In this document: in pieces, positions 1 to 64,000 of the stretch | Layout of the letters: every line of letters starts with the position of its first letter | Numbering within the stretch: the first letter of the stretch is position 1 | Assembly (NCBI GenBank): GCA_019218315.1 | Contig: JAHUUI010000001.1 | Location: 1-64,000, forward strand | Direction of reading: 5' to 3' | Length of the DNA stretch: 64,000 nt | Origin: Cardiobacteriaceae bacterium TAE3-ERU3 | Lineage (GTDB): Bacteria > Pseudomonadota > Gammaproteobacteria > Cardiobacteriales > Cardiobacteriaceae | The notes under the pieces: generated by a model | Told to the model about the DNA's origin: nothing | The model's input: only the letters and a program-made list of their open reading frames with translations | Database searches by the model: none | Program-made: the position numbers and the translations under genes

Positions 1-133
1 GCAATAGGCAATAGGCAATAGGCAATAGGCAATAGGCAATAGGCAATAGGCAATAGGCAATAGGCAATAGGCAATAGGCAATAGGCAATAGGCAATAGGC
101 AATAGGCAATAGGCAATAGGCAATAGGCAATAG
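1..133. repeat. GCAATAG heptanucleotide tandem repeat, 19 perfect units
   Basis: Nineteen uninterrupted copies of the 7-mer GCAATAG are visible. The tract starts at the window edge, so it may be longer. Seven is not a multiple of three. On the plus strand TAG therefore falls in every frame and the tract cannot be coding. On the minus strand (CTATTGC) no stop appears in any frame, but no gene there is evident. The tract ends 56 nt before a candidate promoter for the mechanosensitive channel gene, so copy-number change by slippage could affect its expression. That last point is inference. Confidence 0.95.
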
Positions 134-189
134 GAGCTTATCGCCCGTTTTGCCCTTGAGAAAACCACCCACCCAATCGCGATAATGCT

Positions 190-218
190 TTATCAAAGCA
201 AGGTATTTTCGCTAAAAT
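190..218 (+). promoter_or_regulatory. Candidate sigma-70 promoter of the mechanosensitive channel gene
   Basis: TTATCA (190-195), a 17-nt spacer and TAAAAT (213-218) fit sigma-70 spacing, and the coding start at 250 is about 25 nt beyond the likely transcription start. The -10 lies inside the small dyad CGCTA-AAA-TAGCG (210-222). This is a sequence match only. Confidence 0.4.
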
Positions 219-249
219 AGCGGGTTCACCCGACCTCTAGGAATGACTC

Positions 250-3200
250 ATGCGCAAAACCCTGCTGCTTCTCGCAGCACTGCTGTTTACCTCGCTTTGC
301 CTGACACTATCAGGCCATGCGCAGCAAGCGCAATACGCGGCTCCCATCGTAGATACCTCAGCGCAAATCGATACTTTGCGCAGCAGCATCAAGCAACGCG
401 AAGAAACGCTAAAAAAGGAGCGAGAACAACTCGCCGCCCTGCATGAGGAAATCAAAGCGGGTATTGATATAGGGCAAGTCGTTTCCCAGCAAGCACTCAG
501 CCAACAGCGCAGCCAACTTGAAGAAGCACAGGTTCATGGCGACAATCTACGCCTGCGCCTGCAAGAAATCACTAAGGACATTGAAGCCAACCGTCAATCA
601 CGTGAAGAACTCGATACGCTACTGCAAAAGCAATCCAACCCACTGGCATCCGGTGAAGGCAGTACTGAGAACGATATCGCCAATACCCGCCGTGATATCC
701 AGCGCAACGAAACCTACGCCGCACTGCTCGTCACCCAGCTCACCCAAATCAATCAAGCCATTGAGCTCAATGCCGCATGGAAAGAAGCCCTGGGCCAACG
801 CTATCGCGCCTACAACGAACACTACCTCGAACAAAACAGCACCGAAGATGGCCAACGCCCAGCCAAACTTAACAATACCGAACAACAAGCAGCGCTGACA
901 GCCGAACGCAACCGGCTCACGGCACGGCTTGAGTCCGGCAACATGAACACCAAGGCGCGCCTCGAAACCAACATCGCGATTGCCATCATTAACAAACAAA
1001 TCCTGTTTAACCGTCTGCTACGCGAAATTGACGGTATCGACAGTCGCCTGCAGGAAATGCAATTCGTCGATTACAGTACCGTGTCACTAGAGCGTATTGA
1101 GCGTGTACAGCAAGAAATCATCGACACCAGAGCACGCCTCTCCAGCGCCGACGCACAAATTGAACAAAACTACAGTGTCATCACCGAGCAATACGGCATG
1201 CTCACCAACCGTCAGGAAGCCATCCCGGAAAAGATATCCAACCGCTATACCGCAATGGAAAATCAATACCGTGATCTAAAAGAAGAAATCGAGCTCACTG
1301 TATCCAACCTCGATTTGCTTGCCAATAAAGTTGATAGCCAATATACCGAGCTGTCTGCCAATTACCTCAAGCAGCGCTTTGCATTCGGCGGCAATATTGA
1401 CGGAGTCCTCGACATTGCCGCGAACATTGGCGAAGCGTATGGTCTATTTGCCGGTCAGTACGTCGTTTCACTATCAACACTGAGTAATGCATTGCAGGAC
1501 ATGGAAAGCTTGCATTGGGCCATGCTGATCATCACCATGCTGATTGTCCTTGCAGCGACGATCCTGCTTACCATATGGATGAACCGCATTGTGCGCCGCT
1601 ATCGCCAAGACAGCCGCCTCGGTTTCACCAAGCGCCTATTGCTGTTCCTATTCGGCATGCTCAAATACAACCTCCCTTATATTGGCTTTTTCTGCCTCAG
1701 CTTGCTGCTGGTTTCCATCACCTCACTGCCTTCACCAAGCTACGGCTTGCTTTTACTGCCATCAATCGCCTTGCTGATGGTCTCGATTCCCTACTTTGCA
1801 ATGCGCATTCTGATTGACTCACGCCTGCTCGAAACCACAGATAACCTGCGCATTATCAACATCGTCGGTATTCTATCGGGCATTGGCAGTTTGCTATTCG
1901 TTCAAGTCATGCTCGCACAGTGGATTTTAAACGACAGCAACACCATCGACGCTTTCCGCTGGGTATTTGGTGCTTATATCGCTGCCATCAGCATTCCGAT
2001 GTGGCGATCTGTGATTAAGATGGTGCGCTTCCTCAATGAATATTATGCAGACTACTACGCCTACCGGATTCTACGCGTGGTCATCTTCATCATTCCAATC
2101 GGCACAACATTTTTTGGTATCGCCAGCCTGTTTGGCTACCTCAACTTCGCCTGGATCAACGCCGAATTTCTGCTTTATTTCTTGCTCATATCAGTAATTT
2201 GGATCGGCTTGCTTGCCGCCTTCAAAGATGCGTCACTGTGGGCAAAACGCTATGCCCTGCTCAATACCAATAACGGCGTTTTTTGGGCGCAAGACGTCAT
2301 CAATCCGCTACACACGCTGCTGCGCTACACCAGCCTAATTCTGCTCATTGAGCTACTGCTGTATATTTACGGCTGGAACAGCAATACCCCACTGATCAGC
2401 GATCTGCTTACCCTGCTCAACGATCCATTGCTCTCAAGCAGCAAAAACACCCAGTTTACCCTGATGAACTTCATCATCATGGGCGTCTTTATTTACTTCT
2501 CCTTCCGCATCGGCATTTGGATCAAATCCTTCGCCTACCGTCTGGTTTTCGGCAAAATTGCTGATCTCGGTATTCGGAACAGCCTTGCTGTATTCGGGCA
2601 ATATGCCGTCGTCACCCTAGGGCTTTTGATCGCCTTACGCGTCATTGGCATCGACTTAACCGCCTTCACCGTCTTTGCTGGGGCGCTCGGTGTCGGGATT
2701 GGTTTCGGCTTGCAAACCATCGCCAATAACTTCATCAGCGGCATTATTTTGCTCATTGAGCGCCCGCTGCGCAATGGGGACATTATTTCTGTTGGCGGCT
2801 ACGACGGTACAGTGGAGCGGATTGGTATGCGCTCTTTGACCATGACCACATTTAACAACGAAAGCGTCATACTGCCAAACTCGGACTTCGTCACCTCTGC
2901 CTTTAAGAACTGGTCACATACTGACCAAATCGTACGCGTCATTCTCTACTTTGACGTCAACTACCGCCATGATCCGGATCAAGTTGAAGCGGCACTCACC
3001 GCTGAGCTCACCGCCATGGTTGCCGCAGGAGAATTGTCGGAAATACCACCGGATATCATTAATCGCGCTTTTGCCTACAACTGTAGCGAACGCGGCATAA
3101 CCTACCGTATTCAATATTACTTCCACCTGCTCGACCACGACTTTTTTGGCACGCGCCATCAAGTCATCCGCCGCATGTGGGATGCCTGCCATAAAAACGG

Positions 3201-3318
3201 CTTCGAGATTGCTTATCCCAAGCAAGATCTCTTCTTCCCAGACCACCCGGATCAACTCGCGCATAGTGTACGCAGCTTGCCCGATTTTCGCGGCCATGAC
3301 GGTGGTCATCCGGGCTAA
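250..3318 (+). CDS. MscS-superfamily mechanosensitive channel, MscK/MscM (YjeP)-like
   Basis: A large inner-membrane mechanosensitive channel that would release solutes on osmotic downshock. Residues 1-24 form a Sec signal peptide with an AxA-type end (GHA). Residues about 28-390 are a charged, coiled-coil-rich periplasmic domain. A series of hydrophobic segments runs from about residue 419 to 800. The MscS pore helix follows near 805-830, with the Gly/Ala-rich GVGIGFGLQTIANN signature, then the cytoplasmic MscS beta and C-terminal domains to residue 1022. The length is close to E. coli MscK (1120) and YjeP (1107), so this is not a short MscS. An AGGA sits 7 nt before the ATG. The family assignment is firm; which of MscK or MscM is the true counterpart cannot be settled here. 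Confidence 0.9.
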   Translation: MRKTLLLLAALLFTSLCLTLSGHAQQAQYAAPIVDTSAQIDTLRSSIKQREETLKKEREQLAALHEEIKAGIDIGQVVSQQALSQQRSQLEEAQVHGDNLRLRLQEITKDIEANRQSREELDTLLQKQSNPLASGEGSTENDIANTRRDIQRNETYAALLVTQLTQINQAIELNAAWKEALGQRYRAYNEHYLEQNSTEDGQRPAKLNNTEQQAALTAERNRLTARLESGNMNTKARLETNIAIAIINKQILFNRLLREIDGIDSRLQEMQFVDYSTVSLERIERVQQEIIDTRARLSSADAQIEQNYSVITEQYGMLTNRQEAIPEKISNRYTAMENQYRDLKEEIELTVSNLDLLANKVDSQYTELSANYLKQRFAFGGNIDGVLDIAANIGEAYGLFAGQYVVSLSTLSNALQDMESLHWAMLIITMLIVLAATILLTIWMNRIVRRYRQDSRLGFTKRLLLFLFGMLKYNLPYIGFFCLSLLLVSITSLPSPSYGLLLLPSIALLMVSIPYFAMRILIDSRLLETTDNLRIINIVGILSGIGSLLFVQVMLAQWILNDSNTIDAFRWVFGAYIAAISIPMWRSVIKMVRFLNEYYADYYAYRILRVVIFIIPIGTTFFGIASLFGYLNFAWINAEFLLYFLLISVIWIGLLAAFKDASLWAKRYALLNTNNGVFWAQDVINPLHTLLRYTSLILLIELLLYIYGWNSNTPLISDLLTLLNDPLLSSSKNTQFTLMNFIIMGVFIYFSFRIGIWIKSFAYRLVFGKIADLGIRNSLAVFGQYAVVTLGLLIALRVIGIDLTAFTVFAGALGVGIGFGLQTIANNFISGIILLIERPLRNGDIISVGGYDGTVERIGMRSLTMTTFNNESVILPNSDFVTSAFKNWSHTDQIVRVILYFDVNYRHDPDQVEAALTAELTAMVAAGELSEIPPDIINRAFAYNCSERGITYRIQYYFHLLDHDFFGTRHQVIRRMWDACHKNGFEIAYPKQDLFFPDHPDQLAHSVRSLPDFRGHDGGHPG

Positions 3319-3351
3319 AAAAATGGCACATTGGAATAACCAATGTGCCAT
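3317..3351. terminator. Bidirectional terminator between convergent genes
   Basis: A perfect 12-bp stem, ATGGCACATTGG (3323-3334) with CCAATGTGCCAT (3340-3351), has a 5-nt loop. The run of seven A at 3317-3323 gives a U-tract when read on the minus strand, so it best serves the glutamate dehydrogenase-side transcript. It also ends the convergent channel gene, whose stop codon it touches. Confidence 0.8.
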
Positions 3352-3373
3352 ATCTTGTTGCTGACAAGCAGAA

Positions 3374-3670
3374 CTATTTTTTCTGCTTTTCTTTACGCTT
3401 TTTCTTGACCACTTTTTTCGCTTCCGATACTTGCAAGCGGCCTGAAATAAAGTCGAAGATCACATCACGTTTATTCCAGAAAAGGTTCTGCATCTTTTCT
3501 TCGGAATAAAGCTTTTTGACCATCATCGGCAAGCCGGCATGAATCATCTTCGCCACTTCGTTATTGTGCACTTCAATATCCATAGCCTCTTTTAAGGTCA
3601 AGCTATGCTTATTGAGATAGCTGTGCAGCTGGGTGCGTACACCCGGATTTATATCAAACTGCTTCATCAT
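3374..3670 (-). CDS. Small Lys-rich protein of unknown function downstream of gdh
   Basis: I do not recognise this 98-residue protein. The frame is open further upstream, but an AAGGAGG lies 8 nt before the ATG at 3670 (second Met at 3667), which decides the start. The product has no signal peptide or membrane segment. It looks helical in the middle and ends in a strongly basic tail (VVKKKRKEKQKK), which suggests nucleic-acid or ribosome contact. It begins 60 nt after the stop of the NAD-glutamate dehydrogenase gene on the same strand, with no terminator between them, and the shared terminator follows. Co-transcription is therefore likely. The ribosome-binding site and the operon position make it a convincing gene; its function is open. 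Confidence 0.75.
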   Translation of the reverse strand: MMKQFDINPGVRTQLHSYLNKHSLTLKEAMDIEVHNNEVAKMIHAGLPMMVKKLYSEEKMQNLFWNKRDVIFDFISGRLQVSEAKKVVKKKRKEKQKK

Positions 3671-3730
3671 GGTTTGCTCCTCCTTGAGCACAAGAATACC
3701 GGCAACAGGTAAGCTATTGCCGGTGATCAC

Positions 3731-6700
3731 TTAATGATCTGTCGCCAGCGCCGCAATTTCACCGAGTACTACAGAAAGTGTGGCAAGATCAGTGTCATCA
3801 CGATGATCCAGTTCCGTGACGGCACTATCCACGCGCTTGAGTAAACTACTGCGCGTTTCAGCCCAATCCTCGACCGGATGATCGCTCTCCTTCTCAAGCA
3901 GATTTTGTGCAATGGTACGCAAAGTCGCATAGAAGCTGTTCAGCAATGCACCACGTGCGCGGCGCTCCCAATAATTGCTCGCCGGCAATTGATTGATTTG
4001 CGCAAGTAGCCATTCACCGTTGAGGCGTCGCTGTACACTGAAATACACTTCTGCGACGTGCTCAAGTGATTGACCACTTTGCTCCGCAATCAATACCACA
4101 TCAAGCGCAGAGACAAATAACGGCAACGAGGCCAGTGCTTTAGCATTTTGCTCAGAAAAGCCGGCCTGCTCGAGCTGCTCTTGCTTGTCTGCAATCCGCT
4201 CAGCAAAATGTGCTGCAAGAGGGCCATCATCGCGAATCAATTGCTCAACACAGCCTTTAAAGCGCTCTGTCATCGCTTGAACGTCTATTGGTGTATTTAG
4301 GTTGCGTAAGAACCAGAAAATGGCACGTTCCAATACCTGACGCACACTGATCTCAGCCTCGATCTGAAGCTCCGCATCAACTTGATTGTCCATTGCCTCG
4401 ATCATCGCCCAGTAGCGACGAGCATGGAATACTTCGCGTGCCAAAGCATAGCAGCTGGCAATGACCGCAGCACCTTCACCTGTTTCTTCCACTGCACGGA
4501 AGACAAAACTGATGCCCATGCGATTAACCAGACTATTGGTCAGGTAAGTCGAGATAATCTCACGATGCAAGCGGTGATCCGGCATCACATCTTTAAAGCG
4601 CTCGCGCAGCGTTTCTGGGAAATAGCGCGGTAGTTCATTGATGAAATAAGGATTATCTGGCAGCTCAGACGCAAGTAAATGATCGTATACCCACATTTTT
4701 GCGTAGGCGAGCAGCACAGCCAACTCTGGATTGGTCAGGCCCTGATGATTTTTCAGGCGCATTTCTGCGTCGCTATCATCAGGCAAGTACTCAATTGCAC
4801 GGTCAAGGCGCCCTTCCTGCTCAAGCTGGCGAATAATACGCATGTAATCGGCCAGTTTCTGCGGTCGGTACGCACTCACTTCAATGGTCTGCGGTTGCAT
4901 GTAGTTTTGGCGCAGTACTAATGCCGCCACTTCATCAGTCATACTCGCCAGCAATTCATTGCGCTGCTTTTGGGTCATATCACCCTGTTCAACGATTTTA
5001 TTGAGCAGAATTTTGATATTGACCTCATGGTCCGAACAGTTCACACCACCAGAGTTATCAATAGCATCGGTATAGACACGACCACCGTTAAGCGCGTATT
5101 CAATGCGCCCACGTTGGGTCATGCCGAGGTTACCACCCTCACCAATTACCTTCGCACGAATATCGCAACCATTGACACGCAGCCCGTCATTGGCACGGTC
5201 ACCAACTTCGCTGTTTGCTTCCTCGCTGTGCTTAACGTAAGTACCAATACCGCCATTCCAAATCAGATCAACCGGTGCTTTGAGTAAGCGATTGATCAGC
5301 TGATTTGGGGTCAGTTTGTCTTCTTCAATGGCAAATGCTTCTTTCATCTCCGGCGTAATCGCCACGGATTTATCCTGACGTGAGAACACGCCACCGCCAG
5401 CACTAATCAGGCTCTCATCATAGTCAGCCCAGTTTGAGCGCGGCAATGCGAACAGGCGCTCACGCTCGGCATAAGAGGCTTCACAATCCGGATTAGGATC
5501 AATGAAGATATGCAGGTGGTTAAATGCGGCTTGCAAGCGGATTTTACGCGACAGCAACATACCGTTACCAAAAACATCGCCGCTCATATCGCCGATACCA
5601 ACCACGGTAAATTCATCCTGTTCCTGGATATCTTTGCCCATCATGCGGAAATGGCGCTTGACCGATTCCCACGCACCGCGCGCAGTAATACCCATGGCTT
5701 TGTGGTCGTAGCCTACCGAGCCACCAGATGCAAACGCATCATCGAGCCAAAAACCGTATTCTGCTGCGACGCCATTGGCGATATCAGAAAATGCTGCCGT
5801 GCCTTTATCAGCAGCGACAACCAGATAAGGATCATCCTCATCGTGGCGTACGGTATTTTCTGGTGCAACAATCTCACCTTCTACGAGGTTATCCGTAATA
5901 TCGAGCATGCCGCGAATGAAGGTTTTATAGCAGGCTTTACCTTCTTCCATAAATGCTTCGCGGCTGTCAGTCGGAGTTTTGACGATAAAGCCACCCTTTG
6001 AACCGACCGGTACGATTACCGCGTTTTTAACCATCTGCGCTTTGACCAAACCAAGAATTTCCGTACGGAAATCTTCCATCCTGTCAGACCAACGCAGGCC
6101 ACCACGGGCAACCTTACCACCACGCAAATGCACCGCTTCGACTTTCGGTGAATAGACGAAAATCTCGAACATTGGTCGTGGCTTAGGAAGTTCTTCAATC
6201 GTTGATGCGGCAAATTTGAATGACAAGCGATCTTTGCGGCTACCATCTTCTTCGCGCTGATAGAAATTGGTGCGCAATAGCGCATTGATCAGATTCAGGA
6301 ACCAACGCAGAATACGGTCTTCATCGAGACTCTTGACCTGTGCAAGCTGGTTTTCAATATCCTTACAAACTGACTTCACGGCTTCCTCGCGCCCTGCGCT
6401 TTGCTCAGGATCCATGCGCAAGTGGAACAGCTTGACCAGCGCAACTGTAATATCCCGGTTTTGATTTAGCGTTTGCTGAATGTACTCGCTTGAAAATGGT
6501 GCGCGCGCCTGCAGCATATAGCGCGACAAAGCACGTAAAATAACGACATCATCAACATTAAGCTCAGTAGTCAAAACCAATTCATTAAAGCGATCGCTCT
6601 CAACTTCACCATTCCAGACTCGGTGTAAGCTTTCTTCAACTTGGCTACGCACCATAGCCATATCCACAGCTTTGGCATTGCGCAGATACAGATCGTATTC

Positions 6701-8524
6701 CTGCATCCACAGTTTATGCCCATCTTCAAGATTGAATTCATAAGGGAATGCGGCTGACACAGCAACGCCGAAATCTTCAAGAATCGGCAACACATTAGAC
6801 AGCGAAGCTTGCTTGCCATAACCATACATTTTGAGGTGCAACTGATCGCTGCTTTCCCCAGCTGACTGATAGAGGTACAAAGACAACGGCTCTGCTTCAT
6901 TGAGCTGGTCAAGCCTGCATGTGTCTTTAACTGCGGTGCGCGTCGAATAAGTATCACGATAAGCCGCTGGCAATGCATCAGCAAAGCGGCGCAGCAAGCG
7001 ATTTCCTTCAGCCTCACCCATCGCTTCGATCATATCTTGCTGGTAATCGTCATTCCAGTCGTGCATTGCTTCAATCAAGCGCTCTTCAAGTGCCTGATTA
7101 TCAAACTGCTTGATCGCACCTGGCGTAGTGCGTACATGCACATGGAGGCGTGCGTGATGCACTTCGTTAAACTGAGTCGAAAACTCTGACGAAATACCAC
7201 CAAAGGCATCCAGTAAAATTTCTTGGAATTTCAGGCGCAATTGCGTATTGAATTTTGCCCTTGGCACGTAAATCAAGCACGAAACGAAGCGCTGATAATG
7301 GTCAATACGGGTAAACAGGCGCAAGCGCTTTTTATCGTGTAAATGCAAAATACCCATTGCCATTGGATAAAGCTCATCAATATTAGCCTGGAATAAATCA
7401 TCACGCGGCAACGTATTGAGGACATGAAGCATTTTTTTATAAGCATGGCCATTTTTAGGCAAACCTGCACGCTCCAATACTTGATCGGCTTTTTCACGCA
7501 AAAGCGGAATTTGATTGACTGTCAGCTGGTAAGCAGATGCGGTCAGCAATCCGATAAAGCGGTACTCGCCAATAACGTTACCCTGATCATCAAAACGCTG
7601 AATGCCAAGGAAATCCATATATGCAGCACGGTGAACTGGTGAAATATGGCTTGATTTGGACAACAACAATACCTGAGGCTCAAGCAACATACGCTTGAGT
7701 TCTGAAGGCAGCTCACTAAAACTCTTTGAGCGCTTGTCTTCACCATCATCCTCAAGCATGCCAAGCCCACTACCACCGGCGATATACAATTCCAGATCAT
7801 CCTGATTGTGCTCAACACGGTACTCACGGAAGCCTAGGAATGTGAAATTACCGTTGAGGATCCAGTCAATAAAAGCAAGTACTTCACCTTTATCAAAAGA
7901 CTCATTAGGCAAATTAGAGTGTTCGAGCTCCTTTTTGATGGCTTCAAGCCGATCATGCATAGGCTGCCAATCACGAACCACAACATCGAGAAGGTTAATT
8001 TTCTCAAGAAGCTCACGCTTGATCGCACTCAGCTCTTTTTCATCTATCTGGCGATCAACCTCGCAATACATTACTGACAAGTACTTTGCATCACTACTCT
8101 GTACAGAATCGATACTCATCAGCTCGCCATGCTCATCACGCTCTACATGGACGATGGTATGTAACAAGCGATGCATGGCCAATCCACGAGCTTCCAAGCA
8201 CATCATCAGCGTATCAACCAAAAACGGACGATCGCGCACAACCATTTGGATGACAGTGTGTGGCGTATGGAAATGCTCTTCTTCGACTGAAGGATTAAAG
8301 ACGCGAATTTGAGGTGCGCTGCCATCGTACGCCTTGACCAAGGCAAAATGGGTCAGCAGTACACCAGCAAGATCAACATCATTCATGCTATCTGCTTGAT
8401 CGTCAGGCAATTGATCAAGATATGGATGAGCAAAGTTTTCCAAAAGTCCCAAATCTTTTTTAGGCACATATTTCCCAGCTTGCGCAACAATCGCCGCAAA
8501 CCGTTTTTCAAATGACTCGGACAT
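3731..8524 (-). CDS. gdhB: NAD-specific glutamate dehydrogenase, large (180-kDa) class
   Basis: This enzyme oxidatively deaminates glutamate to 2-oxoglutarate and ammonia with NAD+ (EC 1.4.1.2) and is usually catabolic. The 1597-residue length is typical of the large bacterial class (Bac_GDH family). An N-terminal regulatory half of roughly 700 residues is followed by the catalytic core. The core shows GGLRWSDR near residue 810, the glycine- and lysine-rich VKNAVIVPVGSKGGF stretch, and the later cofactor-domain motif VGIGDMSGDVFGNGM. The frame is open to 8536, but GGAG placed 5 nt before the ATG at 8524 favours that start (MSESFEKRF). It is first in an apparent two-gene unit with the small Lys-tailed gene. 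No frameshift is seen. Confidence 0.95.
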   Translation of the reverse strand: MSESFEKRFAAIVAQAGKYVPKKDLGLLENFAHPYLDQLPDDQADSMNDVDLAGVLLTHFALVKAYDGSAPQIRVFNPSVEEEHFHTPHTVIQMVVRDRPFLVDTLMMCLEARGLAMHRLLHTIVHVERDEHGELMSIDSVQSSDAKYLSVMYCEVDRQIDEKELSAIKRELLEKINLLDVVVRDWQPMHDRLEAIKKELEHSNLPNESFDKGEVLAFIDWILNGNFTFLGFREYRVEHNQDDLELYIAGGSGLGMLEDDGEDKRSKSFSELPSELKRMLLEPQVLLLSKSSHISPVHRAAYMDFLGIQRFDDQGNVIGEYRFIGLLTASAYQLTVNQIPLLREKADQVLERAGLPKNGHAYKKMLHVLNTLPRDDLFQANIDELYPMAMGILHLHDKKRLRLFTRIDHYQRFVSCLIYVPRAKFNTQLRLKFQEILLDAFGGISSEFSTQFNEVHHARLHVHVRTTPGAIKQFDNQALEERLIEAMHDWNDDYQQDMIEAMGEAEGNRLLRRFADALPAAYRDTYSTRTAVKDTCRLDQLNEAEPLSLYLYQSAGESSDQLHLKMYGYGKQASLSNVLPILEDFGVAVSAAFPYEFNLEDGHKLWMQEYDLYLRNAKAVDMAMVRSQVEESLHRVWNGEVESDRFNELVLTTELNVDDVVILRALSRYMLQARAPFSSEYIQQTLNQNRDITVALVKLFHLRMDPEQSAGREEAVKSVCKDIENQLAQVKSLDEDRILRWFLNLINALLRTNFYQREEDGSRKDRLSFKFAASTIEELPKPRPMFEIFVYSPKVEAVHLRGGKVARGGLRWSDRMEDFRTEILGLVKAQMVKNAVIVPVGSKGGFIVKTPTDSREAFMEEGKACYKTFIRGMLDITDNLVEGEIVAPENTVRHDEDDPYLVVAADKGTAAFSDIANGVAAEYGFWLDDAFASGGSVGYDHKAMGITARGAWESVKRHFRMMGKDIQEQDEFTVVGIGDMSGDVFGNGMLLSRKIRLQAAFNHLHIFIDPNPDCEASYAERERLFALPRSNWADYDESLISAGGGVFSRQDKSVAITPEMKEAFAIEEDKLTPNQLINRLLKAPVDLIWNGGIGTYVKHSEEANSEVGDRANDGLRVNGCDIRAKVIGEGGNLGMTQRGRIEYALNGGRVYTDAIDNSGGVNCSDHEVNIKILLNKIVEQGDMTQKQRNELLASMTDEVAALVLRQNYMQPQTIEVSAYRPQKLADYMRIIRQLEQEGRLDRAIEYLPDDSDAEMRLKNHQGLTNPELAVLLAYAKMWVYDHLLASELPDNPYFINELPRYFPETLRERFKDVMPDHRLHREIISTYLTNSLVNRMGISFVFRAVEETGEGAAVIASCYALAREVFHARRYWAMIEAMDNQVDAELQIEAEISVRQVLERAIFWFLRNLNTPIDVQAMTERFKGCVEQLIRDDGPLAAHFAERIADKQEQLEQAGFSEQNAKALASLPLFVSALDVVLIAEQSGQSLEHVAEVYFSVQRRLNGEWLLAQINQLPASNYWERRARGALLNSFYATLRTIAQNLLEKESDHPVEDWAETRSSLLKRVDSAVTELDHRDDTDLATLSVVLGEIAALATDH

Positions 8525-8953
8525 AATTTCTCCCATAAATCTTGATCTATTTTTGGTTGCCTAAAGTGCTGCGCAACCTACCGCAATAAACAAACGCCGT
8601 AGCTGAAACTGCTACATCTACAAAAGGATTCCGGCTATCTTTTAATAGATGACAGCAGTATAAAATAGTGCGTCACCGCAACCGATTTGATAGCCCTATC
8701 ATCCGTGGATATATTCTAGCACTGACATTATATTTATGTATCCTTGCGGCCTTTCCTCACAGTAAATTAAAGCCTTCCAAAGCAACGCCACCATACGCAC
8801 AACAGCGCAATGAAGAGACGATACTAAAAATATCCTGTTGTTTTAAATAAAATAACCAAAATAAAAGTTGATTAACGCTACAAATATCAACGGTCTTTTT
8901 GGGGTACTAGATATATATACCGTCATAGAAAGCAGCATTAAGATACCCTGCTA
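8525..8953. other. Gene-free stretch upstream of gdh
   Basis: About 430 bases without a credible gene. A 60-codon frame at 8668-8850 lacks a ribosome-binding site and resembles nothing I know. The stretch must hold the gdh promoter on the minus strand. A TATACT-like -10 is readable at 8657-8662 (minus), but no convincing -35 goes with it. A small dyad, GTAGC-N7-GCTAC, lies near 8600-8620. Confidence 0.6.
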
Positions 8954-8987
8954 ACAAAATCGGCCTGCAAAAGCAGGCCGATTTTGT
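8954..8987. terminator. Terminator of the tol-pal operon (near-symmetric)
   Basis: A perfect 15-bp inverted repeat, ACAAAATCGGCCTGC (8954-8968) with GCAGGCCGATTTTGT (8973-8987), has an AAAA loop. The GC core flanked by A and T runs is a rho-independent terminator readable in both directions. On the minus strand it lies about 107 nt past the cpoB stop, with no other gene between. Confidence 0.85.
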
Positions 8988-9093
8988 ATCCAAACCAGTC
9001 CAATCACACTATATTAACTTTCAAGGATCGCGTCATCAGAACGGTTTTTTCATATCCCGACAATTTTTGAAGCCAGAACGCCGCATCTGTATC

Positions 9094-9690
9094 TCAGTTA
9101 CCAGTAATTGCCTGAACCCCATACTGAGTGAGCAGATTGGCATCTTGATCACGACCAGCCGCGCGCAATGATGAAATCAGCTTTTCAAGTGCCGCTGCAG
9201 ATTTTTCACCATTTGGTGCTTCACGTAAGTATTGCCCCAAATAACGGTTAGCCAAATCAAATTGGCGCTGGTTGTAATAAGCATCGCCTAGCCAGTAACG
9301 TGCAAGATTCAAGCGGCTGCTATCTCCACTGCCACCTTGATTGATGTATTGCTCAAATAGCGTGGCTGCATTAGCCAAGTCACCGGCGCGATACACAGAA
9401 AGTGCCTGGTCAAAGCCATCAACCTGACCAGCAGCTTCTCGAATTGGCTGATCATCATAAACGCCGCTACGACGCTGCGAAGGAATTGCTGTGATGCCGG
9501 TTGGGACGCGAATCCCACTACTGGCAACCTGCTCGCCAAGTGCCTGCTGCTGAGCTTCAAGCTGTGCAACACGATTACTTAACGCCCGCAACATATCGCT
9601 GTTGGACTGCAATTGAGCCATTTGTGCATTATTTGCACCACACCCCGACAACAATAGCGCAAGAGAAAGTCCTGATATACGCAAAAACAT
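9094..9690 (-). CDS. cpoB: CpoB/YbgF, Tol-Pal system TPR protein
   Basis: A periplasmic coordinator of the Tol-Pal machine with cell-wall synthesis during constriction. It begins with a signal sequence. The LLSGC motif at about residues 14-18 looks like a lipobox, which is unusual because E. coli CpoB is not a lipoprotein. Residues about 25-60 form a trimerising coiled coil (QLQSNSDMLRALSNRV, QLEAQQQ), followed by a short linker. Tetratricopeptide repeats run from about residue 92 to the end (ALSVYRAGDLANAATLFEQY, YWLGDAYYNQRQFDLANRYL). Two consecutive ATGs exist; the second (9690) is 5 nt from GGAG and is preferred over 9693. It is the last gene of the tolQRAB-pal-cpoB run, 25 nt after pal. 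Confidence 0.9.
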   Translation of the reverse strand: MFLRISGLSLALLLSGCGANNAQMAQLQSNSDMLRALSNRVAQLEAQQQALGEQVASSGIRVPTGITAIPSQRRSGVYDDQPIREAAGQVDGFDQALSVYRAGDLANAATLFEQYINQGGSGDSSRLNLARYWLGDAYYNQRQFDLANRYLGQYLREAPNGEKSAAALEKLISSLRAAGRDQDANLLTQYGVQAITGN

Positions 9691-9715
9691 CATATCTCCT
9701 TAATAAATTCCGTAA

Positions 9716-10273
9716 TTAATAAATAATTACTGCACGACGGTTACGCGCATAACTGTCTTCATCCGAGCCCCATACTGCCGGGCGTTCTTCGCCATAGCTC
9801 AGTACACGGATCTGATCCACACCAACACCAGCCTGCTGGAAAACATCCTTGACAGAGTACGCACGGCGCTCACCAAGGCCGATATTGTATTCACGGGTAC
9901 CACGCTCATCAGTGTGCCCCTCAAGAACAACCATAGTTTGCGGATGTTCGCGCAAATACTTGGCGTGCTCACGGATCACATTCTCAGAACGCTGGTCGAT
10001 GCGGCTACTGTCATATGAGAAATAAATCACGCGATCTTTTTCACTTGCCTGAGGGCCACCGATGACGTTGACGCCATACGCTGGATCATCATAAAAATTA
10101 CCATAGCCACTGCTTTGGCCGCCATAACTGCCATAGCTTCCAGTGCCATAGGCATCACTGCCATAAGCACCAGCTTGTCCGGCCGCAGCATTAGGATCCA
10201 CTTCATATGGCTTGCTACAAGCACTCATGACTGCAGCCAAGCCAACCATTATCAGCACAGTTTTCTTATCCAT
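9716..10273 (-). CDS. pal: Peptidoglycan-associated lipoprotein Pal
   Basis: An outer-membrane lipoprotein that binds peptidoglycan non-covalently and engages TolB. The signal peptide ends in the lipobox MSAC, with Cys near residue 19. A Gly/Tyr/Ser-rich linker follows (about 35-65) and then the OmpA-like domain (about 75-185), with YFSYDSSRID, LEGHTDERGTREYN and the terminal RNRRAV. A TTG lies in frame upstream at 10285, but GAGGAAA just before the ATG at 10273 decides the start. It sits 27 nt after tolB and 25 nt before cpoB. The 185-residue length is normal for the family. The repetitive Gly-Tyr linker is longer and more low-complexity than in E. coli. Confidence 0.95.
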   Translation of the reverse strand: MDKKTVLIMVGLAAVMSACSKPYEVDPNAAAGQAGAYGSDAYGTGSYGSYGGQSSGYGNFYDDPAYGVNVIGGPQASEKDRVIYFSYDSSRIDQRSENVIREHAKYLREHPQTMVVLEGHTDERGTREYNIGLGERRAYSVKDVFQQAGVGVDQIRVLSYGEERPAVWGSDEDSYARNRRAVIIY

Positions 10274-10300
10274 ACTTTTCCTCAAAAATCGTTCAAAATC

Positions 10301-11575
10301 TTAATTGCCGCGCAAATCCGGACCCCATGCCGGATCGCGAAGTCTCCCTGCAGGATCGCTCAGCGTCATCGCCTCGCCCCCTTGCGTATTGATCACTTTT
10401 AATACAGAACGGCCATTTTCACGCGTTGCGTAAAGAATCATCTGTCCATTAGGCGCAAAACTCGCCCCCTCATCCAACCTACCTGAAGTCAGCACGTCAA
10501 AGCGGCCACTTGCAAGATCGTATAAGCCAATTTGATAACCGCCACCGCTGCTGCGAGTCAAGACCAGCGATTTACCGTCCGGCGACAAGTCACCATTGGC
10601 TGAAAAGCCGTTACCAACCACAGCACGCTCCGCACTACCCCCTTGTCGTGCAACGCGATAAATCTGCGGGCTGCCAGCACGGTCAGAAGTGAAGTACACG
10701 TAGCGACCATCCGGAGAGAAGAATGGTTCAGTATCAATACCTGCATGATTGGTCAGGCGAGTTTTTCCGCCACTGGCCAAATCAATAATGTAGATGTCCG
10801 GGTTGTTGTTGCTCGACTGCACAAAAGCCAGACTACGGCCATCAGGAGAAAATGATGGTGCAGAGCTGATGTCATCACTCTCTGCAATCACGCGACGTGA
10901 ACCACTGGCAATATCCTGCACCACAATCTGCGAGCGATTATTGGCATAAGTCATATACGCCAAGTTACGACCATCTGGCGACCATGACGGCGACAGAATT
11001 GGCTGATTACTGGCAAAAACTTCGCGGCGGTTCGCACCATCTACATCCGAAATCATCAGCGAGTAACGGCGTGCACCATCTTTTTCCTGCTCAAGGACGT
11101 ATGCGATTGGTGTAGCAAAAGCACCACGCTGACCAGTCAATTTTTCAATAATACGATCTGCAATTTCGTGTGCCAGCTGGCGCTCACTGCTCGCCGTAAT
11201 GCGGTCATTACTCAGCACACTGGCTGCTTTAACGTCACTCAGCACTACTTGTGCTGAATTACCACCCTGCAAGCGGCCAAGCACAAGATAGTCTGCCCCA
11301 GTCTGGGCAAATGCTGGATAATCAACTTCATTTGGCGCTGCTGGGCGCATACCAATCCGCTTTGGATCAAGAGGCTGCAGTAAGCCACTTTTCTGCAGGT
11401 CGCTCGAAATCAAGAAGTCCAACTTACCACTATTGTCACCCTGAAAAGGCAAAACAACAATTGGTTGAGCTGCGCGCTGAGCACCACTGACATCAACCAC
11501 CACTTGCGCCTGTAGCGCTGACATCATGAGGCATGCTGCGCTCATGATTAAACCCCGCATTACTGTTTTCACCAT
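10301..11575 (-). CDS. tolB: Tol-Pal system beta-propeller protein TolB
   Basis: A periplasmic protein that links TolA and Pal and supports outer-membrane constriction. A signal peptide (about residues 1-23, ending LQA) precedes the N-terminal alpha/beta domain (about 24-160). A six-bladed propeller follows, made of repeated WD40-like blocks of the type SWSPDGRNLAYMTY, SFSPDGRSLAFVQS and FFSPDGRYVYFTS. Two start codons are adjacent; the second (11575) is better spaced from GAGG. The gene ends 27 nt before pal, within the operon. The 424-residue length is normal. Confidence 0.95.
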   Translation of the reverse strand: MVKTVMRGLIMSAACLMMSALQAQVVVDVSGAQRAAQPIVVLPFQGDNSGKLDFLISSDLQKSGLLQPLDPKRIGMRPAAPNEVDYPAFAQTGADYLVLGRLQGGNSAQVVLSDVKAASVLSNDRITASSERQLAHEIADRIIEKLTGQRGAFATPIAYVLEQEKDGARRYSLMISDVDGANRREVFASNQPILSPSWSPDGRNLAYMTYANNRSQIVVQDIASGSRRVIAESDDISSAPSFSPDGRSLAFVQSSNNNPDIYIIDLASGGKTRLTNHAGIDTEPFFSPDGRYVYFTSDRAGSPQIYRVARQGGSAERAVVGNGFSANGDLSPDGKSLVLTRSSGGGYQIGLYDLASGRFDVLTSGRLDEGASFAPNGQMILYATRENGRSVLKVINTQGGEAMTLSDPAGRLRDPAWGPDLRGN

Positions 11576-11661
11576 CATCTACCTCTTATGATTGTCTTGT
11601 GCCTATGATAATCAAGGCAAAAAAATAAACCAATAAATTCATTTATAAATTACGTACAAAA

Positions 11662-12843
11662 TCACAGCGTAAAGTTGAACAAGATGCCATCTTTGATGGC
11701 TGCATCACGCAGCGCCGAATTTGATGGCAGTGGCAAAGGTGATGCAGACATAATTGCATTACGCGCACTACTGTCAAACAATGGATAACCGCTGGACTTC
11801 GATAACTTCACATCCGTTACCTTACCTTGAGCATTAATCTTAATCACAAATTTAGCACTAAGATTGCTCGGAATATTTGCCGGAACACTGTAATAACGTT
11901 TGACAACGGAAAGTAGCGTTGCCGAATAAGCATCAACATCGCCCTGACCATAACCGGGAACAGCTGACTGCAAGCCATCCAAAGAAGGTGTGCCGACGTT
12001 AAGGCTGGCAAGCTTGGCCTCCGCTTCACGCGCTTCTTTGGCTTTACGCTCAGCTTCTGCTTTGGCCTTTGCCTCTGCTTCAGCCTTGGCTTTGGCTTTG
12101 GCTTCCACCTCAGCTTTCTTCTTCGCTGCTTCTTCCTCAGCTTTCTTTTTCGCAGCCGCTTCGGCTTCTGCTTTGCGCTTCGCCTCTTCGGCCTTCTTGC
12201 GCTCAGCCTCTTTTTTGCGCTCTGCTTCCGCAGCAGCTTTTTGCTTAGCTTCTTCAGCGCGGCGCTGCTCCTCAGCCTTCTTGCGCTCTGCTTCCTGTTT
12301 GGCCTGTTCTATCTTGCGTTGTTCTTCGGCTTTGCGTTTTTCAGCCTCAATACGCTTCGCCTCAGCCGCCTTTCTGGCCGCTTCTTCTGCTTGCCTTTTG
12401 GCTTCAGCCTTCCGGCGAGCCTCTTCTTGGCGACGCAGTTCCTCACGCCGTTTTTCTTCTGCAATTCGGCGCAAACGCTCTTCTTCAAGGCGCTGCTTTT
12501 CCTTCATCTCAAAATCAATATTATTCATTGTGAGATCAAGTGATGCTCCGTCAATCGCATACACACCGGATGTTGGCAATTTCTGGTCCGTTTCCGTGTA
12601 TTCAGCCTCAACAGGCATCACCGGATTAGCAGACAAATCCGGCTCGGGAAGTGACTCAGGATCTTCTGTCACTGCGCTACTCTCAGGTGTTGGCTGTGCA
12701 GCCGATGCCGGTAGTCCGATCATGGACATATCGACAAAGCGGCCAAGCAGGAAAATCAACGCCAGCAGCAATAACCCCAGCAGTGCAAACGCACCACCGA
12801 TAATGTTTTCCCAAAAATGGCGAAACGCTTTGCGTTTACTCAT
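11662..12843 (-). CDS. tolA: TolA, inner-membrane to outer-membrane coupling protein
   Basis: The energised arm of the Tol-Pal system. One N-terminal transmembrane helix (about residues 14-36) anchors it in the inner membrane. Residues about 110-275 are a long Ala/Lys/Glu-rich helical stalk with many KAEEE and KAEAE blocks, and residues about 290-393 are the globular TolA-C domain with a TonB-like SSGYPLFD segment. The ATG overlaps the tolR stop by 4 nt, which implies translational coupling. The stalk is so biased that the antisense strand reads as a long artificial Ser/Ala frame. Confidence 0.92.
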   Translation of the reverse strand: MSKRKAFRHFWENIIGGAFALLGLLLLALIFLLGRFVDMSMIGLPASAAQPTPESSAVTEDPESLPEPDLSANPVMPVEAEYTETDQKLPTSGVYAIDGASLDLTMNNIDFEMKEKQRLEEERLRRIAEEKRREELRRQEEARRKAEAKRQAEEAARKAAEAKRIEAEKRKAEEQRKIEQAKQEAERKKAEEQRRAEEAKQKAAAEAERKKEAERKKAEEAKRKAEAEAAAKKKAEEEAAKKKAEVEAKAKAKAEAEAKAKAEAERKAKEAREAEAKLASLNVGTPSLDGLQSAVPGYGQGDVDAYSATLLSVVKRYYSVPANIPSNLSAKFVIKINAQGKVTDVKLSKSSGYPLFDSSARNAIMSASPLPLPSNSALRDAAIKDGILFNFTL

Positions 12844-13289
12844 TGCTCGCCTGCATCAGGAGAAGTCGCTATACCCACAGCTTCGATGCCGTTTTTGCGC
12901 AATTCGAGCACCAAATCAAGTAAAGCATCATACGTCACACGTCGATCACCGCGCACAATGACTGGCAGTTGTGGGTACTGTTGGCGCAAAGTTGCTGCAC
13001 GCAATACAACTTCAGTCTCACTGCGCCCTTCATCACTACCATCATTAATAAAGTAATTGCCGTTTTCATCAATCGTCAGCACTAATGGCTGTTGGCCTTC
13101 AGGCAGCCCGTCCGGCATTTCAAATGCTTCTCCTGGCGCAACCGGTAACTGCACTTCGACCGTCTGATTAATTAGCGGTGCCGCAATCATAAAAATAACT
13201 AAAAGCACCAGCATGACGTCGATATACGGCACAACGTTCATCTCTGCTTTTACTCGCCGACCACGCCGGCTACGACGCAACTTCATCAT
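12840..13289 (-). CDS. tolR: TolR, ExbD-family proton-channel subunit
   Basis: With TolQ it forms the proton-driven motor that energises TolA. It has a basic N-terminus and a single transmembrane helix at about residues 21-43 containing the functional Asp (MNVVPYIDVMLVLLVIFM). A periplasmic ExbD-fold domain follows. At 149 residues it is the usual length. Its two adjacent ATGs overlap the tolQ stop, and its own stop overlaps the tolA start, so the three are translationally coupled. Confidence 0.95.
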   Translation of the reverse strand: MMKLRRSRRGRRVKAEMNVVPYIDVMLVLLVIFMIAAPLINQTVEVQLPVAPGEAFEMPDGLPEGQQPLVLTIDENGNYFINDGSDEGRSETEVVLRAATLRQQYPQLPVIVRGDRRVTYDALLDLVLELRKNGIEAVGIATSPDAGEQ

Positions 13290-13981
13290 GGCTTAGAGAG
13301 TTTTTCGCGGGCGGTAAGGATTTGGCGCTGCAATACATTGGCAAATTCTTCAATAAAAGCCTCGTATTCAACGGCCAAGCGCTCGGATTTACCAATAAAA
13401 AAGTTATATGCCAACACTGATGGAATTGCTGCCAACAAACCAATTGCTGTCGCGATCAAGGCCTCTGCAATACCCGGTGCAACGCTGGCAATGCTTGCCT
13501 GCTGATTACTCCCGCCAAGAGCAATAAATGAATTCATGATCCCGTAGACCGTGCCTAACAAACCAATATAAGGCGCAGATGAGCCAAACGTGGCGAGCAT
13601 ATTGAGTGATTTTTCTTGTCGCGTACATTCGCGAGAATAAGCAGCTTCCATCGCGCGGCGACAATTACCCACAATCACATCAGGCTGATTCAGATGGCTT
13701 GATTTAAAATGTTTGAACTCACGGAATCCTTCCGTAAACATACGCTCAATGCATTCCGCATCACGCTCAAGATAATGCTCATAGAGCTTTTGCAAATCTT
13801 TACTGTGCCAGAATGCCTGAGTAAAGCGCCTGACCTTGCGTTGCAAGCGATCAAACTGAACCCATTTTTTCCCGGTAATGAACAGCGTCAGTAAGAACAT
13901 GCCAAACAGCACTGCCATCAGCACCTGCACAAACAGGCTGGCCTGACCAATCAAATGAGGAATCGATAATCCGCTGTGCAA
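13286..13981 (-). CDS. tolQ: TolQ, MotA/ExbB-family proton-channel subunit (TTG start)
   Basis: The inner-membrane scaffold of the TolQR motor. Three transmembrane regions are seen: about residues 12-35, then a pair at about 132-160 and 167-200. The ExbB family signature lies around GLLGTVYGIMNSFIALG and IAEALIATAIGLLAAIPSV. The only start that keeps the first helix is TTG at 13981. It has AGGGAG 6 nt upstream, and no ATG or GTG alternative is available before residue 23. A rare start may keep TolQ low relative to the stalk protein, though that is inference. It is the first tol gene; ybgC, often found just upstream in enterics, is absent. Confidence 0.92.
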   Translation of the reverse strand: MHSGLSIPHLIGQASLFVQVLMAVLFGMFLLTLFITGKKWVQFDRLQRKVRRFTQAFWHSKDLQKLYEHYLERDAECIERMFTEGFREFKHFKSSHLNQPDVIVGNCRRAMEAAYSRECTRQEKSLNMLATFGSSAPYIGLLGTVYGIMNSFIALGGSNQQASIASVAPGIAEALIATAIGLLAAIPSVLAYNFFIGKSERLAVEYEAFIEEFANVLQRQILTAREKLSKP

Positions 13982-14068
13982 AGTGAACTCCCTGATCTAC
14001 GGATAAAGGGAGTATTATACGATACGCATGGCAAAAAACGAGCCAGCGTACATGGCATTTTTTTCACC

Positions 14069-15088
14069 TCAATCGCTATCGCGCTCAGGTGGCGTCAAAC
14101 CAAGGTGTTGATAAGCACGTGCAGTTGCCATGCGCCCGCGCGGCGTGCGCTGCAGAAAGCCATTTTGAATCAGGTATGGCTCAACCACATCTTCCAGCGT
14201 ACCGCGTTCTTCGCCGACGCTTGCCGCCAGCGTATCAAGGCCCACCGGTCCGCCGGCAAAGTGATGAATAATGCGCTCGAGCAAACGGCGGTCAAGCTCG
14301 TCAAAGCCCAGCGCATCAATGGCCAACAGTTGCAAGGCTTCATCCGCACTTTGTTTACTGACCACACTATTGGCGCGCACCTCGGCATAATCCCGCACCC
14401 GACGCAGTAATCGGTTAGCAATACGTGGCGTACCGCGTGAGCGCTTGCCAATTTCCGCTGCACCAGCAGGTTCAATCGGCACACCAAGCAATTTTGCAGC
14501 ACGCATAACGATACTGGTCAGTTCTTCATCACTGTAAAACTTGAGGTTCTGGGTAATACCAAAGCGATCGCGCAACGGTGCAGTAAGCAAGCCACTGCGC
14601 GTGGTTGCACCAACCAGCGTAAATGGTGGCAAATCAAGCTTGACTGAGCGTGCCGCAGGACCTTCACCGATCATGATGTCAATTTGGAAATCTTCCATCG
14701 CTGGATAGAGTACTTCTTCTACCGCAGGAGAAAGACGGTGAATTTCATCGATAAACAGCACATCGTGTGGCTCAAGGTTGGTCAGAATAGCGGCAAGGTC
14801 GCCCGCTTTATCAAGAATAGGGCCAGATGTCTGACGCAAGCTTACGCCCAACTCACCGGCAATGATCCCCGCTAATGTGGTTTTGCCCAGCCCTGGTGGA
14901 CCAAAGAGCAACACATGATCGAGTGCTTCACGCCGCGCCAGAGTTGCTTCGATAAAGATACCAAGCTGTGATTTTAGCGTATCCTGCCCAATGTAATCTG
15001 CAAGACGCTTGGGACGCACTGCACGCTCAATGGCCTGCTCGTCATTACCAAGAATATCGCCTTGTAGCAGGCGGTCAGATTCGATCAT
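14069..15088 (-). CDS. ruvB: Holliday junction branch-migration ATPase RuvB
   Basis: A hexameric AAA+ motor that drives branch migration of Holliday junctions with RuvA. Walker A is GPPGLGKT at residues 63-70, Walker B is LFIDE at about 111-115, and sensor 1 is the GATTRSG segment near 160. A winged-helix C-terminal domain follows, ending about residue 330. The 339-residue length is standard. The ATG overlaps the ruvA stop by 4 nt, and tolQ starts 87 nt further on. The unit is yebC-ruvC-ruvA-ruvB. Confidence 0.97.
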
Positions 15089-15723
15089 TGACTACCCCGT
15101 GGCAATTGCTTTTTCAATACAGCACGCAGTAATTGATCCGTACTCGGTGCTTCACCATCGGTAAAATCACGCAAAGCTGTTTCAACCATAGTCGCAGCGA
15201 TATTGGATTTATAGCCCAAAGCAACCAGCGCTTCTTCAGTTTCCAATGCCGCACCACCATAAGGCGTATGCGCCATATCTGCGTCAGTACTGCCAATATC
15301 ACTGACTGAAACAGCCGCAAATTGTTTCCCGACACGGTCATTGAGCTCAATCAACAGGCGTTCGGCGGTCTTCTTGCCAACACCGGGCAGCTTGACCAAC
15401 GCTGCACTATTTTGCTCACGCACCACGCGCACAAAGGCCTCGACGCTGAATCCAGACAGGATCAACAAGCCGATTTTTGGCCCAATACCACTGACACGGA
15501 TTACTTCACGAAAAAGCTGGCGCTGCGCCAATGAGTTGAAGCCATAGAGATAATGCCCATCTTCGCGTACAGCATGATGGACGAATAGCGCTGCTTCCCG
15601 CCCTTCTCCGAGTTGCTCAATGACAGATACGGGTACGCTCAATTCATAACCGACACCACCCGTCTCCACAATCACCATATTCGCCTGCTTGACGACCACT
15701 GTTCCGCGTAAATAACCAATCAT
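15085..15723 (-). CDS. ruvA: Holliday junction DNA-binding protein RuvA
   Basis: A tetrameric protein that binds four-way junctions and loads RuvB. It has an N-terminal OB fold (MIGYLRGTV to about residue 62), two helix-hairpin-helix motifs ([31 protein letters not shown]) and a C-terminal RuvB-contacting domain after a flexible linker. It is 212 residues long. It starts 1 nt after the ruvC stop codon and overlaps ruvB by 4 nt, so the three resolvasome genes are tightly coupled. Confidence 0.97.
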
Positions 15724-15724
15724 C

Positions 15725-16252
15725 TCAAGCCTCCCAGGCCGTATTCAAGCCACCGCGCTGTTGTCTGCGCGCAGTTTGCAAGTGATGCGCATGGGTCACG
15801 GCCACCGCCAATGCGTCTGCGGCATCACTCTGAATTTTTCCACTACGCCCGAGCAGGATTTTCACCATATGCTGCACCTGCGTTTTGTCCGCGCCGCCTT
15901 TACCAACCACAGCCTGCTTGATGCTTTTCGCTGCATATTCGCTAACTGGCAACTGCGCGAGCACCGCAGCACAAATCGCCACACCGCGCGCCTGCCCCAG
16001 CTTTAATGCCGAATTCGGATTTTTATGCACAAAAATCGCTTCTATCGCAAATTCCTGCGGGCGGTATTGGCGTACCAATTCTTCAATGGCCTGATGAATC
16101 ATCATCAAGCGCAATGGCATCTCTTCAGATGCCAAACGCACGCAACCACTATCGACATAGCTCACCGTCGAACCACAGACATCGACAATACCGTAGCCGG
16201 TAACGCGTGAGCCGGGGTCGATGCCGAGAATACGGCGCGTGGTTGCTGTCAT
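15725..16252 (-). CDS. ruvC: Holliday junction resolvase RuvC
   Basis: The endonuclease that cleaves Holliday junctions symmetrically. The acidic catalytic set is visible: D12 in GIDPGSRVTGYG, E71 in AIEAIFVHKN, and D143/D146 in SDAADALAVAVTHAHH. The length is 175 residues. It lies 3 nt after yebC and directly before ruvA. Confidence 0.97.
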   Translation of the reverse strand: MTATTRRILGIDPGSRVTGYGIVDVCGSTVSYVDSGCVRLASEEMPLRLMMIHQAIEELVRQYRPQEFAIEAIFVHKNPNSALKLGQARGVAICAAVLAQLPVSEYAAKSIKQAVVGKGGADKTQVQHMVKILLGRSGKIQSDAADALAVAVTHAHHLQTARRQQRGGLNTAWEA

Positions 16253-16255
16253 GAT

Positions 16256-16990
16256 TTAGCCGTTAAAATCTTCAGGGAAGTCAGCGTTGGTGTAAACGTT
16301 TTGAGTGTCATCCAATTCTTCAAGGCGATCAATCAAGCGCATCACTTTCTCAGCGTCGTCGGCTGATACTGGCGACAGATTTTCTGCACGCATGGTGACT
16401 TCGCTGTCATCAGGGACAAAGCCAGCTTTTTCCATCGTTTCATACACTGCGGCGTAATCTTCTGGTGTGGTCAGTACTTCAGCCGTACCATCTTCAAATT
16501 CAACGTCTTCTGCGCCGCCTTCGAGTGCCGCTTCCATCAGTGCATCTTCATCACTAACGGTTTCGTAAAACAACACACCGCGCTCGCTGAACTGGAAGGC
16601 TACCGAACCGGACGTGCCGAGGTTGCCACCTGCTTTTGAAAAGGCATGGCGTACTTCACTCACGGTGCGGTTCTTGTTGTCGGTCAAGCAGTCGACCATT
16701 ACCGCAACGCCGCCCGGGCCGTAGCCTTCATAGCGAATTTCATCCATCTGTTGCCCATCAAGTTCACCAGCACCGCGCTTGATCGCACGCTCCATGGTGT
16801 CCTTAGGCATGTTTTCAGCCTGTGCTTTGGTGATCGCGAGGCGCAGACGTGGGTTGCTGTCTACATCAGAACCGCCTGCACGCGCTGCCACGGTCAGTTC
16901 CCGGATTAAACGGGTAAAGACCTTGCCGCGCTTGGCATCTTCTTTGGCTTTTTTGTGTTTAATGTTGGCCCACTTACTGTGTCCTGCCAT
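16256..16990 (-). CDS. yebC: YebC/PmpR-family protein
   Basis: A conserved cytoplasmic protein long annotated as a DNA-binding regulator; members of the family also act in translation. It begins with the hallmark [16 protein letters not shown]. The acidic middle domain has [19 protein letters not shown] and the family's typical C-terminal [15 protein letters not shown]. The length is 244 residues, standard for YebC. It opens the ruvCAB unit. An inverted repeat rich in GCGCGA lies at about 17027-17063, upstream of its start. Confidence 0.95.
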
Positions 16991-17080
16991 AAAGTCTCTC
17001 CATTGTTGTTATAACTGCTACGCGTTGCGCGCGAAGCACTGCCTGAAACGGCAAATCGCGCATTTTAACCTGAAAAGCGG

Positions 17081-18001
17081 TTATTTGTCCGCATCAAACG
17101 ATGGATTATCCGCTACTTCGTCATACTGAGCGACCAACATTGCGCTGAGCATAAAGCCACTGCCAAGCAGCATCAGCGGTGTAACCAGCTCACTGAGGAA
17201 CAACCAGCCAAACAGCAAGGCAAATACCGCTTCGAGCGACAAAATAATCGCAGCATGCGCAGCAGGCACACGACACTGCCCAACTGACTGCATAAAAAAT
17301 GCCAATGCTGACGAACCAATACCGGTAAACGCCAAATCCCACGCAGTAAAGTGCAGTAATTCAAAATCCAATACACCGCTGATACCGCTTTGTGACAATA
17401 CCCCGATGATGCTCAATACTGCTACCGTACCAATCTGCATCACTGAAAAAGCAAGAATGTCGCAATGGCGCACCGCCAGCCCCGTCCACAGTACTTGTAG
17501 CGTCCAGCACACAGTGCCAATCAGCGTCACGCTGTCGCCGATGTTCCAATTCAGCGCTGCACTGTCACTGCGAATACCAGCAAAGCAGTACAGACCAATC
17601 GCGGCGAGTATCACCGCAGCAACCGTTGCTTTACCGGCACGCATACCAAACAACAAGCCAACGACCGGCACCAACACCACATACAATCCGGTCAAAAAAC
17701 CCGACTTACCCGCGGTTGTATGAGCCAATCCCCACTGCTGCGCCATCATGCCACCAAACATCAGCAAGCCACCGACGATTCCGAACAGTGGGAAACGGCC
17801 ATGGCTTGCTCGCGGACGAAGCTGCTGTAAAACAAACCAGCACGCGCCTAAAAACAGAGTCGCAATACTAAAGCGCCACGCATTGAACCACAGCGCTGTC
17901 GTTGCTTGCGCGGCGTGGCGTTGAAAAATAAATGCCAGACCAAACAGCATTGCTGTCAGCAATAAAGCTGCGTGTCCACGATTGTAATTAAGCACTTTCA
18001 T
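17081..18001 (-). CDS. EamA/DMT-family inner-membrane exporter
   Basis: A 306-residue protein with ten predicted hydrophobic segments forming two EamA repeats (about residues 10-145 and 155-295). It carries typical family elements such as the GLAFIFQRHA start and SLEAVFALLFGWLFLSE near the end. These proteins export amino acids, drugs or other metabolites; the substrate cannot be told. The ATG at 18001 begins MKVLNYNRGH. It lies 90 nt upstream of yebC on the same strand and downstream of the secDF terminator, so it may share transcripts with yebC-ruv. Confidence 0.85.
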   Translation of the reverse strand: MKVLNYNRGHAALLLTAMLFGLAFIFQRHAAQATTALWFNAWRFSIATLFLGACWFVLQQLRPRASHGRFPLFGIVGGLLMFGGMMAQQWGLAHTTAGKSGFLTGLYVVLVPVVGLLFGMRAGKATVAAVILAAIGLYCFAGIRSDSAALNWNIGDSVTLIGTVCWTLQVLWTGLAVRHCDILAFSVMQIGTVAVLSIIGVLSQSGISGVLDFELLHFTAWDLAFTGIGSSALAFFMQSVGQCRVPAAHAAIILSLEAVFALLFGWLFLSELVTPLMLLGSGFMLSAMLVAQYDEVADNPSFDADK

Positions 18002-18010
18002 GATGTTGCC

Positions 18011-18062
18011 TATAAAAAATAAAGCGGCTCAAGCTGCGCCATATTGCCACAATCTTGAGCCG
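18011..18062 (-). terminator. Rho-independent terminator after secF
   Basis: CGGCTCAAG (18025-18033) pairs perfectly with CTTGAGCCG (18054-18062) across a 20-nt loop. Read on the minus strand the stem is followed by CTTTATTTTTTAT, a U-rich tail. It lies 46 nt after the secF stop. Confidence 0.7.
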
Positions 18063-18108
18063 AATTGAGTCTGAAGCAACCGAAGTGGCTTCATATTTCT
18101 ATGATACG

Positions 18109-19029
18109 TTACGGCAGTTCATCAACAACTTCCTTCTGCTTCGGTAACAAATCTTCATGGCGTACCCCAAGGGTATCAACCAATGAACTTGCCACGAAAA
18201 TAGACGAATACGTCCCGAAAACGACACCAAAGATCAGTGCAGCTGCAAAACCAAACAGTGTTTCGCCGCCAAAGATCAGCAGTGCCAATACCGCAAGCAA
18301 TGTGGTCAAGCCAGTGACGATGGTACGCGCCAAAGTCTGGTTCACCGAGATATCGATGATATGACGCGGCGTCTCATTACCAAGCTTGAGAAAGTTTTCA
18401 CGAATACGGTCATAGACGACCACCGTATCGTTAACCGAATAACCAAGCACTGCAAGCAGCGCGGCGAGTACCGTGAGGTCAAATGTCCACTGCGTCAGTG
18501 CAAACAAGCCGGCTGTAACGATAACATCGTGAATCTGTGCGACCACGGCACCAACAGCAAACTTCCATTCAAAGCGCAAGCTCAAGTAAACGATCATACC
18601 GATACTGGCAAAAATGAACGCCGTGATGCCTTTCTCAATCAGCTCAGCTTTATACTGACCACCAATTTTTGCTTGCCCAAGTAGTTTGATTTCTGGCTCT
18701 TGTGCACGCAAGGTAGAGACGATCTCACCCATCGTGTCGTCACTGCTGATGCCTTCTTTCTCGGCAAAACGGATCTGTACATCACGAGATGAACCGTACT
18801 GCACCACAGTTGCATCAGGGTGGATCTCATCAACCATACGGCGAATTTCTGGAATATTGGCCGTGTTTGGATATTGCAGCTCAATGGTGGCACCACCAGT
18901 AAACTCAAGACCAAAATTAAAACCACGCACCAAAATCAAGATGATACATGCAGTCGTCAGGATCGCCGAGAATAGCAGGCCTTTGCGGCCATACTTCATA
19001 AACGGAATAAATGGCAGATTAAATTTCAT
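18109..19029 (-). CDS. secF: Protein translocase subunit SecF
   Basis: With SecD it forms the proton-driven RND-type accessory that pulls preproteins through SecYEG on the periplasmic side. It has a first transmembrane helix near residues 18-36, the periplasmic P1-like domain starting GLEFTGGATIELQY, and five further helices with the SVNDTVVVYDRIREN signature. The length is 306 residues. GAGG precedes the ATG by 5 nt. It starts 7 nt after secD. Confidence 0.96.
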   Translation of the reverse strand: MKFNLPFIPFMKYGRKGLLFSAILTTACIILILVRGFNFGLEFTGGATIELQYPNTANIPEIRRMVDEIHPDATVVQYGSSRDVQIRFAEKEGISSDDTMGEIVSTLRAQEPEIKLLGQAKIGGQYKAELIEKGITAFIFASIGMIVYLSLRFEWKFAVGAVVAQIHDVIVTAGLFALTQWTFDLTVLAALLAVLGYSVNDTVVVYDRIRENFLKLGNETPRHIIDISVNQTLARTIVTGLTTLLAVLALLIFGGETLFGFAAALIFGVVFGTYSSIFVASSLVDTLGVRHEDLLPKQKEVVDELP

Positions 19030-19036
19030 CTCGGCC

Positions 19037-20896
19037 TCACATCTTTAATTTAGGCTGTTCTTTGCGCAGCATGAAAAATTCAACCAATGCTCGAGTGACG
19101 TAAATCGCTGAGAACATCGAGGTAATGACCCCAACTGACAGCGTCACCGCAAATCCCTTAATCGGGCCTGCGCCAAAGCTAAACAGCAAAATAGCGACAA
19201 TCAACGTGGTCACGTTCGCATCAACAATGGTAGAGAATGCGTTATCAAAGCCGCAACGCACCGCTTCTTTTACACTCATCCCTTCACGCAACTCTTCTCT
19301 AATACGCTCATATATCAGCACGTTAGCATCAACAGCCATACCCAAAGTTAGAATAATACCGGCGATACCAGGCAAAGTTAGGGTTGCACCAAGTGCAGAC
19401 ATCAGCGCCACCAATAAAATAATATTCGCAGCCAGCGCTATATCAGCAAATACGCCCATTTTTCGGTAATAAATCAGCATGAATAACGCAACCAACATTA
19501 ACCCGAGCATTGAAGCCTGCATACCCTGCTCGATATTTTGCTTACCAGCACTCGGGCCAATGGTGCGTTCTTCAACGATATACACGGGCGTTGTCAATGA
19601 ACCAGCACGCAGTGTTGCAGCCAGTTTATTGGCACGTGATACAGGCTCAACGCCAGTAATCTGGAAGTTCTTAGAGAATTGCCCTTGAATCGTTGCCGAG
19701 TTAACGACAAATTCTTTCTTTTCAACCGTAGTTTCCGTGCCACCATCAGCAGTCGCCTTGGTCACCGGCAAGTATTCGACATACATGGTTGCCATTGGCT
19801 TCTTCAGGTTCTCACGGGTAATGCGCGACATGATTGCGCCACCAGCGGAATCTAGAACAACGTTAACTTGTGGACGACCGTCCTGCCCGTAACCAGCACT
19901 GGCATCAACGATATGCTCACCACTCATGATCACACGGCGCTTGAGCAAAATTGGTTGACCATCTTCAAAATAGGCAAGCTTGGTACCGAATGGTGCACGC
20001 CCCGTGTGTACTGCTTTAGCAAGGTCACCTTTTTCATCAACCAGATAGAATTCCAGTGTGGCTGTAGAGCCGAGAATTTCTTTGGCACGAGCAACGTCCT
20101 GAATACCGGGTAATTGAATCAGAATGCGGTCATCACCAACCACCTGAATTGACGGCTCGGCAACGCCAAGGCTATCAACTCGGCCAGCCATCTGCATGCG
20201 GTTTTGCTCTGCCGCTTTACGCTTGGCTGCAGCAATACCTTCATCCGTGTAGCGCAAGTCAATGCCATACAAACCATCAGCTTCTGTATCAATACGTTCG
20301 ACATCAGCAGGCAAAACAGCAAATAGCGCATTGAGTGCTCGGCTGCGTGTCGCATCATCTGCGAAATACAACACAGCGCCACCTTGTGGTGCCACCTCAT
20401 GGCGGTCGATATTGATGCCTTCATCACCCAACGTTGAAGTAGCAAGATCAATCAATTCGGCACTTTTCTGCTCAAATAATTGCTGAGAATCAACCTGTAA
20501 CAGAAAAGACACCCCACCGCGCAAGTCCAAGCCAAGGTTCATTGGCGTTAAGCCCGCATCTTGCATCCACTGCGGTGCATCTGAAAGCAAGTTAATCGCC
20601 ACCACGGTATCTGGATAAGCTTCGCTTAAGCGATCACGTGCAGCAATTTGCTTGTCCGTATCGGGGAATAGGAAAGAAAGCGTTTGGCCATTTTGCTCCC
20701 AGCGTAATGGCGAAAGATTCTCTTGCTCGAGTGTTTGGGTAATGGCCGTCACAGAAGAAGCAGCTTCCTCAGTCGTTTCAAACTGCATCTGAACAGCCGG
20801 GCTTTTGCCGAACCAATTCGGCAAGGCAAAAAAGAGCCCCGCCACGAGTACAACCGCAATCAGTGCGTACTTCCAGCGTGCAAAGGGTTTAGGCAT
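19037..20896 (-). CDS. secD: Protein translocase subunit SecD
   Basis: A 619-residue SecD with an N-terminal helix (about 9-27) and a large periplasmic domain opening with the GLDLRGGVSFLLQV signature. A second periplasmic segment follows, and the six-helix membrane domain runs from about 450 to 605, with AVDANVLIYERIREE and VDANVTTLIVAILLFSFG. AGGA lies 7 nt before the ATG. Gene order tgt-yajC-secD-secF is the classical one, and spacing to secF is 7 nt. Confidence 0.96.
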   Translation of the reverse strand: MPKPFARWKYALIAVVLVAGLFFALPNWFGKSPAVQMQFETTEEAASSVTAITQTLEQENLSPLRWEQNGQTLSFLFPDTDKQIAARDRLSEAYPDTVVAINLLSDAPQWMQDAGLTPMNLGLDLRGGVSFLLQVDSQQLFEQKSAELIDLATSTLGDEGINIDRHEVAPQGGAVLYFADDATRSRALNALFAVLPADVERIDTEADGLYGIDLRYTDEGIAAAKRKAAEQNRMQMAGRVDSLGVAEPSIQVVGDDRILIQLPGIQDVARAKEILGSTATLEFYLVDEKGDLAKAVHTGRAPFGTKLAYFEDGQPILLKRRVIMSGEHIVDASAGYGQDGRPQVNVVLDSAGGAIMSRITRENLKKPMATMYVEYLPVTKATADGGTETTVEKKEFVVNSATIQGQFSKNFQITGVEPVSRANKLAATLRAGSLTTPVYIVEERTIGPSAGKQNIEQGMQASMLGLMLVALFMLIYYRKMGVFADIALAANIILLVALMSALGATLTLPGIAGIILTLGMAVDANVLIYERIREELREGMSVKEAVRCGFDNAFSTIVDANVTTLIVAILLFSFGAGPIKGFAVTLSVGVITSMFSAIYVTRALVEFFMLRKEQPKLKM

Positions 20897-21002
20897 GGGG
20901 AAATCCTGACAATAGTATCAACAAAAAAGAGGCAATCAGAATACTCTGCTTGCCTCAACATATCAGTGATCAGTACTGACCACTGCGTGTAACCGACAAG
21001 CG

Positions 21003-21374
21003 TTAATCTTGTACCGTCTCGTCATTACTCGCCGCTGGAGCAGACAAGCTGGCTTTAATGCTGCCCTTAGGCAGAACCTGAGTCACGAAGTTACGCTGAA
21101 TACGAACAACTGTATTTTTAGCAATTTCAAGATCAACTGCTTGCTCATCCAGAGCAACGATACGCCCCATCAGACCACCACCAGTCATGATCTCATCGCC
21201 TTTACCCAGTGCTTCAACCATCTTGCGGTGCTCTTTGACACGCTTTTGCTGTGGGCGGATCATCAAAAACCAAATGATTGCAAATAAACCAACCATCATC
21301 ACCAGCTGAATCATACCACCACCAGCTTGACCAGCTGCGGCTTCTTGAGCGTGAGCTTCCTGAATAAAAAACAT
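21003..21374 (-). CDS. yajC: Preprotein translocase subunit YajC
   Basis: A small single-pass inner-membrane partner of SecDF. The transmembrane helix is at about residues 21-40 (IQLVMMVGLFAIIWFLMI), followed by RPQQKRVKEHRKM and the family segment GDEIMTGGGLMGRIV. The length is 123 residues. TTAGGAG lies a few bases before the ATG. It lies between tgt and secD. Confidence 0.96.
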   Translation of the reverse strand: MFFIQEAHAQEAAAGQAGGGMIQLVMMVGLFAIIWFLMIRPQQKRVKEHRKMVEALGKGDEIMTGGGLMGRIVALDEQAVDLEIAKNTVVRIQRNFVTQVLPKGSIKASLSAPAASNDETVQD

Positions 21375-21469
21375 TTGTATCTCCTAAATAAACAATCAAA
21401 AGGCGCATTATATACCTTAACGCCACCGGTAACCATGCTCGCCCGCATGACTAACTATATAGACGCTAA

Positions 21470-22594
<1,125 letters not shown>

Positions 22595-22644
22595 TCATCA
22601 TCTTCGCGCAAAAAGCGAAGATTATAGCTCAAGCTGTACACAAG

Positions 22645-22675
22645 CAATAAAAAAGGAAGGCCGAAGCCTTCCTTT
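22645..22675 (-). terminator. Terminator with UUCG tetraloop after the peptidoglycan-binding gene
   Basis: AAAGGAAGGC (22652-22661) pairs with GCCTTCCTTT (22666-22675). Read on the minus strand the loop is TTCG, a very stable tetraloop, and the stem is followed by a T-rich tail (22645-22654 complement). It lies 24 nt after the stop at 22699. Confidence 0.88.
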
Positions 22676-22698
22676 ATATTGCTATGACAAAATTCAGA

Positions 22699-23703
22699 TC
22701 AACGATTGATACCTAATGAATCAAGTGTTTCCATAGTCACGCCACCAACACCAAGGTTGTTATCACGCTGGTATTTTTCTAGTGCACGGGTTGTTGAAGG
22801 GCCTAGAGCGCCATCAACCACACCAGCTTTGTAACCTTGAGCATTCAGAGCACGCTGAACTTCTTCAATGGTGCCCTTGTTTACAGTATTTTCACACAGA
22901 ACTTTCTCCCAACGCATTTGCGCATCGGAAATCTTATCGTAAACAGTCACTTCTGCATACTCAGCAGGGATCTCTTTACGAACTTCCTCGGCTTCTTTAA
23001 CCAGCTTCTTGACGCGAACAGTTTCATATTCAGCTTCATAAGGAACTTTCTTAACTTCAGCTGGTTGATCAATAACCTGCTTCTGTACAGTCACGTATTT
23101 TGCTTCTACAGGCGTTTCTTTAACTTGAACGTCTTCCTGAACAACGTGCTTGGTAATGGTGCTGTTTTCTGCAGGCACTTCAACCAAACGCAGGACTTCG
23201 CCACCATTACCAGCTACGCCACCAGTTGCATTCTGTGGTGCCATATAAGCTGGCTTGGAGAGTACTTCTTCTGTTACTTCAGCAAACTGCGGTTCAATAA
23301 CTTCTTTCTCAACGACTGCTGGCTCAATTTCGATTTCTTCTTCGATGGTTTTATAGGTTGCAGGAACAACTTCAAGGCGCTCACCAGCTGGCTTGATCAT
23401 GACCTGCTCTTCAACCCATTCATACTCGGCAGGGATCACTTCAATCGTTTCAGAAGCTTCTTTGACAGTTACTTGCTCAGTTTTTGCTTCAAACTGGGCT
23501 GGCACGATAACCAACGCTTGACACTCACCAGCTGAGGCTTGAGGTACGCTCAAGGTATTGAGGGTATCATGACGCTCAGAATTTTGGGCTGAAACTGCAG
23601 CATCAGTCTCTTCATTAGCCTGGTTTTCGTTCTGCGTCTGTGCGTGAACCAAAGTTGTAATTGCACCGGCTACTAAAAGTGCCGACATTTTACGCTTCAT
23701 CAT
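22699..23703 (-). CDS. Secreted protein with VPAxY repeats and C-terminal peptidoglycan-binding domain
   Basis: I do not recognise a named gene. From the ATG at 23703 (AGGAG 9 nt upstream) the product is 334 residues. A signal peptide spans about residues 1-21 (ends VHA). A degenerate repeat region at about 65-265 has six or more units of the pattern V-x-P-A-x-Y/F-x-x-V-x-x-x-V, for example VVPATYKTIEEEIEIEPA and IPAEYAEVTVYDKI. The C-terminus (about 277-334) is a PG_binding_1 domain: EVQRALNAQGYKAG, VDGALGPSTTRALEKYQ. The repeats are rich in Val, Glu and Lys and look like extended beta elements. It is presumably a periplasmic, cell-wall-attached structural protein. It has its own terminator. 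Confidence 0.8.
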   Translation of the reverse strand: MMKRKMSALLVAGAITTLVHAQTQNENQANEETDAAVSAQNSERHDTLNTLSVPQASAGECQALVIVPAQFEAKTEQVTVKEASETIEVIPAEYEWVEEQVMIKPAGERLEVVPATYKTIEEEIEIEPAVVEKEVIEPQFAEVTEEVLSKPAYMAPQNATGGVAGNGGEVLRLVEVPAENSTITKHVVQEDVQVKETPVEAKYVTVQKQVIDQPAEVKKVPYEAEYETVRVKKLVKEAEEVRKEIPAEYAEVTVYDKISDAQMRWEKVLCENTVNKGTIEEVQRALNAQGYKAGVVDGALGPSTTRALEKYQRDNNLGVGGVTMETLDSLGINR

Positions 23704-23796
23704 AAACAGCTTCTCCTGTTCTTGTGTATATCTCAAAAGAGCGGCGTCCGTTAATTGGGCGCCATTCAACTTATAATCGTTGCTAATTTTACCGTA

Positions 23797-24216
23797 TCAG
23801 CGGACAACCATCACAGTTTTATTACTGTAACGCGAAACCCTTGCAGCATTAGGCCCTAATCCGCCCCCACTACCTGGCTTGGTCGCATTAATCACGATCA
23901 AATCCACTTCTCGCTCATCAGCAAGACGATTGATTTCCTCATAAATCGTCCCGTGAGCAATGATGTGCTTGACTTTTGCATCTTTTGGAAAATGCGTTTC
24001 ACTGAATTCATGCAGCTTTAGTCTTGCTGCTTCAATCATTTGTTTATCATAATCTTTTGGCAAAAACGAAGACACGAAGCCCGCACTAACCGGAGGTACG
24101 ACACTAACCAGCTGATACTGAGTATTTTCATCACCAATACTCAGAGCCATAGCCACAACTCGGGCTGCACGGCTTTCATGCATCAAGTCCACCGCAACCA
24201 TTATTTTCTCAAACAT
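23797..24216 (-). CDS. UspA-family universal stress protein next to a TRAP transporter
   Basis: A 139-residue single-domain Usp fold starting MFEKIMVAVDLMHES. The C-terminal nucleotide-site region is NATKPGSGGGLGPNAARVS, close to the ATP-binding pattern of the family. It begins 36 nt after the TRAP permease stop on the same strand, so it is probably co-transcribed. In Halomonas the TeaABC TRAP transporter is encoded with a UspA-like regulator, TeaD; a regulatory role for this protein is inferred by that analogy. Confidence 0.88.
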   Translation of the reverse strand: MFEKIMVAVDLMHESRAARVVAMALSIGDENTQYQLVSVVPPVSAGFVSSFLPKDYDKQMIEAARLKLHEFSETHFPKDAKVKHIIAHGTIYEEINRLADEREVDLIVINATKPGSGGGLGPNAARVSRYSNKTVMVVR

Positions 24217-24252
24217 TTCTATATCCTTATTTAATGAAGCAGAAACAAATTA

Positions 24253-26910
24253 TTAAGCCATTACAGCTGTTTTTTCTCTGCGGCGAATACGCTTTCTTTG
24301 CCACCATGCCAATAGCAGTAATAAAGCGATACCAGGAATATACATCCACTCTTTAGCTAAGTTACCACGTACAGGTAGTGTTGCGCCAAGTAACTGCTGA
24401 TCCCAATCAAGGCCAACGTCTTGAGCTGGAGAATCGAACGCAACATCATCTATCGTTAAGGCTTTATCGTAAGTCTCACCGTCAAACGTTACTGAGTGAG
24501 GATCATCTAGCAGAGTAAGACCAAGCTTCTCCATACGCTCTTCACCTGTCGCACCCTCAGGAATTTCCAGCTTGGCATAGAAAGAAATTTCTTTGCCATA
24601 TGGACTAACCCCTTTGACATGCAACATCAAATCATCTCCAACCGGCGCCTTAGCAACATCCTGAACCAAATTAACTGGCTCGACTTGCTTGGTACTTGGC
24701 GAAATATAATCCATGAAGAAACCAGGGCGGAACAGCATGAAGGTTGCGAGCAATAAAAGCAGTGTTTCCCAAATGCGGTTCTTATCAAAGAACCAGCCCA
24801 TGGTCGCGGCTGTAAATGCCAGCATGGCTATCGTTGCAACCACAAAAATCAGCATCCCATGCCAGAAATCGACGCCGATCAACAGCAAATCTGTATTAAA
24901 GATGAACAAGAACGGCAATAAAGCAGTACGCAGGCTGTAATAGAAAGCAACCAACCCCGTCTTGATCGGGTCACCTCCAGAAACTGCGGCTGCGGCAAAT
25001 GAGGCCAAACCAACAGGTGGGGTCACATCTGCCATGATACCGAAGTAGAACACAAACAAATGGACGGCGATCAAAGGTACAACCAAACCATTTTGACGCC
25101 CCACTTCCACAATAACTACAGCCATCAAAGAAGAGACCACGATATAGTTTGCGGTAGTTGGCAAGCCCATACCCAAAATCAAGCTAAACACCGCCACCAT
25201 ACCGAGCATGATGATCAAGTTACCGCCAGAAAGAGTTTCAATGATATTGGAAAGCTGAACGCCAAAACCGGTCAAAGCAACAACGCCGACGATGATACCT
25301 GCAGTTGCAGTCGCGATACCTATGCCGATCATATTGCGCGCGCCCATCTCAAGTCCTTGCTTAAGGTCACACAGCCCTGACTTGAAGCCCTGCTTTAACT
25401 CACCGCTTCCACGGAAAAAGCTGATCAATGGACGCTGGGTCAGCTGAATCACGACCAAAGCCATCGTCCCCCAAAATGCTGAAAGGCCTGGCGACAAACG
25501 CTCAACCATCAGACACCAAATAAGCACGACTACCGGCAGCAAATAATGCAGACCCGCATTAACCGTCGGCTTGACCGATGGCAGCTTGACCATTTCTTCA
25601 TCCGGGTCATCCATATGTAGATCCGGGAATTTGGCCACACGCCAAATCAGGCCGACATAAACCACAGCAAGGAAAGCGCATACGATGGTAAATGCCGCAT
25701 CAGGCGCAACGTCTTTAATCCAGCCAAGGCCATATTTAACTGCAAAGTAAATCAGGCAGATGGCGATGAACGTCCCAATTGCGCGCAATAACGACACCAA
25801 CAACGGATTTGGCTTATCAGCACGAGGCAAGCCGAGTAGATTTTGCTTACATGCTTCAAGGTGAACGATATAAACCAAAGCAATATAAGAGATAACAGCC
25901 GGCAAGAATGCGTGCATGATCAATTCGTTATACGGCATCCCGACATATTCAATCATCAGGAATGCGGCCGCCCCCATAACTGGCGGCATAATTTGTCCGT
26001 TTACCGAAGAAGCAACCTCAACTGCACCGGCTTTTTCGGCCGAAAAGCCAACGCGCTTCATCATTGGAATGGTAAATGTTCCGGTGGTAACCACGTTTGC
26101 AATCGACGAACCGGAAATCAAGCCAGTCAGCCCTGACGCAACTACGGCTGCTTTTGCAGGCCCTCCACGGAAGTGCCCCAGATATGCGAAAGCCGTTTGG
26201 ATGAAATAGTTACCAGCGCCTGCTTTATCGAGCAATGCGCCGAATAGGACAAACAGGAAGACGTATTTTGTCGATACGCCCAAAGCAACGCCAAATACCC
26301 CTTCGGTGGTGATCCATTGCTGATTGATAATTTGGCTGATTGAACCACTCTTATGCGCAATCATCCAATCAAATGGCAAAAACTGACCAAAGTAGTTATA
26401 GAGCAAAAACAGTGTGGCAATGATAACCAGTGGCAAACCCAAGCTACGACGCGTTGCTTCAAGTAAGAGCAGCAAGCCCAAGCAACCGACGATCAAATCC
26501 TGCGTATTAGGCGCACCAACACGACTAACGATGCCGTCATAGAAGAACAAGTAATAAGACGCCAGAAAAGTGCCAACAATAGCAAGCAGCCAATCTATAC
26601 CGGGAATACGGTTTTTAGGCGAGCTTGCGAATGCTGGATACGAAAGAAATGCCAGAAACATGGCAAACGCCAAGTGAATTGAGCGCGCGCGCGTATCATC
26701 AACCACCACATTGATGTTATTCAAGCCGGCATGATTAAGCCAGCCCTGGAAGGTAAACGGCAATGGTGATGCATAGTATATTTGGAAAAGTGACCACAAG
26801 ATCGCCACCCATACAATTACCTGCCGAGCAATCCCGGATGGATTTCGCCCCCCTGTATCCGTCGATGCGACCAAATCTTCCAGATCAGGGACTTGCGTCT
26901 TCTGTGTCAT
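24253..26910 (-). CDS. TRAP transporter fused permease (DctQM type) with DUF3394 tail
   Basis: An inner-membrane fused small and large permease of a TAXI-class TRAP transporter, driven by an ion gradient. The N-terminal four-helix part spans about residues 28-165. The 12-helix DctM part follows, with GLISGSSIANVVTTGTF and the second repeat GMGLPTTANYIVVSSL. After the last DctM helices a soluble segment (about 730-850) and a final helix with a basic tail (WWQRKRIRRREK) match the DUF3394 extension of long TRAP permeases. The length is 885 residues. It lies downstream of the binding-protein gene, separated by 132 nt with paired hairpins, and upstream of uspA. Confidence 0.93.
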   Translation of the reverse strand: MTQKTQVPDLEDLVASTDTGGRNPSGIARQVIVWVAILWSLFQIYYASPLPFTFQGWLNHAGLNNINVVVDDTRARSIHLAFAMFLAFLSYPAFASSPKNRIPGIDWLLAIVGTFLASYYLFFYDGIVSRVGAPNTQDLIVGCLGLLLLLEATRRSLGLPLVIIATLFLLYNYFGQFLPFDWMIAHKSGSISQIINQQWITTEGVFGVALGVSTKYVFLFVLFGALLDKAGAGNYFIQTAFAYLGHFRGGPAKAAVVASGLTGLISGSSIANVVTTGTFTIPMMKRVGFSAEKAGAVEVASSVNGQIMPPVMGAAAFLMIEYVGMPYNELIMHAFLPAVISYIALVYIVHLEACKQNLLGLPRADKPNPLLVSLLRAIGTFIAICLIYFAVKYGLGWIKDVAPDAAFTIVCAFLAVVYVGLIWRVAKFPDLHMDDPDEEMVKLPSVKPTVNAGLHYLLPVVVLIWCLMVERLSPGLSAFWGTMALVVIQLTQRPLISFFRGSGELKQGFKSGLCDLKQGLEMGARNMIGIGIATATAGIIVGVVALTGFGVQLSNIIETLSGGNLIIMLGMVAVFSLILGMGLPTTANYIVVSSLMAVVIVEVGRQNGLVVPLIAVHLFVFYFGIMADVTPPVGLASFAAAAVSGGDPIKTGLVAFYYSLRTALLPFLFIFNTDLLLIGVDFWHGMLIFVVATIAMLAFTAATMGWFFDKNRIWETLLLLLATFMLFRPGFFMDYISPSTKQVEPVNLVQDVAKAPVGDDLMLHVKGVSPYGKEISFYAKLEIPEGATGEERMEKLGLTLLDDPHSVTFDGETYDKALTIDDVAFDSPAQDVGLDWDQQLLGATLPVRGNLAKEWMYIPGIALLLLLAWWQRKRIRRREKTAVMA

Positions 26911-26953
26911 GTTCGTTTCCTTAATGGTTTGTTATTATTTACTGTTTCATGCT

Positions 26954-27012
26954 GGCTGCTTGATTAGAAGCAGTATCTGCGCCTAATCAAGCAGCCGGAC
27001 AATGCCGGCTGC
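26954..27012 (-). promoter_or_regulatory. Two mutually exclusive hairpins between TRAP binding protein and permease genes
   Basis: Stem B pairs GGCTGCTTGATTAG (26954-26967) perfectly with CTAATCAAGCAGCC (26983-26996). Its loop carries a further GCAG-TAT-CTGC stem. Stem A pairs GCAGCCGG (26991-26998) with CCGGCTGC (27005-27012) across 6 nt. The two share bases 26991-26996, so they cannot form together. No U-tract follows on the minus strand, so this is more likely an mRNA-stability or processing element, or an attenuator, than a terminator. Such elements commonly let binding protein exceed permease; that reading is inference. Confidence 0.7.
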
Positions 27013-27042
27013 CAAATCTCAAGATTTCAATCAAAATTGAAA

Positions 27043-28008
27043 TTATTTGATCCAACCTTGCTCTTTGTAGTAACGCTCAGCACCCGGGTGCAGTGGAGCT
27101 GAAAGTGCATTACTGATCATTTCTTCCTGCTTGAGGTTTTCAAATGCTGGGTGGAGCTTCTTGAAGCGATCAAAGTTTTCAAATACCGTCTTGGTGATTT
27201 CATAAACGGTATCATCAGGTACGTCTGCAGAAGTGACCAATGTCGCATATACACCAAATGTTTCTGTGTCATCAGGTGTACCGTCGTACATGCCACCTGG
27301 AATAGTTACCTTGGCAAAATAAGGATTGTCAGCGACGAGCTTGTCAACACCTTCACCTGTCACACTCACCAAATGAGAAGCACAAGAAGCTGCTGCTTCT
27401 TTGATTGCACCTGAAGGGTGGCCAACAGTGTAAGAAATGGCATCAAGGTTATTGTCACACAGTGCTGAAGCCATTTCAGCTGGCTTTAACTCAGACGCAA
27501 CAGCAAATGGGTTTTCGCCCCAATCATTTGCTTCGACCAATACGTCCATAGTCGTACGCGTACCTGAACCAGGGTTACCGATATTAACGCGCTTACCTTT
27601 CAGATCATCAAAAGAGCTAATGTTCGCGTCAGTACGCGCTACAACGGTAAACGGCTCTGGGTGTACAGAGAAAACTGAGCGCAGATTTTCGTTTTTCTTG
27701 CCCTCAAACTCACCCTCACCATTGTACGCACGGTACTGTGAGTCAGATTGAACGATGCCCATTTGGCGTTCGCCAGCTTCTAAAGCATTGAGGTTATCAA
27801 CTGAACCGCCGGTAGATGGCGCATTACACTTGATGCCTGTTTCTTGGGTATTGCGGTTAACCAGCTTACAAACTGATTGACCAACAACATAATAAACCCC
27901 AGTTTGACCACCAGTACCAATGGTAACGATCTGACCTTCTTGAGCAACAGCGGTATAGCTCAGTGCTACAGCGGAAGCGAGCAGACTGGCTTTAAAAAAA
28001 TGACGCAT
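27043..28008 (-). CDS. TAXI-family TRAP transporter substrate-binding protein
   Basis: A periplasmic solute receptor for the fused permease downstream. The frame is open further upstream, but GGAG 5 nt before the ATG at 28008 gives the start MRHFFKASLLASAVALSYTA, a clear signal peptide cut near AVA-QE. The mature part shows the TAXI features: VTIGTGGQTGVYYVVG at the N-terminus, the Cys pair region SVCKLVNRNTQETGIKC, and GKRVNIGNPGSGTRTTMDVL. The length is 321 residues. The substrate is unknown; studied TAXI systems take glutamate or other dicarboxylates. It is divergent from gluQ. Confidence 0.92.
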   Translation of the reverse strand: MRHFFKASLLASAVALSYTAVAQEGQIVTIGTGGQTGVYYVVGQSVCKLVNRNTQETGIKCNAPSTGGSVDNLNALEAGERQMGIVQSDSQYRAYNGEGEFEGKKNENLRSVFSVHPEPFTVVARTDANISSFDDLKGKRVNIGNPGSGTRTTMDVLVEANDWGENPFAVASELKPAEMASALCDNNLDAISYTVGHPSGAIKEAAASCASHLVSVTGEGVDKLVADNPYFAKVTIPGGMYDGTPDDTETFGVYATLVTSADVPDDTVYEITKTVFENFDRFKKLHPAFENLKQEEMISNALSAPLHPGAERYYKEQGWIK

Positions 28009-28123
28009 AATATCTCCTACTTGGTTAATCGGCGCGCACCGCATTATATTCGCAATACGTTGCACTATTTTTTGTTTTACCATTAAGCAATCACGTCACG
28101 CAAGTATCAATACTACAACAACC

Positions 28124-29026
28124 ATGTATTCACCCACCCCTACAGTATCTAAATATATTGGTCGGTTTGCGCCAACACCTAGTGGCGCACTACATTTTGG
28201 CTCTTTGATTGCGGCGCTTGGCAGCTATCTTGACGCACGCGCCCACCATGGACAATGGCTACTGCGCATTGAAGATGTTGATCGTGTGCGCAGCAGTATG
28301 CGCCATGCCATAGACATCCAAGCCACTCTTGCTGCGTTTGGGCTCACTTGGGATGGTGAAATCCGCACACAAAGCAGGCATATTGATGAGTACTTAACAA
28401 TCCTTGAAACACTGAAAGATCAGCTCTACCCTTGTGGCTGCAGCCGTAAAATGTGGCATGCAGTCGCAAAAATGGGCGAACTCGGCCCAATTTACCCGGG
28501 GACTTGTCGCCAACATCCATTCACTACCCTATCACCACAAGACGCAGCTATCCGCCTCAAGCTACCAGCTCAAACAATCACTTTTTACGATCGGCTTCTG
28601 GGTAGCTGCCAATATCACCTGCAAGATGACATTGGCGACCCAATACTGCGTCGCCGTGATGGTGATATTGCTTACGCACTTGCCGTCACGATAGACGATG
28701 CTCTCCAAGGCATTACTGATATTGTACGAGGGCAAGACCTTACTGCAGCAACAGCCATACAGCTGTATTTACAGCAATGCCTTGGCTATAAGACCCCACG
28801 CTATCTTCATCTACCTCTGGCACTAGACGAACACGGCAGAAAACTCAGCAAACAAAATCACGCCCACCCGGTGGACAGATCAGACCCGCTGCCTGCGCTA
28901 CAATCTGCGTTAACTTTTTTAGGGTTGGAAACGGCACCTTACCGAAATACCAATGACTTATTAAAATGGGCCACCGTGCACTGGTACGAAAAATACGCCA
29001 ATAGGGATTCTCAATCCTACAATTAA
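28124..29026 (+). CDS. gluQ: Glutamyl-Q tRNA(Asp) synthetase
   Basis: A GluRS paralogue lacking the anticodon-binding domain; it puts glutamate on queuosine-34 of tRNA(Asp). The class I HIGH element is ALHFG within FAPTPSGALHFGSL, and the KMSKS counterpart is KLSKQNHA near residue 245. A zinc-type cluster CGCSRKMW with a later Cys (YPGTC) fits the family. The length of 300 residues agrees. No clear Shine-Dalgarno precedes the ATG. It depends on queuosine made by tgt, which is also present here. It is divergent from the TAXI gene. Confidence 0.93.
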   Translation: MYSPTPTVSKYIGRFAPTPSGALHFGSLIAALGSYLDARAHHGQWLLRIEDVDRVRSSMRHAIDIQATLAAFGLTWDGEIRTQSRHIDEYLTILETLKDQLYPCGCSRKMWHAVAKMGELGPIYPGTCRQHPFTTLSPQDAAIRLKLPAQTITFYDRLLGSCQYHLQDDIGDPILRRRDGDIAYALAVTIDDALQGITDIVRGQDLTAATAIQLYLQQCLGYKTPRYLHLPLALDEHGRKLSKQNHAHPVDRSDPLPALQSALTFLGLETAPYRNTNDLLKWATVHWYEKYANRDSQSYN

Positions 29027-29162
29027 GAGTATCGCTTCATTAAGAGCTTATAAAGCAGCGCAACTCATAGCCATAAAAAATACTAATAATTACACTTTTA
29101 TCAATTCAAAGACATAGAGTGTACCTTTACTACGCCCCCTGCTTTTGTAAAGCAAAGCGCCC

Positions 29163-29191
29163 TTGCGCTTGTCCTCTCAGTCAACTATATT
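29163..29191 (+). promoter_or_regulatory. Candidate promoter of acs
   Basis: TTGCGC (29163-29168), a 17-nt spacer and TATATT (29186-29191) lie about 50 nt before the acs start. A small AAGCGC-CCTT-GCGCTT hairpin overlaps the -35. The match is good but untested. Confidence 0.4.
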
Positions 29192-29241
29192 AACCTGATA
29201 CTATCAATCTGACTGAATCTACCTAAATCATGGAGGCTATG

Positions 29242-31182
29242 ATGGCAGAATTACAAAAGTGCTATGAAGTACCGGCTGAATTTGTTGAAAAAGGACACAT
29301 CGACGCAGCTGCCTACGAAGAGCTATATCGCTATTCAATTGAGCATCCAGACAAGTTCTGGGCTGAACAAGCCGAGAAGCGACTGAGCTGGTATAAAAAG
29401 TGGGACAAGGTACACAACAGTGATCTGAAAGAAGGCCGTATCCGCTGGTTTGAAGGTGCTGAACTCAATGTAGCTTATAACTGTATAGACCGCCATCTGG
29501 AAGAACGCGGCCGCCAGACCGCTTTTATTTTCGAGCACAATGAAAAAGGCAAAGCTTATAGCGTCAGCTATCGTGAGCTACATACCCAAGTGTGTAAATT
29601 TGCCAACGTACTTAAAAGTATGGGGGTTAAAAAAGGCGATCGCGTGTGCATTTATATGCCAATGATTGAGGAAGCAGCCGTTGCCATGCTGGGCTGCGCA
29701 CGCATTGGCGCAGTGCATTCTGTCGTATTTGGTGGATTCTCACCCGATGCACTCGCAGACCGTATCGAAGATGCGCAGGCCAAAATCGTCGTCACCTCGG
29801 ATGCTGGTTACCGCGGCAATAAGTTCACCCACGTTAAGCGCAGCGTTGATAAAGCACTGCGTAAAACCAACATCGTTGAAAAAGTCATCGTCGTACAAGT
29901 GAACAAGGAAGAGATCTATTGGCAAGAAGGCCGCGACGTGTGGTATCACGAAGTCATGCGTAATGCTTCGGCCGACTGCCCTTGCGAACCAATGGATGCC
30001 GAAGACCCTCTTTTCATCCTCTATACTTCCGGATCAACCGGTAAACCAAAAGGTGTGCTACACACCACGGGCGGCTACCTGCTCTATGCAGCGACCACGT
30101 TTAACTACACCTTTGACTACCATGAAGGTGACGTTTATTGGTGTACTGCTGATATTGGGTGGATCACCGGCCACAGCTATTGCGTCTATGGTCCACTTGC
30201 CAATGGCGCGACTTCGCTGATCTTTGGTGGCGTCCCAAATTACCCGGACCCAAGCCGTTTTTGGCAAGTTGTCGACGACCACAAAGTTAATATTTTCTAC
30301 ACCGCACCAACCGCCATCCGGGCATTGATGCGCGAAGGTGATGAGTTCGTCCAAAAAACTGACCGCAGCAGCTTACGCATCCTCGGTACAGTGGGCGAAC
30401 CAATCAACCCGGAAGCATGGCATTGGTATCATGAAACCGTCGGTAATGGTAACTGCCAAGTCATCGATACATGGTGGCAAACAGAGACTGGCGGCCATAT
30501 GATCACCCCACTTCCCGGCGCGACGCCACTCAAGCCCGGCTCGGCATGCAAACCATTCTTTGGCATTGAGCCTGCGCTCGTTGACCAAGAAGGCAAAGAG
30601 CTCGAAGGTGCTGCAGAAGGTATTCTCATCATCAAACAAGACTGGCCCGGCATGATGCGCACTATTTGGGGCGACCAAGAACGCTTTGTACAAACCTATC
30701 TTTCAGCCTATCCGGGTAACTATTTCACGGGCGACGGTGCACGCCGTGATGAAGACGGTTACTACTGGATCACTGGGCGCGTTGATGACGTACTCAACGT
30801 CTCTGGCCACCGACTCGGAACGGCCGAAATCGAAAGTGCGCTCGTATTGCACAAAGCCGTTGCTGAAGCAGCAATCGTTGGCTATCCACACGACGTCAAA
30901 GGCCAAGGTATTTACGCTTACGTGACCTTGATGAATGATGCCGATCCATCTGACGCGCTCAAAAATGAACTGGTCAAATTTGTGCGCAATGAAATGGGGC
31001 CAATCGTCAGCCTTGATGTCATCCAATGGGCACCATCGCTACCGAAAACGCGCTCTGGCAAAATCATGCGCCGCATCTTGCGCAAAATCGCAGCCAATGA
31101 AGTGGACAGCCTCGGAGACACCTCAACCCTTGCTGAGCCGCAAGTCGTTGATGATCTCATAGAAAACCGAGCTAATCGCTAG
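29242..31182 (+). CDS. acs: Acetyl-CoA synthetase (AMP-forming)
   Basis: It activates acetate to acetyl-CoA through acetyl-AMP (EC 6.2.1.1). The ANL-superfamily motifs are clear: [46 protein letters not shown] and the C-terminal [15 protein letters not shown], whose Lys is the known acetylation site of the family. ATGs at 29230, 29239 and 29242 are in frame. GGAGG at 29232-29236 overlaps the first and is correctly spaced for the last, so 29242 ([10 protein letters not shown], 646 residues) is preferred. It is followed by a hairpin at 31214. Confidence 0.96.
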
Positions 31183-31213
31183 TCAAATCTTCCGTCATTT
31201 TTTACATTAACCC

Positions 31214-31244
31214 GAAGCAGATCGACGCAAAATCGATCTGCTTC
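31214..31244 (+). terminator. Hairpin after acs
   Basis: GAAGCAGATCGA (31214-31225) pairs perfectly with TCGATCTGCTTC (31233-31244) over a 7-nt loop, 31 nt after the acs stop. There is no U-tract, so termination strength is uncertain. Confidence 0.5.
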
Positions 31245-31285
31245 ATGCTATGATCACATGACAATCTCTCAATGTGAGCTTTGCC

Positions 31286-34200
31286 ATGCGCTTTTTATCT
31301 GCCGTTTGCTTTTTAGCCCTTTGTACGACATCTGCAACAGCACTTTCTGCGCCCACGTGGAATGCTACGACACTCTCTGACAGTAAAAATAACACCATCA
31401 GCGCCATCAATCGCCTGATAGAAGGTGAGAATCCTTGGGCAAGAAATGGCATGTCTCAAGAAGAAGCAAACGAGATCCGCGCTCAAATGGTATTTTCCGG
31501 CCAAGCACACACTTTTGACACACTCGATAATCGTACTGAAATACTTGCGCAGCTCAGCGAATCCTTACGCTGGACGGATGAACGCATCCCACTGTTATAC
31601 CTGATCAGCCAAGCCTACAATGGCAATGACGCACGATCAGAACTCAACTTATACCAAGCCATTCTTGAAAATGACCGCGACAGCGCCGCCTATGCTTTTG
31701 CTCAGCTTGATCAGCTCAATCAGTCATTTAATGGCGCACTGACTGACAACATCGCGCAGTTATGGCAATACCATGGTTTCACACTGCGTGATATTTACAT
31801 TGACCACGGGCAAGATCGCCCTGATATCTGCCTTGATTTCAGCCAACCTTTACGTGGCTTACCGGCAGGCAATTGGCAGCAATCAATTGAAATATCACCA
31901 GCGCCAGTAAGTGAAGGCCGCTATCTCGGCGATCAAATTTGCTATCGAGGCCAATACCAGCAAACCTACGACGTCACGATTAATGGCGCTCTCGAAAGCA
32001 ATAATGACCTCACTCTTGGCGACAGTGAAACCCGCACCATCAATACCGGCGACCGCGATCCGATGATTCGCTTCGGCGAACGCGGCAAAACCCTGAGCAA
32101 CCTCGCCAATGCACAAAACATCGCCATTGAAAGCAGCAATGTTGACCGTATCGACGTTGATCTATGGCTCATCCCGCAAACGAACTTGAGCAATACCGAC
32201 CTAACCGACGCTATTGAACATCCACAGGACTACGGCAATTTTCGCTCACCTTCATTCCTCGACAAAAATGCCAGCAAACTCTACAGCGGCTTCTTCACCG
32301 TAAGCGGTGAACCCAACACCATATCGAGCAGCAATATCGCTTTCACTGATATGGTCGAGCCAGAGCAACGTAAGCCCGGTGTTTACATCCTGCGTATCAA
32401 CAACCCTGCTGAAGAATACAGCGACGCACAAATCATCGGCTTTACCGTCAGTGATTATGGGCTAACCGCCTATTCCAGCGACACTGGCCTGTGGATCGAC
32501 ATGCGCCGCCTCGATAACGCCAAGCCTGCAACCGGACAAGAGGTTATTCTCTACGCTTACAACAACAGCGAACTCGGCCGCGCTACCACCGACGACAACG
32601 GCATGGCGGCATTCACCCAAGCACAAATCAGCGGCACAGAAGGCGACCGCCCCAGCCACTTGGTCAGCAGCGACGACAGCCAACTCACCTACCTCAATTT
32701 ACGCGACAGCGGCTATGACCTTTCAGACAAAGGCCTCGATGGCAAAATTGACACCAGTCCACTGCCATCATGGGCGTGGATCGAACGCGGCATCTACCGC
32801 CCGGACGACACCCTGCATGCACTGTGGCTGGTCAAAAATCCAGATTTCACCCCGTATCAAAGTACTCCTCTGTGGCTCACTTTGCGCAGACCTGACGACG
32901 TAGCGCTGGTCAGCCAACCGCTCACTTCAGGTGACCACGGCAGCTATCAATTTACACACACATTCAGCCCCGACGCCCCGCTTGGATTGTGGACACTGAG
33001 CTTAACCCTCGGCGAATACGGACCGGTAATCAGCGAACAAAACGTACGCGTCGATGCCATCGTTCCGCAGCAAATAGAAGCCCGGCTGCAAGCCGAACAA
33101 GCACCTCACGACGGCCAGCCCTACCAAACTACCTTGCAAGCAGATTGGCTTTATGGCGCTGCCGCGACAGACATGCCGCTCAGTAATCAATACCGCATCG
33201 AAGCCGCCAATCGTAGCGCTTTTGCCGACCAATGGAAAAATTGGCAGATTGGCCGTCACGATGAACAAATTGACGCCACACTAGTATCACTACCCGATGG
33301 CACAACCGACGATCAAGGCCGCTATACCATTCGCATTAACCGTCTTGAAACACCATTTACCACCGCACCACTCGTACTCACCCTCAAAAGTGAACTTCAT
33401 CCGCTCAGCGGACAGTCCATTACAGCCAGCGACACACAAATTATCGAGCGCGATGATCCGTACATCGCCTTACAGGCCGAACAGCGCACTGCCCACATCG
33501 CTTCATTAAATAGCGACGGCAACATTCAACCAAGCGAAGTACACTGGCAACTCTCACGCCTCACAGAAGACTACTACTGGTACTACGACGGCAGCAGCTG
33601 GCAATACCAAGCCAATACCACCAGTGAACCCGTCAGTAACGGCAACCTCAGCATTGGCGAAGAGCCAGCCCAACTCTCACTCGACATTGATGATGGCCTC
33701 TGGCTGCTCGAAGTGGAAGGCGACAACCCACAAACCGCGGCCAGCCTGCGCATTGCTTATGGTGAACAAGCGCCCGATCCGCAGCAAAATGGCCCGCAAA
33801 CCATCCGCCTAACACCTGAAAAGACCACCTACAGTGACGGCGATACCGTGCGCGTACAACTACAAGCCCTCTTCGATGGCAGCGGCAACATTCATCTTGC
33901 CCAACGCGGCATTATCGCAACCTACCCCGTCACCTTCCGCGACGGTCAGGCTGAGCTTGAATTCCCGTGGCAAAATGATTGGCAAAGCGGCATTTGGTTA
34001 CTCGCCAGCGGCTGGAATCAGGATCAAAATACCCGCACTCACCGCGCGGTTGGCTTGACTTGGCTTGGCGACGATCTTGCCACACGGCGCATCCCGCTCA
34101 CCATTGACAGCCCTGATATCATCAGCGACAGCGAACAACCGATAACCATCACAGTACACACTGAAGATGCGGATAACGACACGCTGGTCAATATAGCCGT

Positions 34201-36511
34201 GATTGACGACGGCCTTTACCAGCTCGCAAAAGCCACCTTTACTGACCCGCTCAACGCCCTGTTTGGCAAAAAGCAACTCAACATCTCTTTCCATGATGTT
34301 TGGGGCAGCATCATCCGCCAAATTGACGCACGCCAAGCTGCATTGCGCAGCGGCGCAGGCGCTGATGAAGCGGGCAGTGCGCTCGAAGCACTGCCGGATG
34401 TGGACGTCTTGCTGCTGAGCAAATGGTCCGGCCCGCTATCTATTGATGAGCAAGGCAATGCAACCTATCAAATTGATATTCCACAGACGTTTAATGGTCG
34501 CCTGCGCGTCATGGCTGCCGCATACAACGGCGAACGTACTGGCCATAGCGAGCAAACCGTCACCGTCAAAACACCGCTGATCAGCGAACTCTATACCCCG
34601 CGCTTCCTCAGCCCCGGCGATCAAGGCACCATGCGCTTACGCCTGCACAATACCACTGACCAAGCGCAGACTTACACCTACGCCATTGATGCTGATCAGG
34701 GTATTGAGTGGCAAAATGCTGCCAATCACGGCAACATCACGCTCAATGCAGACAGTGCCACCGTACTCAACATCCCTTATCGGGTCAGCACACAAAGCGG
34801 CACCATCAGCATCAATGCCAATATTGATGACGGCAGCAAACAGCATGTATTTGATACATTCGTCGACGTACGTCCGTTGAGCCTGCCAATCAGGCAAACA
34901 CGCTATTTATTGCTCGACCCGCAAAGCGACAATACCCTGATGACGGACAGCGAAGTAACCATTGCCATCGCGCAATTGCCGTGGCAAGGCGAACAAGTTC
35001 GCCAAGCACTTAATGACTATCCTTACTACTGCAGCGAACAAACCGCATCAAAGATCAACGGTGCGCTGCTTGGCGACGACAGTACCCTGACCAACCTCAT
35101 TGCCCGACTGCAAAACAAGCAGCAACGCAATGGCGGCTTCAGCTTATGGTCTGGCGGCGAAAGCGACTTATGGCTCAGCGCATACAGTGCGGATACATTG
35201 GCAATGGCCAACCCCGATGATGCCGCACTCACGCGCAGCCTCAGCTATTTGAACCAACAAATTAATCAGGTCTCAGCGGACAGCAACATTGATCCAGCCG
35301 TTGCCTACGCCCATTACGTGCTCGCGCGCCACACGCCACCTGCACGCAATGCCACTCAAGGCGCACTGATCCGCTACAGCAAAAGCCTTGCCGAGCCATT
35401 GCCAAACAACGCATCTAGCTACGAACTCGCCATTGCCCTGTTGCAATTTGGCGAGACCCGCCGCGCGGAACAATTGCTCAGCAATATTGACCCGGACCTC
35501 AGCATTGATCCGTTGCCGCAATATGCGGACGCACTCAGCAACCAATTGCACACCCTCGCGCGGATAGACGAACTGCTCAATCATCAGATGCCGATCAATC
35601 AGGGCATCCGCGACGAACTGCTCAACCGCTATCAAAACCTGTTAAGCGCGACATTAGCGGCCTTGCAAGACAACAGCGCACGCAGTACGCAAACGCTCGC
35701 ATGGATGGCGCGCCTCAGCAAGCAGCAGCCACAAAATTCGTCTGCAAGCGCAACCATCGACGGGCAAAGCCTCGCTGGTGACATGCGCAAATTTGCAGCA
35801 GGTAACCACAGCATTGCCAACCCGACGGACAGCGTACGCTACGCCATCATCAGCGATTGGCGCACCATTGCCCCTGATAGCGTCGAAGAATCCGGCTGGC
35901 GTATTCACATCGATTACTACGACGAACAAGGCAACCCTGTTGCAGACAACGCCACCACGCTGAATGCACAAATAACCGCTGTGGTCGAAATGAGGCGTGA
36001 GGATAGCGCCATGCCAGCAGACATCATCTTTGCTTACCCGTTTGCCGCCGGCTTCTCTGCCCCGCCTTTAAGCGACAGCGATCAAGCCCTGAGTAATCTG
36101 GAGCACATTGCATCAGCGCCCGAACTCGACTGGCCGGACATGCAGGAAAACCGCGACGACCGACACATCGCGGCCTTCCACCTCAACGCAGATGAAAGCA
36201 CCATTCACCATGCCTTCACCCTGCAAGCAGCACGCCCCGGCAACTGGTACGCTGCCGGTTACGGTGTAGAAGACATGTACGCACCGGCAAATTATGCTCG
36301 CTACAGCGCCCAGTATTGGCGCATCAAAGACAATACGCAGCAATCTGGCATTAACGACTTACCGGTGCCAGAGCTCTCATTACAATCGCTGATTGAACAT
36401 GATACTGAGCTACCATCAATTCAGCTCGAATCTGCTTCAGAATTAGACGACGGCACCACGTCTGAACCGGTTCTTAAGCTTGAGTCGACGAATAATGAAA
36501 GTACTCAATAA
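31286..36511 (+). CDS. Bacterial alpha-2-macroglobulin with CxEQ thioester
   Basis: A large periplasmic protease-trapping protein of the bacterial A2M family. From ATG 31286 a Sec signal peptide (MRFLSAVCFLALC onward, to about residue 22) directs export; an in-frame GTG at 31274 would add only four residues. No lipobox is seen at the cleavage region, unlike E. coli YfhM. Multiple MG-type beta domains fill residues about 190-1230, with the conserved A2M block LLLSKWSGPLSIDEQGN and RLRVMAAAY near 1045-1080. The thioester motif CSEQ has its Cys at residue 1249 (PYYCSEQT), followed by the helical thioester domain. The length is 1741 residues. No PbpC (PBP1C) gene is beside it, although that is its usual partner. 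Confidence 0.9.
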   Translation: MRFLSAVCFLALCTTSATALSAPTWNATTLSDSKNNTISAINRLIEGENPWARNGMSQEEANEIRAQMVFSGQAHTFDTLDNRTEILAQLSESLRWTDERIPLLYLISQAYNGNDARSELNLYQAILENDRDSAAYAFAQLDQLNQSFNGALTDNIAQLWQYHGFTLRDIYIDHGQDRPDICLDFSQPLRGLPAGNWQQSIEISPAPVSEGRYLGDQICYRGQYQQTYDVTINGALESNNDLTLGDSETRTINTGDRDPMIRFGERGKTLSNLANAQNIAIESSNVDRIDVDLWLIPQTNLSNTDLTDAIEHPQDYGNFRSPSFLDKNASKLYSGFFTVSGEPNTISSSNIAFTDMVEPEQRKPGVYILRINNPAEEYSDAQIIGFTVSDYGLTAYSSDTGLWIDMRRLDNAKPATGQEVILYAYNNSELGRATTDDNGMAAFTQAQISGTEGDRPSHLVSSDDSQLTYLNLRDSGYDLSDKGLDGKIDTSPLPSWAWIERGIYRPDDTLHALWLVKNPDFTPYQSTPLWLTLRRPDDVALVSQPLTSGDHGSYQFTHTFSPDAPLGLWTLSLTLGEYGPVISEQNVRVDAIVPQQIEARLQAEQAPHDGQPYQTTLQADWLYGAAATDMPLSNQYRIEAANRSAFADQWKNWQIGRHDEQIDATLVSLPDGTTDDQGRYTIRINRLETPFTTAPLVLTLKSELHPLSGQSITASDTQIIERDDPYIALQAEQRTAHIASLNSDGNIQPSEVHWQLSRLTEDYYWYYDGSSWQYQANTTSEPVSNGNLSIGEEPAQLSLDIDDGLWLLEVEGDNPQTAASLRIAYGEQAPDPQQNGPQTIRLTPEKTTYSDGDTVRVQLQALFDGSGNIHLAQRGIIATYPVTFRDGQAELEFPWQNDWQSGIWLLASGWNQDQNTRTHRAVGLTWLGDDLATRRIPLTIDSPDIISDSEQPITITVHTEDADNDTLVNIAVIDDGLYQLAKATFTDPLNALFGKKQLNISFHDVWGSIIRQIDARQAALRSGAGADEAGSALEALPDVDVLLLSKWSGPLSIDEQGNATYQIDIPQTFNGRLRVMAAAYNGERTGHSEQTVTVKTPLISELYTPRFLSPGDQGTMRLRLHNTTDQAQTYTYAIDADQGIEWQNAANHGNITLNADSATVLNIPYRVSTQSGTISINANIDDGSKQHVFDTFVDVRPLSLPIRQTRYLLLDPQSDNTLMTDSEVTIAIAQLPWQGEQVRQALNDYPYYCSEQTASKINGALLGDDSTLTNLIARLQNKQQRNGGFSLWSGGESDLWLSAYSADTLAMANPDDAALTRSLSYLNQQINQVSADSNIDPAVAYAHYVLARHTPPARNATQGALIRYSKSLAEPLPNNASSYELAIALLQFGETRRAEQLLSNIDPDLSIDPLPQYADALSNQLHTLARIDELLNHQMPINQGIRDELLNRYQNLLSATLAALQDNSARSTQTLAWMARLSKQQPQNSSASATIDGQSLAGDMRKFAAGNHSIANPTDSVRYAIISDWRTIAPDSVEESGWRIHIDYYDEQGNPVADNATTLNAQITAVVEMRREDSAMPADIIFAYPFAAGFSAPPLSDSDQALSNLEHIASAPELDWPDMQENRDDRHIAAFHLNADESTIHHAFTLQAARPGNWYAAGYGVEDMYAPANYARYSAQYWRIKDNTQQSGINDLPVPELSLQSLIEHDTELPSIQLESASELDDGTTSEPVLKLESTNNESTQ

Positions 36512-36568
36512 ATATATGGCGATGTGACTTGCACCGAGCAAACCACGGCCAATCCCGACGACACAAAA

Positions 36569-36602
36569 CCGACATGGATTCAAAACCAGAACTCCATGTC
36601 GG
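36569..36602 (+). terminator. Hairpin after the A2M gene
   Basis: CCGACATGGA (36569-36578) pairs perfectly with TCCATGTCGG (36593-36602), with a 14-nt loop. No U-tract follows. It lies 57 nt after the A2M stop. A -10-like TATAAT at 36627-36632 and the palindrome TGGTTAACCA (36651-36660) then precede fumC. Confidence 0.45.
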
Positions 36603-36671
36603 CTAACCATTACCGCACATATACTTTATAATATTGTGCGAATCCAATTATGGTTAACCAAGGAGTACAAA

Positions 36672-38060
36672 ATGGGTACACGTACCGAACACGACACCAT
36701 GGGCGAAGTCCAAGTCGACAGCGAAGCGTATTGGGGCGCGCAAACCCAGCGCAGCTACCAAAACTTCAAAATTGGCGGAGAAACGCTGCCTAAAGCATTA
36801 ATCGAAGCGATGGCATTGGTCAAAAAAGCCGCAGCGAAAACCAACGTTGGCCTTGGCCGTATCGAAGAAAAGCAAGCTGATTTGATTATCGAAGCCGCTG
36901 ACGATGTACTTGCAGGCAAGCTCGATAAAGAATTCCCGCTGGTCGTGTGGCAAACCGGTTCCGGCACGCAGTCGAACATGAACATGAACGAAGTACTCGC
37001 CAACCGCGCCAATGAAATCGCCGGCACAGGCCGTGGTGCGTACCAGCCTGTTCACCCTAACGATCACGTCAACCACGCGCAGTCCACCAACGACTCGTTC
37101 CCAACGGCCATTCACGTCGCAGCAGCGCGCCAAATCAACAGCCTGTTGATTCCAGCGGTCGAAAAATTGCGCGACACGCTCAAGGCCAAATCCGAAGCAT
37201 TCAGCGACATCGTCAAAATCGGCCGTACCCACTTGCAGGACGCTACGCCACTGACGCTTGGTCAGGAATTTTCTGGCTACGTCAGCCAGCTCGACCACGG
37301 TCTTGACCGCCTGCAAGATGCGCTTAAAGGATTGTATGAACTGCCACTTGGCGGCACAGCAGTCGGTACCGGCCTCAACAGCCACCCCGATTATGCGGTC
37401 AAAGCTGCGGAAAACCTCAGCGAGCTGACTGGCTTGCCATTCGTCACTGCGCCAAACAAATTTGAAGCACTTGCAGGCCGTGACGCCGCAGTTTACGCTT
37501 CCGGCGCGTTGAAGACGCTTGCCGTCAGCCTCAACAAAATTGCCAACGATGTACGCTGGCTCGCCAGTGGCCCACGCTGTGGCTTCGGCGAAATCACCAT
37601 TCCTGAAAATGAGCCCGGCTCATCAATCATGCCTGGCAAGGTCAACCCAACCCAGTGTGAAGCACTGACCATGGTCTGCTGCCAAGTTGTGGGTAACGAC
37701 ACCACCATCACCATGGCTGGTTCAGCAGGCAACTTCGAGCTGAACGTCTATATGCCGGTCATTGCCTACAACCTGCTGCAATCGATCCGCCTGCTTGGCG
37801 ACGCGTGCAACAGCTTTGAAGAGCACTGCGCTTCAGGTATCGAGCCGGTACGCGAAAAAATCGACTACTTCCTGCATCACTCATTGATGCTGGTCACGGC
37901 ACTCAACCGCCACATTGGCTACGAGAACGCCGCTAAAGTCGCGAAAACTGCGTACAAGAAAGACCAATCACTGAAAGAAACAGCGGTTGAGCTCGGCCTG
38001 CTCAGCGCAGAAGAGTTTGATAAATACGTGCAACCACAAGACATGGTCGCACCGAAATAA
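36672..38060 (+). CDS. fumC: Class II fumarate hydratase
   Basis: An iron-free TCA-cycle fumarase that interconverts fumarate and malate. Start [13 protein letters not shown] at 36672 has AAGGAG 6 nt upstream; an upstream in-frame extension lacks support. The superfamily signature [11 protein letters not shown] is present near residue 315, with the active-site His region [14 protein letters not shown] and [10 protein letters not shown]. The length is 462 residues, normal for FumC. It is a monocistronic gene with its own promoter-like -10 (36627) and a strong terminator. Confidence 0.96.
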
Positions 38061-38076
38061 ATTACACCATGTACCG

Positions 38077-38103
38077 AAGTCCTCGCTATAGCGAGGACTT
38101 TTT
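38077..38103 (+). terminator. Rho-independent terminator of fumC
   Basis: AAGTCCTCGC (38077-38086) pairs with GCGAGGACTT (38091-38100) over TATA, followed by further T. It lies 17 nt after the fumC stop. Confidence 0.88.
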
Positions 38104-38113
38104 ATATCTAACG

Positions 38114-38141
38114 TAGACATATTTCTACTATCGAAGATAAT
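38114..38141 (+). promoter_or_regulatory. Candidate promoter of the carbamate kinase-DUF2877 pair
   Basis: TAGACA (38114-38119), a 16-nt spacer and GATAAT (38136-38141) each match the sigma-70 consensus at 5 of 6 positions. They would give a leader of about 125 nt before the ATG at 38276. Confidence 0.45.
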
Positions 38142-38275
38142 GTAAAATAGTCCGAACAGACTACAGTTTGAGTCAACAAAGTTTCTGTCGAAACAGCGCA
38201 AATTTATTCGCTTCTCTAAACACAGATAAATTTATAGAGTGGCTGTTCCACCAATCAGTTATCTGGAGAACAGCC

Positions 38276-39241
38276 ATGACAAAAACCGTTGTTGTTGCAT
38301 TTGGCGGCAATGCTTTAATTGACGATTCAGGTGATACTTCTTTTCCACACCAATACGCGTGCCTGACCCGTACCGCCGGTCACATTGCCGACCTCAAGGC
38401 AGATGGTTGGAATGTTTTGGTGGTGCATGGCAATGGGCCACAAGTTGGCTTTTCCCTACGCCGTTCGGAGTTGGCAAAAGCAGAAGTTTGCCCGATTCCA
38501 ATAGATTACGCCGTAGCCGAATCGCAGGGTGCGATTGGCTTTATGTTCCAGCGTGCACTAAACAATGAAATGCGACGCCGCAACATAGATTGTGACGTTG
38601 CTGCCGTGGTCACACAAGCGGTGGTAGATGTTGATGACCCCGCATTTCACGCACCCAGTAAACCCGTTGGCAGCTTTTTAACCGAGGCTCAAGCCAAGCA
38701 CATGCAAGCGCAATTTGGCTGGACGGTGATGGAGGATGCCGGCCGTGGATGGCGGCGTTGCGTTGCCAGCCCGAAGCCGAAGCAAGTGGTAGAAACCGGC
38801 ATGATTCAGCGCTTATTGGCGCGTGATGCCATCGTCATCGCCGGTGGCGGCGGTGGTATTGCCGTCAGCGAAAATGCCCACGGACAATTAGACAGTCTTG
38901 AGGCTGTGATTGATAAAGACCTCACTGCGGCGATACTCGCTACCGCATTGCAGGCAGATTATTTATTGATCCCCACCGGTGTGCCAAAAGTCGCCGTACG
39001 CTTCGGCCAGCCCGACCAACAATGGCTGGATCAACTGGATGTTGCTCAGGCGCAAGCCTTAATCGAACAAGGCGAGTTTGGCAAAGGCTCAATGCAGCCC
39101 AAAGTCGAAGCCCTGTTGCAATACATCGCCGCCTGCCCACAAGGCTGTGGCGTGATCACCGATCCACCATCCATGCTTGATGCCCTTGCCGGACGCAGTG
39201 GCACACGCATTCAGGGCGAACCATGTCCATCAGCTGTGTAG
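38276..39241 (+). CDS. arcC: Carbamate kinase
   Basis: It makes ATP, ammonia and bicarbonate from carbamoyl phosphate and ADP. The amino-acid-kinase fold begins VVVAFGGNALI, with VVHGNGPQVG and the ATP-site stretch VIAGGGGGIAV; VIDKDLTAAILA carries a catalytic Lys. The length of 321 residues fits. Start 38276 has GGAG upstream and begins MTKTVVVA. It overlaps the DUF2877 gene by 19 nt. No arginine deiminase genes are near. Here it most resembles the catabolic carbamate kinases of the E. coli allK (ybcF) and yahI clusters, giving ATP from a carbamoyltransferase product. Confidence 0.93.
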   Translation: MTKTVVVAFGGNALIDDSGDTSFPHQYACLTRTAGHIADLKADGWNVLVVHGNGPQVGFSLRRSELAKAEVCPIPIDYAVAESQGAIGFMFQRALNNEMRRRNIDCDVAAVVTQAVVDVDDPAFHAPSKPVGSFLTEAQAKHMQAQFGWTVMEDAGRGWRRCVASPKPKQVVETGMIQRLLARDAIVIAGGGGGIAVSENAHGQLDSLEAVIDKDLTAAILATALQADYLLIPTGVPKVAVRFGQPDQQWLDQLDVAQAQALIEQGEFGKGSMQPKVEALLQYIAACPQGCGVITDPPSMLDALAGRSGTRIQGEPCPSAV

Positions 39242-40041
39242 ATCAGCGCATTATTGCCGACCTGCCACTGCTACAACACGGTTGGCAGGTCGTATCAGTA
39301 CACCGCCATGTCGTCAATCTGCGCCACGACCAACACAGCACCCTGTTGGCGTTAGTCGATCACAGCGTGGCTTGTGGCCCTCGACAGCTGCGTTGTCAGG
39401 GTTCATTACCGAGTCATCCAGTGGTCTTACGGCGCATACTGTCCCAGCTAGCCACGAATCTACCGACCCCGTTTGACTGCACCTTACAACCACCCGATAC
39501 GACACTGAATCCAACGTCTTTGACAAGCGCATGGCAGTATTTGGCTGACACAGCAACTACGCCAACGGATACCTTCAACCAACAACTACAACAGCATTTA
39601 CAACACACCATCCATACGCTGCTAAACGCATTAACCGACAACACGCCACTTGATCCTGCCGTACAAGCACTGATTGGTTTAGGGCATGGTCTCACGCCAA
39701 GCGGTGACGACTTTTTAGCCGGATTACTGATTGCTTTGAGCCTGCCGAGCAGCCCATTGGCACACTGCCGCACACAACTACAACACAGCATACTGCGCCA
39801 CCACTACCGAACCCACCCCGTTTCAGCGGCCTTTTTGGACGATGCCATACGGGTGCAGGTCAGTGAACCGGTGCAGACATGTGTCACCGCCCTACACCAA
39901 AACCCCGACACAAACACCGCCACAGCAATCCAAGCACTCACCAACCTCGGCCATCGTTCCGGCCACGACATACTCAGCGGCCTACTCGCCGGGCTACCGC
40001 ATGATGTAGCGCAGCGTGCGTTATTATGCCCATACCACTAA
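39223..40041 (+). CDS. DUF2877 protein, AllH (YlbF)/YahE-like
   Basis: A 272-residue protein carrying the DUF2877 signature LIGLGHGLTPSGDDFLAGLL near residue 147 and a second Gly-rich block LGHRSGHDILSGLLAGL at the C-terminus. In E. coli the relative YlbF (AllH) is one of three proteins (AllF, AllG, AllH) needed for oxamate/oxalurate carbamoyltransferase activity, and YahE is its paralogue. The ATG overlaps the carbamate kinase gene by 19 nt, so the two are coupled. It is separated from its presumed partners FdrA and DUF1116 by the regulator and the amidohydrolase gene. It is convergent with the LysR gene, with a 17-nt gap. Confidence 0.85.
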   Translation: MSISCVDQRIIADLPLLQHGWQVVSVHRHVVNLRHDQHSTLLALVDHSVACGPRQLRCQGSLPSHPVVLRRILSQLATNLPTPFDCTLQPPDTTLNPTSLTSAWQYLADTATTPTDTFNQQLQQHLQHTIHTLLNALTDNTPLDPAVQALIGLGHGLTPSGDDFLAGLLIALSLPSSPLAHCRTQLQHSILRHHYRTHPVSAAFLDDAIRVQVSEPVQTCVTALHQNPDTNTATAIQALTNLGHRSGHDILSGLLAGLPHDVAQRALLCPYH

Positions 40042-40058
40042 ACACCATTGCCATACAT

Positions 40059-40961
40059 TCACTGATGCCACGACAACCGCACTTCGGCCTGCTGTAAATA
40101 ATCACGGCACGCTTGAAATACCGGTGTATCGGCTTCGGTCGGCCATGCGTAAAACAAGCGCGTAGCAGGCTTGCTTTCTACCAGCGCTTTTTTCAGCACA
40201 TCACCACGGTTCAACACCTGCTTAATCAAATGATGCGGCACATAGCCAATGCCAATCCCCTGGCGCATGAACTCAATCGCCACTTCCAAATCCGGTACAT
40301 AAATAATGTGCTGCCCTTCCAGCGCCCACGCTTTCTGCTTCGCGTATTGAACGGCGGTATCCATCACCATAACCACCGAAAAAGGCCGCACATCATCGGC
40401 AGTCAGCGGATGGGTACAGCTCGCCAACGGATGCGCACAAGACACGACAAAATCCCATTCCATTTCCCCCATCAATTCACAGACAATGCCCTCTAATTGT
40501 GGCGGATAATTTGGCGCACCAATCACGACGTCGCAACTGTGTTGGTACAGCGCTTCCCAGCAGCCGTTGTACACCTCGGTGCGGATACACAGCTCAATGT
40601 GCGGAAAGTGTTCATGCATATGGCGGGTTAAGCCGACCAAACCATCACGGTTGATGATGTTATTGACCACAATATTGAAGGTAATGGATGTCCCACCACC
40701 AATAGCCACTGTATTGCGCGCCAAGCTGTCGAAGCTGTTGAGAATCAACTGACTGTGATTGAGGAAATATTCACCAGCAGGCGTTAATTGCACCTTATGA
40801 CCGCTGCGGTCAAACAATTCAACCCCCAGTCGGCTTTCCAAAGTACGCACGGTATAGCTGACCGCAGACGGCACACGGTGTAGTTGTTCGGCGGCAGTGG
40901 CAAAGCTGCCACAGCGGGCAATGGCGTGAATGGTACGGATGTTGTCTTCAGTAAAAGGCAT
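40059..40961 (-). CDS. LysR-family regulator of the ureido/carbamoyl cluster
   Basis: A typical LTTR. The N-terminal winged helix-turn-helix occupies about residues 5-65 (CGSFATAAEQLHRVPSAVSY, RLGVELFDRSG), followed by a LysR substrate-binding domain (about 90-290). The start MPFTEDNIRTIHAIA at 40961 aligns with how these proteins normally begin; in-frame starts at 41000 and 41003 would add about 14 unconserved residues. It is divergent from the amidohydrolase-fdrA genes. A dyad operator candidate lies between them. The position parallels yahB beside yahEFG in E. coli. The effector is unknown and is presumably the cluster's substrate or an intermediate. Confidence 0.9.
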   Translation of the reverse strand: MPFTEDNIRTIHAIARCGSFATAAEQLHRVPSAVSYTVRTLESRLGVELFDRSGHKVQLTPAGEYFLNHSQLILNSFDSLARNTVAIGGGTSITFNIVVNNIINRDGLVGLTRHMHEHFPHIELCIRTEVYNGCWEALYQHSCDVVIGAPNYPPQLEGIVCELMGEMEWDFVVSCAHPLASCTHPLTADDVRPFSVVMVMDTAVQYAKQKAWALEGQHIIYVPDLEVAIEFMRQGIGIGYVPHHLIKQVLNRGDVLKKALVESKPATRLFYAWPTEADTPVFQACRDYLQQAEVRLSWHQ

Positions 40962-41015
40962 GGTGTACTCGTGGCTGGATGGAGAGAAACGGCCGTGCAT
41001 CACCGTGAAATTTTT

Positions 41016-41033
41016 TGATGATCACGGTCATCA
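41016..41033. promoter_or_regulatory. Candidate LysR operator, TGATGA-N6-TCATCA
   Basis: A perfect 6+6 dyad with a 6-nt centre lies between the divergent LysR and amidohydrolase genes, 55 nt upstream of the preferred LysR start. Dyads of this type in divergent promoters are usual LTTR sites. No binding evidence exists here. Confidence 0.5.
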
Positions 41034-41229
41034 CACTGCAAACATTGCGCAGTATGGATGCACAAATGCGTGACGTAAAGCATGGCACAAACCATAAAAA
41101 GTATCAGCAAAATATTTGATGATAACACGCGATATTTTTCTCTTTATAGGTGATTATCCACATTTTACAATCTGCACCAATGGTACTGGCAATCCAGACC
41201 AGAACGACACAACAACACAGGAGTTGGTT

Positions 41230-41892
41230 ATGAGTATGTTTATAGCACAACCGTTCAACCTTGATTTTGATCCAAAACACACTGCATTAGTGATGATCGA
41301 CATGCAGCGTGATTTTGTTGAGCCAGGTGGCTTTGGTGAAGCATTAGGCAACGATGTTTCATTAGTACGCAGCGCGATTGAACCATGCAAACGGGTACTG
41401 GACGCGGCACGCAAAGCGGGCATCATGATTATCCACACCCGTGAAGGGCACCGCAACGATTTGACCGACTGTCCGGCAGCCAAGCTAACCCGTGGCGGCA
41501 AGACCTTCATTGGCGAACAGGGCCCCAAAGGACGTATTTTGGTACGCGGTGAGCAAGGCCACGACATCATCCCTGAGCTGTATCCACAAGACGGTGAACC
41601 GGTCATCGATAAACCGGGCAAAGGTGCGTTTTATCAAACCGATTTGCACGCCATCTTGCAAAACCGCGACATCAAAACCCTGATCATTTGCGGTGTAACC
41701 ACTGAAGTCTGCGTCAACACTACCGCACGCGAAGCTAACGACCGTGGCTATGAGTGCATCATTCCCGAAGATTGCGTGGCTTCCTACTTCCCTGAATTCC
41801 AGAAATACGCACTGGAAATGATTAAAGCACAAGGTGCGATTGTCGGTTGGGTATCGAACGCCGACAACATTATTTCTGCCCTTGAAGCATAA
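41230..41892 (+). CDS. Isochorismatase-fold cysteine amidohydrolase, biuret/triuret hydrolase-like
   Basis: A 220-residue isochorismatase-family hydrolase that should cleave an amide or ureide C-N bond. Start 41230 has AGGAG 6 nt upstream; the longer frame is unsupported. The catalytic triad is visible: D24 in MIDMQRDF, K128 in VIDKPGKGAF and C161 in GVTTEVCVNTT. Segments such as HTREGHR, GRILVRGEQGHDIIPELYP and TAREANDRGYE closely recall biuret and triuret hydrolases and differ from RutB or nicotinamidase. It is a hydrolase, not a transferase. It is the first gene of the divergent arm before fdrA and a 120-nt gap. The exact substrate is inferred to be a biuret-like or ureido compound. Confidence 0.85.
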   Translation: MSMFIAQPFNLDFDPKHTALVMIDMQRDFVEPGGFGEALGNDVSLVRSAIEPCKRVLDAARKAGIMIIHTREGHRNDLTDCPAAKLTRGGKTFIGEQGPKGRILVRGEQGHDIIPELYPQDGEPVIDKPGKGAFYQTDLHAILQNRDIKTLIICGVTTEVCVNTTAREANDRGYECIIPEDCVASYFPEFQKYALEMIKAQGAIVGWVSNADNIISALEA

Positions 41893-41899
41893 CCCTTCA

Positions 41900-41932
41900 G
41901 CGCGTCTGCCCTAACCCATCCGGCAGACGCGC
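41900..41932 (+). other. Perfect hairpin between amidohydrolase gene and fdrA
   Basis: GCGCGTCTGCC (41900-41910) pairs with GGCAGACGCGC (41922-41932) over 11 nt, starting 8 nt after the amidohydrolase stop. No U-tract follows. It may protect or partly terminate the upstream message, making the hydrolase more abundant than FdrA. Confidence 0.6.
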
Positions 41933-42012
41933 CACACCCCACATAAAACCATTGCTGCGGCGCTGTTCATGTGCTGCGGTCACTGCACGTTTGTGCATGA
42001 AGGAAGGTACAT

Positions 42013-43521
42013 ATGTCTGTTCACCATCAAGTTTTCCCCAATCTGTATCAGGATTCCGTCTCACTGATGCAGATTTCTGCCACCCTCAGCGCCGCGGACG
42101 GTATCGAACAAGCATCCGTGGTAATGGGTAGTGAAGCCAATCTGACCCGTCTCAGTGCAGCAGGATTTGGCGACATCAGCGCCCGTCCCGCCGATTTGGT
42201 GATTGCCGTGATCGGAGAAGACGAAGCGTGCGCGCAAGCCATTGCCCACGCCGAAAGCCTGCTCAAACAAAAACACAGCGCATTACAAGACAGCGATGCC
42301 CCGCAGCAAGTGTGGCGCAGCAGCGAACACGTTTGCAGCGAACAGCCGCAAACCAATATGGCGCTGATTTCCGTCCCCGGACAATACGCCGTAGCCGAAA
42401 CCATCAAAGCGCTCAATCTCGGTTTAAACGTGATGCTGTTCAGCGACAACATCGGCCTCAGCGATGAGCTGGCATTAAAACAACTTGCCGAAAGCAAACA
42501 GCGCATCGTCATGGGGCCTGACTGTGGCACAGCCATCATCAACGGCTTGCCACTCGGCTTTGCCAATGTCGTGCGCCGTGGACGCATCGGTGTGGTTGCC
42601 GCTTCGGGTACGGGTATGCAGGAAGTCACCTGCCGTATTCATGCATTGGGTGCAGGTATCTCGCAAGCCATCGGTACCGGTGGCCACGATTTGCACGAAA
42701 GCATCGGCGGCCTATCCATGTTGCGCGGATTGCGTACCCTCGCCGATGATCCGGACACAGACGTCATCGTATTGGTATCCAAGCCACCGGCAGCCAACGT
42801 GGCAGAACACATTCTCAGCCAAGCCAAGCAAGCAGGAAAGCCGGTGGTGGTGCTGTTCCTCGGTGCGGATATGCACAGCGATGACCAACGTATCATCATC
42901 GCCAATACCCTCGCCGAAGCTGCCGACAAAGCCGTTGCCGCCTTGCACGGCAATCCGGCTGCCACTCCAGCAGCATCCGATACCATCGATGCCACCTTAC
43001 CCAGCAAGCGCCGTTATTTACGCGCCGTATTTGCCGGCGGCACATTCTGCTATGAAGCACAGCTTATTGCCCAACAGCACGGCATCACTGCTGCATCCAA
43101 TACCCCCGTCAGCGGCAATCCCACTCTGGATGCACAAGGGCAAAGCGCCGCACACCTCATCATCGACATGGGCGATGATATGTTCACACAAGGCCGTCCG
43201 CACCCCATGATTGACCCGACCTTGCGCAATCAACGCATCGCTGCCGAAGCCAAACGTGACGACACCGCCGTAGTGCTGTTTGACGTGGTATTGGGTTATG
43301 GCGCGGCAGCCGATCCATTGGCGGATTTACTGCCCATCATCCACGCGGCACAGCAGCAAGCCGAGCCGCCCCTGTTCATCGCCCACGTCTGCGGCACAGA
43401 CAGCGACCCACAAAACCGTGATGCCATTTGCGACAGCCTGCGTCAAGCAGGTGTCATCGTTGCCGCACACAATGCCGATGCCGCACGCCTTGCCGCATAC
43501 ATCATTGCCACGAAGGAGTAA
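42013..43521 (+). CDS. fdrA: FdrA family protein (AllF/YahF-like), succinyl-CoA synthetase fold
   Basis: A 502-residue protein strongly like E. coli FdrA along its length: the QDSVSLM start, LNVMLFSDNI, VMGPDCGTAIINGLPLGFANV, GVVAASGTGMQEV, GTGGHDLHESIGG and MIDPTLRNQRIA. The architecture is that of succinyl-CoA synthetase alpha and beta parts, but the role is not CoA ligation. With AllG and AllH-type partners it gives carbamoyltransferase activity that releases carbamoyl phosphate in E. coli. AAGGAAGG lies 5 nt before the ATG. It ends 3 nt before the DUF1116 gene. It lacks the extra C-terminal VINIGL tail of E. coli FdrA; a similar motif opens the next protein. Confidence 0.93.
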   Translation: MSVHHQVFPNLYQDSVSLMQISATLSAADGIEQASVVMGSEANLTRLSAAGFGDISARPADLVIAVIGEDEACAQAIAHAESLLKQKHSALQDSDAPQQVWRSSEHVCSEQPQTNMALISVPGQYAVAETIKALNLGLNVMLFSDNIGLSDELALKQLAESKQRIVMGPDCGTAIINGLPLGFANVVRRGRIGVVAASGTGMQEVTCRIHALGAGISQAIGTGGHDLHESIGGLSMLRGLRTLADDPDTDVIVLVSKPPAANVAEHILSQAKQAGKPVVVLFLGADMHSDDQRIIIANTLAEAADKAVAALHGNPAATPAASDTIDATLPSKRRYLRAVFAGGTFCYEAQLIAQQHGITAASNTPVSGNPTLDAQGQSAAHLIIDMGDDMFTQGRPHPMIDPTLRNQRIAAEAKRDDTAVVLFDVVLGYGAAADPLADLLPIIHAAQQQAEPPLFIAHVCGTDSDPQNRDAICDSLRQAGVIVAAHNADAARLAAYIIATKE

Positions 43522-43524
43522 ACC

Positions 43525-44955
43525 ATGAGTACCACCCTGTTTGGCGAACACACCCACGTTATCAACATCGGACTGGAAGGCTTTGCCACCGACATTACCC
43601 GTGCCGGTGGGGATGTCACCCACCTGCAATGGACACCGCCGGCCGAAGGCAACGTTGACAGCGGACGTGAACTCGCCGCCCTGATTAACGACCCTGAAAT
43701 CGCCCAAGCCAACGAATTGGCCATGAGCCGCTACCTTGCTGCGCAGCCGGTCCTGGTGGACGTACTGCCGGCAGCCGAAGCCATTCCCGTATTGGCCGCC
43801 AACAAACACATCCTGCACGCCGGTCCACCCATTGCATGGGCAGACATGTGCGGGCCGGTACAAGGCGCACTGATTGGTGCAGTGCTGTATGAAGGCTGGG
43901 CGGACAACGCCGATGATGCCGCCGCCATGTTGGCGTGTGGTGACATCATGCTGGAACCTTGCCACCACCACAATGCCGTTGGACCAATGGCGGGCATCAT
44001 CAGCCCGTCCATGCCGCTGTGGGTGGTCGAAAACACCGATTCCCCCAACCGTGAACGGGTATTCAGCAACTTCAACGAAGGACTGGGACAGGCACTGCGC
44101 TTTGGCGCCAACAACGCTGACGTTATCGAACGCCTCAAATGGATGGGCAGCGAATTGGCAGACGCTTTACAAGCTGCGGTCCGCCACAGTGGCGGCATCG
44201 AACTCAAGCCCATTCAGGCACAGGCACTACACATGGGCGACGAAGTCCATAACCGCAACGCCGCCGCCACCGGCCTGCTGCTCAAGCAACTGGTACCGGC
44301 ACTGTTTGCCGCCAATATTGAGCGTGACGTCATGGCGCGGGTACTGGCCTTCATCATGGGCAACGACCACTTTTTCCTCAACCTGTCGATGGCTTCGTGC
44401 AAATCCATGCTCAACGCAGCAGCCAATATCGCCAACAGCACAATGGTCACCGTAATGGCGCGCAACGGCGTAAATTTTGGCATCCAGCTTTCCGGCACCG
44501 GCAAGCGCTGGTATCAAGCACCGGCCAACACCATTGACGGCCTGTTTTTCCCATCCTACAGCGCAGAAGATGCCGCCGCCGACCTCGGCGACAGTGCCAT
44601 CACCGAAACCGCCGGACTCGGTGGCTTTGCGATGGCCGCCTCACAAGCCATCGTCAAATTTGTCGGCGGTACGGCACAGGATGCCATCCGCTACAGCCGC
44701 ACCATGCAGGACATCACCATCGGCAGCAACCCCGCATTCACCATTCCGTCCATGAATTTCAGCCCCGTAGCGGCCGGCATTGATGCACGAAAAGTGCTGG
44801 ACAACATGATTATGCCGGTCATCAACACCGGTATCGCCCACAAGCAGGCCGGTGTCGGACAAATCGGCGCAGGCATCACCACTGCCCCCGCATCCTGCTT
44901 TATCGCCGCCCTACACGACTTCACCCAAACAAGAACAGGAGCAGCCCATGACTGA
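43525..44955 (+). CDS. DUF1116 protein, AllG (YlbE)/YahG-like
   Basis: A 476-residue DUF1116 protein, the usual neighbour of FdrA. It starts with HVINIGLEGFATDITRAGG and HLQWTPPAEG. It carries a central LEPCHHHNAVGPMAGIISPS block and NGVNFGIQLSGTGKRWY, plus the C-terminal AGVGQIGAGITTAP. In E. coli AllG is a subunit of the oxamate/oxalurate carbamoyltransferase. It starts 3 nt after fdrA, and the next gene overlaps its end by 8 nt, so fdrA, this gene and the AH_C-like gene are one translation-coupled unit. It is cytoplasmic, with no signal. The G+C is visibly higher than in flanking genes. Confidence 0.88.
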   Translation: MSTTLFGEHTHVINIGLEGFATDITRAGGDVTHLQWTPPAEGNVDSGRELAALINDPEIAQANELAMSRYLAAQPVLVDVLPAAEAIPVLAANKHILHAGPPIAWADMCGPVQGALIGAVLYEGWADNADDAAAMLACGDIMLEPCHHHNAVGPMAGIISPSMPLWVVENTDSPNRERVFSNFNEGLGQALRFGANNADVIERLKWMGSELADALQAAVRHSGGIELKPIQAQALHMGDEVHNRNAAATGLLLKQLVPALFAANIERDVMARVLAFIMGNDHFFLNLSMASCKSMLNAAANIANSTMVTVMARNGVNFGIQLSGTGKRWYQAPANTIDGLFFPSYSAEDAAADLGDSAITETAGLGGFAMAASQAIVKFVGGTAQDAIRYSRTMQDITIGSNPAFTIPSMNFSPVAAGIDARKVLDNMIMPVINTGIAHKQAGVGQIGAGITTAPASCFIAALHDFTQTRTGAAHD

Positions 44956-45334
44956 CATGATTGAACTCGCCGTTAACGGCACACTGATGCGCGGCCTCGA
45001 ACTCAATCCCAACTTGATCAATGTCGGCGCACAATTTATCCGTGAAGACGAAACCGATGTCCACTACCGACTGTGGAGCATCAACGACAACCACCCCGCG
45101 ATGATCCGCACCCTTGAAGCCAACCACAGCGTGGCATTGGAAGTTTGGGCAGTACCGGCAAACGGTGTTGCCCAAGTATTACAAAACGAACCTGCCGGAC
45201 TGTGCATCGGCAAAGTCCATCTGAAAAACGGCACAACCGTTCTCGGTGTCCTCGGCGAACCGTGGTTGGTTGAAGGACAAACCGACATCAGCGCCAGCGG
45301 CGGCTGGCGCTCATACATCAACAGCAAGGAGTAG
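44948..45334 (+). CDS. Free-standing allophanate hydrolase C-terminal (AH_C)-like protein
   Basis: A 128-residue protein that I match to the C-terminal domain of allophanate hydrolase. Features are the opening IELAVNGTLMRGLELN, a YRLWSIND segment, VALEVWAVPANGVAQVL, LCIGKVHLKNG and the terminal GGWRSYI. In AtzF-type enzymes this gamma-glutamylcyclotransferase-like domain follows the amidase domain and handles the decarboxylation step. Here it stands alone, with no amidase gene nearby. AGGAG precedes the ATG at 44948, which overlaps the DUF1116 stop. The match is by remembered motifs, so domain identity is likely but not proven. Confidence 0.75.
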   Translation: MTDMIELAVNGTLMRGLELNPNLINVGAQFIREDETDVHYRLWSINDNHPAMIRTLEANHSVALEVWAVPANGVAQVLQNEPAGLCIGKVHLKNGTTVLGVLGEPWLVEGQTDISASGGWRSYINSKE

Positions 45335-45338
45335 CGCC

Positions 45339-46562
45339 ATGAGAAAAGAACCCAATCAAGCTGAACTCAGCACCGTATCCTGCTGGCAAATTGCCATGAT
45401 TTTGCTTGGCATCGCCGTCACACCGGTCCTGATTGCCTCATCGGATCTCGGCGGACGATTGGCACTGGACAGAGCCGCCCCCGTCATCCTCTGTGCCAGT
45501 ATCATCCTGACCATACTCGCTGTCATCAACATATCCATCGGTGAAAAAGCACGCCTGCCCACCTACGGTATCGTCAAATTTTCCTTTGGTGAACAAGGTG
45601 CGATTGCCATCAACATCCTGATGGCGATCAGCCTGTTCGGCTGGATTGCCGTGACCGCCAACGCCTTCGGCCACAGCATGCACGACTTGGCAGCCCATGT
45701 CGGCATCAACATCGCCGTGCCGGTTTGGGTCGCATTTGGTTGCGTCATATTTGTCGCCTCAACCGCCTTTGGCCTTGAAGTGCTGGGCAAAGTATCCAAA
45801 ATCGCCGTACCGATTATCGCCATCCTGATGGTGGTGGTGCTGTATCTCGTCCTCAATAAAACCACACAGCAAGTCAGCCTCAGCGAACAAATGAGCTTTG
45901 GCGCGGCAGTATCATCCGTGGTTGGTACCATCATCGTTTTGGTCGCCACCTCACCGGATTTCGGCAGCTTCATACACAACCGCAAACATGCCATTCTCGC
46001 CGGCATCATCGCCTTTGGCGTAGCGTATCCGACCCTGTATTTTGTCGGCGCACTGCCTTCGGCACTGACCGGCGAACGCTCGTTACTGCAAGCCATGGCC
46101 GTGGTTGGTACGACTGTTCCCGCCGCCATTTTGCTCGTCTTCGCCTGCATTACCGGCAACGCGGGAAATATGTTTCAAGGCACACTGGTCGTCTCGACCC
46201 TGCTCTCACGCATCGCCAAATGGAAAATCACCCTCGCACTGGGTGTGCTGGCCTTTATTGTCGGCAGCCTGAATATCCAGTCGTGGCTCGTACCGTTCCT
46301 GCTCTTTCTCGGCATCGCCACCCCACCGGTAGCGGGTATCTACATCGCCGACTTTTTCCTCAAACGCAAAGCCGGCTACGATGAAGCCGTATTGAGTCAG
46401 GAAGCCAAAATCAAATACCCAACCTTTGGCGCATGGTTTGCCGCCTCGGTGGTGGGTTTTCTCACTGTCAACGGTTATTTCACCCTGACTGGCATCGCAT
46501 CACTAGATTCCATATTGGTCGCATCACTGCTCTATGTCCTCTTTAACTGGCGAAATAAATAA
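45339..46562 (+). CDS. NCS1-family purine/cytosine permease-like transporter
   Basis: A 407-residue inner-membrane protein with about twelve hydrophobic segments. It starts MRKEPNQAELSTVSCWQIAM at 45339 with AGGAG upstream, 4 nt after the AH_C gene's stop. NCS1-type segments include SLFGWIAVTANAFGHSMHDL, ATSPDFGSFIHN and VAGIYIADFFLKRKAGYDE. Characterised members carry cytosine, uracil, hydantoin or allantoin. As the last gene of the catabolic unit, it is probably the uptake system for the heterocyclic or ureido substrate. It is followed by a hairpin terminator. Confidence 0.88.
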   Translation: MRKEPNQAELSTVSCWQIAMILLGIAVTPVLIASSDLGGRLALDRAAPVILCASIILTILAVINISIGEKARLPTYGIVKFSFGEQGAIAINILMAISLFGWIAVTANAFGHSMHDLAAHVGINIAVPVWVAFGCVIFVASTAFGLEVLGKVSKIAVPIIAILMVVVLYLVLNKTTQQVSLSEQMSFGAAVSSVVGTIIVLVATSPDFGSFIHNRKHAILAGIIAFGVAYPTLYFVGALPSALTGERSLLQAMAVVGTTVPAAILLVFACITGNAGNMFQGTLVVSTLLSRIAKWKITLALGVLAFIVGSLNIQSWLVPFLLFLGIATPPVAGIYIADFFLKRKAGYDEAVLSQEAKIKYPTFGAWFAASVVGFLTVNGYFTLTGIASLDSILVASLLYVLFNWRNK

Positions 46563-46572
46563 CAGCCATACA

Positions 46573-46605
46573 AAAGCCTCTCTGACTATATACCAGAGAG
46601 GCTTT
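46573..46605 (+). terminator. Terminator after the NCS1 permease gene
   Basis: AAAGCCTCTCTG (46573-46584) pairs perfectly with CAGAGAGGCTTT (46594-46605) over 9 nt. The trailing T-run is short, and it lies 11 nt after the permease stop. Confidence 0.75.
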
Positions 46606-46793
46606 ACGAATTAATAACGTTATTCGCTATATTTTTCAGGGAATAAATTTCAGCCCTGTCACATTTTACTAATCTAATCAAAGATCAGTGCAAAAATACC
46701 GAATTCCCAAGCCATAAATCATAACTCCCTGCTTCATCAACCACAGAATGTGAGATACCCAGAGCCTGTCCTTTTCATGCACGCCAAATAGGG

Positions 46794-47075
46794 ATGTGGG
46801 AAAAAGCCGGCATGTGGATTGCCGCCGGTGCAGGCTTCTGCGGCTCACTACTTGCCTTTGTGTTCAGCTTTATTCCACCGTCGCAAATTTCGGTTGGTAG
46901 CCCGGTAATGTACGTTGGTATTCTCGTCGCGCTCACTGCTTTCTTTGTCGCCTTGCCGTTTGTTATCTACGCGGTGAAAAAAGACAGCTGGCGTGATCCA
47001 CAAGCCGACTTTGCCCCGTTTACCTGGGAAGCTCAAGCTTCCAGTGCTGCGCCGACAGCCACTAAAGTAAACTAA
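46794..47075 (+). pseudogene. 3' remnant of a GadC-type glutamate/GABA antiporter
   Basis: A 93-codon frame encodes only the last two transmembrane helices and the short tail of an APC-family antiporter: GMWIAAGAGFCGSLLAFVFS, FIPPSQISVGSP, then FVALPFVIYAVKKDSW. The parent family is about 470-510 residues. Upstream of about 46794 the same frame no longer resembles the family and hits a stop at 46722, so the 5' four-fifths is gone. It sits just before the glutaminase gene, matching the common glutaminase-antiporter pairing of acid-resistance loci, which suggests an intact pair lost its antiporter by deletion. Confidence 0.7.
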
Positions 47076-47085
47076 GCTAAAGATG

Positions 47086-47113
47086 GGGGCGGTACAGAGT
47101 ACCGCCCCTTTTT
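47086..47113 (+). terminator. Terminator between antiporter remnant and glsA
   Basis: GGGGCGGTAC (47086-47095) pairs with GTACCGCCCC (47099-47108) over 3 nt, followed by five T. It ends only 19 nt before the glsA ATG, so it both closes the upstream transcript and sits in the glsA leader. Confidence 0.85.
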
Positions 47114-47132
47114 CTATAAAGAGAGAAATGTC

Positions 47133-48065
47133 ATGGATACAAATAATCTGCAAGACCTGCTCAACACCATCCACCACAAACATTGCCACGACAAAGGCGG
47201 AAAAAACGCCGACTACATTCCCTATCTCGCCAGCGTTCCATCCGACCTCTGCGCCATTGCCGTGGTCACCAACGATGGCAAAATACACAGCGCTGGTGAC
47301 AGCGATTACGCCTTTGCCATCGAATCCATATCCAAGGTTGCCACACTCGCGTTGGCACTCGAAGACAAAGGTAGCGAAACCATCCGCAAGAAAATTGGCG
47401 ACAGCCCCACCGGTCTGCCATTTAATTCGGTGATGGCTCTGGAGCTACATCAAGACAAACCACTGTCACCATTGGTCAATGCCGGTGCGATGGCGACAAC
47501 CAGCATCATCAATGCCAAAGACAAAGAAGAGCGCTGGGCGCGTATTCTCGATTTCCAGCGGCAAATGATGAGCAATGGTGTTGCCCTCTCGGACGACGTT
47601 AACGAATCCGAGCAAACCACCAACTTCCACAACCGCGCTATTGCATGGCTGCTGTACGCCGCCGAACATCTGTTCTGTGATGCGATGGAAGCGTGCGAAG
47701 TCTATACCCGCCAGTGTTCGACTTTGATTAATACCGCCGATCTCGCCACTATGGCTGGCACGTTGGCAAATGGTGGCGTAAACCCCGTCAGCAAGCAACG
47801 CGTCATCAAAACGCAGAACGTACCGCATATCCTCGCCGAGATGATGATGGAAGGTTTGTACGACAGTTCAGGCGATTGGGCGTATAGCGTTGGTTTGCCC
47901 GGCAAAAGCGGCGTCGGTGGTGGCATCATGGCTGTTGTACCCGGCGTGATGGGTATGGCTGCTTTTTCACCGCCATTGGATAAGGCTGGTAATAGCGTCC
48001 GCGCCCAAAAGATGCTGCGTGAACTCGCACATACCCTTGGCTATAACCTGTTTATGCCCAAATGA
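47133..48065 (+). CDS. glsA: Glutaminase (serine-dependent beta-lactamase fold)
   Basis: It hydrolyses glutamine to glutamate and ammonia (EC 3.5.1.2). The SxxK catalytic pair is S65-I-S-K68 in AIESISKVATLALAL. Also seen are NAGAMATTSI and GLPGKSGVGGGIMAVVPG, typical of the family. The length of 310 residues matches bacterial GlsA. AGAGAG lies before the ATG. The dead antiporter fragment upstream suggests it once worked in glutamine-dependent acid resistance; alone it still supplies ammonia and glutamate. It is convergent with cydABX and shares a terminator with it. Confidence 0.95.
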   Translation: MDTNNLQDLLNTIHHKHCHDKGGKNADYIPYLASVPSDLCAIAVVTNDGKIHSAGDSDYAFAIESISKVATLALALEDKGSETIRKKIGDSPTGLPFNSVMALELHQDKPLSPLVNAGAMATTSIINAKDKEERWARILDFQRQMMSNGVALSDDVNESEQTTNFHNRAIAWLLYAAEHLFCDAMEACEVYTRQCSTLINTADLATMAGTLANGGVNPVSKQRVIKTQNVPHILAEMMMEGLYDSSGDWAYSVGLPGKSGVGGGIMAVVPGVMGMAAFSPPLDKAGNSVRAQKMLRELAHTLGYNLFMPK

Positions 48066-48302
48066 AACAAATGTGCCGCAGTACCAGAGGTTGCTGACAT
48101 GTGATTTTTATCCGCCAAACAGTGATAAATTTTGTTTAGAGCTAACAGGCAGCTCAGAAGATAACTATATCGCCGAGCTAATTAACTCAGCATAAGTGAA
48201 ATTTAGCCCATTTTGGTAGAAAAGCGGATTATCCTCGCTATCTATTTATACCAAAATCGCTGTAGTGCCATTAATTGTCAACAGACGCTAAACCGGCTTA
48301 AT
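48066..48302. other. Gene-free stretch between glsA and the shared terminator
   Basis: Together with the terminator that follows, this makes about 300 bases between convergent glsA and cydX. I see no gene, repeat or RNA structure in it. Confidence 0.6.
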
Positions 48303-48336
48303 AAAAAGCAGAACCGACAACCGGCTCTGCTTTTTT
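48303..48336. terminator. Bidirectional terminator for glsA and cydABX
   Basis: A 14-bp stem with one mismatch (48303-48316 with 48322-48335) and a 5-nt loop, flanked by A and T runs on opposite sides, serves both convergent transcripts. It lies 31 nt from the cydX stop. Confidence 0.85.
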
Positions 48337-48367
48337 GTATGTTCAATGCCAAACTCAAAGGCCTGGC

Positions 48368-48508
48368 TTATTCGTACTCAACTTCCGGACCTTCCTTGTC
48401 GTCCTCTCTGCTATTTTCACGGTCCTGCTCAAACTCACCCCACATTGCATTCATCACCGCCAGTAAAACGGCAAAGCCAAGCCCCAATAACCAAGTGAAA
48501 TACCACAT
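48368..48508 (-). CDS. cydX: CydX, small subunit of cytochrome bd oxidase
   Basis: A 46-residue peptide starting MWYFTWLLGLGFAVLLAV. One transmembrane helix spans about residues 3-21, then NAMWGE at 20-25 and an acidic, charged tail ending VEYE. The N-terminal MWYFxWxLG and the MW(x)E pattern are the CydX hallmarks. It binds CydA-CydB and is needed for bd oxidase stability. AAAGGGG lies 7 nt before the ATG, and the gene is 12 nt after cydB. It is easily missed because of its length. Confidence 0.93.
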   Translation of the reverse strand: MWYFTWLLGLGFAVLLAVMNAMWGEFEQDRENSREDDKEGPEVEYE

Positions 48509-48520
48509 AATTATGCCCCT

Positions 48521-49669
48521 TTAATAACGGCTGTGTGTGTTTGCACGAATATCTTCTTCGGTAATCTTGCCACGCAGAACGTAGAACGCCCAGCTGGTAT
48601 AAGCCACGATAATCGGCAAAAAGATAATCACGCCGACCAATGTAATCAGCAAAGTGTGATGGCTCGACATCGAATCCCACACCGTCAGGCTTGAGCGCGG
48701 ATCTGTGCTTGACGGCATCAAAAACGGGAACATTGAGACGCCAGCCGTTGCAATAATGCCAGCAAGCCCACACGATGAGCTGATAAAAGCCAGCCCTGTT
48801 TTCCCGATTCGTGCCAGCACCAGCGCCAGCAGAATACCAACGAACCCAAGTGCCGGTATTAGCATGGTCAGCGGATAGGTTTTATAGTTGTTGAGCCACG
48901 CCCCACGCTCTAGCGCAACGGTCTTGTATAGCGGATCTGAAGACCCACTCGGATCAATAGGCGAAGTAATCACGTAGCCATCAATCCCATATGCAATCCA
49001 AATGCCACCGGCTGCAAATGCCAAAATCGTTATCATCGCGCTATAAGGCAGCGTTTTACGTGTACGCTGATACACATCACCAGCACTGCGAATCATCAGA
49101 TACACTGCGCCGTGAAACACGAACATAGCAACAGCAAGCACCCCACACAGTAAGGCAAACGGATTAAGCAAGCCCCAAAATGAACCGGTATAGAATGAAC
49201 GCAATTCATCATTGAGGTAGAACGGTGAGCCTTGCAACAAGTTGCCAAATGCCACACCAAAGACCAATGTAGGCACGAAAGAGCCGACCAACAACAGCCA
49301 ATCCCATGTATTTCGCCAGCGGTGGGCTTGGATCATGCTGCGGTATTTGAACCCAACCGGGCGAAAAAACAATGCCCACAAAACAGCAAGCATTGCCCAA
49401 TAATAGCCGGAGAAAGCCGTACCGTAAGCAATCGGCAGCGCCGCGAACACCGAACCCCCAAGCACAACGAACCAAATTTGGTTGCCTTCCCAGTGTGGCG
49501 CGATACTGTTAATCACAACACGGCGTTCATCATCATTCTTGCCGATAAAAGGCAGTAGCATACCGACACCCATATCGTGACCATCCATGATCGCAAAACC
49601 AATGATCAGAATGCCGATAATCAGCCACCAGATCATTTTCAGAGTCGAGTAGTCAATAATCTCAAACAT
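48521..49669 (-). CDS. cydB: Cytochrome bd ubiquinol oxidase subunit II
   Basis: The second large subunit of the bd oxidase, with nine predicted helices. It begins with the WWLIIGILIIGFAIMDGHDM family start, and NSIAPHWEGNQIWFV is typical. The length is 382 residues. AAGGAGG stands 6 nt before the ATG. It starts 12 nt after cydA and is followed 12 nt later by cydX. Confidence 0.97.
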   Translation of the reverse strand: MFEIIDYSTLKMIWWLIIGILIIGFAIMDGHDMGVGMLLPFIGKNDDERRVVINSIAPHWEGNQIWFVVLGGSVFAALPIAYGTAFSGYYWAMLAVLWALFFRPVGFKYRSMIQAHRWRNTWDWLLLVGSFVPTLVFGVAFGNLLQGSPFYLNDELRSFYTGSFWGLLNPFALLCGVLAVAMFVFHGAVYLMIRSAGDVYQRTRKTLPYSAMITILAFAAGGIWIAYGIDGYVITSPIDPSGSSDPLYKTVALERGAWLNNYKTYPLTMLIPALGFVGILLALVLARIGKTGLAFISSSCGLAGIIATAGVSMFPFLMPSSTDPRSSLTVWDSMSSHHTLLITLVGVIIFLPIIVAYTSWAFYVLRGKITEEDIRANTHSRY

Positions 49670-49681
49670 GGTGCGCCTCCT

Positions 49682-51226
49682 TTAATGTGTTGCTTCACGG
49701 TCATAGCGACCTGTGCCGAGAATACCCGGTCCTTGGCGAATATTGCGCTGCATCAGATACACTTCTACGATCAACAAGACAGTATAAAAGCCGACAAACC
49801 CCGCGATAGATCCCATCAGCTCACCTGCGGTGAGCGACGACGCAGAGACAACCGTCGGCAATACCTCAAAGACCGTCCACGGTTGACGACCGTACTCCGA
49901 GACGAACCAGCCACATTCGATAGCAACCCACGGCAATGGCAATGCCACCAGCAATATTTTGAGCATGTTGCGACTTTCGACAATTTTATTGCGCAATGAA
50001 TTGATGAATGCCCAAGCAATGATACCGAGCATCATCACCCCACAGCCAACCATGATCCGAAACGTCCAGTACAGCGGCCACACTGTCGGCACGGTATCGC
50101 GCGCGGCATTGTGAATATCTTCTTCTGAAGCTTCGCTGATATCGTCGGTATAGGCTTTGAGCAACATGCCATAGCCCATATCTTCTTCGTATTTTTTGAA
50201 TTGCTGCAACGCCGCTTCATCATCGCGGTTGGCGCGCAGCTGCTCTAGTGCGATAACGGCTTCTTTACCATTGCGCACTCGCTCGACGTTAGCGGCGATG
50301 ATTTCCTTGATCCCCGGAATCGGGGTGTCCAGTGAATGCGTCGCGATAATCCCCATCAAATAGGGAATTTCGATCGCGAAGGTATTTTCCATTTTCTCTT
50401 CATCCGGCCATGCGATCAGGTTAAACGACGCAGGTGGTTTTTCCGTTTCCCACATTGCTTCGATCGCTGCAAGTTTGGACTTTTGAACGTGCGCCACACT
50501 GACGCCGGACTGATCGCCGAGAATCAGGGTCGAAAGGATGGAGGCGATACCAAAAGCAGCGGCAATACGGAAACTTTTCTTGGCAAACTCAACATTGCGC
50601 CTGCGCAAAAGATAGTAAGAGGATACGGAAAGTACGAAAATTGAACCACAGACGTAACCAGCCGAAACAGTATGCAAGAACTTATCCTGTGCATCGACGT
50701 TCAGAAATACATCGAGAAAGCTGGTCATCTCCATGCGCATGGTTTCATGGTTAAACTCAGCGCCAACCGGATGCTGCATCCAACTGTTACCAATCAAAAT
50801 CCACAGCGCCGAGAAGTTAGTACCGAGCGCCATCAGCGCAGTAACCACTAAATGCTGACGGGACGAAAGGCGCTGCCAGCCAAAAAAGAATAAGCCGACC
50901 ATGGTCGATTCCATAAAGAATGCCATCAGTCCTTCGAGTGCCAGCGGCGCACCGAATACGTCACCAACGAAAGATGAGTAATACGCCCAGTTGGTGCCGA
51001 ACTGGAATTCCATGGTCAAGCCAGTGGTCACGCCAAGCGCAAAGTTAATCCCGAATAATTTACCCCAAAATTGGGTCATATCACGATAAACGACTTTGCC
51101 TGTCATGACATAAACCGTCTCCATGATCACCAAAATCCAGCTCAGGCCCAAGGTCAAGGGCACAAATAAAAAGTGATACAGCGTGGTTAACGCAAATTGC
51201 AGACGAGATAATTCAACAAAATCCAT
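49682..51226 (-). CDS. cydA: Cytochrome bd ubiquinol oxidase subunit I
   Basis: The haem-bearing subunit of a quinol-oxidising terminal oxidase suited to low oxygen. Ligand residues are recognisable: H18 in TTLYHFLFVP for the high-spin haem, H185 in DKFLHTVSAG for b558, and the paired Glu in LEGLMAFFMEST. The quinol loop is present, and GRQPWTVFEVLPT precedes the last helices. The length is 514 residues. GAGGAGG precedes the ATG. A 207-nt AT-rich gap separates it from cydC and should hold its own promoter; a TATACT-like -10 is readable near 51350 on the minus strand. Confidence 0.97.
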   Translation of the reverse strand: MDFVELSRLQFALTTLYHFLFVPLTLGLSWILVIMETVYVMTGKVVYRDMTQFWGKLFGINFALGVTTGLTMEFQFGTNWAYYSSFVGDVFGAPLALEGLMAFFMESTMVGLFFFGWQRLSSRQHLVVTALMALGTNFSALWILIGNSWMQHPVGAEFNHETMRMEMTSFLDVFLNVDAQDKFLHTVSAGYVCGSIFVLSVSSYYLLRRRNVEFAKKSFRIAAAFGIASILSTLILGDQSGVSVAHVQKSKLAAIEAMWETEKPPASFNLIAWPDEEKMENTFAIEIPYLMGIIATHSLDTPIPGIKEIIAANVERVRNGKEAVIALEQLRANRDDEAALQQFKKYEEDMGYGMLLKAYTDDISEASEEDIHNAARDTVPTVWPLYWTFRIMVGCGVMMLGIIAWAFINSLRNKIVESRNMLKILLVALPLPWVAIECGWFVSEYGRQPWTVFEVLPTVVSASSLTAGELMGSIAGFVGFYTVLLIVEVYLMQRNIRQGPGILGTGRYDREATH

Positions 51227-51433
51227 GATACCTCCTCATGACGCCATCCCTGTCTATTCCTACCCTTCAAGAAAAATATCACTGATGACAATGATTTTTC
51301 CGATGGAAATCTTTTTTCTTGCTTGCCAAATATAAATTTATGTTCATCTAGTATAGCGCGTTTCCCACACTCACACTAAAGCAAATAAACACTATATATT
51401 CAGTACAAAAGCCACCCTAATAGAGCCAATCTT

Positions 51434-53104
51434 CTACCCAATACACAGCCGCTTCACACCCTGACCAGCACGCAATTCATGGTGAGTCACCAATATCAAG
51501 ATGCCATGCTGCTGATGAGCACATAAGCGCTCAAATAGTGCTTGTCGCATGGCTGGGTCTAGCCCGGCAAATGGTTCGTCAAGCAGCAATAGTGGATACG
51601 GCTTGAGCAGTAGCCTCGCCAATGCAATACGTCGCGCCTGCCCACCCGAGACAGCAGCACCGTATTCGCCGAGAGGCGTATCCAGCCCCAGTGGTTGCGC
51701 ACACGCCCAATCGCGCAAATAAACGGCATCCAGTACTCGCCACAGCTCCTCATCACTGGCATGTGGCGAGCCAAGGCGTAAATTCTCCGCTAGGGTCAAG
51801 TCAAAAATCATCCACTGCTGCGCCAGATAGCCAATCTTCCCGCGCCAATCCCAAGCATCATACGCTTTGCCGTTGAGCAGAATTTGCCCATCATCCGGCA
51901 ATAGCTCACCGGCCAGCACATCGAGCAAAGTGCTTTTACCGCCGCCGGACGGCCCATCAATCACCAACACATCACCCTGCTGCAAGGTCAAGCTGACCGC
52001 ATCGGGGCCGTTAAATGCCTGTGGCTGTCGCGCACTGACCTGCTGCAAATGCAACTGCCAACCATCCTGCGGCAATGGCATCAATTCACGGTTACCATCG
52101 ATATGCTCAAAATCGAGCAGCTGATTGAGACGATCGCGTGCGGCAATGCTTTTGCCGAGCGCATCAGCTTTGCGTACCAATGGCAGCAGCACTTCTCCTA
52201 ACCCGAGCAAGCCAAGCAATAAAGCGAGCAGCAGCGGCACGGAAACATCACCGGACTGAACCAACAGCGCCCCGCGCCACAACAACAATCCGATGGTCAC
52301 AATCAAGCCAAGTTGTTGCAGCAAAGTACACAAATTGATCAGCCGCGCACTGCGCAACTGCGTGTGGTTGTAATCGTGATCACGGGCGAGAAATGCCGCT
52401 GCAAAATCTGTCCAGCGCGACCATTGCAGCAACGCGGTCAATGCACCTAGTGGGGTCAGTAATGCACTACGCCGCGCTTCGCTTTGTGCAGCCGAAATAC
52501 GGGTCAAGGCAATATTGCGCCATGCTGCAAATGCCGGTATCACCACGGCCAGCAACAGGAGTGGCGGCAACAACCACAATAGCAACAGCGGCGAAACCCA
52601 CGCCACGAACAGGAAATAGCCCGCAAGCAACAGCCCCGCCCAGCCCCACGGCAATAGCATTGCCAACGGCCATTCATTGAGCGTTTCTACATCACTGGTC
52701 AAGCGATGCATTTGCTGTGCGGAATAGAGGCGTAATTGCCGTATAGGGCTGCGCTGTAGGCGCACAAACAGTACGCTGCGCAGATCGGCCAGCAATGCCA
52801 ATACGGCATGGTGCGACGCCAGCCTTTCACCATAGCGCCCTGCAGTGCGCACGATGGCAAAAAATCTGATGATCGCGCCCGGCACAAAAAAATTAAAGCT
52901 ATACACCGCACCAGCCGTCAGCAATCCCGCCAATGCCGCGGCACTGATGAACCAACCCGAGAGTGCCAACAATCCAACTGTCGCGATCAAAGTCAGCGTA
53001 CCCAAAACCAATGCCAGTAGCCATGCCGGACGGCGGCTACTAGTGAGTTGGCGTAAGTCTAGCTTGCCGCGCGTGAGAAGCTTGTGCTTATGACGTTGCA
53101 TCAC
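51434..53104 (-). CDS. cydC: CydC, thiol/haem ABC exporter subunit for bd oxidase assembly
   Basis: Half of the heterodimeric CydDC exporter, which delivers cysteine/glutathione to the periplasm and is required for bd oxidase maturation. Six helices lie in the first 320 residues. The ABC domain has GPSGGGKSTLLDVL, the VSGGQARRIALARLLL signature and LLLLDEPFAGLD. GTG (53104) and ATG (53101) are both possible starts; the gene overlaps the end of cydD by 14-17 nt, indicating coupling. The length is 556 residues. Confidence 0.95.
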   Translation of the reverse strand: MMQRHKHKLLTRGKLDLRQLTSSRRPAWLLALVLGTLTLIATVGLLALSGWFISAAALAGLLTAGAVYSFNFFVPGAIIRFFAIVRTAGRYGERLASHHAVLALLADLRSVLFVRLQRSPIRQLRLYSAQQMHRLTSDVETLNEWPLAMLLPWGWAGLLLAGYFLFVAWVSPLLLLWLLPPLLLLAVVIPAFAAWRNIALTRISAAQSEARRSALLTPLGALTALLQWSRWTDFAAAFLARDHDYNHTQLRSARLINLCTLLQQLGLIVTIGLLLWRGALLVQSGDVSVPLLLALLLGLLGLGEVLLPLVRKADALGKSIAARDRLNQLLDFEHIDGNRELMPLPQDGWQLHLQQVSARQPQAFNGPDAVSLTLQQGDVLVIDGPSGGGKSTLLDVLAGELLPDDGQILLNGKAYDAWDWRGKIGYLAQQWMIFDLTLAENLRLGSPHASDEELWRVLDAVYLRDWACAQPLGLDTPLGEYGAAVSGGQARRIALARLLLKPYPLLLLDEPFAGLDPAMRQALFERLCAHQQHGILILVTHHELRAGQGVKRLCIG

Positions 53105-54785
53105 TATGCCCCTCTAATGCGAACACACGGTCAGCCCACGTCACTTCGGCAACATCATGACTGGCAAGCAGTACCGTTTTTCCGATACTGACGCGCCCAA
53201 GTAGCGCCATGATGTCAGCACCGGTTTGCGGGTCAAGATGCGCCGTTGGCTCATCTAACAGCCACAATGGCGCATCACGCAATAGTAATTGCGCAATAGC
53301 CAAACGTTGCAATTGCCCTCCGGACAATCCGCGCCCATGTTCACCGAGTACCGTATTGATGCCTTGTGGCAAACGTGCGACCACATCAGCCATGCCTACT
53401 TGCTGCAAAGCGCATTCAAGCACCGCATCGTCCGCATCAGCTGCCGCCAAGCGTAAGTTGTCTGCAATACTCATCGCCAGCAAAGGCGGCTGCTGCGCAA
53501 GATAGCCGATCTGCGCCAGCCACGCTTCACGCTGTAGTTCGACCAATTCATGTCCGTTCACCTGAACACTCCCGCTGAACGGACGAAAGCCGAGCAATAC
53601 TTGCAGCAATGTTGATTTACCCGAACCGCTTTCACCACAAATCACCACACGCTCACCCGACCTGAGCGACAAATCCAATGCTGGCAAGCAAACTCTACTG
53701 TTATCACCCATTACCGCAACCTGCGCAAAACACAAAGCAGGCGCATGGCAACTATCGAGCACTACACCGCCGGACGGCTGTGGCTCTTGGGCCAATAATG
53801 GCAGCAAAGTTGCTACTGCCGCCTCGGCCTTGGCCTTGTCGTGGTAGTCCGCGCCAAGCTGACGCAGTGGTTGATAAAACTCCGGTGCAAGTAGCAAGAT
53901 AAACAGCGCACCTTGAAATGGTACCGGTATCTCGCCTTTCGCCCACGGTAAAATACCGAGCAATCCCAAGCCGAGATAAACCGCGACCAGCGCGATTGCC
54001 AACGAAGCAAACAGCTCCAATACCGCTGTAGAGAGGAAAGCCAATTTAAGCACCGACATGGTGCGTCGCTGATAATCACGCGCCGCCTCGTCGATTGCTT
54101 TTTGTGCCTGTTCGCCAGCTTGCAGGCGCTGTAGGGTCGCCATACCACGCACCAAATCGAGAAAGCGCCCACTCAATCGCGCCAATGCGTGCAACTGTTC
54201 GCGATTTTTATTGGCTGCGGCATGACCAACCAAAATCATGAATATGGGTACTAATGGTGCAGTCAGCAATAATAGAATAGCGGCGAGCGGGCTGTAATAG
54301 TATGTCGCGCAAATCAGCATCAGCGGCACAATCGCGACCAGCTGCTTCTGTATGTAATAGCGGCTGATGTAGCCATCTAGCGCATCGACCTGATCAAGTA
54401 ACAGTGAAGACAACGCGCCATCGCTACCAAAATAACGTCGTGCCGGGCCAAGTACTTCAAGAGAAGTCAGCAGGCGCTCGCGCAAGCCAGTGCGCACATC
54501 GAGGCTGACGCGTAACAACATATCACTGCGCCAATGCTCAAGCACACTACGCAAGGCAAAGCAGCCGAGCAACCACGGCAAAATTTGCCACAACAACGCC
54601 ATATAATCGCCACCACCCGCAACGGAAAACGACAGCCATGTCGCAAACAAATAGGCAATCAGCGCATTTTGCACAATCATCACCACCGCAGCAACAAGCG
54701 CAATCAGCAGCGCCAGCGATAGTTTCGCGCGATGTGGACGCGTCAAAGCCAATAGCGCCTGGCGCACAGAAACGTCACGCGCCAT
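53088..54785 (-). CDS. cydD: CydD, thiol ABC exporter subunit for bd oxidase assembly
   Basis: The partner of CydC. The N-terminal membrane domain covers about residues 15-310. The nucleotide-binding domain holds GESGSGKSTLLQVLLGF, LSGGQLQRLAIAQLLL and LWLLDEPTAHLD. The length is 565 residues. It starts MARDVSVRQALLALT. It is the first gene of cydD-cydC, with cydABX following on the same strand. Clustering of assembly factor and oxidase is complete here. Confidence 0.95.
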   Translation of the reverse strand: MARDVSVRQALLALTRPHRAKLSLALLIALVAAVVMIVQNALIAYLFATWLSFSVAGGGDYMALLWQILPWLLGCFALRSVLEHWRSDMLLRVSLDVRTGLRERLLTSLEVLGPARRYFGSDGALSSLLLDQVDALDGYISRYYIQKQLVAIVPLMLICATYYYSPLAAILLLLTAPLVPIFMILVGHAAANKNREQLHALARLSGRFLDLVRGMATLQRLQAGEQAQKAIDEAARDYQRRTMSVLKLAFLSTAVLELFASLAIALVAVYLGLGLLGILPWAKGEIPVPFQGALFILLLAPEFYQPLRQLGADYHDKAKAEAAVATLLPLLAQEPQPSGGVVLDSCHAPALCFAQVAVMGDNSRVCLPALDLSLRSGERVVICGESGSGKSTLLQVLLGFRPFSGSVQVNGHELVELQREAWLAQIGYLAQQPPLLAMSIADNLRLAAADADDAVLECALQQVGMADVVARLPQGINTVLGEHGRGLSGGQLQRLAIAQLLLRDAPLWLLDEPTAHLDPQTGADIMALLGRVSIGKTVLLASHDVAEVTWADRVFALEGHSDATS

Positions 54786-54998
54786 TATGTTCTCTTTTGA
54801 TCCATTGTTGTGGTCATGGCCTGAATACCTTTAAGAGTGAACGCGGTCAGGCAAGGCAAATACTCGCGAAAAATGAAGCACAGCGCAATACTAACACCCA
54901 CTTCACTGCGGCTACCCTCCCCTGTATATTCAGGGTAACGCTGTATCAGCATCCAAGCAATTAACCATCAAGCACAATGCGCCCAAAGGCCAATTGAT

Positions 54999-56264
54999 CT
55001 ACTCTACGGTGACATGCACCTCAGCCAGCTCGACCACACCATCAGCAAAATCAATCACGCGCACCAAGCAACCCGGCAACTCTACTTCTGTGCCTGGCTC
55101 AGGGAAATTCCCCAGCGTCTCAATAATTAAGCCCGAGAGCGTGTTTGGCCCGTCAAGTGGGAGCTTCAGGTCCAATTCACGGTTAATTTGGCGCAGACTC
55201 ATGCTGCCTTCCACGCGATAAACCTGATCCTGCTGATGAATAATCTCCGGGCTTTGATCATTTTCATGCTCTGAAGCCAAATCACCGACGATATGGGTAA
55301 GGATATCCTCAAGCGTGATCAAGCCCTGAATATCGCCGTATTCATCGACGACCAACCCACTGCGGGTTTTGTGTTGCTGAAAATGCAATAGCTGACGACG
55401 CAATGGCGTCCCTTCCGGCACATACAAACAAGGGCGTAGTGATTCGAGCAATGATTCTTTGCTCAAGTGCTTATCGTGGAATAGCTGAATAATATCGCGG
55501 ACATGTAGCATACCTTCAACTTGATCCAGATTATCGCGATAGGCAACCAAGCGACCATGGCGACTGGTCGTAATCTGCTCAATAATCTCATCCCATGGAT
55601 CACTGAGATCCACGCCTTCAAGTTCATTGCGTGGCACCATCGCCTCATCAACTGAAATATCTTCCAATTCAAGCACACCCATCAGCATCTCCTGACGCTC
55701 AGGCGAAATCGATTGGGTCGAAGACGATAGCACAATACTTTTCAGCTCTTCATTGGTAATGGCCTCATCACCACTGGTCACCGAACGGATACCCAGCGGA
55801 CGAAGCAGTAACAGCACAAACCAGTTGATCATCGCCACCAATGGGTAAAGCAGGAATACGAGCCCTTTAAGCGGGCGAGATGCAGGAAATGCAATTTTCT
55901 GTGGCGCAATCGCCGCCAGCGTTTTTGGTGCTACCTCAGCAAAAATCAACACAAGAATGGTCAAAATAATCGTTGATAACAACACGCCGAGATCACCGAG
56001 TAAACGAATGCCGATAATCGTCGCCAAAGATGTCGCGGCAATATTGACAAAATTGTTGCCGAGCAAAATCGTGCCCAATAAACGATCTGGACGCTTGAGC
56101 AAATTCAGCGAACGAGTTGCAGAAGGATCGCCCTCGTCAGCGAGATGCTTAACCTTATAGCGGTTGAGCGACATCATCGCCGTCTCGGAAGAAGAAAAGA
56201 ATGCCGAAATCATCAGGCACAAAACAAGACAAATCAAAAGAACCCATATGGGTACGTTATCCAC
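54999..56264 (-). CDS. corB: CorB (YfjD)-type CNNM/CBS-pair membrane protein
   Basis: A 421-residue HlyC/CorC-family transporter implicated in Mg2+/Co2+ homeostasis. A DUF21 (CNNM) membrane domain occupies about residues 1-185 (SSSETAMMSLNRYK, LLGNNFVNIAATSLATI, FAEVAPKTLAAI). A CBS pair follows (about 205-330), then a CorC_HlyC domain to the end. The start is GTG with AAGGAG 5 nt upstream, read as MDNVPIWVLLI. It begins 9 nt after ypjD. The corE(ypjD)-corB pair beside ffh is the same neighbourhood as in E. coli. Confidence 0.9.
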   Translation of the reverse strand: MDNVPIWVLLICLVLCLMISAFFSSSETAMMSLNRYKVKHLADEGDPSATRSLNLLKRPDRLLGTILLGNNFVNIAATSLATIIGIRLLGDLGVLLSTIILTILVLIFAEVAPKTLAAIAPQKIAFPASRPLKGLVFLLYPLVAMINWFVLLLLRPLGIRSVTSGDEAITNEELKSIVLSSSTQSISPERQEMLMGVLELEDISVDEAMVPRNELEGVDLSDPWDEIIEQITTSRHGRLVAYRDNLDQVEGMLHVRDIIQLFHDKHLSKESLLESLRPCLYVPEGTPLRRQLLHFQQHKTRSGLVVDEYGDIQGLITLEDILTHIVGDLASEHENDQSPEIIHQQDQVYRVEGSMSLRQINRELDLKLPLDGPNTLSGLIIETLGNFPEPGTEVELPGCLVRVIDFADGVVELAEVHVTVE

Positions 56265-56273
56265 GAATACTCC

Positions 56274-57059
56274 TTAAGCGCGAATCACAAATTGCAAAAT
56301 AACATTACTCACCACATACCCGGCGAGGAGCAGCGTGTAGCCCAGCGCATTGATCAAAACGATCTTCATACCACGCTGGTGGCCAATGAAGTAGGCAAAG
56401 CACAGCCATGAATAAACCAGCCATGCAATTATCGTCAGGACCGTCTTATGCCACAAATGCTGAGCAAACAAATCATCGACAAACAGCCAACCTGAAAATA
56501 ACGACAAGCCAAGCAGGCACACACCGATCGCCGTCAGCCACATCATCATCCGCTCAAGCCCAACCAGCGAAATGACGTTATTACGCGTCAGTTGTTTTTG
56601 CTTTAACCGCTGGAACAGCCAGCCGTAAAGCAGCGCATTGATCAGCGCCACAGAAAGCACCACCCACGCCGCAATTGAGGACAAAATATGCCACAGCATA
56701 CCCTGCTCAAGATTTGCAAGAAACGGTTTTTCCGCGTGAAATACCAAAGGCAAGCCAACCAGCACAGCATTGAGCAGGCAAATCATCACCCCAGCCAAAG
56801 CCAACTGCGCCCGCCATAGCCAGATGACGGACAAACACGCCACGCCCCAGCCATAAATGGAAATCACATTAAAAATAGAGAGATTAATAACCTCCCCTGC
56901 ACTAACCTGCATAATCAAAACAGCCGCATGAATCTGGCACGCCAGCACCATCACACCCAGTGCCCAGAGCGCACTGAACTCTCCACGATTCACACGCAGG
57001 AACAAATAAGCAGACAGCAAATATATAAAAGAAGCGGCTATGGGCAGCCAAAGCTGCAT
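56274..57059 (-). CDS. ypjD: YpjD/CorE, CcsA-like cytochrome-assembly-fold protein
   Basis: An integral membrane protein of 261 residues with about eight helices, of the CcsA/ResC fold. Features are GWGVACLSVIWLWRAQ, LWHILSSIAAWVVLSVALIN and the LWHKTVLTIIAWLVYSWL pair of His-containing helices. In enterics the gene beside ffh is called ypjD or corE and is linked genetically to metal resistance; haem handling is suggested only by fold. It is transcribed away from ffh, with an 80-nt shared promoter region, and lies 9 nt before corB. Confidence 0.88.
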   Translation of the reverse strand: MQLWLPIAASFIYLLSAYLFLRVNRGEFSALWALGVMVLACQIHAAVLIMQVSAGEVINLSIFNVISIYGWGVACLSVIWLWRAQLALAGVMICLLNAVLVGLPLVFHAEKPFLANLEQGMLWHILSSIAAWVVLSVALINALLYGWLFQRLKQKQLTRNNVISLVGLERMMMWLTAIGVCLLGLSLFSGWLFVDDLFAQHLWHKTVLTIIAWLVYSWLCFAYFIGHQRGMKIVLINALGYTLLLAGYVVSNVILQFVIRA

Positions 57060-57139
57060 AAGAAAGACCCTGTGTCATTGTCAAAACGAAGCCGCTATAA
57101 TACACCAAACACATATAAATATGCCAAGGAGCCACGCGC

Positions 57140-58516
57140 ATGTTTGAGAATTTAAGTGATCGCCTGCAAGGGACGATCAAAAAACTAAAAGGCCAAAGCC
57201 GCATCACCGAGGCAAACATCAGCGATGCCCTGCGCGAAGTGCGCATGGCACTGATTGAAGCGGACGTTGCCGTCCCTGTCGTCAAAGACATGGTCGCACA
57301 AATCAAAGAACAAGCCATCGGGCAAGAAGTCGGGCAAAAACTCTCACCTGATCAAGCATTCCTAAAAATTGTACAAGCTGAGCTCACTCGCGCCATGGGT
57401 GAGGAAAATAGCGCGCTAAACCTCGCCACCCAACCGCCAGCCGTTATTCTTATGGCTGGTTTGCAAGGCTCGGGTAAAACCACCTCAACCGCAAAACTCG
57501 CCAAAAAACTCATCAAAGAGAAAAAGAAAGTTGCTGTGGTCAGTGCGGACGTCTATCGCCCCGCTGCGATCGACCAGCTGCAAACCCTTGCAGAGCAAGT
57601 TGGCGCGACCTTTATCCCGTCAAGCACAGACGAAAAGCCGCAGACCATCGTCCAGCGCGCTCTCGATACCGCAAAAAAGCAATTCTTTGACGTCCTGATC
57701 GTCGATACCGCCGGTCGCCTGCACATCGACGAAAACCTGATGGATGAAATCAAAACCATCCACAGCGCCGTCAACCCAATTGAAACCCTGTTTGTCGTCG
57801 ACAGCATGACCGGCCAAGATGCCGCCAACACCGCCAAAGCCTTTAACGAAGCTCTGCCTTTAACCGGTATCGTGCTCACCAAAATTGATGGTGACGCGCG
57901 TGGCGGTGCGGCGCTCTCTATTCGCCAAATCACCGGTAAACCTGTCAAATTCCTCGGTGTCGGCGAAAAAACCGACGCACTGGAGCCCTTCCACCCCGAG
58001 CGTATCGCCTCGCGCATCCTCGGCATGGGTGACGTACTCGGTCTGATCGAAGACATCGAACAACAAGTCGATGCAAAAAAAGCCGAAAAGCTCGCCAAAA
58101 AATTCAAGCGCGGGAAAGGATTTGACCTCGAAGACTTCCGCGAACAACTCGCGCAAATGCGTGGCGTTGACCTCGATAAAATGCTCGAAAAAATCCCCGG
58201 CATGAAAAACATCCCGCAAGAACTCAAAAATCAGCATTTATCACCAAAGAAAATCGCACGCCAAGAAGCCATCATTCTCTCAATGACCCCAGCTGAACGC
58301 CGCAACCCCGACATCATCAAAGGCTCGCGCAAAAAGCGTATTGCGGCTGGCTGCGGATTGGATGTCCCAGAAGTCAACCGCCTGCTCAAGCAATTCAAGG
58401 AAATGCAAAAGCAAATGAAGAAACTCAAAGGCGGCAAAATGAAGCAACTCATGCGCGGCATGGGCGGCGGCATGCCACCAATGGGCGGCATGGGCGGCGG
58501 ATTCCCGTTCAAATAA
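57140..58516 (+). CDS. ffh: Signal recognition particle GTPase Ffh
   Basis: The protein part of SRP, which binds signal sequences and 4.5S RNA and docks on FtsY. The N domain spans residues 1-85. The G domain has G1 GLQGSGKTT at about 107-115, DTAGRL, TKIDGDARGG and GVGEKTDALEPF. The Met-rich M domain covers about 325-430 and a Gly/Met tail ends GGFPFK. The length is 458 residues. AAGGAG lies before the ATG at 57140. No 4.5S RNA gene was seen in the window. Confidence 0.97.
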   Translation: MFENLSDRLQGTIKKLKGQSRITEANISDALREVRMALIEADVAVPVVKDMVAQIKEQAIGQEVGQKLSPDQAFLKIVQAELTRAMGEENSALNLATQPPAVILMAGLQGSGKTTSTAKLAKKLIKEKKKVAVVSADVYRPAAIDQLQTLAEQVGATFIPSSTDEKPQTIVQRALDTAKKQFFDVLIVDTAGRLHIDENLMDEIKTIHSAVNPIETLFVVDSMTGQDAANTAKAFNEALPLTGIVLTKIDGDARGGAALSIRQITGKPVKFLGVGEKTDALEPFHPERIASRILGMGDVLGLIEDIEQQVDAKKAEKLAKKFKRGKGFDLEDFREQLAQMRGVDLDKMLEKIPGMKNIPQELKNQHLSPKKIARQEAIILSMTPAERRNPDIIKGSRKKRIAAGCGLDVPEVNRLLKQFKEMQKQMKKLKGGKMKQLMRGMGGGMPPMGGMGGGFPFK

Positions 58517-58557
58517 TTTTCTGAATACAACTAACTAAATACAATTATTGAATAAAC

Positions 58558-58588
58558 AAAACCGGTCAAGCAAAGCTTGATCGGTTTT
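58558..58588 (+). terminator. Terminator of ffh
   Basis: AAAACCGGTCAAGC (58558-58571) pairs with GCTTGATCGGTTTT (58575-58588), with one G-U pair and an AAA loop. It ends in a T-run and stands 41 nt after the ffh stop. Confidence 0.88.
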
Positions 58589-58600
58589 ATTTATATCAGA

Positions 58601-58632
58601 TAATCTATTCACACCCATGTGTGGCGGGCGAC
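58601..58632 (-). repeat. Decayed leader-distal CRISPR repeat
   Basis: This 32-nt stretch matches the array's 32-nt repeat at 23 positions, with its last eight bases (CGGGCGAC on the plus strand) intact. It is followed by a 34-nt spacer-like segment (58633-58666) before the first good repeat. Spacing and length show that it is the worn-out end of the array. Confidence 0.75.
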
Positions 58633-58666
58633 GAGACGTCAGATCGATTGCTTTGATCACAGTCTG

Positions 58667-59358
58667 GTTTCAATTCGCGCCCGCGTGAACGGGCGACCCA
58701 CGATTGAGCAGGCGCAACAGAGTCGAGCCTTTGTTTCAATTCGCGCCCGCGTGAACGGGCGACGTTGACGACGGACTGATTCTATTTCCAAATTAAGTTT
58801 CAATTCGCGCCCGCGTGAACGGGCGACTAAATTATAGGCGTAATTTTACAGTTTTACGCCAAGTTTCAATTCGCGCCCGTGTGTAACGGGCGACTCACCG
58901 CCAGTACGCCACGTTTGATGCCATTTCAGTTTCAATTCGCGCCCGTGTGTAACGGGCGACCTCTCGACGCGGCGAGTTACTAGCTAAAGCAAAAGTTTCA
59001 ATTCGCGCCCGTGTGTAACGGGCGACTCGAGTATTATTTGTCTGGGGGCTGGTTATTTCCTGTTTCAATTCGCGCCCGTGTGTAACGGGCGACGAGCCAG
59101 GTGTGCTGTTGCGTTACCAGTTTCGTCGTTTCAATTCGCGCCCGTGTGTAACGGGCGACTGTTTTGCTCATGTCTGGTGATATATTTTCATCAACGTTTC
59201 AATTCGCGCCCGTGTGTAACGGGCGACCCACGACAATGATGCAGACAACCCACGTGAGTGGGTTTCAATTCGCGCCCGTGTGTAACGGGCGACATTTAAC
59301 TTCCTCGACTTTCCAGTCGTCAGTACGTTTCAATTCGCGCCCGTGTGTAACGGGCGAC
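58667..59358 (-). CRISPR. Type I-C CRISPR array, 11 repeats, 10 spacers
   Basis: Repeats start at 58667, 58733, 58797, 58863, 58929, 58995, 59062, 59128, 59196, 59262 and 59327. On the transcribed (minus) strand they begin GTCGCCCG and end GAATTGAAAC, the type I-C form, with a CGCCCG/CGGGCG stem. The first three (leader-distal) are 31 nt; the other eight are 32 nt. Within each group they are identical. The two groups differ by one substitution and one inserted base in the hairpin loop. Spacers are 33-36 nt and all different. Transcription from a leader at the cas2 side is indicated by repeat orientation, gene order and the decayed far end. Spacer targets are unknown. Confidence 0.98.
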
Positions 59359-59543
59359 TGCCATCGCTAAATGGCTTGCTGTATCAGGTCGTAAAGCGGT
59401 TTATTCGCTAACCGACGCTGATACGAAGCAAATATTATGTCCAGTTGTTAAAGATCATGCAAATTATTGAAAAATTTTGCGTTAGTGTTTCGCCAATCTA
59501 CCGGTAAAACAATGAGAACCTACGGTTAGCGATTGCCCGCTAG
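59359..59543 (-). promoter_or_regulatory. CRISPR leader with candidate promoter and IHF-like site
   Basis: 185 nt between cas2 and the newest repeat. On the minus strand TTGCAT (59457-59462), a 17-nt spacer and CATAAT (59434-59439) form a possible promoter about 70 nt before the first repeat. TTTCAATAATTTG (complement of 59460-59472) differs from the IHF consensus at one position. A perfect 10-nt inverted repeat, TCGCTAACCG (59405-59414) and CGGTTAGCGA (59523-59532), brackets these elements. Confidence 0.7.
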
Positions 59544-59837
59544 CTATATAATCAATGGATCACGAAATAAATCAAATCCGGCTTTGGCACCGTGGTGTTC
59601 GACTTTCTTTTGCCATTTACTGCCCAGTTGATAGAAGCGTAAGCTATCGGTTTCGGGATTGTATTCGTCGAGTAAAGCTGCTTTAAGTTTTACCCATTGT
59701 GCCGGTGTGATCTCACATTCAAATACAGAATATTGCACCCGCTGACCGTAATCCTGACAGCATTTGGCAATACGGCGCAAGCGCTTGGCGCCCTCCGGGT
59801 CTTCAAATGAAACGTCATACGTAATCAGTACCATCAT
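59544..59837 (-). CDS. cas2: CRISPR-associated endoribonuclease-fold protein Cas2
   Basis: A 97-residue Cas2 with a ferredoxin-like fold; MMVLITYDVSFED carries the conserved Asp. With Cas1 it forms the spacer-integration complex. It ends at the leader, and its start lies 9 nt after the cas1 stop on the same strand. The middle segment YGQRVQYSVFECEIT is typical of the family. It is last in the order cas8c-cas7-cas4-cas1-cas2. Confidence 0.96.
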   Translation of the reverse strand: MMVLITYDVSFEDPEGAKRLRRIAKCCQDYGQRVQYSVFECEITPAQWVKLKAALLDEYNPETDSLRFYQLGSKWQKKVEHHGAKAGFDLFRDPLII

Positions 59838-59846
59838 AAACGTTAC

Positions 59847-60866
59847 CTATCGCATCAAAAACGGGGGATAACAGGCAAGATCACCACGAAGATGCCGCGC
59901 CAATAGTTGTGCCTGTATGTGGGGCAACAGGCCAATCTCAACTTCTTCTTCGAGATATGGGTGTTGTATTTTTTCTTGCTTGCGCATTTGCAACGCCTGA
60001 AACAAGGCTTTACGACTGTCGTCTTTAAGTTCAACCGCGCCACTGGCAGCGTAGATAAAGTCTTTGTCTGCAAATTGACCACGATTGAGCATACTGATCA
60101 CCATACGGTCAATCCACCACGCGCGGAACTCTTCCAAAATATCCTGAGCGAGGCTGTCTCTGCCCGGACGGTCTGCATGTAGGAATCCGACTTGTGGATC
60201 CAATCCGACACCTTGCAACGCCCCACTGATTTCTTTGCCAACTATGCTATACAGCAATGACAACATGGCGTTAATCGGGTCACGCGGCGGGCGGCGATTA
60301 CGCCCATTAAAATCAAATTGTTGGCGGGTTTTGTCGGTTAGCAGATAACGGAAGACGGCAAAGTATTGTGCAGCTGCATCACCTTCAATACCGCGAACCT
60401 GATCAATATGATCGGCACTTTGTAACTTTTTCAGTGATGCATTGAGCTGACGGATGGCGATAGTGACGTCTTCATGTGCACCATGATTACGCTGTCGCCG
60501 TTGTAAAACACGCCGCGCCGACTGAATTTTTGCGGCAATGATATTGCGCGCGATGTCCAGCGGTGCTTCTGCTGATATGCGATATTGCGCACGCCGCAAA
60601 AGCACATTACCACTTTGCCGCCCTTGTAACCTGCCGAGGAACTTGCCATATTCACTATAAAAAGCCAGATTAACCTGATTCTCTCCACAAAACCCGAGTA
60701 AATATGGCGAGACCAATACGTTGCCGAAGCAAAAGATGTTGGCGATCGCATGTACTGGCAACTGGATAAGCTTTTTGCGCTCGCATTCTACGACCAGCGT
60801 CTCACGCTCTTTGTGCAAATAGCAGCCTTGCCTAGTGATATAGAGCGTATTCTGTAATTTACGCAT
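59847..60866 (-). CDS. cas1: CRISPR integrase Cas1 (type I-C)
   Basis: A 339-residue integrase. The N-terminal beta domain spans about residues 1-85 (LQNTLYITRQGCYLHKE). The catalytic helical domain has E161 in RGIEGDAAAQYF, H230 in VGFLHADRPGRDSLAQ, and D242/E245 in QDILEEFRAW as metal ligands. PINAMLSLLYSIVG is a typical segment. It lies between cas4 and cas2 with a few bases of spacing on each side. All catalytic residues are intact, so adaptation could be functional. Confidence 0.97.
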   Translation of the reverse strand: MRKLQNTLYITRQGCYLHKERETLVVECERKKLIQLPVHAIANIFCFGNVLVSPYLLGFCGENQVNLAFYSEYGKFLGRLQGRQSGNVLLRRAQYRISAEAPLDIARNIIAAKIQSARRVLQRRQRNHGAHEDVTIAIRQLNASLKKLQSADHIDQVRGIEGDAAAQYFAVFRYLLTDKTRQQFDFNGRNRRPPRDPINAMLSLLYSIVGKEISGALQGVGLDPQVGFLHADRPGRDSLAQDILEEFRAWWIDRMVISMLNRGQFADKDFIYAASGAVELKDDSRKALFQALQMRKQEKIQHPYLEEEVEIGLLPHIQAQLLARHLRGDLACYPPFLMR

Positions 60867-60871
60867 AACGG

Positions 60872-61483
60872 CTACTCGATATTAAACAGCGCAGCCACAT
60901 AGGCTTGGCTGTGATCATTGGCGATTTCTTGTGGCTGGCAGGCGTCAATCAACGAGCAGGCTTTGCAATGTTTGCCATAAACCGGTGCGGGTGTGTGCCC
61001 CGATTCAAGCATGGTACGAACATCAGCAATAATCGCACGGGTTGTATCGCGCAAGCGCTGACTCAGCAACACGGATTCACGCCGCCGCGTTTGCCCATAC
61101 CAAATCACACCTTCATCAATCTTCACGCCACACATTTCTTCAAGGCATAATGCCTGTGCGCAGAGTTGCACGCTGTCTGAGTCGTCTGCTTTCTTGCGTC
61201 CACGTTTGTATTCGACCGGTTTTAGCGCATCGCTTACCGTATTCACTTCAAGCAAATCGAGTTTACCAATCAAACCCAATGCTTGCGAGGATACCGCCAC
61301 ACCACGCTCATAGCGGATACCTTTGCGCGTTTCGGGTACGCCACTGTCGACCCTTTCATGCAGTATTCTGCCTTGTGCGGTTAAAAAGTTTTCTGCCCAC
61401 AACTGCTCGTTGTGAATCAACGCACATTGTCGCGGGCAAAAAGCGTAGTGCCGCAAGGCTGATAATGCAATCGCATCCATCAT
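60872..61483 (-). CDS. cas4: CRISPR-associated exonuclease Cas4
   Basis: A RecB-type nuclease with an iron-sulfur cluster, which trims prespacers and selects for a PAM in type I-C adaptation. C16 and C20 in YAFCPRQCAL, with the C-terminal CKACSLIDAC, form the cluster. The nuclease core shows LIGKLDLLE and PVEYKRG, plus QLCAQALCLEE. The length is 203 residues. It lies 6 nt before the cas1 start and 6 nt after the cas7 stop. Confidence 0.95.
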   Translation of the reverse strand: MMDAIALSALRHYAFCPRQCALIHNEQLWAENFLTAQGRILHERVDSGVPETRKGIRYERGVAVSSQALGLIGKLDLLEVNTVSDALKPVEYKRGRKKADDSDSVQLCAQALCLEEMCGVKIDEGVIWYGQTRRRESVLLSQRLRDTTRAIIADVRTMLESGHTPAPVYGKHCKACSLIDACQPQEIANDHSQAYVAALFNIE

Positions 61484-61489
61484 GGATAC

Positions 61490-62362
61490 TTACAGCTTTT
61501 CAATCACCTCAACACCTTGTGCCTGCAAATCAGCCTGACCTTCAATGCTAATCCGATAATCGTCAAATCCGCTTGCCGGTGTGTTGGCTTCACCGTTGAC
61601 CCGCTCGACCTGTACCGCATCAAACAGCTTGTGCGCGGGTAAGTTCCCCAGTGCATCCTTGTGCTTGAAGACGATGAGCTTGCGCGCACTCATTTCACCA
61701 CGCGCCGCAGAGTGATCGTGCTCGAACATCAGCTGTAATGCCTGCCACAACTTGTCCAGATCCGCTTCGGAAAAGCCGGTCTTTTCTGCCAGCTTGGCCG
61801 ATACAAAGCCATGCGCGCGGTATAGACCATAAGGCACAATATGCTTGCGTCCCATGGTGCGCTCTTTTTCAAGGTCTTTTTCGTTGGTCACCGCCATACG
61901 TGTTATCGATATTTCCAGCGGAATAATTGGATCGATAGACTGGGCAAAGGCAAGCTGCACAGGTCCGCGCACTTGACCGCTATTTACTTCTGTCGTCATC
62001 ACCGCACCAAAGGTACGTACGTCAAAAAAGTTCTGGCACATCCATGCAGTAACTTCGCGCGCCTTTTGTTCGTCTTTGGGCAATTTTTTCGCAACCGGCT
62101 CGATATCCAATGCCTCATAAGCGCGCTTATTCTGCAAATTGAGTACGCTTTTTTCCTTGACGTAGATTTCATAACCGGGCGTATTTTCTTCGCTCATTTC
62201 AATGAAATTGCGAATTTTGCGCTTGAGGCAAACGTCCGTAACCAGTCCCTTGCTGGACTCAGGATCAAGGCGTGGCATATTGCCCGCATCAGGATCGCCA
62301 TTGGGATTGCCGTTCTTTACATCAAAGAAAAAGACAAATTCATAACGGTTTGCAATACTCAT
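61490..62362 (-). CDS. cas7c: Type I-C Cascade backbone protein Cas7 (Csd2)
   Basis: A 290-residue RAMP-fold subunit that coats the crRNA. The N-terminus [20 protein letters not shown] and the following [20 protein letters not shown] are Csd2 hallmarks. The ATG overlaps the end of cas8c by 4 nt, so the two are translationally coupled. cas4 follows 6 nt later. Confidence 0.96.
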
Positions 62363-64000
62363 GATCCACTCTCCTCATCTAAATTATCCAAGTCCAATTC
62401 ATCAATATTTTCAACCAGATTATCTGGTGCTTTCTTACTTCTACCAAAACGCTCAAGATAATAGCCAATCGCAAAACGCCCTTGCTCAGACAAATCCATT
62501 GTTTTAGGGAAGAAAAATTCAGCATCGCCCTCATTACCACAATTTACGATATCCCCAAATTCAGTTTCTAACCATCCTGCCATATTCTTAGGGTTCTCTA
62601 TCCACTTTGCTTTTTTCCCTTTACATAAGTCAGCTATATGATGATGATAATTCTTTATTAATAATGGGAAAACAGACTCTGGTCGCGCAGAAGCGCTCCC
62701 ATAAAAACGCGTTTTTATACCAGCATTAATATCCCCCAATGCCGAGTTTTGCGCCATTTCTAACACGGCAAACAGCCGCCCCAGCCGATAGGCAATATCC
62801 TTTGTTTCTCGATCCAAAGCCATAGAAATATTCTCCCCTTTATTGCGTACTAAAATCGCTTTAATCATTGCTACCCGCAACGGACTGACCTCTCCATCCG
62901 CGCGCAAGCGACTGACAATCTTGCTCAGTAACGACAGCGGATACGGCTTGCCACTGATCACGGCACGCATCAGTTCACCGGCCAAATGTGGCGATATATC
63001 CTTGCTGTCCGATTTTTTCAGCTGCCCATTGGCATCACGCCGCTTGGGCACCGTTTCAATCAACAAGCGCCATACCGAAGGCAGCGTTCGCCACGGTACA
63101 GGATCAAGCATTAAATCGTTATAGTGGGCGGCAAAATGGCGGGTAAGCTGAATCAAATCGGTTGCTAACCAGAAACGAATTGAAATCCGCGCTGCATTGG
63201 GCGCCAAGCCCAGCACATAGCATTGGGTATCGGGATCAAGATCAGGGCGCAGTTTGCTCAATGGTTGCCCTTCTGCCAAGCGTTGCAAAAATACCGATAG
63301 CTGCTGATTTTCAGCGTCATCATCCGGCGGGCTCATCACTTCGGCAAATAAATCTTCCGCGGCTTCGGCCTGCACAGCATCATCTGCAACCGCCCAAAAC
63401 ACCGTACTGGCATCACCAATACTGACGCACTGGCCATGATCGCGATTGAGCAAATAATTCAGTGCGGTTGTGTAGGCAAAAGCCGTTGAAGCTGAAACCG
63501 GTGCGTTTTCACCCTGTGATTTACCGTAAGACTCAAACGCATCCTGATTAAATGACACAATCGAGCCACCGGACGACTGCCCGCCCCATACGCCTTTAAT
63601 CGCCGGATGAACCCTTGCTACCGCAGCAGATTGCCCATCCAAACACGGTACGGCTTCACCTTCACCACGATCGAGATATGCCGCCCAAATGGCTTGTGCT
63701 GCCGGGCGCTGATGCAAGTAGTCCATATCACCATCAAGTCGAAACACAACATTGGCATCGACCACCTCAAGCGGGCAAACCGATTCGGCAAATCGCCCCG
63801 GTTGCCAACGCTGCAAAAATGCCTTGAACGCCTGCAAACCTGCATCATCATTGTCTTCTAGCAATTCAAGGTGCCAGTCGCGGAAGGCTTCAAAGGTTTC
63901 ACGGTAGGCAGTCACCCACGGCGTTTCCTTGGCTGCCTTTTTATCCTTGTTACCTTCAATACCCAGCGTATAGGCGGTTTTATCCCACAAAAAATTGGGC
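62359..64000 (-). CDS. cas8c: Type I-C Cascade large subunit Cas8c (Csd1), cut by window end
   Basis: The frame stays open to the end of the window. The TTG near 63990 is not a real start, so the N-terminus lies beyond 64000. About 547 residues are visible of the usual 570-620. The Csd1 signatures [12 protein letters not shown] and the following [14 protein letters not shown] are clear, as are FWAVADDA and [15 protein letters not shown]. In type I-C this protein recognises the PAM, and its C-terminal part doubles as Cas11c by internal initiation. cas5 and cas3 are expected upstream, beyond the window. Confidence 0.95.

Follow-up and report, generated by a model that had tools for sequence, protein, structure and literature searches.

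The window, a stretch of 64,000 nucleotides from Cardiobacteriaceae bacterium TAE3-ERU3, ends in a CRISPR-Cas locus whose array, leader and cas genes are all read on the minus strand, with the following features.

58601 to 58632, minus strand: decayed terminal repeat, strongly supported as 32-type (23/32 matches; likelihood ratio for a 32-type parent)
58633 to 58666, minus strand: oldest spacer, 34 nt, a normal spacer size
58667 to 58827, minus strand: three identical 31-nt repeats and two spacers (array calling)
58828 to 58862, minus strand: boundary spacer of 35 nt between the 31-nt and 32-nt blocks
58863 to 59358, minus strand: eight identical 32-nt repeats and seven spacers (array calling)
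59359 to 59543, minus strand: leader region, from the array to cas2 (aligns with the leader of the related array L043, with an identical junction GCGACTGCCATC)
59544 to 59837, minus strand: cas2 (TIGR01573, E 2.4e-17, above cut-off)
59847 to 60866, minus strand: cas1 of type I-C (TIGR03640, 477 bits against a cut-off of 385)
60872 to 61483, minus strand: cas4 (TIGR00372, above cut-off)
61490 to 62362, minus strand: cas7 (csd2; TIGR02589, above cut-off)
62359 to 64000, minus strand, continuing beyond the window end: cas8c (csd1; TIGR01863)

Beyond the window, cas8c is followed by cas5c and cas3, also with open frames (locus L110), so that the operon cas3-cas5c-cas8c-cas7-cas4-cas1-cas2 is complete and intact with its reading frames open. 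The genes cas1, cas7, cas8c and cas5c exceed the curated cut-offs of type I-C models, and cas4, cas2 and cas3 exceed those of general models. The repeat fits the type I-C pattern in its length of about 32 nt, its short stem, its ATTGAAAC 3' end and the position of the array beside cas2, and similar repeats occur in arrays near other I-C cas genes; no Rfam match reached the gathering score in the array region. The array belongs to type I-C and is in itself complete and ordinary. In another genome of the family (G002, Cas1 73% identical; locus L043) the array ends in the identical GCGACTGCCATC at the leader junction, and the 31-nt block is therefore leader-distal. The polarity given by an earlier sequence-only reading was thus right, with cas2 adjoining the 32-nt end and the leader common to the related array, and array calling bore out its coordinates, repeat lengths, repeat sequences and the uniformity of both repeat groups.

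The three leader-distal repeats of 31 nt (58667 to 58697, 58733 to 58763 and 58797 to 58827) are identical to one another, as are the eight repeats of 32 nt on their leader side, which start at 58863, 58929, 58995, 59062, 59128, 59196, 59262 and 59327. Sequence variation within either set is zero, resulting in one uninterrupted run of identical copies per repeat type, of three and eight copies. On the plus strand the types differ as GCGTGAAC in the 31-type and GTGTGTAAC in the 32-type. The array's spacers, 11 including the oldest, are 33 to 36 nt long, and neither a hybrid repeat nor any other scar is present at the block boundaries. The boundary spacer, where the repeat type switches, carries the inverted repeat GGCGTAA...TTACGCC.

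Both types are predicted to fold on the minus strand into an identical stem of eight pairs, at -12.7 and -13.1 kcal/mol. The extra base of the 32-type sits in the predicted loop, and the substituted base is a partner in the pair that closes it, U-A in the 32-type and U-G in the 31-type. Of the earlier claim that insertion and substitution both lie in the loop, the insertion holds in this fold and the substitution does not, belonging instead to the loop-closing pair; the further claim that stem and crRNA handle are unchanged agrees with the same pair count and handle in both types.

We detected a twelfth repeat at 58601 to 58632, overlooked in the sequence-only reading and separated from the first 31-nt repeat by the 34-nt oldest spacer. 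An ungapped comparison with the 32-type gives 23 matches in 32 positions and nine differences; shuffling the 150-nt flank 20,000 times never produced 23 matches (maximum 21), and elsewhere in the window, with the array excluded, no site reached 21 against the 32-type. The full 32-type length and the TGTGT of that type are both retained. A pair-HMM run at five indel rates (indel-to-substitution ratios of 0.4 to 0.02) favoured the 32-type at all of them, with likelihood ratios of 158 to 2509 in a test that weighs only the 31-type and the 32-type as parents; omitting the ten distal bases gave ratios of 245 to 3756 for a 32-type parent. Assignment of the terminal repeat to the 32-type is strongly supported by this comparison, and a third, unseen parent of 32 nt would still leave the 31-type departing from an older 32-nt state. 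From oldest to newest, the order is very likely one 32-type repeat, three of the 31-type and eight of the 32-type, so that one type flanks a block of the other on both sides, with the first 32 read from the decayed copy.

Other arrays were surveyed in a census of 74 loci, with a single array called per locus, that gave 55 arrays and 1,659 repeat copies. Its loci came from this window, two family members, Cas1c-positive genomes of the class, Cas8c-positive genomes of the phylum and 11 pattern loci. Cas1c matched 33 of 369 class genomes, and 32 of these loci were taken (own genome omitted); Cas8c matched 31 of 397 phylum genomes, and 28 of 32 places were taken, leaving aside the own genome, two genomes already included and one place at a contig edge. 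The census loci are not all independent, L016 and L024 both coming from a single contig and L019 and L129 apparently from the same genome. Contig ends truncate several of the arrays, the L138 call does not represent a proper array, and L107 was read on the wrong strand with its counts unaffected (77 identical copies). Thirteen of the 55 arrays have repeats of 37 to 38 nt and probably belong to another subtype. Such repeats of another kind were found in 10 of the 23 arrays near matches to the type I-C Cas1 model (L078, L080, L081, L085, L087, L091, L093, L100, L104 and L107), and the model seems to reach a second subtype.

Copies of deviating length occurred in 11 of the 55 census arrays, and a run of at least two identical ones in this window only (1/55). 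In each of the other ten, every off-length sequence is single and never appears twice consecutively; L079 has two adjacent off-length copies, of 32 and 35 nt, that are unlike each other. Such lone copies are as expected from mutations arising after acquisition. Apart from this window, three arrays (L119, L016 and L091) carry two alleles, each in runs. In L119, the terminal repeat has GGAAATCC in common with its two nearest copies, after which come 26 copies bearing GGAAGTCC, and in L015, whose polarity was taken from the repeat strand alone, a weak terminal repeat (22/32) has one older base in common with the next copy; these two patterns indicate that terminal repeats can report an old allele. 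An A-B-A order through a single substitution, in three, two and then 16 copies, is found in L016 (a Verrucomicrobia contig, reverse complement of 6633 to 7975), its polarity likewise read from the repeat strand alone. The alleles of L091 differ only in the last repeat base, and their order is mixed. In the leader-proximal third of this array (reverse complement of 12696 to 13408, 37-nt repeats) that base is C, A, G or T, which suggests that it is not always copied along with the repeat.

We looked for relatives of the locus and for arrays with the same repeats in whole-genome collections that hold one genome per species. The only other genome of the genus gave no cas1 match, and no array was seen downstream of its ffh gene. 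Within the family, six of 12 genomes had Cas1 matches: this genome, G002 and G004 (72 to 73% identity), and three that were weak or partial. In G002 the array repeats are 32 nt long and come in two loop variants, and no array was called in the stretch of G004 examined. The variants in G002, GCGTGG and GCATGG, likewise do not fall in a simple order; some 2.6 kb of other DNA interrupts its array (L043, 15492 to 18969), in which a second decayed repeat lies at 18279. A Cas1 scan of GTDB species-representative contigs and viral contigs confirmed nothing. In the own genome, 16 bases of the conserved part of the repeat have 11 exact sites, all inside this array, and 20 further scattered sites with up to three mismatches, against 22 for a reversed-pattern control; these exact and three-mismatch pattern scans found no second array with this repeat. 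Exact-pattern scans found neither repeat type in the 84,980 GTDB species representatives or in IMG/VR. The same stem with any middle of 5 to 9 nt occurs in 11 stretches of the GTDB species representatives, neither of this array's middles being among them, and the CGTGAA of the 31-type middle recurs at L086, a locus of another genome in the class, within a repeat that is likewise 31 nt long. In type I-C, the PAM adjoining protospacers is TTC. With the array as query, searches of phages and plasmids up to E = 1 gave no protospacer match, and exact seeds of 18 to 21 nt from three of the 11 spacers found none in IMG/VR.

We suggest that the repeat type of this array changed twice, from the 32-type to the 31-type for three copies and then back to the 32-type for eight, with the return brought about by recombination with another array; we give this history a probability of roughly 0.6. 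Each new repeat would be copied from the leader-proximal one, so that the allele at that position passes to all later repeats. The claim of leader-proximal copying made in the sequence-only reading gains support as the explanation for the identity of the three copies and of the eight, there being no such off-length run in the ten other arrays; since no off-length sequence repeats consecutively in those arrays, three identical 31-mers in a row need copying. With the oldest repeat of the 32-type, the 31-type would be an interlude, having originated within or been brought into a lineage that already carried a 32-type repeat as its oldest. The 32-type may then have been regained by homologous recombination with a different array in the same population, one in which that type had persisted, and this event would either have swapped the leader side or inserted a short 31-type block. 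Fusion or recombination of arrays, the first of which had been offered earlier as the alternative, becomes the better explanation given a 32-type terminal repeat, and recombination between arrays of one population best explains the return, because a return by mutation needs the same insertion at the same place together with the same substitution. Weighing against this history are the block boundaries, free of any hybrid repeat or scar, the reliance on a single terminal repeat decayed at nine of its 32 positions, and the scans for a donor, which gave no second array in the own genome and no exact match to either repeat in the GTDB species representatives or IMG/VR.

True back-mutation would turn the leader-proximal repeat from 32 to 31 nt and, after three acquisitions, back to the 32-type. 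It requires no donor array, and none was found in the own genome, the GTDB species representatives or IMG/VR; that both differences must be restored makes it quite unlikely. The history originally proposed, in which the 31-nt repeats are the older and one altered leader-proximal repeat gave rise to all the 32s, involves the fewest switches once the terminal repeat is set aside, and it accords with uniform blocks and a sharp boundary, with the CGTGAA middle shared with the 31-nt repeat of L086 and with the propagation of repeat mutations documented in parts of PMC2886076 and PMC4869251. It is contradicted by the 32-type terminal repeat, whose resemblance would have to come from independent decay matching both the extra base and the substitution by chance, 158 to 2509 times less likely, and we consider it unlikely. 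In a simple two-generation array the terminal repeat should belong to the older type, as it does in the control L119; here it is of the leader-proximal 32-type. The sequence-only reading had itself named interleaved repeat types in related strains as evidence against it, and the order 32-31-32 comes close to such interleaving within this very array.

Exchange could also have affected the old end, a single crossover from a 32-type array having supplied the terminal repeat and oldest spacer, with the change from 31 to 32 at the leader end a simple spreading mutation. Crossovers between the repeats of two arrays are plausible at any position, and this sequence of events fits both the two-block layout and the terminal-repeat likelihoods, but it is rather unlikely in needing an exchange and an independent two-change mutation that gives the same type. 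Assembly or sequencing error is very improbable: two changes are common to three copies and absent from eight, every copy adjoins its own unique spacer, and the array lies inside a contig of 740 kb.

Recombination between repeats, as in our preferred history of a return from another array, is documented in parts of PMC8047081 and PMC7056967. In passages of the latter (Deecker and Ensminger 2020), a Legionella type I-F array reduced to its last repeat was refilled in the laboratory with repeats of that type, and some natural Legionella type I-F arrays fit such a history of collapse and refilling. The likeness is that recombination between repeats changes the type, which acquisition then propagates; the Legionella model, as described there, makes all repeats the type of the last one, whereas here the repeats adjoining the terminal one are of the other type. 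We rejected array collapse and replenishment for this locus: the three repeats nearest the terminal one are of the other type, and none equals it. For Escherichia and Salmonella, the relevant part of Touchon and Rocha 2010 (PMC2886076) interprets stretches of variant repeats as a sign that a new repeat is templated by its neighbour. Runs of variant repeats are common to those arrays and this one; what sets this one apart is that its variant has another length and that its blocks follow the order 32-31-32. Passages of CRISPRDetect (PMC4869251) describe repeat insertions, deletions and substitutions that propagate into new repeats; the return to an older type and the type I-C case go beyond them. 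In Streptococcus agalactiae, the internal repeat variants listed in the pertinent part of PMC4466440 are substitutions, with no bearing on length.

The two repeat types also bear on how the length of a new repeat is set. Next to the three 31-nt copies stand three different bases (G, T and A), and therefore exactly 31 bp were duplicated; the first base is kept in all 32-nt copies. Two fixed-distance rules were rejected: with a second cut fixed 32 bp from the leader, the 31-nt copies would carry one common adjoining spacer base, and with one fixed at 31 bp the 32-nt copies would be without their first base, which none is. In these repeats, the second cut of type I-C integration seems to move with a length change in the loop at mid-repeat, and the differing bases G, T and A support the earlier suggestion that the adaptation machinery tolerates such a change. 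Because both lengths are copied exactly, the second integration cut would be set by a motif towards the spacer side of the repeat and not by a fixed distance from the leader.

Comparable behaviour has been described in type II-A, where, in the passages of Kim 2019 (PMC6895254) on this point, the second cut is displaced when bases are inserted or deleted leader-side of a ruler motif, and the new copy keeps the altered repeat's length; in vivo work on types I-E and I-B is cited there for the same behaviour. The same source reports some in vivo cutting at the old fixed position for engineered type II-A repeats with central indels, and exact copying can therefore be accompanied by other outcomes. 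That study and the work cited in those passages concern engineered repeats in types II-A, I-E and I-B, whereas the present pair is natural and of type I-C. By the logic of Kim 2019, as set out in these passages (PMC6895254), we infer from this one array that a type I-C ruler motif may lie in the spacer-side half of the repeat. More tentatively, at somewhat less than even odds, the array may record a natural length-control experiment, in which the leader allele passed from 32 to 31 and back to 32 by exchange between coexisting arrays while the same kind of adaptation complex duplicated both exactly. We found no comparable length-control result for type I-C in the mainly open literature searched, which included parts of the adaptation paper PMC6519985.

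Propagation of repeat variants, including indels, is already known from passages of PMC2886076 and PMC4869251. This array is a clean, somewhat unusual case, of interest for its 32-31-32 order and for the faithful duplication of repeats of either length; what is new is modest, a naturally occurring test of how repeat length is controlled in type I-C. Within an array, variant repeats serve as time stamps, and neighbouring blocks need not be consecutive generations. An old repeat type can come back, and the terminal repeat thus deserves the first check. If our reading of the length pair is true, the ruler for the second cut in type I-C would lie in the spacer-side half of the repeat, leaving loop length free, and the 31/32 pair offers a simple, testable case for how type I-C integration measures the repeat.
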